IMG/VR virus record: IMGVR_UViG_3300022689_000122
Span: 1 to 29,697 of that record
Source of the DNA: a virus
Strand: one strand, 5' to 3'
Length of the DNA stretch: 29,697 nucleotides
How positions within the stretch are numbered: the first letter of the stretch is position 1; each line of letters opens with the position of its first letter. Shown here in pieces: positions 1 to 29,697 of this stretch. Both the position numbers and the translations under genes were made by a program. A model generated the notes under the pieces. The model saw nothing but the letters and a program-made list of their open reading frames with translations, was not told the origin of the DNA and searched no databases.

Positions 1-45
1 CATTGGCTAACGACGCCTTGGCTCTATCGACGAGCTAGAGGTGTG
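1..45 (-). other. tRNA-like 5' half or hairpin at window edge
   Basis: On the minus strand, bases 44 to 1 read like the 5' half of a tRNA. A TA dinucleotide is followed by a D-arm-like GCTC / GAGC stem with loop GTCGATA (stem bases at 32-35 and 21-24), then a possible anticodon arm that runs to the window edge. An extended -10 promoter lies about 20 nt upstream (63-71). The D loop is shorter than normal, the anticodon stem pairs poorly, and the rest of the molecule is outside the window. A simple regulatory hairpin (CTCTA/TAGAG) is an equally good reading. Confidence 0.2.
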
Positions 46-62
46 GCCACTACGATAACGAT

Positions 63-71
63 ATTATACCA
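63..71 (-). promoter_or_regulatory. Extended -10 promoter TGGTATAAT
   Basis: On the minus strand TGG-TATAAT is an exact extended -10 element immediately after the T-run of the terminator at 71-113. No convincing -35 box is seen. It would transcribe leftwards out of the window. It is the same nine bases as at 176-184, 1536-1544 and 24524-24532. Confidence 0.55.
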
Positions 72-113
72 AATTAAAAACCCCATAGTCTACCAGTGGT
101 AAAGTATGGGGTT
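71..113 (-). terminator. Intrinsic terminator (or terminated leader hairpin)
   Basis: A perfect 9-bp inverted repeat, AACCCCATA (79-87) with TATGGGGTT (105-113), has a 17-nt loop. On the minus strand it is followed by TTTTTAATTT. It lies about 60 nt downstream of the promoter at 176-184 with no gene between, so it would end a short non-coding transcript. Confidence 0.65.
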
Positions 114-175
114 AGTTGCCGTTGTATGCCTATAAATAGGCCCCAACTGATGGCAGTGCGGTTTATTGCATAAAT

Positions 176-184
176 ATTATACCA
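176..184 (-). promoter_or_regulatory. Extended -10 promoter TGGTATAAT
   Basis: The minus-strand TGG-TATAAT is followed by ATTTATGC. The predicted transcript begins near 169 and meets the terminator at 71-113 after about 60 nt. No ORF with a ribosome site lies in this leader. It includes the short dyad GCCTAT-TT-ATAGGC near 127-140. Confidence 0.55.
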
Positions 185-279
185 TATTAAAACACCCCCT
201 AGTTAATCCTACATCAATGCCAAACGTCTAAACGTGAGGTTTCGGGTATAACGAGAGGGCAGTTCCAATGTGGAATATG

Positions 280-288
280 ATTATATCA
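280..288 (-). promoter_or_regulatory. Extended -10 promoter beside a dyad operator
   Basis: The minus strand carries TGA-TATAAT. The large dyad at 297-321 ends eight bases upstream of the TGA, so it covers the -35 region, as expected for a repressor or activator site. A TTGACA sequence is present but only 7 bp from the -10, too close to act as its -35. No ORF lies directly downstream. Confidence 0.4.
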
Positions 289-296
289 CCCATGTC

Positions 297-321
297 AACT
301 GTTCGGTATTTCCGAACAGTT
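297..321. promoter_or_regulatory. 25-bp dyad, probable operator
   Basis: A perfect 10-bp inverted repeat AACTGTTCGG / CCGAACAGTT is separated by TATTT. There is no T-run after either arm, so it is more like a dimeric repressor binding site than a terminator. It is not a LexA box because the CTGT and ACAG ends are 13 bp apart. It overlaps the -35 region of the minus-strand promoter at 280-288. Confidence 0.5.
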
Positions 322-410
322 TAAAAGGGTGCGATCAAACTAGGTGTTTTATACTGTGTTTTAAACATAAAAGCCAATAACCGCAAGGGTTTTAAGGGGT
401 GATCAAACTA
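320..410. repeat. Two direct repeats containing GATCAAACTA
   Basis: Bases 320-342 and 390-410 are imperfect copies of TTTWARGGGTG(CG)ATCAAACTA with the exact core GATCAAACTA at 333-342 and 401-410, 68 bp apart. They lie in a gene-free stretch beside the dyad operator. Iteron-like or activator-binding repeats are possible. No protein partner can be named. Confidence 0.4.
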
Positions 411-439
411 TGCCACACCCGTCAAGCCACGCATACATA

Positions 440-473
440 GTTATAGGCATATTAAGCTATAACCGACTATAAC
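440..473. repeat. GTTATAG / CTATAAC inverted and direct repeats
   Basis: GTTATAG (440-446) is the inverse complement of CTATAAC (457-463), which is repeated at 467-473. On the minus strand this lies directly after the HNH stop codon. There is no T-run, so it is a weak 3'-end hairpin or a protein-binding cluster rather than a clear terminator. Confidence 0.35.
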
Positions 474-476
474 TAC

Positions 477-932
477 CTATGCCACCTCATCCAGTCCACG
501 CATTTTATTATACTTACGAGTTAGTCGTTTTAGTTTAGGCCAGTAAGCTTTGTCAAAAAACTCTTTTATCCCATGGCGATGCACTTCCTTGTGACAAGGG
601 CGGCACAATAGAATCACCTTGCTAAACTCATCCAGTATTTTTAGCATCCCCCGTTCCTCACCTTCACCGTCCAGTATCGACTTCATGGTGCGCTGGTCAA
701 GCGTGAAGCGCTTTTTATCGGGGTTGGTATGGTGTAGGTCACTTTCGTAAAAATCAACCGGCTTTTTACACTTGGCACACGTGCAGCCTCGCTTATGAAG
801 TAGCGACTGCCTTAACTCATGTTCCCGCCTGCCAGTAAACAACGGCTGACATCCACTGGGGCATGGCGTCACCTTACACCACGGCGCATTACCAAAGGCA
901 ATAGGGACAGGTGGCTGGCTAATCGGTGCCAT
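477..932 (-). CDS. HNH endonuclease
   Basis: This 151-aa protein has an HNH/McrA-type nuclease core. C52-x2-C55 forms one zinc knuckle half and C110-x2-C113 the other. DLHHTN (65-70) supplies the first histidines and LLCRPCHKEVHRH (108-120) the last. Members cut or nick DNA with a metal ion. Many phages keep a free-standing HNH gene near the packaging genes, where it assists terminase or acts as a homing nuclease. Here it is the last gene on the minus strand, 3 nt after the 169-aa gene and so cotranscribed with it, and apart from the main late unit. The N-terminal 35 residues are Pro/Cys-rich and unassigned. Family call is firm; role is inference. Confidence 0.85.
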   Translation of the reverse strand: MAPISQPPVPIAFGNAPWCKVTPCPSGCQPLFTGRREHELRQSLLHKRGCTCAKCKKPVDFYESDLHHTNPDKKRFTLDQRTMKSILDGEGEERGMLKILDEFSKVILLCRPCHKEVHRHGIKEFFDKAYWPKLKRLTRKYNKMRGLDEVA

Positions 933-935
933 AGC

Positions 936-1445
936 TTAAACCTCCATGTTAAACGCCTTACGGGCGCTGGCTTCCTCATACGGTTTTAGTGCCGCCTTTA
1001 TCTGCTTGCTGGTGGCGTTTGGGTTGAGCTTGTTGGTGGCTACCCTGCCTTGGAGCTTTATGACCGCCGCCCGTATATAATCTTCAAACGGTATAATCGG
1101 CATCCCTAGTGCGTGCTGGAGGCGTTCAAACTTTTCAGCCGTTAGGAGCTTGTCCCTGCCTAGGGCTTGCAATTCACCGGTTAACGGTGCATCCACCTCG
1201 TCCAGTACTTCCTCGAACTCCTCCCAACGCTTGGCCTCATCTGAGGGAAATACAACATCTTTATCAGCTTTTAAGGCCAGTGATTGCTCATACATTGGCG
1301 ATGATAGCGGTATGGCCGTATAGCCCTTATCCCAACTTTCCCACACCCAGTCTGCCAGCTCTGAGCGGGCTTCAACCGTAACCGACGGCTTAGCCTGCCA
1401 ATTGGCTTGGCGAGTCGTTACCACCGGTGGAAGGGTTAAGGTCAT
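936..1445 (-). CDS. Unknown 169-aa protein, first gene of a short HNH unit
   Basis: I do not recognise this protein. An upstream in-frame ATG at 1547 would give 203 aa, but that extension runs through the promoter and terminator at 1476-1544, so I place the start at 1445 (MTLTLPPV). That ATG has no Shine-Dalgarno but lies 6 nt after an extended -10, suggesting a leaderless mRNA. The product is mostly helical, with an acidic patch near residues 75-90 (EEFEEVLDEVD) and a C-terminal helical part with the sequence LNPNATSKQIKAALKPY. It is followed after 3 nt by the HNH gene, so a shared role in DNA processing or packaging is possible but unproven. Confidence 0.65.
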   Translation of the reverse strand: MTLTLPPVVTTRQANWQAKPSVTVEARSELADWVWESWDKGYTAIPLSSPMYEQSLALKADKDVVFPSDEAKRWEEFEEVLDEVDAPLTGELQALGRDKLLTAEKFERLQHALGMPIIPFEDYIRAAVIKLQGRVATNKLNPNATSKQIKAALKPYEEASARKAFNMEV

Positions 1446-1451
1446 GCCGTC

Positions 1452-1460
1452 AGTATACCA
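1452..1460 (-). promoter_or_regulatory. Extended -10 TGGTATACT, 6 nt before ATG
   Basis: On the minus strand TGG-TATACT is followed by GACGGC and then the ATG at 1445. With usual spacing the first transcribed base would be the A of the ATG, giving a leaderless message. The same layout (TGC-TATACT, GGCAGT, ATG) precedes the first gene of the main late unit at 24439. Confidence 0.5.
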
Positions 1461-1475
1461 CCCGATTATGACGGC

Positions 1476-1507
1476 AAAAAGAAAAACCGCCTGAAAGCCA
1501 AGCGGTT
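1476..1507 (-). terminator. Intrinsic terminator inside a promoter-promoter interval
   Basis: On the minus strand GAACCGC, an 11-nt spacer and GCGGTT are followed by TTTCTTTTT. It lies about 30 nt downstream of the promoter at 1536-1544 and upstream of the TATACT promoter of the 169-aa gene. It should stop transcripts from the first promoter before any gene. Confidence 0.6.
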
Positions 1508-1535
1508 CAAGTAAATTTCGATATACCTTATTAAT

Positions 1536-1544
1536 ATTATACCA
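1536..1544 (-). promoter_or_regulatory. Extended -10 promoter TGGTATAAT
   Basis: Perfect TGG-TATAAT on the minus strand, directly after the terminator of the late unit at 1551-1585. The predicted transcript is only about 45-50 nt long, ending at 1476. Confidence 0.55.
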
Positions 1545-1550
1545 CACGAT

Positions 1551-1585
1551 AAAAAAACCCGCCAGACAAGGAACAATCTGGCGGG
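1551..1585 (-). terminator. Strong intrinsic terminator of the late operon
   Basis: A perfect 9-bp stem CCCGCCAGA (1558-1566) with TCTGGCGGG (1577-1585) and a 10-nt loop is followed on the minus strand by seven T. It lies 24 bp after the stop codon of the 148-aa gene and is the best terminator in the window. Confidence 0.85.
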
Positions 1586-1608
1586 ATGGAGGTTATCAGT
1601 GAAGGAGG

Positions 1609-2055
1609 TTAACTTACAGTTGCATCAAAAGGAGTTGCTTCTGTGCCGGTTGCGGTGCCTTCCACACGCACATAAAAGCTACCTTCAGCTTGATCTTCAA
1701 TATCAATAGTCATACCAATGATACCACCTGTGGTGCCACCGTTTAAACTAATCGTATCAGATGTACCAGCAACAGCATCAAACTGGACAACGGTGTCCGC
1801 TGAATCCTGGCCTAATAGCGCCATACCAACAAAACTATCATCAGCACTCGCTGCTTTAATGGTGGTGCTGTTGGAGGTAATGCTGGTAGCTACTAAGAAA
1901 CGGTACTTAACACCACTGCCAGTAGCCGCCGGTAAGGTGATGGCTTGGCCAGCCGCAGCGCTAAGGCGGATTAAACGGCCTGCGTGCTCTTCAACGGTAA
2001 TAGTATCATCACCAGTAATGGTAACGGGGCTAGGGGTTAATGGTTGGAATAACAT
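1609..2055 (-). CDS. Small beta-rich, probably virion surface protein
   Basis: A 148-aa protein rich in Thr, Ala, Gly and Val with alternating strand-like patterns, no cysteine and no charged domain. The sequence resembles small accessory structural proteins of podoviruses (decoration or fibre-tip type), with a segment like 'RLIRLSAAAGQAITLPAATGSG' and a Thr/Ser-rich middle. This is a composition-level call, not a motif call. It has a GGAG ribosome site (AGCAGGAGATTCGCT before ATG) and is the last gene of the long minus-strand unit, ending 24 bp before the strong terminator. An enzyme is unlikely because no catalytic motif is visible. Confidence 0.55.
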   Translation of the reverse strand: MLFQPLTPSPVTITGDDTITVEEHAGRLIRLSAAAGQAITLPAATGSGVKYRFLVATSITSNSTTIKAASADDSFVGMALLGQDSADTVVQFDAVAGTSDTISLNGGTTGGIIGMTIDIEDQAEGSFYVRVEGTATGTEATPFDATVS

Positions 2056-2068
2056 AGCGAATCTCCTG

Positions 2069-2218
2069 CTATTTTTTCTTACGGTACATTTTGGTCGCTG
2101 TCTTGCGTGGCTTCATTTTGCCAAGCTCAACTAAACCGGTTTTTTTAGCAGGTTTTGCTGTCTTCATGCCTTTAGCGGGCTTCCGAGCGGCTTTTGCCTG
2201 CTTGGGATATTTTTTCAT
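2069..2218 (-). CDS. Small lysine-rich basic protein (49 aa)
   Basis: A 49-residue ORF starting MKKYPKQAKAARKPAKG and ending in RKKK; about 40% of its residues are Lys or Arg, with many Ala and Pro. Its ATG overlaps the stop of the alpha/beta hydrolase gene as ATGA, so it is translationally coupled. Composition suggests a nucleic-acid-binding or DNA-condensing peptide, perhaps packaged with the genome. It recalls the 55-aa basic protein at 15908-16075, with which it shares Lys-Pro and Lys-Thr-Ala runs. No family can be named. Coupling to the neighbour supports it being a real gene. Confidence 0.6.
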   Translation of the reverse strand: MKKYPKQAKAARKPAKGMKTAKPAKKTGLVELGKMKPRKTATKMYRKKK

Positions 2219-2817
2219 GTGCTGACTCTCTTTAGTAACTCTCTCGCACTCGCCATGTAGGCTTCAATCACATGTCCTACATCTACAGCAAAATTCAAAG
2301 GTTTCGTATAGTCTACCATAATGCGGCCACTAACGCCATCTGAGTGGCTCCACAGGTTCAGCCAGTATCGGTTCATCACCTTGGGGTGTTTCACCAACCT
2401 GCGGATGACTGGACGGCTTATAGGGCTGCCTAGTGTTATCAACCCGGCACACATAGTGTCTTGTTGCTCAATGGCGGCTAACGTCTCTAACGCCACCACA
2501 CTGCCAAGGCTAAACCCGATTAGGTAATACGGCTCGTTCAACAAGTGCATTTCAAGGGCTAGCTCGTCAATAATACTATTCCGCAATCGCTTGTCGAAAA
2601 AGTACCGTGGCACATCGGCGCCATAGTCTAATAACTTCTTGGTTACTGGTGTTTTGTATAGCAGCCAGCGGGTGAAGCGGTCAAACATTGTCCGCTCAAC
2701 GTTATCTTCCCAGTTAAACTCGATAATGTCATCCATCCGGCAACCAAGCTCAATATAGAGGTCTTTAGCCCAGCCAGGTTTAGTATCGCCAATACCGTGT
2801 ACAACAATGTATTTCAT
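2215..2817 (-). CDS. Alpha/beta hydrolase (lipase/esterase-like)
   Basis: A 200-aa alpha/beta hydrolase. The N-terminal strand leads to HGIGDT (7-12), an oxyanion-hole-type turn. The nucleophile elbow G-F-S-L-G places Ser103 (101-105). Asp160 (WSHSDG) and His182 (DVGHV) complete a plausible triad, with order and spacing right for the fold. It is close to the minimum length for the fold, so there is little room for a lid. Substrate is unknown. It sits directly after the M15 endolysin (TAATG overlap), a position like that of LysB esterases paired with LysA in mycobacteriophages, so an envelope-lipid role in lysis is conceivable. Fold call is strong, lysis role is inference. Confidence 0.8.
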   Translation of the reverse strand: MKYIVVHGIGDTKPGWAKDLYIELGCRMDDIIEFNWEDNVERTMFDRFTRWLLYKTPVTKKLLDYGADVPRYFFDKRLRNSIIDELALEMHLLNEPYYLIGFSLGSVVALETLAAIEQQDTMCAGLITLGSPISRPVIRRLVKHPKVMNRYWLNLWSHSDGVSGRIMVDYTKPLNFAVDVGHVIEAYMASARELLKRVST

Positions 2818-3233
2818 TAATAGTTAAACCTCTCACGCCATGGCCGTATATCTAAATGAGTAAAAGTTCGCCCGTACCCCAAGCCACCTCTCCAGTGTGG
2901 GTCTAGGTAGCGTTGTACTTCTCTTGGCGAGACACCAACCACCACAATATCTGCTGCTTTACCTACTAAGTGCTGACTATACTTAGCCCCTTTTACCTGA
3001 CGGTTGACTCGTTGTGACCGCCAGCCAGAAGTAATAATAATCGGCCTGCCAAAGTGATTCCGTATCTCTTGTAGCCGTGGGGCTATCGCCTTGATGTTAG
3101 CCACAATAGCGTTACGCTTGGCTTCCGGCAGTGCCATTAAGTCCTGATATAACCCAGCCTTGCCACCAGCTGAATTAGTGACAAAGAACTCACCAAGGGT
3201 GAAACTGCGGGCTACGTTACGGGTAAAATCCAT
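2817..3233 (-). CDS. M15-family peptidase, probable endolysin
   Basis: A 138-aa zinc D,D-/L,D-peptidase of the M15 (Peptidase_M15_3) type, which cuts peptide stems of peptidoglycan. The core reads SGWRS (69-73), then S86-x-H88-x2-G91-x2-A94-D95 and a final H126-L-D128-x-R130. H88, D95 and H126 are the expected zinc ligands. The length fits a single catalytic domain without a wall-binding domain. No signal peptide or TM is seen, so it needs a holin or another export route; small membrane proteins are encoded at 3635 and 6182. The stop overlaps the hydrolase start as TAATG. Upstream of its ATG is the repeated minus-strand motif TAGAGAGTTA rather than a good Shine-Dalgarno. Confidence 0.85.
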   Translation of the reverse strand: MDFTRNVARSFTLGEFFVTNSAGGKAGLYQDLMALPEAKRNAIVANIKAIAPRLQEIRNHFGRPIIITSGWRSQRVNRQVKGAKYSQHLVGKAADIVVVGVSPREVQRYLDPHWRGGLGYGRTFTHLDIRPWRERFNY

Positions 3234-3289
3234 GCGCTAACTCTCTACCCTAGTAAAAACCGGCAGGTTGCCCCGCCGGTGCTCTATCT

Positions 3290-3580
3290 CTATCGTACTG
3301 CAATATCAAGGTCAGGGTTGGACGAACCTGCCAGAACTAGTTTGATTTTATCGCCATCTTTAACATTAACGGTTAATAAACCATCGTCGGTTAAAGATTC
3401 ACCAGTGTCGTAATAAGTATCGCCACCGTCAGGGGACAGGTGAATCGTTAAGGTTCCACTACCCCAGGTACCGTTAGCTAGCACTTGATAAAAATCAGGG
3501 GTGCCGCCAACATCAATAGCGGTTGCAGCGCCAATGGCCACATCAGCGGTGTAATTCAAGGTTAATAAGGCATATGCCAT
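3290..3580 (-). CDS. Small beta-rich protein, possibly virion decoration
   Basis: A 96-aa protein with repeated short strand-like segments, a GTWGSGTLTIHLSPDGGDTYY section and a KDGDKIKLVLAG section. This pattern is seen in small jelly-roll or Ig-like phage surface proteins. There is no cysteine, TM or catalytic motif. The similar 'SGDKIKFVASGTS' phrase near the C-terminus of the collagen-like fibre (3829-6171) suggests a shared beta-sandwich fold. It has a good ribosome site (CAGGAGTTACAACC before ATG). The call rests on fold-like composition only. Confidence 0.55.
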   Translation of the reverse strand: MAYALLTLNYTADVAIGAATAIDVGGTPDFYQVLANGTWGSGTLTIHLSPDGGDTYYDTGESLTDDGLLTVNVKDGDKIKLVLAGSSNPDLDIAVR

Positions 3581-3634
3581 GGTTGTAACTCCTGTAACTC
3601 TCTATTAGCTCTAACTTTTGGAAAACTCTCGCTG

Positions 3635-3829
3635 TTATTCTACCACATGTTCTACATCTTCATGTAAATACTCTTTTAGTAACTCGCAATCGTTCTTGTC
3701 TTTGCATAGCATAATAGCTGCATCCAGCTTTTTCTGCTCATCTTCTGCGTTACGATCCCAGTAGTCGCTAAGCTCTCGGCCAAACCAGCCAAGGATAATC
3801 AAGCTACTGGTGATGATCGTATCAATCAT
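3635..3829 (-). CDS. Small membrane protein (64 aa), holin/spanin candidate
   Basis: Residues 3-15 are strongly hydrophobic (DTIITSSLIILGWF), followed by a highly charged helical tail with two cysteines (LCKDKNDC, 41-48). This N-in or signal-anchor single-TM layout is common in small phage lysis proteins. The ATG overlaps the fibre stop as TAATG, so it is made by coupling to the fibre gene. It lies two genes before the M15 endolysin, which supports a lysis role, but nothing in the sequence proves holin or spanin activity. Confidence 0.6.
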   Translation of the reverse strand: MIDTIITSSLIILGWFGRELSDYWDRNAEDEQKKLDAAIMLCKDKNDCELLKEYLHEDVEHVVE

Positions 3830-6171
3830 TACAGGCTACTTGCGTAAACTGCTGGGCCGCCATGTAAACGGTAAACCGTTCCGCCGCTGTCTTTATAACA
3901 GAGGGCGCTTTGATCGCTGCTATAAAATATTTCACCGTTACTGGCCGCTGCATCAGTACTCGTTGGTGGTGCCCATGGGTTATAAAACTCTAAAGCGTTC
4001 TCACCGCTGTTAACCCGTACAGCATTACCCCCCTGCCCACTATAGCTGCTAGGGGTGTCTGTTGCGTTTAAAAAGGTGTCACTGGCTGCCAAGTTGGTAT
4101 GGGTGACAATGACCAAGCGTGTTTTATTGGGCACTAGGGCTGGCGAACCTGTGTCAGAAGTGCCAGAAGCTACAAACTTAATCTTATCGCCACTGTTAAG
4201 GTAATACAGGGTATCTAGCTGGGTGGTGCCTTCATCCTGATCACCATCCCGTGTGTTGTAATTGCTATCAATCTCAGTGCTTATTGCACTATAACCACTG
4301 CCAGTATCTACGTGTAGCTGCACATTTAACTGGCTTCTATTGGTATTATTAATACCCGCCGTACAAGCTATTTCATACCAGCCAGTTTGATTAATAGTAA
4401 TCTCGTAGGTGTTAACAGCCCCAAGGGTATAAGCGCTATCTTGTTTTGCTGGGGTTCCCCACGTTAAATCAACCGCCGAGGACACAGGATTTGCCGTGCT
4501 GGTGCCTTGTGCTTTAAAGTAAAGAGGCAGGCTGCCAGTGGCAGTACCAGGCTCCCAGCGGCTGTTGCTACTGTTATATACCAAGCCCTGCCCATCACTG
4601 GGTGATGTGCTGGCAACATCCACCCCTTGTAACTGGTCGGCGTTCCATTGGGCAGTGGTATTCCCAACATCACTAGCACTCACACTGTGTGGATTGCTGG
4701 TGCTGGCAATATGGCTGTCAATCTGGGCGTGAGTGTTGGTGCCGATGTTACTTAAAGCGGTATGATCGGTAGTGTCGGTATCTGTTGCATCTATGGTTAA
4801 GGTATTTGCCACATCGTTATAGGTTAGAGTGACGTTTGACCCTTCCTGCAATAGCGCGTTAACCCGATCGTCTACCCGCTCATTAGTAAAGTACAGGTTA
4901 CTACCCTCGGCCACGTCACCCGTATCAAGGCTAACCACCCCTGTCTGGCCGTTGACCGATAACACCGCATCCGTAGGTGTTAATAACTCCTGCCAGTCGG
5001 TCATATCACCGGCAGTACCACCGTTATGGATATAGCTTTTATTCTCGTCGGTTCTTACCGCTACGTCGCCTTCCTCTGCCGTTAGTGCAAGCTGGGCAGC
5101 TTCATTGGCCACCACAAACACTTCCGATAATGCTAACGTCGGCAAATAGGTCGAAGCGATCTTGCTACTGGCATCCAGTGGGGCTACACCATTGGCTGCC
5201 CCTTTTTCAGTGGATGGTATCTTGGCGTTTAGCTGTGTCTGCACAGCACTGGTAACACCCGATAAATAACCTAACTCGGTATCTGTTGTCGCTGATGAAA
5301 TAACATTTTTACTGCCATCCGTTACCAGTGCCCTATTCGCTGTTCTGGCTGTCATTTGCAAGGCATTGGCAATCGTCACGTTAGCACCGCCACCACCGCC
5401 CCACGATAAGGCTGTGGTACCGCTATTGCTTTTTAAGGTACCACCACCGCTATTATTAGCTTGAAGTGTTGGGGCTGTTGGCGTACCAGTCAATGCCGGG
5501 CTGGCTAACGGGGCTTTCAAATCTAGCGCATCTTGCAAATCGGTTTGGTCGCTTAGCGTGCCAGTGATGCTGCCCCATGTGCCACCACCGCCACCACCAG
5601 CGCCTAGGGTGCCAAGGCTTGTCCAGTTGTCGGTGATGTCACTACGATAGAAAATCTCTTTACTGGTGTAGTTAATATACTTATCATCCGCAAAGCCTTC
5701 TCGGCTGTTTGGATCAGCCGTGCCGCCAAGAAAGCGGTAACGGTTAACACTGCCACCACCACCGGTGCCTGGTGGACCTTGTGGGCCAATAGGGCCACGG
5801 TCACCCTTGTCGCCTTTTTCACCTTTAGGGCCACGCTGGCCACGCTTACCGTCTTTACCGTCACGCCCGTCTTTACCGTCTTTGCCGTTGCGTCCGTCCT
5901 TACCGGGCTTGCCCTGTGGACCAATAGGACCCATTTTGCCGTCTTTGCCGTCATACCCACGGGGGCCACGGTCACCTTTGGGACCACGCTCACCTTGCAA
6001 GCCACGCAAACCACGCTCGCCCTGCACGCCTTGGTCGCCCTTGTCGCCTTTCATGGCGTTGGCTTCCAGCCAGTTGGTAGCCCACCCTTTTAACGACACC
6101 ATCACATCCGACTGAAACGCCTTGCGCTCTGCCGCATCAATAAATGACTGCCATGGATTAGGGTTAGACAT
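3829..6171 (-). CDS. Collagen-like tail fibre / appendage protein
   Basis: This 780-aa protein has a short N-terminal head-binding helix (1-41), an uninterrupted Gly-X-Y shaft (about 42-136, 31 triplets, many KDG/KGD/RGP), then a Gly hinge and a long beta-rich region with fibre features. These include 'LYFTNERVDDRVNALL' near 425-440, 'ALSNIGTNTHAQIDSHIA', a VNGQTG turn and two beta-sandwich-like C-terminal modules. Collagen-like shafts in phage fibres trimerise and hold receptor-binding domains away from the virion. No Shine-Dalgarno precedes the ATG, the weakest start in the late unit. It follows other tail genes and ends in TAATG with the 64-aa membrane gene. The host-range determinant is probably its C-terminal third. 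Confidence 0.8.
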   Translation of the reverse strand: MSNPNPWQSFIDAAERKAFQSDVMVSLKGWATNWLEANAMKGDKGDQGVQGERGLRGLQGERGPKGDRGPRGYDGKDGKMGPIGPQGKPGKDGRNGKDGKDGRDGKDGKRGQRGPKGEKGDKGDRGPIGPQGPPGTGGGGSVNRYRFLGGTADPNSREGFADDKYINYTSKEIFYRSDITDNWTSLGTLGAGGGGGGTWGSITGTLSDQTDLQDALDLKAPLASPALTGTPTAPTLQANNSGGGTLKSNSGTTALSWGGGGGANVTIANALQMTARTANRALVTDGSKNVISSATTDTELGYLSGVTSAVQTQLNAKIPSTEKGAANGVAPLDASSKIASTYLPTLALSEVFVVANEAAQLALTAEEGDVAVRTDENKSYIHNGGTAGDMTDWQELLTPTDAVLSVNGQTGVVSLDTGDVAEGSNLYFTNERVDDRVNALLQEGSNVTLTYNDVANTLTIDATDTDTTDHTALSNIGTNTHAQIDSHIASTSNPHSVSASDVGNTTAQWNADQLQGVDVASTSPSDGQGLVYNSSNSRWEPGTATGSLPLYFKAQGTSTANPVSSAVDLTWGTPAKQDSAYTLGAVNTYEITINQTGWYEIACTAGINNTNRSQLNVQLHVDTGSGYSAISTEIDSNYNTRDGDQDEGTTQLDTLYYLNSGDKIKFVASGTSDTGSPALVPNKTRLVIVTHTNLAASDTFLNATDTPSSYSGQGGNAVRVNSGENALEFYNPWAPPTSTDAAASNGEIFYSSDQSALCYKDSGGTVYRLHGGPAVYASSL
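5770..6048 (-). repeat. Gly-X-Y collagen-like repeat in the fibre gene
   Basis: About 31 consecutive 9-base Gly-X-Y units encode the fibre shaft. GKD units are concentrated at residues 90-108. The repeat is unbroken. Long open frames in other frames over this stretch are by-products of the repeat. Confidence 0.9.
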
Positions 6172-6181
6172 ATTAGTAAAG

Positions 6182-6460
6182 TTATTCTGGGTTGCTGGTT
6201 TCTATTACAGCTGACACGCTACAGTTGCCTCGTTTTGTGCAATCAAGGTAATCAAGGCGAGTTTGCAATACAGCGTATTTCTTCTCACATTCAGCCGCAT
6301 GGGCTTCTGCGCTGGCGTGCTTTTCCTCGCAACTATCCAGTTTGGTTTCCATCACAGTAAACCGCCCTTTACACCACGTCCATAATACGCCTATGGCGGT
6401 GGCCATGGGAGCAACTGCCGCCCCGATTATTGCAATTAACTGGGTCGCCGATACTTCCAT
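6182..6460 (-). CDS. Single-TM coiled-coil protein, holin or i-spanin candidate
   Basis: I place the start at 6460 (MEVSATQL): GAGG lies 6 nt upstream and the stop of the previous gene is one base before it. An ATG 18 nt further upstream lacks a ribosome site. The 92-aa product has one TM segment (about 6-28, LIAIIGAAVAPMATAIGVLW) followed by a helical, coiled-coil-like part with regularly placed Cys, Glu and Ala. This matches small one-TM lysis proteins (type III holin or inner-membrane spanin). It lies between the 136-aa gene and the collagen fibre, in a region that goes on to endolysin. The specific role is not decided by sequence. Confidence 0.6.
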   Translation of the reverse strand: MEVSATQLIAIIGAAVAPMATAIGVLWTWCKGRFTVMETKLDSCEEKHASAEAHAAECEKKYAVLQTRLDYLDCTKRGNCSVSAVIETSNPE

Positions 6461-6461
6461 A

Positions 6462-6872
6462 CTACGCCTCACATTCATCCAGCATGGCTAAACGTGCGGG
6501 CTCAAGGTTTTCAGGGAGTACGCCAAGGCTGTTGAGGTAAGCAATGGCTGCCGCCTTGTATAACGCACTGTCACCACCAAAGCGGTTGGATAGGTTGGAT
6601 AACTTGGTATCAATAGTCATGATACCGTCCACCAGCGCTAATAGCTCAGGGCTAGGGTTCTGTTCAGCCGCTAACACTTGGCCAGCTTCTTTCAGGATGG
6701 CTTCAAGGCGGGCGGATAAATCTCGCTTCTCATAAACAGGGCTACCGTTAGGGGCGTATCCTTCCACCCATTGCCAGCCGTCTACCGGCGTTGGGGCATC
6801 CTCTGAAATAAAGCCGCCATTAGTGTAATGGGTATCGGTGCTGGGGTCGTATAAGTGCCGCCATATAGTCAT
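6462..6872 (-). CDS. Unknown 136-aa protein after the first fibre gene
   Basis: Residues 1-50 look like a small beta domain (MTIWRHLYDPSTDTHY, DGWQWVEGYAPNGSPVYEKRD). Residues 52-130 are helical with Ala/Leu heptads. The position directly after a fibre gene (TAATG overlap, shared base at 6872) is typical of fibre chaperones or fibre-attached adaptor proteins, but no known chaperone motif is seen. Cytoplasmic, no TM. It is cotranscribed with the tail genes. Confidence 0.55.
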   Translation of the reverse strand: MTIWRHLYDPSTDTHYTNGGFISEDAPTPVDGWQWVEGYAPNGSPVYEKRDLSARLEAILKEAGQVLAAEQNPSPELLALVDGIMTIDTKLSNLSNRFGGDSALYKAAAIAYLNSLGVLPENLEPARLAMLDECEA

Positions 6873-7912
6873 TAGTATGCAATCTCCGTAACTTTGTAAC
6901 CCATAACATCAAGGTAGGCGCTGCCTGAACCAATATATCTGTCATACTCAACTGCTTGGCTGGTATTGGTATCCATCCATATAACGTTGTTTTCAGTTGC
7001 ACTTGAATCTGCACGTAAGCCAGCCCTAACAACACTTGAACCAGCAGGGGCTAAACTGATCGACTGACTGCCACTTCCAATATAGTTAAAATACCCATAC
7101 TGGCTGATCGGAGGGATAAAAGCAGAGCAGTCAATACTAGTAGGTGTTGTGGCTGTTCCAGCGCTTAATACTTGGGTTGTTCCATTTTGGATACTGCCTG
7201 TGTTATGTGTGCATTGCACCTGATAGGTGACGACGCCAAGCTCAGGGCAGAAGAACGGAATAATATTGCTGCTGCCATCATTACGGATGGCTAAGGGATA
7301 TTGGCGTTTAATGTCATACCCGCTAGGCAAGGTAATGGTTCCGCTGGCCGCCTCGTTAGTTGCGCTCACTAACGCCGATGGCGTTGCGACACCGGTGCTA
7401 TCACCAATTAGGTAAACGTAGTACCACGTGTCGCTCGCCTCTGAGCCGGTATCCAAGCCAGCCGCCCCGCTATTGGCAAGGTTAATAACAATATTGCCTG
7501 CCAGTGTAATATAGTTAGCATTTGTACTGTCTGCCGCTATCGTCCCTGACGGAATGGTTATTGTTGCTGACGTGGTATAACTGGGGAGATTGCCTTTTAA
7601 GTAATTAGGGACAACATACTCATAGTTTGGCAGACCACCATCTTTAATTAATAACCCATCAATAGTCACACCAGCCGCTGAGGTCTCTTCGCTGATTGTG
7701 TCTGTCAAAATCCCATCACTAAAGGTTTTAGCACCCGTAAATGTGAGCGCTCCAGTTTCAATCGTGTTTATATCCCCCTCATTTGTAGTAATGCGGGTTT
7801 CTTTGCTGTTATGCTCACTGACAAGCTGGTCTAATTCTGCGTCAATGTCATCAGCGTTGATAACGTTACCGTTGGTGATCTCTGTTGCTTTTAACCGGCT
7901 GATTGTCGCCAT
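6872..7912 (-). CDS. Tail fibre / appendage protein with coiled-coil head
   Basis: The 346-aa product begins MATISRLKATEITNGNVINADDIDAELDQL, a start widely seen in podovirus fibre or appendage proteins that dock on the tail hub. A heptad-like segment to about residue 50 follows, then a beta-rich Ser/Thr/Ala/Gly body with few charges. A possible beta-helix or sandwich lies at 130-340. AGAGGTAGAG precedes the ATG. It follows the tail-hub gene and precedes the 136-aa candidate partner. Together with the collagen fibre it would make two receptor-contacting proteins. Function inferred from N-terminal pattern and position. Confidence 0.7.
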   Translation of the reverse strand: MATISRLKATEITNGNVINADDIDAELDQLVSEHNSKETRITTNEGDINTIETGALTFTGAKTFSDGILTDTISEETSAAGVTIDGLLIKDGGLPNYEYVVPNYLKGNLPSYTTSATITIPSGTIAADSTNANYITLAGNIVINLANSGAAGLDTGSEASDTWYYVYLIGDSTGVATPSALVSATNEAASGTITLPSGYDIKRQYPLAIRNDGSSNIIPFFCPELGVVTYQVQCTHNTGSIQNGTTQVLSAGTATTPTSIDCSAFIPPISQYGYFNYIGSGSQSISLAPAGSSVVRAGLRADSSATENNVIWMDTNTSQAVEYDRYIGSGSAYLDVMGYKVTEIAY

Positions 7913-7923
7913 ATGCTCTACCT

Positions 7924-9561
7924 CTAGTTGTAAGTGTGGCTTGGTCCACCATACTCGATGAAATACGTTAGCCCTAAAAACTCCGGGCCACCATTAGTGG
8001 TTGTATTCCCACGAACGGTAAACTTTACTCTCTCGCCATTTCCGTAAGTCTTGAAAGCTACTTTACGCTCTACCTGGCCGCCGTATCGGGATGCCCCATA
8101 CACTGCTGTATTATACACCGCTGCGCCATCTTGTGACGAGAGGGGCTTGCTAACACCACGGCCATTGTTATTACCACCACCCAGCCATGTACTGGATAAC
8201 GTCACCATACTATTAATACTGCTTTTAAAATGCCCAAACACGCTAGGCACTCGCTTGTGCTGGCCTTCTGTGCCTAAATCCATGAATGGCGATTGGTATT
8301 CCCAGTTGATTGGAGCGCCGTCATACGTCGGGCTACCGAACCAGTCCGATAAATAGCCGTCATTGGTGCCGAAATAGATTTGATCTTTGTAGACAAGCCC
8401 GCAACTATGGGTAATACCCTCTCGTATTGACCACTTAGGAGTTTCGTCCTGACTGCTGGGGTATTTATACACAATCCACTTATTAACGGTTGTGGAGCCT
8501 CCCGTAGGGATACCAAATACAACCTCTCGTCGTGAAGGAAGGTGTACCCCGTAACAATTTCCCACTGCACTACGGCTAATCCCCTTGAGTGTTTCGCTTA
8601 TCTTCTCACTGCCAACCAGTGTTGGCTGTAATGTACCATTCTGCAACGCAGTGGTGTAACTAAAGATACCATACTCACCGCCGGGCAACTCGCCCAGCAT
8701 CAGGACATCATTACCCACCTGTACCATGCACTTGTTATTTACACACCCAAAAGAACCATTAACCTTAACCACAGTAAACACATCAGCATCGCTAGCCACG
8801 GCTGAACGGCCAGTAATAGCGTATAGGCTCCGCTCCTTAGCCACCAGCAAGTAAGTGTCATTGGTTTGGGGAATATAAACGGATTTAAGCCCTGTAATCG
8901 CCTGCCCGTTACCATTATCCACCTGTATGGCTGCGTAATCCGAGGCGCTACTCGCCCCTGTGGTGAATGTTTCACCGTCCCCCACGTCACTAAAGATAAC
9001 CAATGAGGGGTTATTCTCGATATTACCAAACGCCAGCCGCCCATTATGCGCTTCCATGTACTTGGGATCGTTATAACTGGTATCCACTGGCCAGCCACCA
9101 GCCGCACCCTCGGTACTACCATCATAGGTTCTCGGATTGGCTGAGCCATCACACGCAAACACCAGCCCTTGAAAGGTCTGGAAATCAACCAACGTACTAG
9201 TGGAAAATACCGCCGAAGCGTTTAATTCAGTTTCTGCAAAAGTGGAAGGATTATAGCTAGTAAACTTACCATTAATAGCCCCCACAATATGATCGGTTCC
9301 ATCCGGCTCTGTAAACCAGTGCAGCCCTTGGAAGTCGGCTCCTGACTGATACGCTGTTTCATTGAGGTTGGTATATCCTATATTGTGCGCCGTCCAGCTT
9401 CCTTCACTCTCTGAGTGCATGTTAATAATCGACACCGCCTCCGATGCCGACATATACCGTTCTGCACGGTTTTGACGAACGCCGCCAATGTTTTGGGTTA
9501 AGCCACGAAAGCGAACGTTTTGGCGGATACCCCGTAAGCGTTTGTTACTCTGGGTACTCAT
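7924..9561 (-). CDS. Tail hub / packaged-DNA stabilisation-like protein
   Basis: 545 aa with a basic N-terminus (KRLRGIRQNVRFRGLTQNIGG) and then repeated blade-like segments (LHWFTEPDGTDHIVGAINGKFTSYN, FQGLVFACDGSANPRTYDG, NGRLAFGN, QIYFGTNDGYLSDW). They are typical of the beta-propeller tail proteins that sit between adaptor ring and tip in podoviruses (P22 gp10-like or tail-tubular-B-like). It overlaps the adaptor gene by 4 nt (ATGA). Such proteins close the portal channel and hold fibres or spikes. I see no peptidase or lysozyme insert. Strong by position and repeat pattern, less certain for subfamily. Confidence 0.75.
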   Translation of the reverse strand: MSTQSNKRLRGIRQNVRFRGLTQNIGGVRQNRAERYMSASEAVSIINMHSESEGSWTAHNIGYTNLNETAYQSGADFQGLHWFTEPDGTDHIVGAINGKFTSYNPSTFAETELNASAVFSTSTLVDFQTFQGLVFACDGSANPRTYDGSTEGAAGGWPVDTSYNDPKYMEAHNGRLAFGNIENNPSLVIFSDVGDGETFTTGASSASDYAAIQVDNGNGQAITGLKSVYIPQTNDTYLLVAKERSLYAITGRSAVASDADVFTVVKVNGSFGCVNNKCMVQVGNDVLMLGELPGGEYGIFSYTTALQNGTLQPTLVGSEKISETLKGISRSAVGNCYGVHLPSRREVVFGIPTGGSTTVNKWIVYKYPSSQDETPKWSIREGITHSCGLVYKDQIYFGTNDGYLSDWFGSPTYDGAPINWEYQSPFMDLGTEGQHKRVPSVFGHFKSSINSMVTLSSTWLGGGNNNGRGVSKPLSSQDGAAVYNTAVYGASRYGGQVERKVAFKTYGNGERVKFTVRGNTTTNGGPEFLGLTYFIEYGGPSHTYN

Positions 9562-10229
9562 CCTCTATAACGCCCCCCGTAACGCCGATAACCACGCACC
9601 TGTAAGCGATTGGTCATGGCTGCCAAGGCAGTACAATTAGCCCATGCCTCTTCTACTTCTAGGTTAGTGGCAATGGGGTTACCCAAGCCCTTATAAAGCT
9701 CGTAAGCCATCTTGGCCTTGCGCTCGCAATACGTCACCCACACCGGGTCAGGATACGGGAAGGTGTCCGTTGTCGCTGTTAAGCGGGTAAACACCTCAGG
9801 ATGCTTATACTTTAGCGTCTGATCGGCTGCGCCCGCTTCCAGAATAGGGTATACCCCAATCTGGTTATCTTCATAGTAGATATACTGAACCTTTGGCCCC
9901 GTGCGGGTGTCAAACTCTTTGTCTTTCGCAATCAGATTATCAACATCAACCCAGTCAGTCTTGCCATCATCCAGCCGTAAGCTATTGCGGTCAATATCAT
10001 ACACATCAAGGCCAGTATTCACCGAATAGAGGCGAGTACCAGCCGTGATTGTGTGTGTTGAGGAGGAATCTATATGCGTGGGGTTTAGTGTGCGGATGTC
10101 CTCCATAGCCTTATTGATTTCATCAACAATAAACTGGCTATCGTCGTCATCACTAAACACGCTAATCATAGGGTCTTGGCCGGTTGCCCGTAAGACTCGT
10201 TTAACAACTGCTAACAGGGTGTCGGCCAT
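9558..10229 (-). CDS. Head-tail adaptor (gp4 / tail-tubular-A-like)
   Basis: The 223-aa protein has a helical start (MADTLLAVVKRVLRATGQDP) with a DDDDSQFIVDEINKAMEDI segment, a central beta part (THTITAGTRLYSV, QYIYYEDNQIGVYP) and helical C-terminal part with a basic, Tyr-rich tail (RGYRRYGGRYRG). That order matches the adaptor proteins that form the first ring below the portal in P22- and T7-like phages. It lies between the coat region and the tail-hub gene, as in related genomes. The ATG has only a weak ribosome site (GTAGGT). Family call from overall pattern; no catalytic residues are expected. Confidence 0.75.
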   Translation of the reverse strand: MADTLLAVVKRVLRATGQDPMISVFSDDDDSQFIVDEINKAMEDIRTLNPTHIDSSSTHTITAGTRLYSVNTGLDVYDIDRNSLRLDDGKTDWVDVDNLIAKDKEFDTRTGPKVQYIYYEDNQIGVYPILEAGAADQTLKYKHPEVFTRLTATTDTFPYPDPVWVTYCERKAKMAYELYKGLGNPIATNLEVEEAWANCTALAAMTNRLQVRGYRRYGGRYRG

Positions 10230-10236
10230 AACATAC

Positions 10237-10650
10237 CTACTCGATTACCACGCTCTTTGCCTTGGCTTTAGCCTTGGGCTTCTCTTTTACTGTTATCTTA
10301 TCATCTTTTTCAATAGATTCTAAGGGTGCTTTTGGCTTTTTTGCTTCTTTCATCGCTTTAGCCACTGCCGCACGGCCACGTTCTGCCGCTTCACGATTCT
10401 TTTGTGCCCGGCGTTTCGATTTGCTACTACTGTTGGGGCCGTAGTATTCCAACCGGTAATACCCATCAGCTAACCGTTCTTTCGCTAAAAAGCCTGGCAC
10501 CAGGCTAGGCACTTGGTATTCCGGTTTAAAGTTTTCGTTGTAGCACCAAAACAAGTGCTCATCGCTGTCCATATCAATCCCAAGATCTTTAAAGTCCTGA
10601 ATTTGATGTTTTGCCTTGGGGGTAAACAACTGTAATAACTCGGCTTTCAT
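10237..10650 (-). CDS. Unknown basic-tailed protein between coat and adaptor
   Basis: A 137-aa protein. Residues 1-75 form a compact part rich in aromatic residues (EHLFWCYNENFKPEY, GYYRLEYYGP). The rest is very basic and low-complexity (SSSKSKRRAQKNREAAERGRA, then KAKAKAK near the end), suggesting contact with DNA or with an acidic protein. The gene has a good AGGAGA ribosome site and follows the coat terminator at 10677-10704, so its expression requires read-through or its own promoter. A head-completion or head-decoration role would fit the position but is not shown. Confidence 0.6.
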   Translation of the reverse strand: MKAELLQLFTPKAKHQIQDFKDLGIDMDSDEHLFWCYNENFKPEYQVPSLVPGFLAKERLADGYYRLEYYGPNSSSKSKRRAQKNREAAERGRAAVAKAMKEAKKPKAPLESIEKDDKITVKEKPKAKAKAKSVVIE

Positions 10651-10676
10651 ATCCGAATTCTCCTATGTTGACATGT

Positions 10677-10704
10677 AAAAAAGGGGCTAACCGTAGCTAG
10701 CCCC
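10677..10704 (-). terminator. Terminator after the coat gene
   Basis: On the minus strand GGGGCTA (10698-10704) pairs with TAGCCCC (10683-10689), an 8-nt loop between, and is followed by six T. It lies just after the coat stop codon at 10713. It probably trims or attenuates, raising coat mRNA over downstream tail genes. Confidence 0.75.
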
Positions 10705-10712
10705 TAAACTTC

Positions 10713-11561
10713 CTAGAGGGTGGAATCTACCCAGAGAACACCACCAGCTTCAGGGTTGAAGGTTTTGGAGCCATAAAGCTTAATCATCTTCAACGCTTCA
10801 GCGTACCAGCCGTGAGGCTCTTCCATCTCGGTCTCGTTCACTTGCTCAACAAACTCGATGAACTTGGGAACGAAGAACATTAACGGGTAAGCACCATCAA
10901 CAGCGGTCAAGTTGGTGCTGACGTGGCACTTAAAGCCACCAAAGTTACCAACGTAGCCATTACGGATCACGTCATCTACCATGGCGGTACCACGGTCACG
11001 CAGCTCAGGAGACTTGGCGATTAACGCCTTAACTGCTGGGCTGATAACAGCGTGACGCTCACCTTCAACCACATCGTTGTCGTCTAGGTTTTTACCCATA
11101 TCAACAAAGTAATTGTAGATGTTGCTAGCACTTACCGCTTCAGGGGCAGATGAAGTACCCATGATGTTGGCAGCTAGTGCATCGGTGTAACGACCAAGCA
11201 AGTGGGCGTCAACGGTGTTACGGGCAGCCACGGCAGCTTCTTCGCTCCAGATTTGAAGCAGGTTGCTGTGGTGGGTCTGACGCTGATCCAGCTTGTCTAC
11301 GGTGAAGTAGCATTGCTTGGCTTGGTTGATCAGCAAGGTGTCATCCGTAATGTTCAGCTCTTGACGGGTCAAAGGCTCGTTACGGTTGTAATCAAGCATC
11401 TGCAAGTCGTTAGCACGCTGGACGTGGATGGTGTCACCAAACTTGGCGTCTTTTTGGTATTGACGGCTAACCAGGTTGGCCATAACCGTCTGTTTGCGGT
11501 ACTTCATCTCGGTTTGACGAGACCATACCTCTGGTATTGAAAGATCTAAATCCTGTGCCAT
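10713..11561 (-). CDS. Major capsid protein
   Basis: A 282-aa coat protein with HK97-type features. There is an N-arm (MAQDLDLSIPEVWSRQTEMKYRKQ), then 'NLVSRQYQKDAKFGDTIHVQRANDLQ', a form common at the start of podovirus coat proteins, an A-domain region with AVISPAVKALIAKSPELRDRG and NGYVGNFGGFKCHVSTNL, and a C-terminal strand pair. It is bracketed by the acidic scaffold gene upstream and a terminator downstream. The upstream leader can form two competing hairpins (11584-11624), and an internal promoter lies at the start of the scaffold gene, both ways to raise coat output. AGGAGA precedes the ATG by about 10 nt. Confidence 0.85.
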   Translation of the reverse strand: MAQDLDLSIPEVWSRQTEMKYRKQTVMANLVSRQYQKDAKFGDTIHVQRANDLQMLDYNRNEPLTRQELNITDDTLLINQAKQCYFTVDKLDQRQTHHSNLLQIWSEEAAVAARNTVDAHLLGRYTDALAANIMGTSSAPEAVSASNIYNYFVDMGKNLDDNDVVEGERHAVISPAVKALIAKSPELRDRGTAMVDDVIRNGYVGNFGGFKCHVSTNLTAVDGAYPLMFFVPKFIEFVEQVNETEMEEPHGWYAEALKMIKLYGSKTFNPEAGGVLWVDSTL

Positions 11562-11583
11562 GGGGTCACATTCTCCTGTATAT

Positions 11584-11624
11584 AAAGGGGTAACATTTCG
11601 CCACCCCTTTACATCTCAGGGGTG
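11584..11624 (-). promoter_or_regulatory. Two mutually exclusive hairpins in the coat leader
   Basis: On the minus strand CACCCCT (11618-11624) can pair with AGGGGTG (11602-11608), or the same AGGGGT can pair with ACCCCTTT (11584-11591) in an 8-bp stem. The two structures exclude each other. The second lies about 22 nt before the coat ATG, close to its ribosome site. There is no T-run, so it is not a clear terminator; it could be an RNA-processing or translation-control element. Confidence 0.45.
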
Positions 11625-11625
11625 A

Positions 11626-12666
11626 CTATTTCTTTTTGGCGAACTTCTTTGAAGCTCTAGCGATATAGTTGCTGTATTTGTCAGATAGCGCCTCCTCAGG
11701 GTCTAACTGACGCAGCCAGCGGGTAAACTCTTCACGATTCCGGTGTTGCAGCGGTGCGTTGTTACGCTGGGTTTTGCCACGACTCCGGCTTTTGTGAACA
11801 TTTGGTTTTGGGCGCTCGGTTTTCTTGTCCGCCGCCTTCTTGCCTAGCTTTAACTCTTTTATCGCCTGATTAAGCAGATACAACTTCCCTTTAAAGGTCG
11901 TTGCCCGCTTTTGAGCGATAGAATCGTTTTCAAGTTTCTTTCGGATAAAGTCAGCAATCTTGTCTTCGTTTTTTGCAACAAACTCAGGGGCACGCTGGCT
12001 AATTAGTGTCCACTCGCTGCTATCAATCGCCGCCATGGATGACAGAGACTGTTGCTCCATCTGGCCTAAATGCGCCTGATACTTTGCTCTGGCTTTGACA
12101 ACCTCCCGTACATCAGACTTGCGGACACTCTCATGCTCTTCCAGTCGATCAATGAAGCTATCAAACTCCACCTCGTCCATGGTGTATACATTCAAGCTCT
12201 TGCCGCCACTGGTGTAGGGGAAATGCTTTAACCCTATATCCTTTAGAAACGCACTATCGGCATTTCTGGCATTGTCTAAGGCAAACTCGGCTTGTTTTCG
12301 CTGCTCATCGTGATAATCAATCGCATATTGAATATCTTCATCAGTCGATAATTGCGAAACTGACTCAAAGCGCCCATCCGTCGATTCCTCGGCTTCTGGC
12401 TCTTCGTCGTCGTCGGCATCGTCGTCGTCGCTAGCCTCGTCGCTGTCGTCCAAGTCTACCTCGTCGGTGTCCTCGTCGTCTGGCTCGTCGTCTAGTGTGT
12501 CGTCGCCGTCCACCTCGATAGGGTCATCCCCATCGTCGCTATCGTCACCTGATTGATTCCCAGTGATTTCAAGCTCTAACGCCTCATCATCAAGCCCGTT
12601 TTCCCCATGGCCGGTAGCCTCATTTGCTACGTCGTCGGTTGCTTGTGACTCTCTATATGTGCTCAT
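11626..12666 (-). CDS. Acidic scaffold-like protein
   Basis: The 346-aa protein has an N-terminal third with long Asp/Glu runs (about residues 26-98), then a mostly helical middle and a Lys/Arg-rich C-terminus (SRGKTQRNNAPLQH, SKKFAKKK). An acidic start, coiled middle and basic tail, placed directly before the coat gene, fit a capsid assembly scaffold; the basic end would bind coat subunits. The reading GAGGG about 9 nt before ATG is an acceptable ribosome site. A promoter -10 (12665-12670) overlaps its start codon. The acidic run is extreme even for scaffolds. Confidence 0.65.
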   Translation of the reverse strand: MSTYRESQATDDVANEATGHGENGLDDEALELEITGNQSGDDSDDGDDPIEVDGDDTLDDEPDDEDTDEVDLDDSDEASDDDDADDDEEPEAEESTDGRFESVSQLSTDEDIQYAIDYHDEQRKQAEFALDNARNADSAFLKDIGLKHFPYTSGGKSLNVYTMDEVEFDSFIDRLEEHESVRKSDVREVVKARAKYQAHLGQMEQQSLSSMAAIDSSEWTLISQRAPEFVAKNEDKIADFIRKKLENDSIAQKRATTFKGKLYLLNQAIKELKLGKKAADKKTERPKPNVHKSRSRGKTQRNNAPLQHRNREEFTRWLRQLDPEEALSDKYSNYIARASKKFAKKK

Positions 12667-12691
12667 TATAGCATCCCTCGTGTTTTGTCAA
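12665..12691 (-). promoter_or_regulatory. TTGACA / TGCTATAAT promoter overlapping scaffold ATG
   Basis: On the minus strand a perfect TTGACA (12686-12691) and a perfect extended -10 TGC-TATAAT (12665-12673) are 15 bp apart, a little short. The scaffold ATG overlaps the last bases of the -10 (TATAATG). Transcripts from it would start inside the scaffold gene and lack its start, so the promoter would mainly serve the coat gene. Confidence 0.5.
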
Positions 12692-12704
12692 CTAGCTGTG
12701 GTCT

Positions 12705-12950
12705 TTAATCCACCAGCTCTATCCCCTCGATCTCCCGATCGGGGTATAACAACACTTCAACAGCCATATCCCGGCGGATGGCCTCGAAGTAAAACTGATC
12801 TTTGCTGTCACCACCCGTAACTACCGGCAGTGTTTTAGCGTTATTCAGGTATAGGTCACATAACAGGCGGTAGCCCGGCTGCGCCTTGAGGCGCTCCCAT
12901 ACCGCCTTGCGCTGGTCCAGCGGCAGGGCCAGATACTGGCTGTATTCCAT
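12705..12950 (-). CDS. Unknown 81-aa protein overlapping the portal 3' end
   Basis: Its ATG lies inside the portal gene, 95 nt before the portal stop, in another frame. A strong AGGAGGA ribosome site precedes it by 5 nt, so the start is well supported. The protein begins MEYSQYLALPLDQRKAVWERLKAQPGYRLLCDLYL, a helical start, and ends acidic. No family is recognised. The position between portal and scaffold is often held by small capsid-assembly or portal-accessory proteins. The overlapped part encodes the Gly/Pro/Gln-rich low-complexity portal tail, which is probably free to vary. Confidence 0.65.
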   Translation of the reverse strand: MEYSQYLALPLDQRKAVWERLKAQPGYRLLCDLYLNNAKTLPVVTGGDSKDQFYFEAIRRDMAVEVLLYPDREIEGIELVD

Positions 12951-14781
12951 CTTGTCCTCCTAAAGTGGCTTGCATATCCACTTCCTCGAAAACTTGCTCT
13001 AAACTCACACCAAGGGTACTGAAAATCTCTTCCACAATGTGTATGGGGTTAATGGTTTTATTGCTCTGCTTCAATTGTGCAACACCTGACTGCACTACAG
13101 ATGGCACAATAGCCAATGCGTCTCGCATATCCTGCAAGCTACGTGATTTGTTTAATACCGTGCGGCTGCCAGTAATTTCAAAATCAAAATCAAGCAACTT
13201 CATCACGTTGGGGGTGATGGTTTTACCTTCCTCGGTAACTTCCACCGGCTCACTCATGTACTGGCGGTAGTTTTCAAACTCCTGCATGGCAAACCGCTGT
13301 AAGCGATACCGTTCATAGGTCTGTAACGTGGCCTGAAACCGGCTGTTGGTAGCACTGGCCAGTATTTCTACCTCGCCTAGTGTCCGCTGGTCGCCTTCTG
13401 TTACCCCGCCAGTGGCATATGGCACACCGCCGGTAACATTCCGCATGAACTCGCCAAACTGAGCAACCACACGGTCAATCAATTGCAAGCCAGTGTAATC
13501 CCCACGCAAGGGCAATACGCCTGCTGGGTTGCTACTAGGAATAAAGGCACCGGGGCGTATCGTCTGGTGTTTCTGGATATACGCTTGTAATGCCGCATCA
13601 CTGGGGTTATACAGGTTGGGCGCATTGGCGGTAACGTTGATAATATCCAGCGCCTGATTCACCAGCGTATCTACTGCGTGCATCATCGGGATAGCATCGG
13701 TAATGCTGGTTTTACCGTAAAGGCTGCCGGGGATAGGGATGAATGGGGAAATGCTAAACGGCTTTTCCTGATGGTCGTATGGGTTGGGGCCAAACCAGTG
13801 GAAGGTGCGATCATTGCTATACACCAAAACATGATTGCGATATAGCTTGCCGTTAATGAAAAAGTCGCCCCACCGCTCAAACAGACACGCCATGCCGTTG
13901 GGGTACATGCCCTCATCCTCACCATCGCCCATCATATGGCTTAGGAACTTATGGGTGCCGTCGATGCCTTGATATTCCAGTTTCTCAATCTGGTACGTGT
14001 CATCAAACAGCATATTCCGGTAAGGCAATACATCCTCACCGTTGATAAAACCCTCGGTATCCTTAATATCTTCAGGATACACCCACCGCCGCCAGATAAA
14101 CGGGGTGTCGTCAATATCGTCAACGGTTGGGTCGCAACGCCAGTCATCCAGCGCTAACGGGTAAAACCCTGTCCCCTCGGCTTCAACGGTGTCACGGTAG
14201 GTTTTGGTGACTTCACCCTGTAATAGCTCGTCTAGCTCATCAATATTAGGATCGTTCGGATCAACCAGCCCACCCCCAGCCATATACACTGGTCGTTTAC
14301 GCTCAATCCGTACCCATGGGTGCCATACGGCAGACGTGCCATCTAAAATCTCTTGTTTAATATCTTGGTACGCATAAATAAGCTGGTTGAGCTTTTGGGC
14401 GCTTTGCTGGCATAACCGCTCGTAGTTTTGCTTATTCCGTTTACTTAACTGGTTGCGTGGCTTGGGATCGCTAAACTGCGTACCGGCTGGATAGGCTGCC
14501 AAGCACAACTGAGCGTGCATGCCATCAATGGAAGCAGGTAATAACCCTGTTCTAACACTGGCATGGCTGCTTTCAATATCGTCAGGCTCAACAATCCCAT
14601 GTTCTGCCGGTTTGTTCTCAATATACGCTTGCCAGTTTTCGCTGCTTTGCTCTAGTTTTTCCTTAATCAGATCGGTATACATCATCCATTCCTTAACGGC
14701 TGACGTTACCAGAAGGTTTTGATCATCTTCTGATAGATTCACTTTGTCGCCATCACTATAAGGCATAGTGAAGTTTTGCAT
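12856..14781 (-). CDS. Portal protein
   Basis: At 641 aa this is the size of a podovirus portal. The N-terminal part is helical (LTVTSAV-type start, KLEQSSENWQAYIENKPAE), then comes 'HASVRTGLLPASIDGMHAQL', a central wing with many aromatic residues (YEDIKDTEGFINGED, WFGPNPYDHQEKPFSISPF), 'GSLYGKTSITDAIPMMHAVDTLVNQALD' for the stem and channel helix region, and 'TNSRFQATLQTYERYRLQRFAMQEFENYRQY' for the crown helices. It ends in a Gly/Pro/Gln-rich tail. It forms the dodecameric DNA channel at one capsid vertex and docks terminase. It lies directly after the terminase nuclease half and before the assembly genes. Confidence 0.85.
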   Translation of the reverse strand: MQNFTMPYSDGDKVNLSEDDQNLLVTSAVKEWMMYTDLIKEKLEQSSENWQAYIENKPAEHGIVEPDDIESSHASVRTGLLPASIDGMHAQLCLAAYPAGTQFSDPKPRNQLSKRNKQNYERLCQQSAQKLNQLIYAYQDIKQEILDGTSAVWHPWVRIERKRPVYMAGGGLVDPNDPNIDELDELLQGEVTKTYRDTVEAEGTGFYPLALDDWRCDPTVDDIDDTPFIWRRWVYPEDIKDTEGFINGEDVLPYRNMLFDDTYQIEKLEYQGIDGTHKFLSHMMGDGEDEGMYPNGMACLFERWGDFFINGKLYRNHVLVYSNDRTFHWFGPNPYDHQEKPFSISPFIPIPGSLYGKTSITDAIPMMHAVDTLVNQALDIINVTANAPNLYNPSDAALQAYIQKHQTIRPGAFIPSSNPAGVLPLRGDYTGLQLIDRVVAQFGEFMRNVTGGVPYATGGVTEGDQRTLGEVEILASATNSRFQATLQTYERYRLQRFAMQEFENYRQYMSEPVEVTEEGKTITPNVMKLLDFDFEITGSRTVLNKSRSLQDMRDALAIVPSVVQSGVAQLKQSNKTINPIHIVEEIFSTLGVSLEQVFEEVDMQATLGGQDGIQPVSGPAAGPAQGGMGAPQGAAGLPPVM

Positions 14782-14805
14782 TGGCTCTAACTCTCTACTC
14801 TATCT

Positions 14806-15648
14806 CTAGTACCCAGTGTAGGGGTTTCGTCGTTTTGCTGGCAAGTCTGGAATATCAAACGACTTGGTAGGGGTAAATATCTCAAATATCGTACCTGCTA
14901 CACAGTCTACCACATCTTCATAAGGGTGTACCTCATGGATGACATCCAGCACGTTACCATTGCTGTCCTCTTTGTACCTGTAACCGCTCTGCATGGCCTC
15001 AATGGTGTTGGTTAGGCTCTTATGTACCTGTATCACCTCTCCGCCGTCTGGCGTGCGTTCCAGTAGCTTCTGCTTGGTCATATCGTTACGCATATCCCGC
15101 CGCTTTGGCCCCGCCATCTTATGAGCCTTGGATGATGGGAAAATACCGTGGTTATTCATGTAATGAATAGATGACGTGCCGGTATTCACATCGCCGTATT
15201 CCCCTGACGGGTCACCAAAGTCGATAAACCGTTCTACCCCAGCCGCTTGTAAGTTGGCACTGTACGCCGCCACCACTTGGGCTTGGGCATCGGTGCTACT
15301 GCCTTCCAGCACAATCTCTTTAAAAAAGATTAGTTGGCCGTTAGGGCGTAACTGGGAAAACACACAGGCATTCACACGGCCATAATCCACAAACCGGTAT
15401 ACGGGCAGATCGTCTAGCACCTCGTAAGGCTTTTTAAGGATATGCGCCTCTTTAAACTCTTTAAACACAACACCCTCCACCGACATGCTGTAACTAATAT
15501 CCAACTCCCTTGCCACTGCCGCAGGGGTCATCTGCTTGGCTTTGATCTCATTGTCGTACCAAGGGGAGCGTAATAGCCCCTCCTCATCCTCATATAAGCC
15601 TTTTCGTTTTTCAGGGTGAAGGCTCCAGTGTAGTCTAATCGCTTTCAC
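14806..15648 (-). CDS. terL: Terminase large subunit, nuclease half
   Basis: 280 aa corresponding to the C-terminal, RNase-H-like nuclease domain of a large terminase. It opens with IRLHWSLHPEKRKGLY, the segment that in intact TerL follows directly after the ATPase domain. Nuclease acidic residues appear in order: D88 (YRFVDYG), D143/D146 (FIDFGDP) and D245/D248 (YEDVVDCVAG). It starts with GTG at 15648, inside the end of the 90-aa gene (14-nt overlap), with a weak GAGAAG ribosome site. It cuts concatemers at packaging start and end. It must act together with the ATPase half at 16068-16790. All catalytic residues are present, so the split does not look like decay. Confidence 0.85.
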   Translation of the reverse strand: MKAIRLHWSLHPEKRKGLYEDEEGLLRSPWYDNEIKAKQMTPAAVARELDISYSMSVEGVVFKEFKEAHILKKPYEVLDDLPVYRFVDYGRVNACVFSQLRPNGQLIFFKEIVLEGSSTDAQAQVVAAYSANLQAAGVERFIDFGDPSGEYGDVNTGTSSIHYMNNHGIFPSSKAHKMAGPKRRDMRNDMTKQKLLERTPDGGEVIQVHKSLTNTIEAMQSGYRYKEDSNGNVLDVIHEVHPYEDVVDCVAGTIFEIFTPTKSFDIPDLPAKRRNPYTGY

Positions 15649-15907
15649 TAGCTTCTCGACACTCCCGCAAGTCTTTTATTTTTTCCTGAATTGTTTCCTG
15701 AACGGCTTTAATCTGATTCATTAACGCCACCTGTATTGGTCGATGACGGTGAACCCGCTTGCCACCGTTGCGCTCTGCGTAAATCTCTATTGACGGCACG
15801 CAATGACAGTCGCTGCCAATGGTATGCAGGTTTGTTTCACCTTCAGGGATGGCGTGATAATGGCCGTTTACCTGGTTTTCTAACACTTCGAAAAACTCAA
15901 CACTCAT
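15635..15907 (-). CDS. Small DCxC-motif protein inserted between TerL halves
   Basis: 90 aa. The centre has H28, then D33-C34-x-C36-x-P38 and, after 15 residues, V52-H53-R-H55, likely a small metal-binding fold. This 'H..DC.C.P....VH.' pattern resembles short unnamed proteins common in phages and actinobacterial elements, which I know only as hypothetical. Residues 59-90 are an amphipathic helix. GAGGAGGAAG precedes the ATG, and the previous stop TGA directly abuts it. It is thus translated in line with the basic 55-aa gene and the TerL halves. Function unknown; a bridging or regulatory role in packaging is possible from position only. Confidence 0.65.
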   Translation of the reverse strand: MSVEFFEVLENQVNGHYHAIPEGETNLHTIGSDCHCVPSIEIYAERNGGKRVHRHRPIQVALMNQIKAVQETIQEKIKDLRECREASESD

Positions 15908-16075
15908 TCACTTCCTCCTCTTTGCTGTTTTTGCGGCCTTTTTAAATGCTTTCGCTGTGGGCGCACCTTTTGTGCCGGGCTTTCTCATTTTTTCACCACT
16001 CCCAGCTGCAATGCGCTTCCGTTTTGCATGAATAGCATCATACAATCCAGGGTCACCTTTCTTTTTCCTAGGCAT
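15908..16075 (-). CDS. Small basic protein (55 aa) with SGEKMRKPGxKGAPT motif
   Basis: A 55-residue ORF beginning MPRKKKGDPGLYDAIHAKRKR. The segment SGEKMRKPGTKGAPTAKAF (26-44) is one I recognise as recurring in small basic proteins of phages and large DNA viruses, although I cannot cite a function. It is strongly basic throughout, compatible with DNA or RNA binding. AGGAGGTGGTGAGT precedes the ATG, and the start overlaps the end of the TerL ATPase half by 8 nt. It lies between the terminase halves. Real gene status rests on ribosome site, motif and coupling. Confidence 0.75.
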   Translation of the reverse strand: MPRKKKGDPGLYDAIHAKRKRIAAGSGEKMRKPGTKGAPTAKAFKKAAKTAKRRK

Positions 16076-16790
16076 ACTCACCACCTCCTATATCCACCCA
16101 CTCTACATCAGGGTGCTGTCTCATCCGATACGCTATGTTTGCCTGCCCAAACGGGGTAAACAACAAAATAATACAATTACTTGACTGGGATACCGACGCA
16201 TAGGCGTAATCACCATACGGGTGACGTGCCACCTCATCCATCAACACTGCCTTAAACCGTTGGGATCGGCCAAAGTCGGCGGTGGCTGATTCACCCTTTA
16301 ATATATTACCAGTATGTGGGTGGGTTATCTTCAAATAGTTATCATTCTGATACGTCAGTTTAGGGCATATCCAGTCTGGTTGCATCCGTAGGTTATACCG
16401 GAACTTCTCAAATAACGCCGAACGATCGCCTTTTTTGTCAACGTCGTCCTGTTTCCGGCTGCCGCATAAGAAGTCTGCGCCGTCCTCAAACAACCAAAAC
16501 CACTGAAAAACCAATAAAACCAGCCAAGATAAGCCCATATCCCGTGATTTTTCAATAATTAACGGTTCACCTTCCCTAATGCACCGCTCAAGCACCTTAA
16601 TCGTCTGAATTTGGAAAGGATACGGGTTAAAAGGCAGGTGGGCAGGCGTTACCCGTGGGTTAAAGGTGTAACAAAACCACTCAAACCAGAAAACAATATC
16701 CTTTTGACACTTTTTTACTAGAAAATGCTGTAAAACAGCGTCGTTTTTAGCCTCTTCCAGCATATTGGCACGTTCGTATAACGTCGCCAT
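16068..16790 (-). CDS. terL: Terminase large subunit, ATPase half
   Basis: 240 aa carrying the complete packaging-motor ATPase domain. It has a deviant Walker A KSRDMGLS (81-88), an arginine-rich region after it, Walker B VLMDE (182-186) with catalytic Glu186, and the coupling segment IILLFTPFG (207-215). The protein stops after RMRQHPDVEWVDIGGGEYA, exactly where the linker to the nuclease domain begins in intact TerL. The nuclease domain is encoded separately at 14806-15648. GAGAGGATTAATC precedes the ATG. ATP hydrolysis drives DNA into the head through the portal. Split-subunit operation is inference. Confidence 0.85.
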   Translation of the reverse strand: MATLYERANMLEEAKNDAVLQHFLVKKCQKDIVFWFEWFCYTFNPRVTPAHLPFNPYPFQIQTIKVLERCIREGEPLIIEKSRDMGLSWLVLLVFQWFWLFEDGADFLCGSRKQDDVDKKGDRSALFEKFRYNLRMQPDWICPKLTYQNDNYLKITHPHTGNILKGESATADFGRSQRFKAVLMDEVARHPYGDYAYASVSQSSNCIILLFTPFGQANIAYRMRQHPDVEWVDIGGGEYA

Positions 16791-16792
16791 GA

Positions 16793-18274
16793 TTAATCCT
16801 CTCGGAAGCCCGGCACAAACGCCTGCGTAAACGCTTCACCAGCCTCTTTTTCGCCGGTGACAACCTCAATAGAGGTCTTTACACCTTTACGAAACTGGTT
16901 ATTACCTACCAGATTCTCAGTGGCACTATTGGCACCGCTTGCCATATAAGTAAGTGCCGCCGCCATGTTCCAATAATCCTTAGCTTCTAGATCATCGGGA
17001 TCGGAAAACACTTTGCCAACACTGCTGATAGGTTTTAATACAGTAGTATTAAAAATACTAAAAGGAATACCAATGCGATTAATGAGATTAACACCAGATA
17101 CCCCCGCAGCTGTTTTCCATACCCCGCCAATAACAGGAATATCACCAACATCCTCGCCTTGGCTTTTTAAATAGTAAGGGATCCCTGTCACAGCACCATA
17201 CATCCCCAGCAAACCAGCCGCCCGTGAAATACTATCAGGGCTAGGGCTAGTGACGGCTGATTTAATCACATCATGGAATAGCTGCATTGTGCCAATACTG
17301 TAAGAAAGCAAGCGTACCCCCGCCCGTGACTCTGGGTTGCGGTACACCAATGGCGTGTTAGCCAGTGTTGGGAGGAATAGTACATTTTGTATAGCACGTC
17401 TGCCGCCAAGCTCAGTACCTTCGGCGGCCATACCTACATAGTACATAAGGTTTTTCGATGGCCGATCCATTACACCGGCAAACCGTTCCAGCATCCCACG
17501 ATTAGGTGACACGTCCCCAATATCAAGGCCATACAAACCTTGTTGCTTTAACTCTGGTATCTCGTCAAATAAACCAGTTGCGCCACGCTCGTTAATCAGG
17601 TTTTTAAGCCCTTTAAAAAAGTTTCCCTTGTAAAGCGGGATACCCTTCATCACCGGCTCAACAAAGTTGCCCATCAACACGGTGGGATTGGCAATAACGG
17701 CACCTTTAGACAGGTTATCCACCTTGCCAATTAGTTTAGACTTGCTGCGCCGCATCAATAGCCCGTTATAGCGGTCGGCCTTGTACTTTTCAAAGTATAT
17801 CTGCTGTGATGGTGTAAACTCGCTAGTGTCAATATCACTAAACACCTGATCCATCGCCTGCTTGTACTTAGCACCATCAATAATGCCTTCCTGCAATAGG
17901 CGCATACTGACATCATCAATCTGGTCGATAATCTCAAAACCTAATACACTGGATGGTGTGGCCGTTTCCTGAAAAATAGATGCAATACTGGCTTGTTGCA
18001 CCTTGCCACCATCAGGCCCTTGGTACTCGTCGCTAAACTCACGCTGCATCTTCTGCCAGTATGAACGCTGTTCATTAAAATTACCTTGCTCAGCGCTCAT
18101 CACAAGCCCGTCAAGGCTCTCTTCTGTCTCTCTGGCATTACGAGCCACAAACGATGCTAACCCCTCGCCATCAAGCGACTCAAGCACCTCTTGGCTAATG
18201 GTTGGGTCTTTTAACGATTCCGCCCCAACAATATCACCTAGTACGCCTTTAGGACTGCAACGATCAAAGCTCAT
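16793..18274 (-). CDS. Internal virion / ejection-type protein
   Basis: 493 aa, with the start placed at the ATG overlapping the previous stop as TAATG (18274). An upstream ATG at 18301 lacks a ribosome site, while GGGAAGGTGAG serves 18274. The protein is helical with several moderately hydrophobic stretches (AAGLLGMYGAVTGIPYYL, AGVSGVNLINRIGIPFSIF, NMAAALTYMASG) and glycines, which suggests membrane interaction during DNA delivery. It resembles the C-terminal parts of large polyvalent ejection proteins; it and the 911-aa gene may be two pieces of such a protein. No enzymatic motif is seen. Function inferred from position and composition. Confidence 0.6.
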   Translation of the reverse strand: MSFDRCSPKGVLGDIVGAESLKDPTISQEVLESLDGEGLASFVARNARETEESLDGLVMSAEQGNFNEQRSYWQKMQREFSDEYQGPDGGKVQQASIASIFQETATPSSVLGFEIIDQIDDVSMRLLQEGIIDGAKYKQAMDQVFSDIDTSEFTPSQQIYFEKYKADRYNGLLMRRSKSKLIGKVDNLSKGAVIANPTVLMGNFVEPVMKGIPLYKGNFFKGLKNLINERGATGLFDEIPELKQQGLYGLDIGDVSPNRGMLERFAGVMDRPSKNLMYYVGMAAEGTELGGRRAIQNVLFLPTLANTPLVYRNPESRAGVRLLSYSIGTMQLFHDVIKSAVTSPSPDSISRAAGLLGMYGAVTGIPYYLKSQGEDVGDIPVIGGVWKTAAGVSGVNLINRIGIPFSIFNTTVLKPISSVGKVFSDPDDLEAKDYWNMAAALTYMASGANSATENLVGNNQFRKGVKTSIEVVTGEKEAGEAFTQAFVPGFRED

Positions 18275-21009
18275 TAGCTCACCTTCCCAAGTAAGGTACA
18301 CATCTTTTTAAGCAGTTTTGGGTCGGTTTTTAGCAAATCTTCCATATCCTTAACCGTTGCCACCGTGGCCGCCCGTGGGTTACGCCGGAAATCATCTAAT
18401 AGTTTAGCGAACTTGGGGTTAGCCGCCATAATATCCGCCCGTGAGGCTAGCTCGCCAGCCTTTTCAGCCGTAGCAAGTGCATCACTGGTACGAATACCAT
18501 CCTCCCGCACTGGCCTAGCCATTATATCATCAATGCTAAACTCTCGGACGCCTTTATAAATATTAGCGTACTCACCACGGAAAGCGGGCGTGTTTACTGC
18601 ATCCAGCACACGGTTAATCTTGCTAAACTGGCCATCAGCGTTAGGCTTGGGAGTAATGTAATATTGCGCTATATGGCCATCTTCGTTATAGCCCGTCACC
18701 GCAACATAGTTATCTTTAGTTTTAGTAAAGCCAATAGGTGATATTTCTTTTTCACCTACCCGTGACGTGGCACCGGTAATCTCCGTATCAACATCCAAGC
18801 GTATACGGCCATCATTTTGGGCGATAACCTCTAACGTTTTGGCTAAATTGTACTCGTTATCCGTTAAATACGGCGCTACCTCGTCTAACGTCAACGCTTT
18901 ACTGGCTTTTTGACGCCCTATCCCGGTAGCCTCGTCGTAATTAAGCGAAAATGCCTCTCTTAAACTTGGATGAAGCTGTCCAATCTGGTCGTTAACGTTT
19001 TGCTTCTCGATCCGCAGATCCATATCAACAACTTTGTTACGAGCGGTGTTGAAATCCCGAGCATTAACCTGCCCTGACTCCATTTTGGCCAAGCTTTTAC
19101 GTAAATTGTTCGCTAGCCTTGTTGTCGTCCGCAACTCACCTGATTCAATCATCGCCAATTGCTCACGCATCCGTTGCGTTACCACATCTGGCGTCAACTC
19201 CTCAAGGTTGGCCATGCGGTTTTTGCCAAGCGTAGGCAGGCTTTTGCGGTAGTTCACAAGGTTATCAAAGTCGGCCTTTGACTTAATCACACTGCCCTGT
19301 GTGCCTTGCTCAATCATCATCTCACGGCCACCACGCAACCGCTTGCCATCCATCACCACCTTTTCAGGGGTTTGTGGCTTGGGTTTAAACCCTTGTACCC
19401 CTTCACCGGGGGGCACCTCTGGCGCAATCGCTTTCTTTACGATGCTGCCAGGAATAACATCCTGACCGTCTAACTCGTCATACGCCTGACGAACACGCTG
19501 GCCAATCGCCCGCAGGTTCTCATCACCATAACCCGGCAAGGCTTCTCTGGCCGCCTTTAATGCTGCTTCATCGGCGGGGTTACTGCCAAGGTCGTAAAAG
19601 GCCGCATCAACGCCGCTATCAGGTGCTTTTGGCTGACGGATTAAGCTTAGTTGTGTAGCCTCGCCCTCAACCTCCGTAGCCTTTTCTTTCTGTTTAGGCG
19701 CTGTATACTCCACATCACGCACAACTGGCTCCGCTGGCACGTCAAAGGGTTTTACCTCAGGCTCCGTAGGCGTTTGGACGACTTCGTTGCGAGGTGGGCT
19801 GGCCGGTGTTAGATCAATTGTGTTATCCAGCTCCAGCGTTTGCCGTACGGATGGTGTCCGTGGTTGTACTGGCAACGTTTCCGGTGCCAGCTCTACCCGT
19901 GGGGCATAGAGGTTTTGTCTTGGGGCTAAAGGTCGCTCCGGCAACTTGGGCGCACGGGTGCCAAGCGCACCAGCGATACCGCCACCACTTGCCCCAATAC
20001 CCGCTTGGGTCAGTGTTCTACCAACGTCAACATTAGGCGTAAATGTACCTTGCTCCACCCCTTGTTGAATAATGGAGCCAACTCCCTCGGCTCCACCCTG
20101 TATAGCGGCATTGGCCGCTGTCCGTGGGATAAAGCCTCTAGCTGCTTGGAATACAGGCAAAGCGGACAACCCACCACCTATGGCACCAGCACCAAGGGCT
20201 TTGCCAACGTTGGTTTGCTCACCTGCTAGCCGCTGGCGTTGTAGTTCAGCGCCGCCGGATAACCCAGCACCTGCCGCTACTGTGCCAGGCACACCACCTG
20301 CAAAACCAGCACCAAGGAAAACCCCAAGGTTACCCGCTAGCTGCCCAATCTCATACGCTGGTCGCCCTGCAAGGTTAGAGGCCGCCACGTCACGGGTGTA
20401 CCCTGTCAACGGGTTAGCTAAACCAGCACCAAGCTCTTTTAAGATACCAACATCTGTTGATAACTCCTCTGGTTGTGCCTGTTGGGCCGCCTCTCTCGCT
20501 ATCCGCTCCTGAACCTGAGCATTTAATTGCTGTAGCTGCCTGTCTGCCTCAACTTGCTGCTTAGCTTCTGGCCGCTTAATCTCGCTGGTCGGCACCGACA
20601 CCGCTTTAATATCAGGCTTATCAACTAGGAAGCCCTTGCCGGTGAGGGTTAAATCCAGTAATTCTCCCATGGAATAATCACGGGGGTTGATCTCTGGCCG
20701 CTCAATCTGTTTGGCTAGCTGGCCCACCTCAATTGCCTTACCTACAGCCTTTTTGGGTAATTCAATATGGAAGTGTGGCCCACCCCATACCGCCTGCCCC
20801 TTTGGCCGTGTACGCTCATCCAGCACACGCCCGCCGACCGCAGCAACACGCTGTTGAAGGTCTTCAAAGTCTACTCCACGATGATCAATATCTATCGCCA
20901 GCCCTGAGCCATGCAAACTGCCAACGTTATGCCGCCCACCAGTGCTGCTTGTCACACGATAGCCGCCCTGCTCTGCTAAAGCCACTAATCTAGGGTCTAG
21001 CTCAACCAT
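18274..21009 (-). CDS. Large virion protein with N-terminal M15/VanY peptidase domain
   Basis: 911 aa. Residues 1-87 form a zinc peptidase domain: S31-x-H33-x2-G36-x-A38-x-D40 and a closing H79-F-H81. These are the VanY/M15 ligands H33, D40 and H81, likely used to open peptidoglycan as DNA enters. Residues 180-350 contain a Gly/Ala-rich, hydrophobic region (GVFLGAGFAGGVPGTVAAGAG, LGAGAIGGGLSALPVF), likely to insert in membrane. Residues 350-560 are Pro/Glu/Thr-rich linker. The rest is helical. AGGAGGC precedes the ATG. It lies in the ejection-protein cluster. The peptidase call is strong; the remainder is inferred from composition and context. Confidence 0.7.
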   Translation of the reverse strand: MVELDPRLVALAEQGGYRVTSSTGGRHNVGSLHGSGLAIDIDHRGVDFEDLQQRVAAVGGRVLDERTRPKGQAVWGGPHFHIELPKKAVGKAIEVGQLAKQIERPEINPRDYSMGELLDLTLTGKGFLVDKPDIKAVSVPTSEIKRPEAKQQVEADRQLQQLNAQVQERIAREAAQQAQPEELSTDVGILKELGAGLANPLTGYTRDVAASNLAGRPAYEIGQLAGNLGVFLGAGFAGGVPGTVAAGAGLSGGAELQRQRLAGEQTNVGKALGAGAIGGGLSALPVFQAARGFIPRTAANAAIQGGAEGVGSIIQQGVEQGTFTPNVDVGRTLTQAGIGASGGGIAGALGTRAPKLPERPLAPRQNLYAPRVELAPETLPVQPRTPSVRQTLELDNTIDLTPASPPRNEVVQTPTEPEVKPFDVPAEPVVRDVEYTAPKQKEKATEVEGEATQLSLIRQPKAPDSGVDAAFYDLGSNPADEAALKAAREALPGYGDENLRAIGQRVRQAYDELDGQDVIPGSIVKKAIAPEVPPGEGVQGFKPKPQTPEKVVMDGKRLRGGREMMIEQGTQGSVIKSKADFDNLVNYRKSLPTLGKNRMANLEELTPDVVTQRMREQLAMIESGELRTTTRLANNLRKSLAKMESGQVNARDFNTARNKVVDMDLRIEKQNVNDQIGQLHPSLREAFSLNYDEATGIGRQKASKALTLDEVAPYLTDNEYNLAKTLEVIAQNDGRIRLDVDTEITGATSRVGEKEISPIGFTKTKDNYVAVTGYNEDGHIAQYYITPKPNADGQFSKINRVLDAVNTPAFRGEYANIYKGVREFSIDDIMARPVREDGIRTSDALATAEKAGELASRADIMAANPKFAKLLDDFRRNPRAATVATVKDMEDLLKTDPKLLKKMCTLLGKVS

Positions 21010-21011
21010 GG

Positions 21012-22424
21012 CTAGCCTCCTAATTCAATAGGGCGCAAACTGCCTTGCAAACTGCCTTGGAACCCACCTTGTAAGCCTTTCCCAACACCAATATTAGTTG
21101 CTGCTGGTAAGTTAATCGGTGCTAAACCCGTGTCTTGAGGTAATACAGGCGCTTGGAGATTATCTTGAGGCCCCGCAAACACGTCAATCGTCCCCCCTTG
21201 AGCTTCACCCTGCTTAGGGAGCTTATTCGGGTCAATCAACTGCAACTCACCACTAGGGGCTTGTTGGGCGTATTTATTTTTACCCACCTTGACCACTTTA
21301 GAGGTTCCACCCTCTGGCGCATCAAACACCTTCGGGTCTAACCCGATCATCTGGCCTAATAACTTGTATTGCTGTCGCTCTGCCGGTGTTAACTGGTCAA
21401 TATACGGCAACACGCCTTGAATCATGCGCTCCTGCTGGGCTAGCTGATCCCGCTTGTCTTGGGCTTCCTGCAACTTGCCTTCCGCTTCCAACTTTTCAAT
21501 TTCGGAAGACTGACGCTTGCGTGATTCCTCAAACGGCGCAAACTGGTTGCTTAATTGCTTGGCTTCAACATCGGCCTTATCTGCTTCAAGCTCTAATTGC
21601 TCCCGTTGGGCGGCCGATGCTGCACCGGCTAACGCTTCTTTGCCTTCTTTTAAATCAATCACCGGCTGATACGGGTTAAACTCACCACCAGTTAACGCAT
21701 CCAGCTCTAATTGCTGGGCTGCCGTTAATGGTACCTCCATTACCCGCTGGCTAAGGTTAGGCGCAATTTCTAACGCTCTGGCCGCATCCTGCTGAGCAAT
21801 TGTACGGTTGACACCACCACCCACTAACTCACCAAGTTTAGCCAAGGCCGTCCCACCTTGTCCACTAGCCACCAAGCCCAATGCCTGCTCAGGACTTAAA
21901 CCTGATTGCTCCAACGCCGCTACCTGCTGTTGAGCCTGCTGAGCCTCTAACGCCGCCTTCTGCTGCGCTGCTGCCTGTTGTTGTTGAATCGCCTGCTGGG
22001 CTGCCGCTTGCTGCTGCTGCATTAGCCCCATGATATTTTGCTGGGCTTGGCGCTGCTGCCGCACGTTAAACCCTGATGTAATCCCCGCCGCTAAATTGCC
22101 ACCAATGGTTGACTGCGGCGTAAATGACGATTGCGGTGTTTGACTTGCCAAAGCGTTTAACTGACTAAAGCCAAGGTTTCTAAACTGAGGCTGTCTAACA
22201 TTAGCTACATTTCGTGTAGGCTGACTAGCTGCTGTGGTTGCTTCCTCTGGACGGCTCACCGTTTGAGCTACGTTTGGATTCATAGCCAACTGAGCCAAGG
22301 CCGCTTGCTGCTGGGCTTCCGCCATGCGCCCACTGCCTGCCGTGGCCTGCTGTAACGCCTGAGCCGCAAAGGGGTTAACGCTTTGCTGGGCTGTCATAAA
22401 ATCGCCGATAGTTGGTAGTGCCAT
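21012..22424 (-). CDS. Gln-rich helical internal virion protein
   Basis: 470 aa dominated by Gln and Ala, with polyQ/A helical runs (for example residues 129-170) and a long helix at about 280-330. The C-terminus is Gly/Leu/Gln-rich with short repeats of G-S-L-Q-G. The composition matches the helical ejection proteins found before the peptidase-bearing virion protein in podoviruses. It begins with an ATG shared with the preceding stop as TAATG. No catalytic motif. Low-complexity sequence limits the family call. Confidence 0.6.
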   Translation of the reverse strand: MALPTIGDFMTAQQSVNPFAAQALQQATAGSGRMAEAQQQAALAQLAMNPNVAQTVSRPEEATTAASQPTRNVANVRQPQFRNLGFSQLNALASQTPQSSFTPQSTIGGNLAAGITSGFNVRQQRQAQQNIMGLMQQQQAAAQQAIQQQQAAAQQKAALEAQQAQQQVAALEQSGLSPEQALGLVASGQGGTALAKLGELVGGGVNRTIAQQDAARALEIAPNLSQRVMEVPLTAAQQLELDALTGGEFNPYQPVIDLKEGKEALAGAASAAQREQLELEADKADVEAKQLSNQFAPFEESRKRQSSEIEKLEAEGKLQEAQDKRDQLAQQERMIQGVLPYIDQLTPAERQQYKLLGQMIGLDPKVFDAPEGGTSKVVKVGKNKYAQQAPSGELQLIDPNKLPKQGEAQGGTIDVFAGPQDNLQAPVLPQDTGLAPINLPAATNIGVGKGLQGGFQGSLQGSLRPIELGG

Positions 22425-23395
22425 TAGTAAAAGCCCCCGTTATCCCGAGCTAAGAAATTTGCGGTAGGGCTAAAACCCATATTTCCACCACTAGCACTAA
22501 CATTAGTACCGCCAAAGGTTGAACCGAGGCTACCTAAGCCACCCCCACCAAAGCCACCAGTACCTAACGCCGCCCCAATAAGGTTGCCGCCTAGTTCGCC
22601 ATACTGCTGGCCTGCCATACCCATAATTTCAGGGCTGCCCATCGCCGCCCCTGTCACCATGCCGCCCAATGGGAAAAAGCCGCCAAGGCTGGCAATATTG
22701 CCAATACTAGACAAGCGATTGTTATAGTCCTGCATTTCTTGCTGGTATTGGTTCAATTTCGCCTGATACTCGGCCTGCGCTTTTTGCATGGCAAAGTTAT
22801 CACCAAATTGCCGCCCCTGAATAAGTTGACCGCTCACTAACTGGCCTAATGGCGTGGCAAGGTTATTGATCCCACTGATCGCCCCCAGCGTGGTGCCGAC
22901 TTGGTTGGTCGCTGTCTGCTGCCCAAGGTTAAACGCCGCTAACTGGGCTTCTCTCTCCCGTTTCAGGCTGTCATCCATAATCCCCGCAATGGCTGCCCCT
23001 TGCGTGGTGGAGTTGCTTAATCCCCGACTCTGTCCCTGTAAGGCGGCACGGCCGAGGGCTTTATTCTCAGCGCTAGCCAGTTGGTCGGCTAACACGTTGT
23101 AATACAAATCACGCCCGCCGGATATATCAGCAAAACGTTGTGACGGATCAGCCGCCAGATAAGACAGACCAGCTCCAAAGCCTTGTTGGGCGCTTTCCGC
23201 TGCCTGTTGCAATGGCTCGCTTAACTGGGTAGTCGTATTAATCCGATTACTTCTCGCCCCTTTGTAAAAGGGCACAATCTCACTCATCGACGACGCAAAA
23301 GGGCTGTCAAAGTTAACCTCGCCCAGCGTACTAAATGGCGATGATGCAATCTTTAATTCAGGCGCTTTTGGCTTACTGCCGCCACCAAAACCCAT
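22424..23395 (-). CDS. Gly-rich internal virion protein
   Basis: 323 aa starting MGFGGGSKPKAPEL, an opening common in podovirus internal virion proteins. The middle (70-250) is Ala/Gln/Asn-rich helix, and the C-terminal part is Gly-rich with a hydrophobic portion (GNIASLGGFFPLGGMVTGAAMG, GNLIGAALGTGGFGGGG) that may insert in the membrane. GAGGGTT precedes the ATG. It is first of the three ejection-type genes. No enzyme motif is visible. Confidence 0.6.
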   Translation of the reverse strand: MGFGGGSKPKAPELKIASSPFSTLGEVNFDSPFASSMSEIVPFYKGARSNRINTTTQLSEPLQQAAESAQQGFGAGLSYLAADPSQRFADISGGRDLYYNVLADQLASAENKALGRAALQGQSRGLSNSTTQGAAIAGIMDDSLKREREAQLAAFNLGQQTATNQVGTTLGAISGINNLATPLGQLVSGQLIQGRQFGDNFAMQKAQAEYQAKLNQYQQEMQDYNNRLSSIGNIASLGGFFPLGGMVTGAAMGSPEIMGMAGQQYGELGGNLIGAALGTGGFGGGGLGSLGSTFGGTNVSASGGNMGFSPTANFLARDNGGFY

Positions 23396-23400
23396 AAGGC

Positions 23401-23904
23401 TTAACCCTCTGTCTTGTCCGCGCCTTGGTACGCCTGCCCAACGCCTTTGCGGTAATCATGCCACGTCATACGGTAGCTTATACGCTGATTATACACGGCA
23501 ATCCGTTTAAAGCCAAGCGCCGCCGCTAATCGCTGAGCTGGGCGGTTGTCTTTGTGAATATCACAATGAGCTTTCCCTTTGCGATTAACAACAAACGCCA
23601 GCCGTAGCCCGTGTAAACTCAACAGCCAGCCAAGGTTAGTCCGGTGAAAGTCTGGGTGAACGACGATATGGCACAAGGCTGACCGCTTCCGGATATCCAC
23701 ATGAGCCGCCCCCGCTAGCCTGCCATCAATCAACGCAATAACAAACTCGTCAGGATGATCCAGCCAACCTTTACGGAACCGAGAGTGTTGGGCGCTTACC
23801 TGAGTGCGGCAAAGGTGATCAATTTCCCGCCAGTGGTTCAACAGGTGCAACGGCCGCTCAGGGTACAGCCAGTCAATGTCATCATTGCTAAACTTGTGGC
23901 CCAT
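23401..23904 (-). CDS. GNAT-family acetyltransferase
   Basis: 167 aa with the GNAT fold: motif A CHIVVHPDFHRTNLGWLLSLHG (78-99), with the acetyl-CoA loop related to R/Q-x-x-G-x-G/A though here imperfect (HRTNLG), and motif B NRPAQRLAAALGFKRIAVY (120-138). It should transfer an acetyl group from acetyl-CoA to an amine of a protein or small molecule; the substrate is unknown. Such a gene often lies beside ejection proteins in podoviruses of this kind. Its start overlaps the previous gene's end by 17 nt. Family call is strong. Confidence 0.8.
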   Translation of the reverse strand: MGHKFSNDDIDWLYPERPLHLLNHWREIDHLCRTQVSAQHSRFRKGWLDHPDEFVIALIDGRLAGAAHVDIRKRSALCHIVVHPDFHRTNLGWLLSLHGLRLAFVVNRKGKAHCDIHKDNRPAQRLAAALGFKRIAVYNQRISYRMTWHDYRKGVGQAYQGADKTEG

Positions 23905-24439
23905 TACCCGTTAGCCCCTTAATCCGCTCCATTAACTCCTCGTCGGTCATGTCCTTGCTCAAACCAACCGTGGCTAGCATCTGGGTGTTAATCTCAAACT
24001 TATTGCCTAGCGTCTTGTTTAACACAACCTTGGCGATGTCTTTATTCACCTTCTCAGAGTCAAAGCCGTATTTAATCACCTTGAGCAACTCGTTATAGGC
24101 CACGATATGCGCCATCATGGCTACAGTAACGTCGGGTTTGCTCTGGTCAAATATTGGGATAATCGGGTCTAATTCCCGATGGCCAAAATGGGCTTGGTCG
24201 ATAGCCTCATCACAAAACGCCTTGAAGCCGTCTTTCGTGATGGGGTGTTTGCTTTCTCTGAACCGCCGCCAGACAGCTTTAGCATTAGCCCGCTGGTGAT
24301 AGGTCTTATACCCCATCCCCTTGGCCATCAAGCCCGCTGCGTGGTGTGTACGTGCCTCCAAAGCAATGGCCAGTAAGTCATCCGCCGGAATATCTCCCGA
24401 CGCATTGCAAAAATGAAACTCTCTAGCATCCAACAACAT
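23888..24439 (-). CDS. Unknown 183-aa protein, first gene of the late unit
   Basis: I take the ATG at 24439 (MLLDAREFHF). A TTG start at 24460 would lie inside the terminator tail and has no ribosome site. The ATG sits 6 nt after TGC-TATACT, so the message is probably leaderless. The protein is helical and soluble, with a C-terminal stretch KDMTDEELMERIKGLTG. Being first in the packaging/morphogenesis unit, it could be a small terminase subunit or a virion-associated protein, but I see no helix-turn-helix signature, so no function is assigned. Confidence 0.6.
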   Translation of the reverse strand: MLLDAREFHFCNASGDIPADDLLAIALEARTHHAAGLMAKGMGYKTYHQRANAKAVWRRFRESKHPITKDGFKAFCDEAIDQAHFGHRELDPIIPIFDQSKPDVTVAMMAHIVAYNELLKVIKYGFDSEKVNKDIAKVVLNKTLGNKFEINTQMLATVGLSKDMTDEELMERIKGLTGNGPQV

Positions 24440-24445
24440 ACTGCC

Positions 24446-24454
24446 AGTATAGCA
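24446..24454 (-). promoter_or_regulatory. Extended -10 TGCTATACT, 6 nt before ATG
   Basis: On the minus strand TGC-TATACT is followed by GGCAGT and then the ATG at 24439. It is the most likely late promoter start for the whole morphogenesis unit. No clear -35 is present because the upstream sequence is a terminator. Confidence 0.5.
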
Positions 24455-24458
24455 TGGC

Positions 24459-24498
24459 AAAAGAAAAGCCCACCAGATAAAGGGTAAGCCGGTGGGCT
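24459..24498 (-). terminator. Intrinsic terminator ahead of the late unit
   Basis: A perfect 8-bp stem AGCCCACC / GGTGGGCT (24467-24474, 24491-24498) with a 16-nt loop is followed on the minus strand by TTTCTTTT. It sits between two minus-strand promoters and before any minus-strand gene. Confidence 0.75.
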
Positions 24499-24523
24499 AC
24501 GAATCAGATTGTATAGCAATTGT

Positions 24524-24532
24524 ATTATACCA
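24524..24532 (-). promoter_or_regulatory. Extended -10 promoter TGGTATAAT
   Basis: Perfect TGG-TATAAT on the minus strand. It would make a short RNA of roughly 55-60 nt that ends at 24459. Same nine bases as three sites at the left end. Confidence 0.55.
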
Positions 24533-24629
24533 CACCCCCTCCACCCCCAACAAGTTACGTGGTGGTTACTGCCATGGTAAGCCTGTTTTTTAAATCGTTT
24601 CTTGTGAATTAAACCCGAGTAAAGTAAAT

Positions 24630-24818
24630 CCAGAAAATCCGAAATAAACTTTTTTAAAAAGCGGATTCTTGTAAACCAATATTTTAATATAACTTTATAT
24701 TATATATACCCCTTATATACACTTACTATATATATCTCCATTTACTATATTCTATAACTTTATAACTTCTAATAATTAAAGAATTAATAGTATATATAGA
24801 GAAAATAGAAAAAGGGCG
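24630..24818. other. AT-rich divergent region, candidate replication origin
   Basis: Between the divergent gene blocks is a tract of almost pure A/T with runs of TATATA. It holds the 11-bp direct repeat ATAACTTTATA at 24689-24699 and 24754-24764, a repeat of TTACTATAT at 24723 and 24741, and a hairpin AATCCG/CGGATT near 24636-24667. No ORF is seen. DNA of this kind melts easily, so it may be an origin or an early-promoter up-element. Confidence 0.4.
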
Positions 24819-24847
24819 TTGTTTTTATATGAAATAGGCAATACAAT
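24819..24847 (+). promoter_or_regulatory. Sigma70-type promoter for the rightward genes
   Basis: TTGTTT (24819-24824), a 17-bp spacer and TACAAT (24842-24847) are on the plus strand, immediately after the AT-rich tract, which could serve as an up-element. The first gene starts 250 nt further on at 25097. That leader holds an inverted repeat TACCATT/AATGGTA and no well-supported gene. Confidence 0.5.
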
Positions 24848-25096
24848 GTCCACCAGTGAAAGTGTACCATTTGAAACAAGATAAGTTAGTCGTTCCCGTT
24901 CATCGGAAAGCAAAGTAAGTTTGAGACTAAAAAAACCTTGGCAGTCATTCAAGCGTACCGTTGCGGGGTTTTTCTTGATTTACTTAGCCCTGAAAAATGG
25001 TACCTTTACTAAATGAAGGCGGTGTTCTAAAATGGCCTTAGTAAGTCGGGATTTTGCCAGAATTTACTACAAAGGTGCATTAAAAAGGAGGTTATT

Positions 25097-25618
25097 ATGG
25101 GCCGTATTAGCATGCGTGACAAGTGCCATCCAGTGTTGCTCAGGGTGGAGAACAAGGTGGAGTTTTTAAAGAACTACCTGGTTGAGTTAGAAGAAGATGT
25201 GGCCGCCCTTCGGTCACTGGTTGAGGATAGACTGGCACCCAAGCAGCCCCGGCGGGTGGAGGTATCCACAGAGGAGCAGGAGGAGAAAATTGAGAAAGCA
25301 GTCGAGGTCTTTAAATCGTTCACCTTTTGGACTGGCAAAGATCATAACTTTGTACCGGCTGCTGACGTGCGCTTTGTGCTGCGTAAGTTCCACAACATCA
25401 CCCTAAGCAATAAGCAGATGGCCGAGATGGCCATGCGGGCTTACGGCATTAAATCCGTTCGGGTGATACACCCGTTTCATAAGCAAATAGGCAAGGTGGC
25501 CGTGTGTTACCCCTGCATTGATTACCCGTACCTGCCAGAACATGAGGGCCTAGAGCTGTATGACAAGTATCTGGAAGCCATCGTGGCCGCCGGTCTGTAT
25601 GGCCATGATGAACACTAG
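25097..25618 (+). CDS. Unknown protein with coiled coil and possible DNA-binding domain
   Basis: 173 aa. Residues 15-50 are a probable coiled coil (VENKVEFLKNYLVELEEDVAALRSLVEDRL). Residues 70-135 contain a winged-helix-like pattern (FVPAADVRFVLRKFHNITLSNKQMAEMAMRAYGIKSVRV) followed by strand-rich sequence with two cysteines. A coiled-coil dimer with a DNA-binding wing would suit a regulator or replication accessory protein; I do not recognise the family. It has one of the strongest ribosome sites in the window (AAAAAGGAGGTTATT before ATG) and is the first gene after the divergent region, consistent with early expression. Confidence 0.65.
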   Translation: MGRISMRDKCHPVLLRVENKVEFLKNYLVELEEDVAALRSLVEDRLAPKQPRRVEVSTEEQEEKIEKAVEVFKSFTFWTGKDHNFVPAADVRFVLRKFHNITLSNKQMAEMAMRAYGIKSVRVIHPFHKQIGKVAVCYPCIDYPYLPEHEGLELYDKYLEAIVAAGLYGHDEH

Positions 25619-25646
25619 GCCAAATGGATTATTTTTAAACAAGTAG

Positions 25647-25675
25647 TTGACAATACGTGATCCATGGTTTACTAT
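25647..25675 (+). promoter_or_regulatory. Sigma70-type promoter TTGACA-N17-TACTAT
   Basis: A perfect -35 TTGACA (25647-25652) and a -10 TACTAT (25670-25675) at 17-bp spacing lie 30 bp after the 173-aa gene and 33 bp before the 97-aa gene. Confidence 0.65.
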
Positions 25676-25707
25676 AAGTTCATAAGGTTAAGGACAAGGA
25701 ACACACG

Positions 25708-26001
25708 ATGAACAACACACCCAAGTTAATTAAAGGGCTGACTTTGGTAAATGAAACCCTATACTCCGATGGCAGCGCATACGATGCAGAAGTAAAATAC
25801 TACGGTAAAACCTACTACATTAAATATTATAATCATGAATGGGTAGCGCATGGTGGTAATGGTTGTTCAACTAGCTACGGATACACACCGCAATGGCAGA
25901 AAAAACAGCGAGAAAAAACTTTTAATGATTTCTTTAATTTAAAACAATTAACTTTTACAACTGAATGGTTAAACAAACACCAACAACTATACGCCGTCTA
26001 A
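25708..26001 (+). CDS. Unknown 97-aa Tyr/Lys-rich protein
   Basis: Starts MNNTPKLIKGL, with many Tyr, Lys, Asn and Trp and a beta-looking centre (KYYGKTYYIKYYNHEWVAHGGNG). No known motif. Codons are more A/T-rich than those of the neighbouring genes. It has its own promoter (25647-25675) and is followed by hairpin structures at 26011-26117, so it may form a transcription unit of one gene, as small early takeover proteins often do. Function unassigned. Confidence 0.6.
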   Translation: MNNTPKLIKGLTLVNETLYSDGSAYDAEVKYYGKTYYIKYYNHEWVAHGGNGCSTSYGYTPQWQKKQREKTFNDFFNLKQLTFTTEWLNKHQQLYAV

Positions 26002-26010
26002 ACCATCCCA

Positions 26011-26035
26011 CCCAGCCCGTTATGGGTTGGCTGGG
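26011..26035 (+). terminator. GC-rich hairpin after the 97-aa gene
   Basis: CCCAGCC (26011-26017) and GGCTGGG (26029-26035) form a 7-bp stem with loop CGTTATGGGTT. The T-run after it is poor, so it is a weak terminator or RNA-stability hairpin. Confidence 0.4.
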
Positions 26036-26066
26036 GTTGTTACCCCGCTCTAACTCTCTATCCTCT

Positions 26067-26117
26067 ACCGGTTGGGTTAACTCGTCTAACCGCATTTTTA
26101 CTCAACCGGTTATTTTT
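26067..26117 (+). terminator. Nested hairpin with T-run before the 91-aa gene
   Basis: ACCGGTTG (26067-26074) pairs with CAACCGGT (26103-26110), extendable with wobble pairs to about 11 bp, followed by TATTTTT. Inside it a smaller stem GGTTA (26075-26079)/TAACC (26087-26091) is followed by GCATTTTT. Either could terminate rightward transcription. The next gene's ribosome site (AGGAGG) comes directly afterwards. Confidence 0.6.
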
Positions 26118-26134
26118 GCTCAGGAGGTTACACC

Positions 26135-26410
26135 ATGACAGACTTACAACAATTACAGGCTAACTTGGACGCTATTGAGCTTGGCGACAACTGGCCGCTA
26201 GCTAATGGCGAGCAGATTGAGGAAGCCCCTAATCAGACCTATCTAGGCGAGGCCATGGAGGCTATTGGACTGGTTGCGGGTGTGATTACACCTGACAACA
26301 TCGATGCGCTTGCTGACGAGGACGCTAACCGCCTCTTGTTGGCTATGCAGCATGTCCGCCAACGTGCTGGCGAGATTATCAATCTATTGGAGAGTGGCTA
26401 TTATGGTTAA
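26135..26410 (+). CDS. Unknown 91-aa acidic helical protein
   Basis: Soluble, acidic and helical, with 'LGEAMEAIGLVAGVITPDNIDALADEDANRLLLAMQHVRQRAGEIINLLE' in its last two-thirds and no cysteine, TM or motif. CAGGAGGTTACACC before the ATG is a strong ribosome site. It overlaps the next gene by 8 nt. It resembles small hypothetical early phage proteins in general; no specific function. Confidence 0.6.
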   Translation: MTDLQQLQANLDAIELGDNWPLANGEQIEEAPNQTYLGEAMEAIGLVAGVITPDNIDALADEDANRLLLAMQHVRQRAGEIINLLESGYYG

Positions 26411-26708
26411 CTACAAACGCTACGCTGAAATGTTGCTTGATGAAATTGACGACAACCCCGGTTGTGATTATGAGCCAGACACGCCAACCTTTGACCACCA
26501 ATACCATTGTTGTGATTGCTGTTTGGAGTATGGCATAACTACTTTTTACGGCGTTGTGGATGAGGAGCGGATGATTACTCATTACTGCAAGACCTGCAAA
26601 GATGAGGTTGAATATGAGATCGAACAGATACAGAGCCAGCCGGAAGAGTACGACGGCATGACGTTGGAAGAATTAAATCAGGACTATTACAGGGCGGTAA
26701 CCCCGTAG
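26403..26708 (+). CDS. Small zinc-ribbon-like protein
   Basis: 101 aa starting MVNYKRYAEMLLDEI at the ATG overlapping the preceding gene's end. Longer upstream starts would fully overlap that gene. Cysteines C36, C37, C39 and C40 (YHCCDCCLEYG) and C62-x2-C65 (HYCKTCKDEV) form a likely zinc ribbon. The C-terminal third is acidic and helical. Such small ribbon proteins often bind DNA, RNA polymerase or proteins. The function is unknown here. Confidence 0.65.
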   Translation: MVNYKRYAEMLLDEIDDNPGCDYEPDTPTFDHQYHCCDCCLEYGITTFYGVVDEERMITHYCKTCKDEVEYEIEQIQSQPEEYDGMTLEELNQDYYRAVTP

Positions 26709-26726
26709 GTTAAGAAAGGTACTACA

Positions 26727-27677
26727 GTGGATTATTTAAAACAGTTTCACAAGATGTACACCCATGCCCTGCCAAGTGGAATTGGCTCAGAGATTACTGT
26801 AGATAATTTTAAGGATTTCAATCTTTTTTTATTGCCTTATGAAATTATAGAAAAAGTGATTGGTTTATTTAAGCCAGATGAGCACCTTTATTCGGATGAT
26901 TTTGCCAGGTTTCGATTTGATGATGTTGACCTGCCATTCCCTAGAATAATTTGCTACTCAAGTAAAATTGAAAACGATTTATATTATAGGCCGCTTGCCC
27001 TAATGGAGAACGGTTATGAGTTGTTATTATCGCTGAATAGTGTGTGTATCGAATCAGATACAAGTAATGTACATGCTGTGTTTAGTATTGTTTTACGTGA
27101 TAACGGTGGAGAATACCCAGCTTTTATAAACGCTATCTTTCCTAAAGATAATTCTATGATTTTATGGCCAGCAATACCAGATCATCCGGTTTTTGATCAA
27201 GTGTTAAAGCATATAAAACCTGCGCTTTTACAGCATATGGAAGCTTTAGGATGTTTTGATAAAAATCAAGCCATTTTCCATCCTTTGTTATCTTTTCAGG
27301 GTCCTGTCTACGCTAATTGCCGTTGGTTTATTGAACCTATTATTTTTGCCATTACGAACCCTGATTTATTCCCGTTGCCAGCACCAGAAAAACGCCAGAT
27401 CGTTAGTCGCATTGGCTTAAAAAAGAAGGTTGTTAAAACCTCCTATAACACTTACGTGCTGTATAACAAAATGACAACAGCAGCGGTTGAGCAATCCAGC
27501 AAAAGGATTAAAGAATTTTCCCACCGCTTTGAAGTGGCTGGTCATTGGCGGAAGGTCAAGCGCTTTGGCCATGATCGGGAAGGTAATTTAATCCAGGGTA
27601 AAACATGGGTTCGCCCGTGTATTAAAGGCCCACAAGATAAACCGTTGATTAAGAAAACAAGAGTAATTACCCCATGA
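26727..27677 (+). CDS. Unknown protein with C-terminal GHWR...TWVxP module
   Basis: 316 aa starting with GTG (AAGAAAGGT upstream). The N-terminal 240 residues are A/T-rich in codons and have no motif I can name; aromatic and Asp-rich strands dominate. The C-terminal segment 'HRFEVAGHWRKVKRFGHDREG...GKTWVRPCIKGP...KKTRVI' (about 268-315) matches a short module I know from many uncharacterised phage and plasmid proteins (GHWR...WV.P..KG), with no established activity. Its end overlaps the next start as ATGA. Codon use unlike its neighbours suggests separate acquisition. I cannot assign a function. Confidence 0.65.
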   Translation: MDYLKQFHKMYTHALPSGIGSEITVDNFKDFNLFLLPYEIIEKVIGLFKPDEHLYSDDFARFRFDDVDLPFPRIICYSSKIENDLYYRPLALMENGYELLLSLNSVCIESDTSNVHAVFSIVLRDNGGEYPAFINAIFPKDNSMILWPAIPDHPVFDQVLKHIKPALLQHMEALGCFDKNQAIFHPLLSFQGPVYANCRWFIEPIIFAITNPDLFPLPAPEKRQIVSRIGLKKKVVKTSYNTYVLYNKMTTAAVEQSSKRIKEFSHRFEVAGHWRKVKRFGHDREGNLIQGKTWVRPCIKGPQDKPLIKKTRVITP

Positions 27678-27892
27678 AACCTAACGCAACCCACCCCCCA
27701 AGCATGATCCATATTGCACTGGTGACGATACAACACCGGCTGTTAAAGGACAAAACCCCCGCCAGTGATAAAACCCGCCGTGATGTGCAGCTATGGGCCA
27801 CCATTAGGGGTATGCATATGGCCATTGACCGTATACCAGCTGAGCCGTTGGCCTTGTGCCAGTTGATTAATTACATACTAGAGGAGGCGTAA
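27674..27892 (+). CDS. Unknown 72-aa protein
   Basis: Coupled to the 316-aa gene by an ATGA overlap. The sequence (MIHIALVTIQHRLLKDKTPASDKTRRDVQLWATIRGMHMAIDRIPAEPLALCQLINYIL) is helical and moderately basic in the middle, with no TM or known motif. No better account than a small phage hypothetical protein. Confidence 0.55.
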   Translation: MKPNATHPPSMIHIALVTIQHRLLKDKTPASDKTRRDVQLWATIRGMHMAIDRIPAEPLALCQLINYILEEA

Positions 27893-27894
27893 CG

Positions 27895-27984
27895 ATGGCC
27901 CCATTGATTAGCACCATTATAGCCACGGCTATAGCCACGCTGGCGGTGATACTGCCAAGTGTTTTGATTATTTATTTGTTTTAG
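27895..27984 (+). CDS. 29-aa single-TM membrane peptide
   Basis: A short ORF encoding MAPLISTIIATAIATLAVIL and nine more residues, almost wholly hydrophobic with no charged residue. GAGGAGGCGTAACG before the ATG is a strong ribosome site, and the next gene's AGGAGG begins at its stop, so real translation is likely. It resembles small toxin-like or holin-like peptides and could assist the lysis genes 300 nt further on. Function is inference. Confidence 0.6.
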   Translation: MAPLISTIIATAIATLAVILPSVLIIYLF

Positions 27985-27995
27985 GAGGTTAAGGA

Positions 27996-28298
27996 ATGAC
28001 GAACGATAAACCGCTGAGTGCTGACAATCAATACACCGAGAAAGACAAACGAATTAAGCAGATGGAGAATTTATTAAAAGAGTATGCTGACGCATGGCGG
28101 TATTACGACCGCTATGACGGATACCATGGCGATTGCCGCAAATGGCACTGTGAACCAGCTGCAGACCTCAGAGAAAGAACATTAAAAACCCTCGCCGTCA
28201 CTGATAAACCAAAAGGTCAGTATGACTTAATCTCTCAGCCGGATGCGTTGGATGATCTTTTACCGATGCCAAATCCCCTTAAAAGAGAATTAGATTAA
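27996..28298 (+). CDS. Unknown 100-aa charged protein
   Basis: Helical N-terminal half (TEKDKRIKQMENLLKEYADAWRYYDRYDGYHGDCRKWHCEP) with two cysteines 6 residues apart (C48 and C54), then a Pro/Leu-rich tail. TTAGGAGGTTAAGGA precedes the ATG. Similar 'YADAWRYYDRYDGYHGDC..WHC' patterns occur in small phage hypothetical proteins. Stop overlaps the next start as TAATG, so it is coupled to the lysis gene pair. Confidence 0.55.
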   Translation: MTNDKPLSADNQYTEKDKRIKQMENLLKEYADAWRYYDRYDGYHGDCRKWHCEPAADLRERTLKTLAVTDKPKGQYDLISQPDALDDLLPMPNPLKRELD

Positions 28299-28624
28299 TG
28301 TCCGAGGAACTCAACACGATTACCCAACCAATAAAGGAAGCCAATTGGACTATGATTATCAAGACCATTAAACTCACCACCGCCGCATTATTAGCCGCTG
28401 GCCTGCTATTTGCCGGTTACTGGGCTGGTGAAGCCTACACTAACCATAAACACCGCTACATCACTTATATTGATGGTGCTAGTATCAATCTGGCTCAGGA
28501 CATGCAAGCTATTTGTGATAGTAGCCACGTCTGCAAAAAGGCTGAGATTATCGCCCGTCTGCAATCGGTTAAGGCTGAAGCCCTGATGCTGGATATGGTG
28601 GAGGACTACGGCAAGGGAAAGTAA
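28298..28624 (+). CDS. Single-TM lysis protein; 0-frame product of a frameshift pair
   Basis: 108 aa with cytoplasmic N-terminus, one TM segment (about 25-43, LTTAALLAAGLLFAGYWAG) and a mostly helical extracytoplasmic part with two cysteines (C73, C79). An internal ATG at codon 19 could be an alternative start. The final codons AAG GGA AAG TAA hold a slippery heptamer (28615-28621) before the stop, and the lysozyme reading frame continues in -1. Alone the product could be a holin, antiholin or spanin-like protein; after frameshift it is the anchor of the lysozyme fusion. Its start overlaps the preceding stop as TAATG. Confidence 0.7.
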   Translation: MSEELNTITQPIKEANWTMIIKTIKLTTAALLAAGLLFAGYWAGEAYTNHKHRYITYIDGASINLAQDMQAICDSSHVCKKAEIIARLQSVKAEALMLDMVEDYGKGK

Positions 28625-28657
28625 CCGGCGGGGGTAGTTACCAGCTCATCACCCGCC
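28615..28657 (+). promoter_or_regulatory. Programmed -1 frameshift signal
   Basis: In the frame of the 108-aa gene the codons read G GGA AAG (heptamer GGGAAAG, 28615-28621), directly before the TAA stop. This is the same heptamer used at the lambda G-GT frameshift. After a 5-nt spacer, GGCGGG (28627-28632) pairs perfectly with CCCGCC (28652-28657) around a 19-nt loop, a suitable stimulatory stem-loop. A -1 slip continues in the lysozyme frame with GTA ACC GGC. Confidence 0.75.
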
Positions 28658-29049
28658 ACGAAGGATTACGGTTAAAAGCCTACAAATGCCCGTCCGGTAA
28701 GTGGACTATTGGTTATGGTCATACGAATGGAGTAGAGGAAGGCATGGTTATCACAAAATCCCAAGCCCGTAGGCTACTATTAGCGGATATGGAGCAGGCC
28801 AGGCAAGCCGTCGCCCGTAACGTCAAGGTGGATTTATCACCTAACCAATACGACGCACTGGCCAGCTTTGTATTTAACGTAGGCGAGGGGCAATTTAAAC
28901 GGTCTAGCGTGCTACGCCATATCAACAACGGCCAGCTAGCCGAGGCCGCCATTAGTTTACTAGCCTACACCCGTGACAGCTACGGCAGGGTGTTAGGCGG
29001 CTTACAGAAACGCCGTAAACAAGAGTTTAAGATGTTATTAGGAGTATAG
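28621..29049 (+). CDS. GH24 lysozyme domain, expressed as -1 frameshift fusion
   Basis: 142 codons in the -1 frame of the 108-aa gene, giving a probable 250-aa fusion (28298-29049). The domain starts SYQLITRHEGLRLKAYKCPSG and shows the GH24 triad E-x8-C/D-x5-T as E122, C131, T137 of the fusion, then GYGHT, 'SPNQYDALASFVFNVG' and 'GGLQKRRKQEF'. It cleaves the peptidoglycan glycan backbone. There is no ATG, GTG, TTG or CTG between the in-frame stop at 28576 and the catalytic residues. The first ATG (28744) would yield a 101-aa product lacking the triad. The anchor makes it resemble a signal-anchor endolysin. A simple sequencing frameshift is the main alternative. Confidence 0.85.
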   Translation, partial: VTGGGSYQLITRHEGLRLKAYKCPSGKWTIGYGHTNGVEEGMVITKSQARRLLLADMEQARQAVARNVKVDLSPNQYDALASFVFNVGEGQFKRSSVLRHINNGQLAEAAISLLAYTRDSYGRVLGGLQKRRKQEFKMLLGV

Positions 29050-29052
29050 ACG

Positions 29053-29283
29053 ATGATTATGTCGATACATTTAACAGATGACTACCAAGGAAATGATTAT
29101 GCTGTAGGTGACCAAATGGGTAAGCTTCACCCAATGGGAGGGCAAGGCAAAGTTATTAAAATTGAGCGATTTAATATTAATGGTGAGATGGCATATTACC
29201 CAAGGCTGCGGGTTACGTTTGAAAGTGGCGCAACTGTAGAACTTGATGAAGCTAAACATGTTATCTATGAGACAAAGGATTAA
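29053..29283 (+). CDS. Unknown 76-aa protein
   Basis: Starts MIMSIHLTDDYQGNDYAVGD with a second ATG two codons later; AGGAG lies 8 nt upstream of the first. Beta-rich with a Gly turn (LHPMGGQGKVIKIERF) and 'RVTFESGATVELDEAKHV', which looks like a small SH3-like or OB-like barrel. It has no known motif and follows the lysozyme after 3 nt. More A/T-rich in codons than the lysozyme gene. Confidence 0.55.
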   Translation: MIMSIHLTDDYQGNDYAVGDQMGKLHPMGGQGKVIKIERFNINGEMAYYPRLRVTFESGATVELDEAKHVIYETKD

Positions 29284-29286
29284 CAT

Positions 29287-29601
29287 ATGCAGCTAACCAG
29301 ACAAGAATTTACTGATTTTATTCATGCGCTTAGGGCGGTGGATAAATTAGATGACCAGTTTTACAAAGCCGGCATTGAAATCCATGACAGTAAAAAAGAC
29401 ATTTTCGGCCTACCTGCTAAAATTTTATACTCTGCCGTGTTTAATAGTGATCAGCGATTTAATATTGAATGGTGGCTGTATGACTGTGGTGGCATTGATG
29501 GGGCCCCTAATCGCACTAAAATATGGAACAGTGACGGCGAGGTTATTGCCAATTTAGACAGCATTGATAACTTATACGATTATTTAAAGGATTTGGATTA
29601 A
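29287..29601 (+). CDS. Unknown 104-aa acidic protein
   Basis: Helical start (TRQEFTDFIHALRAVDKLDDQFYKAG), a beta middle (EWWLYDCGGIDG) and an acidic helix at the end (SIDNLYDYLKDLD). No family is recognised. It begins 3 nt after the previous gene and shares a base with the next start (TAATG). Codon use is A/T-rich, like the 316-aa and 76-aa genes. Confidence 0.55.
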   Translation: MQLTRQEFTDFIHALRAVDKLDDQFYKAGIEIHDSKKDIFGLPAKILYSAVFNSDQRFNIEWWLYDCGGIDGAPNRTKIWNSDGEVIANLDSIDNLYDYLKDLD

Positions 29602-29697
29602 TGCCCTACCACCCCTACCAGTTTAAGTTTATGCCCCGTGACAGCGTGTTAAAGCTGGCTGACTCCATGGAGGAAGCGCTACGACGCAACACCCACA
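29601..29697 (+). CDS. Partial gene running off the right edge
   Basis: An open frame starting MPYHPYQFKFMPRDSVLKLA, with 32 codons visible, begins at the TAATG overlap. It continues past the window. The sequence is Pro/Tyr-rich then helical. Too short to classify. Confidence 0.5.
   Translation, partial: MPYHPYQFKFMPRDSVLKLADSMEEALRRNTH

Follow-up and report, generated by a model that had tools for sequence, protein, structure and literature searches.

The window analysed here is the whole 29,697-nucleotide stretch of IMG/VR virus record IMGVR_UViG_3300022689_000122 (positions 1-29,697), which is possibly a fragment and may be incomplete. On its minus strand the large terminase (TerL) is encoded by two open reading frames (ORFs) with two small genes between them, an arrangement that had been noted in the preliminary description and was confirmed here. 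The features of the locus, listed in the order of the genes on the minus strand, are as follows.

16793-18301, minus strand: 502-aa gene preceding the ATPase gene and probably encoding a virion protein (a similar-sized gene occupies the same place in six relatives)
16068-16790, minus strand: ATPase gene of the split TerL, 240 aa, predicted to comprise the ASCE core only (phrog_2, E 3e-11; AlphaFold pLDDT 94; VIA Z 22.9 against T4 gp17 61-312)
16527-16553, minus strand: Walker A-like motif EKSRDMGLS, residues 80-88 (EKSRD kept in 9/9 phages with adjacent split genes)
16233-16247, minus strand: Walker B motif VLMDE, residues 182-186 (DE kept in the same 9/9 phages)
16084-16089, minus strand: AGGAGG ribosome site of the 55-aa gene, within the final ATPase codons (from the sequence)
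15908-16075, minus strand: inserted basic 55-aa gene of the phrog_16028 family (E 3e-25), start ATG at 16075
15635-15907, minus strand: inserted 90-aa gene with a DCHC motif, start ATG at 15907, AGGAGG at 15914-15919 (weak phrog_12377 match, E 4e-4)
14806-15648, minus strand: predicted lid and nuclease gene of the split TerL, 280 aa, start GTG at 15648 (phrog_2, E 1e-10; AlphaFold pLDDT 86)
15478-15648, minus strand: putative lid/linker segment, nuclease chain residues 1-57 (between D6E 198, where the ATPase match ends, and D6E 234, where the nuclease match starts)
14869-15477, minus strand: RNase H-like nuclease domain, residues 58-260, with acidic residues D88, D146, D245 and D248 (VIA Z 20.4 against D6E TerL 234-417)
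12856-14781, minus strand: portal protein gene, next in the conserved order, which is identical in relatives (phrog_332, E 4e-10; SU10_portal match weak and under the Pfam cut-off)

The two halves together contain what is expected of a TerL, that is an ASCE ATPase core with Walker A, Walker B and coupling motif (motif III, FTPFG, is present in the ATPase ORF) and an RNase H-like nuclease with its acidic residues, but the usual architecture with both on one polypeptide is replaced by two ORFs here and in nine other records. Against the PHROG TerL profile phrog_2 the ATPase half matched profile positions 262-411 and the nuclease half 426-596, so that the two matches are nearly gapless. A second complete terL was looked for with the ATPase half and with phrog_2, and only the split pair was found in this 29.7-kb, possibly incomplete, record. 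The strong ribosome sites and tight overlaps described for the small genes correspond to an AGGAGG for each and to overlaps of 8 nt (55-aa ORF with the ATPase stop) and 14 nt (nuclease ORF with the end of the 90-aa ORF); the ribosome site of the nuclease gene is weak. Among the window proteins scanned, none was recognised as a small terminase subunit. Another small and very basic ORF (49 aa, positions 2069-2218) lies in the structural region and had no relative in the fetched loci.

Relatives were found with the nuclease half first and then by profile scans, and each locus was put through an automatic split test; the records all come from metagenomes, and the majority are fragmentary. The ATPase and nuclease ORFs were separate in 4/4 of the first relatives retrieved with the nuclease half, and the majority of the remaining relatives had an intact TerL. 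The break was found at the same place in nine non-redundant viral contigs (the window, L001, L002, L003, L004, L008, L010, L014 and L053), the eight others having 37-66% identity to the window in the ATPase and 28-62% in the nuclease half. The catalytic residues, described earlier as intact in both halves of the window, are conserved throughout this set: Walker A (EKSRDxG), Walker B (xxxDE), motif III (TP) and the nuclease acidic residues (D88, D146, D245 and D248 in the window) were present in 9/9 contigs, as was the gene order ATPase-nuclease-portal. A gene of about 480-530 aa, matched by size and position, lies directly before the ATPase gene in the window, L002, L004, L008, L010, L014 and L053, and is not directly upstream of it in L001 or L003. 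Given that tblastn with the nuclease half gave no match among annotated phages, no isolate is at hand.

A tenth split record is the metagenome-assembled genome (MAG) Cyanobacteria bacterium HKST-UBA04, in which the two halves are on different contigs. The 4.1-kb contig (L148) carries the ATPase gene and, after it, an unrelated ORF; the 4.7-kb contig (L149) carries a reverse-strand 168-aa ORF, then the nuclease gene, which has a GGGAG site of its own, and the portal gene. One ORF family (RRSLDRRNHPAWTGRTYPEAEALEWF...) is copied after the ATPase gene (C37) and after the portal gene (C30), with a third copy on C163, and is possibly prophage cargo. Since copies of this unrelated ORF follow both the ATPase and the portal gene, the two contigs may be neighbours parted by inserted cargo; the arrangement may also be a mis-assembly of the MAG. 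The recurrence in these records confirmed that the split is real.

To place the break, AlphaFold models were built from alignments of the window and locus sequences only and compared with known folds by VIA alignment. The ATPase model (residues 3-235) was superimposed on T4 gp17 61-312 with an rmsd of 2.6 over 211 aligned residues, and residues 51-240 on D6E 9-198 with Z 14.1. In the nuclease model most of the nuclease domain had a pLDDT above 90 and residues 1-60, modelled without the core, about 50-75; residues 58-260 aligned with D6E 234-417 with an rmsd of 2.5 over 173 residues, and the half matched the P22 nuclease domain with Z 17.6. A sequence search of the PDB with the nuclease profile gave nothing useful, in contrast to the fold comparison. 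In D6E the linker is formed by residues 230-241 and the lid residues include Y213 and R224 (PMC5727402). Given that the core match ends at T4 312 and D6E 198, that the nuclease match starts at D6E 234 and that the D6E lid lies between, the first part of the nuclease gene is predicted to encode the lid. According to the models, the break is thus inside the ATPase domain, separating the ASCE core from the lid. The proposal that ATPase and nuclease had been parted stands as far as the two genes are concerned, but not for the boundary, which is not the one between these domains.

In known TerLs the lid closes the ATP cleft and couples the motor. For T4, published work presents the lid (NsubII) as the transmission linking the ATP engine to the nuclease/translocation domain (PMC3012670, PMC9958956). 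When T4 gp17 was split at the hinge, a nearby but different and later point than the natural break described here, ATPase and nuclease activities were retained and translocation was lost (PMC3012670). Given that a cut at a nearby place stops pumping in T4, these uncultured tailed phages would have had to find a workable two-piece motor.

The position of the lid bears on the earlier suggestion of a separately acting or separately dosed core and nuclease, for which the 55-aa and 90-aa proteins would serve as a bridge or regulator. The small genes are tightly packed and have good ribosome sites, as such a role would predict, but an ATPase chain lacking the lid would be an incomplete ATPase domain, so separate dosing is not supported. 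Moreover, the stretches fetched for the other split phages, the closest relative L008 included, contain neither small gene. The 55-aa protein belongs to a known family (phrog_16028, profile positions 4-49 of 50) with matches in 70 phage records, mainly cyanophages and pelagiphages, and this family occurs near the terminase and portal genes of phages with an intact TerL, in two examples between TerL and portal. Bridging is therefore also unsupported, and we regard separate action or dosing with these proteins as bridge or regulator as improbable. The 90-aa protein had no tblastn match among phages and only the weak profile match listed above. Because L008 has the bare split without them, the two small genes appear, from the gene comparison, to be a late insert, and we infer that they are passengers at a permissive gene boundary. 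In L001 (L001:110-429) basic 51-aa and 54-aa genes lie just upstream of the ATPase gene and not in the junction.

The junctions between the two TerL genes differ widely among the viral contigs. In L008, which has 66% (ATPase) and 62% (nuclease) identity to the window, there is no insert: the nuclease gene begins at an ATG that precedes the ATPase stop by 11 nt, and an AGGAG lies six bases upstream of this ATG. The genes overlap by about 45 nt in L003 (with AGGAG) and overlap in frame +1 in L001, L010 and L053; L014 has TAATG (frame +2) and L004 an in-frame TAA, three bases and then ATG (frame 0). In L002 a gap holds a 36-aa ORF (L002:2984-3094) that touches both the ATPase and the nuclease gene, and in the window the two inserted genes intervene. 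If the halves were joined in translation, by programmed frameshifting or stop readthrough, a fixed relative frame and a shared shift site would be expected. The relative frame is +1 in 6/9 junctions, including one with a gap, and shifting at the L008 or L010 stop would give a plausible linker, but the set as a whole combines frames 0, +1 and +2 with gaps and inserts. A single shift is impossible in the window and in L002, where there is no overlap, a shift at the L001 or L003 stop would remove the conserved IxxHW residues, L004 and L014 depart from frame +1 (L004 with a TAA), and the HKST-UBA04 halves are on separate contigs. Joining during translation is consequently very improbable.

Splicing of 15648-16070 as an intron has a precedent in the terL of the Bastillevirinae SIOphi and phiAGATE and of Jug phages, which likewise consists of two or more ORFs with other sequence between and in which group I introns and their splicing have been shown (PMC11878797, PMC12363816). 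Here no self-splicing group I intron was found between the coding parts: the Rfam intron search gave zero matches by gathering score and, with E relaxed to 10, just two hits, both attributed to chance. Two ORFs, one from a known family, occupy the segment, and insert-free relatives are still split (L008, in a different frame), so that an intron is extremely unlikely. That terL is a decaying or mis-assembled gene, as a metagenomic source and the absence of a complete genome might suggest, is hardly credible and is contradicted by the relatives, since ten records conserve the break, the catalytic motifs and start codons at the matching place. Given the varied junctions, a common frameshift or splicing rule cannot account for the split. 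Together with the nine other split records, this gives good support to the two-polypeptide motor that had been proposed, and separate translation of the ATPase and nuclease chains is strongly supported by the gene arrangements.

In a 42-row tree all nine splits were placed in one supported 12-row clade (96/93) together with three intact rows, and a single one-sided split clade was not rejected (p-AU 0.416). When later-scan intact rows and the HKST-UBA04 pair were added in a 36-row tree the splits still clustered, but L142, an intact 601-aa TerL, was nested with the split L004 (97/93) inside an otherwise split subclade (100/100), and a single split clade was rejected (p-AU 0.0015). These two results leave as candidates one split with re-fusion or two or more splits. 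Two intact TerLs that fall within the split clade, L142 (L142:5050-6852) and L060 (L060:5944-7554), have a longer linker and carry a Met at the very position where the nuclease gene of the split relatives starts. L142 keeps the split-type tail KKGLA and has a Met at the usual nuclease start (MMKRYRLHW), and L060 reads MRILRFHW after the longer linker. From these sequences one or two intact members (L142, L060) look re-fused, independent splits being the alternative, and the Met is possibly an internal start. The intact relatives just outside the split group include TerLs in Vampirovibrionales MAGs, which gives a hint about hosts.

Single-chain TerLs (T4 gp17, D6E, P22, Sf6, HK97) share with the present pair the core, lid, RNase H nuclease, motifs, folds (best Z 20-23) and portal neighbour, the difference being that here there are two genes, broken between ASCE core and lid. 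Phage P2 also has separately encoded terminase subunits, gpP and gpM, one of them named for ATPase; a P2-type two-subunit terminase was considered and rejected, as gpP combines Terminase_6N and RNase H-like Terminase_6C in a single chain and gpM is of a small-subunit family. One ancestral protein has become two or more genes in other phage enzymes, namely the jumbo-phage RNA polymerase beta, the MEP401 DNA polymerase, with a small ORF between, and the HTVC019P group III RNA polymerase (PMC7824862, PMC10580990, PMC6811365), but none of these is a packaging motor. In the open-access literature searched, no natural intron-free split TerL was found, and the split terL genes that were found are intron cases.

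Taken together, the data make it probable that this is a two-chain TerL in which separately translated core and lid-nuclease chains associate noncovalently as one subunit, with a split that is ancestral or of at least two origins and with the small genes as passengers. Chain 1 would consist of the ASCE ATPase core, and chain 2 of the lid subdomain followed by the linker and the RNase H nuclease; both are presumably translated from their own start codons, which are present in ten records. The two would bind each other noncovalently, with the chain 2 lid closing the ATP cleft of chain 1, and would together serve as one TerL subunit in a portal-docked ring. We infer re-association into a functional subunit because the lid is on the other chain and because both halves are conserved. 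Either the split would date back to the ancestor of a deep clade, in which one or two members later re-fused, or it would have arisen at least twice; the junction would have turned into an ordinary gene boundary where small genes settle. An extension of the two-chain reading, which we consider unlikely although less so than separate dosing, is that the lid-nuclease chain is exchangeable, rings of ASCE cores on the portal taking on and releasing lid-nuclease chains. If true, nuclease engagement at initiation and headful termination would be controlled by chain exchange and not by a tethered domain.

These phages may be overlooked or wrongly labelled by annotation pipelines that assume TerL to be full-length. 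With its natural break between core and lid, this lineage provides two separable chains for probing how ATP hydrolysis is coupled via the lid to DNA movement, and it bears on how the nuclease is restrained during packaging. The finding suggests that covalent linkage at the core/lid point has not been essential in the evolution of the packaging motor.

Follow-up and report, generated by a model that had tools for sequence, protein, structure and literature searches.

A lysozyme reading frame without a start codon

How can a phage make a lysozyme from a reading frame that offers no start codon? This question is raised by an uncultivated phage represented by one fragmentary virus record (IMG/VR IMGVR_UViG_3300022689_000122), which we analyzed over its whole 29,697-nucleotide stretch, hereafter the window; the junction described below is known from this single sequence. 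On the plus strand, a gene encoding 108 amino acids (28298-28624) begins with ATG at 28298 and ends with a TAA stop at 28622-28624. In the -1 frame relative to this gene lies a GH24 lysozyme of 142 codons plus stop (28621-29049, plus strand). Inspection of the reading frames showed that the lysozyme frame is closed on its 5' side by a TGA at 28576-28578 (plus strand) and is open from 28579 to a TAG at 29047-29049, with no ATG, GTG or TTG in the 27 codons from 28579 to the catalytic GAA codon at 28660. A preliminary description of this DNA had reported these frames and the stop, a slippery heptamer and stem at the junction, and the lack of a start codon between the stop at 28576 and the catalytic Glu, and we confirmed the position of each. 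Neighbouring genes on the plus strand begin with ATG, several of them with strong Shine-Dalgarno (SD) sites.

The lysozyme was assigned from its matches to Pfam PF00959 (6.7e-42, full-length at profile positions 2-125 of 125), to the endolysin family phrog_7 (3.9e-52) and to the GH24 lysozyme in PDB entry 6h9d (1.7e-23). Its E-x8-C-x5-T motif is intact, as had been noted before, with the triad at E122, C131 and T137 when residues are numbered along the fusion protein proposed below. The nearest relatives are about 51% identical to it, and none exceeds this value. In 216 of 217 GH24 loci, a set that includes some duplicates, a start codon lies at least 6 codons 5' of the Glu, the sole exception being the locus in the window. 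The missing start is thus atypical for GH24 and is of a kind seldom made by error in such data.

Elements of a predicted -1 frameshift signal at the junction

The 3' end of the upstream gene reads GGC AAG GGA AAG TAA. By motif inspection, a slippery heptamer, G_GGA_AAG, occupies 28615-28621 (plus strand) in the frame of the upstream gene, and its phase fits tandem slippage from GGA AAG to GGG AAA. The TAA stop directly adjoins the heptamer and overlaps the -1-frame codon GTA (28621-28623). In E. coli -1 signals, G_GG.A_AA.G ranks among the three heptamers of highest efficiency, the stimulatory structure lies 5-8 nt 3' of the heptamer, and an SD-like site, which is optional, precedes the second base of the heptamer by 6-17 nt (PMC4066793). 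Folding of the window sequence gave a plus-strand hairpin at 28627-28657 that begins 5 nt 3' of the heptamer and has 13 base pairs and two single-base bulges. Its first 6 pairs are all G-C (28627-28632 with 28652-28657), so that the short GC stem of the preliminary description is present and extends further. We also found an SD-like GGAGG at 28600-28604 (plus strand), which that description had lacked, 10 nt 5' of the heptamer and 11 nt before its second base at 28616. The class and frame of the heptamer, the spacing of the hairpin and the spacing of the SD-like site all agree with the three published E. coli criteria (PMC4066793), and no published component of bacterial -1 frameshift signals is missing from the junction.

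We estimated how often such a junction arises by chance from a control of 1,041 distinct ORF ends of at least 80 codons, taken from the window and the fetched phage loci. A strong heptamer occurred within the last 15 codons at 23 of these ends, a rate that is approximate because the control includes spurious ORFs. Only at the window's junction did an X_XXA_AAG heptamer stand directly 5' of the stop, and this was also the only end where a heptamer occurred together with an SD-like site and with a hairpin more stable than -10 kcal/mol. In shuffled windows, an SD-like site and heptamer at the observed spacing were expected 0.04 times. The hairpin on its own is only moderately unusual in strength. 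It reached -16.4 kcal/mol in 47 nt (z -2.2) and a z of -3.65 as an isolated 37-nt hairpin, falling to about -1 in contexts of 69-96 nt, where the core fold persists; in a larger set, 2.6-3.7% of ORF ends had an equally strong hairpin at the same place.

A codon-usage model built from 8,639 codons in the remaining genes of the window placed the best frame switch within the heptamer, at 28615-28618, a position compatible with slippage and also with any gene junction there.

Predicted products of the junction

We conclude that the lysozyme is probably made through -1 programmed ribosomal frameshifting as a 250-amino-acid membrane-anchored fusion, which is our best reading of this single sequence. 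The majority of ribosomes would translate the 108-amino-acid membrane protein and terminate at the TAA at 28622. A minority would pause with Gly and Lys tRNAs on GGA AAG, held by contact between GGAGG and the anti-SD and by the downstream hairpin, and would slip back to GGG AAA. With GTA as the next codon, these ribosomes would produce the fusion, with the predicted junction peptide ...GKG-K-VTGGGSYQLITR. The preliminary description had offered the same frameshift reading; the anatomy of the signal supports it well and agrees with all the criteria of PMC4066793, while the start codons of the other GH24 loci that we checked speak against it.

The N-terminal transmembrane segment (TM) of the fusion would act as a signal anchor, N-in and C-out, and would hold the lysozyme at the periplasmic face of the inner membrane. 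As this orientation is the natural reading of the TM, the lysozyme is predicted to be exposed to the periplasm, and since the anchor itself would carry it there, a holin would not be needed for export. The amount of lysozyme would be tied to the amount of the 108-amino-acid protein. We infer the slippage and its efficiency, the topology of the fusion and any role in lysis from these features. The broader proposition, in which the phage makes this muralytic enzyme solely by extending a small inner-membrane protein at its C-terminus, in a ratio set by a complete -1 frameshift signal, and recoding decides the anchoring, holin-free export and dosage of the lysozyme, seems to us evenly balanced.

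If this is true, recoding would govern how much of a cell-wall enzyme is made and where it is placed, and lysis, or early entry through the wall, would be controlled otherwise than by holin timing or SAR release. It would also mean that startless lysozymes in phage annotation are not necessarily broken genes.

The upstream protein

The 108-amino-acid protein has one TM, which is weakly hydrophobic and rich in Ala and Gly (best windows at residues 19-38, maximum 1.69) and is preceded by a short Lys-containing segment. Past the TM are about 62 predicted-helical residues that include Cys73 and Cys79. An AlphaFold model gave two helices at low confidence (mean pLDDT 56) and was set aside. In the P1 endolysin Lyz, cysteines control the catalytic Cys; by analogy, and as speculation, Cys73 and Cys79 might control the catalytic Cys131 of the fusion.

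No relatives of the protein were found in IMG/VR (by pattern scan), GenBank phages, PLSDB plasmids, one GTDB genome scan or the ORFs of all fetched loci, searches that may have left out the records nearest to the window's own. A 29-amino-acid ORF at 27895-27984 (plus strand) has a strong SD (GAGGAGG) and consists almost entirely of one hydrophobic segment, MAPLISTIIATAIATLAVILPSVLIIYLF; it might encode a small membrane peptide that belongs to this cluster.

The preliminary description had suggested that the 108-amino-acid protein is a holin- or spanin-like lysis partner. Its match to the Rz-like i-spanin profile phrog_6197 was weak (E 0.0063). Such spanins have an N-terminal TM and a periplasmic coil, and one TM was predicted in the 108-amino-acid protein. 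The window also encodes an M15 peptidase-type endolysin in its structural region (2817-3233, minus strand; PF08291 3.7e-23, phrog_894 6e-30). Because of the weak match and this separate endolysin, the role of a lysis partner is doubtful. The GH24 gene itself sits among uncharacterised plus-strand genes, and its product may serve as an additional wall enzyme or as one with a special purpose; whether the fusion acts in lysis is uncertain. An alpha/beta-hydrolase-like gene (2215-2817) adjoins the M15 endolysin.

GH24 genes and heptamers in other phages

No close relatives of the window were found in IMG/VR when we searched by lysozyme, upstream protein, portal or neighbouring gene, or by alignment of the capsid or the lysozyme. 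Neither a GH24 gene nor the upstream protein was found in the capsid relatives, most of which are records of short fragments. The nearest relatives of the capsid and portal are in MW495066.1, deposited as 'Microcystis phage MaAM05' (L089), which also carries a potassium transporter gene (kimA) and lepA; given the presence of these two genes, the record appears to be a piece of bacterial chromosome that contains a prophage and not a phage genome. The large terminase of the window is split into two ORFs on the minus strand (14806-16790), of which 16068-16790 corresponds to phrog_2 positions 262-411 and 14806-15648 to positions 426-596. About 420 nt with two small ORFs separate them, which is not a simple indel.

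We also scanned IMG/VR for GGGAAAG or AAAAAAG shortly 5' of the lysozyme WTIGYGH motif. The scan returned 60 stretches, none of which held a startless GH24 frame with an in-phase heptamer. Where an in-phase heptamer does precede GH24 in other phages, a start codon is present in every case: the lysozymes of L177 and L178 have GTG starts that overlap the upstream stop, and those of L190/L193 have ATG starts beside it. In these loci the purine tract probably serves as the SD of the lysozyme. The preliminary description had looked to homologues with their own start codon as evidence against frameshifting. All the other GH24 loci that we checked do have one, but these are at most 51% identical to the window's lysozyme and lack the upstream gene.

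Alternative explanations

The weights that we give to the alternatives to frameshifting are judgements and not computed values. In the main alternative, which we consider possible though unlikely, the lysozyme is, or until recently was, an ordinary gene under translational coupling. It would have had a GTG start at 28621 in a GTGA overlap, and a G to A change, natural or by sequencing error, would have turned the overlap into GTA/TAA; the gene would now be silent or weakly re-initiated at GTA, and the heptamer, SD-like site and hairpin would be coincidental. This explanation draws on the position of the GTA codon, 13 codons before the catalytic Glu and near the starts of the homologues, and on the junction itself, GGGAAAGTAA, which is one base away from a GTG-start/TGA-stop overlap of the kind seen in L178. 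There, a holin-like gene leads into a GH24 lysozyme through the same junction, in this case with a GTG that can serve as a start, GGAGGGAAAGTGA (also given as GGGAAAGTGA).

Coupled NTGA overlaps are indeed common in these phages, with 770 found in the fetched loci. Heptamers of this type are very rare before a coupled stop, however, as XXXAAAR preceded the stop in only 1 of the 770 pairs, that single case being L178, which was fetched for its heptamer. Stop-start coupling therefore rarely makes such a heptamer. Moreover, ordinary initiation at GTA from the GGAGG is unlikely, since the 16 nt between them are too long a spacing for an initiation SD, and the nearer AAGGG is a poor one. Coupling also leaves a hairpin at frameshift spacing unexplained, and a start has been lost in no other GH24 locus that we checked. 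In L178 (minus strand, around position 3029 of the reverse complement), the strong slippery heptamer lies right at the GTG-start/TGA-stop overlap; it probably does no more than provide that lysozyme with its SD and spacer, and dual use is possible.

We find it rather improbable that the two frames belong to a single, continuous TM-anchored lysozyme gene from which one base of the GGG or AAA run has been deleted, whether by misassembly or by a recent frameshift mutation. Homopolymer runs are the usual sites of deletions, a deletion here would leave a slippery-looking sequence, and codon usage shows the two frames abutting exactly. GH24 endolysins with a signal anchor in a single polypeptide are also known, as PMC7312051 indicates for SAR endolysins such as that of phage HP1. 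After a deletion, however, out-of-frame reading would not be expected to stop right behind the break, and the SD-like site and hairpin, both correctly spaced, would go unexplained. We noticed no other broken frames among the window's genes, and a search with the 250-amino-acid fusion as query found no fused homologue in GTDB genomes or phages. Longer single-frame matches of this query in Vibrio phages crossed stop codons and were rejected as chance extensions.

Independent re-initiation of the lysozyme frame after the TAA, at the non-canonical codons CTC (28645) or ATC (28648), is highly improbable: GGAGG and AAGGG lie shortly upstream, and the MS2 lysis gene re-initiates after an overlapping gene according to work cited in PMC5009743, but with such starts only 5 or 4 residues would precede the catalytic Glu, against the 12 or more that are usual in homologues, and CTC and ATC seldom serve as start codons.

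Comparison with known systems

In lambda, the G/GT tail chaperone is extended by a -1 frameshift at GGGAAAG. The same heptamer is predicted to give extended capsid proteins in phiEco32-like phages, among which Privateer has two capsid bands and mass-spectrometry support (PMC7881722, PMC9965538). Like the window, these systems have G_GGA_AAG close to where the upstream gene ends, and the resulting minor product is extended at its C-terminus, as predicted for the window. Their products are tail or capsid proteins, however, whereas in the window a membrane protein would be extended by a complete enzyme. Bacterial -1 signals of the dnaX and IS911 type resemble the window's predicted signal in having an SD-like site, an X_XXA_AAG heptamer and a hairpin at the same spacings, and differ from it in their genes and type of product.

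A lysin involving two overlapping reading frames, as in the window, is reportedly encoded by one phage of a Gram-positive host, which sets it apart by type of host. A putative -1 frameshift at an endolysin gene has been described for genes 39/40 of Alteromonas virus vB_AspP-H4/4 (PMC5658483). As in the window it is predicted only, but there the endolysin pairs with an internal virion protein that is said to arise from the frameshift, whereas here a lysozyme pairs with a TM protein. The authors of PRFect, moreover, list lysins among the genes in which frameshifts are known (PMC10885494). The preliminary description knew of no such coupling of lysis partner and endolysin. Recoding at an endolysin gene has already been proposed (PMC5658483, PMC10885494), while in the open-access papers searched we found no described case in which frameshifting adds a lysozyme to a TM protein, the subscription literature being mostly outside the scope of the search.

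The SAR endolysins, such as P1 Lyz and HP1 Lys, come close to the predicted product in their makeup, with a GH24 domain behind an N-terminal, weakly hydrophobic, Ala/Gly-rich TM, and with a catalytic Cys and further Cys residues. In SAR endolysins a single frame encodes both parts, the TM near the N-terminus and the enzyme immediately after it, whereas in the window about 75 residues lie between the two and a frame change is needed. Because its TM and its enzyme are encoded in separate frames and lie well apart, the fusion would not be a member of the SAR endolysins and would only be similar to them in its working. The mechanism that we propose is a known one, and it is the pairing of genes that is apparently new.
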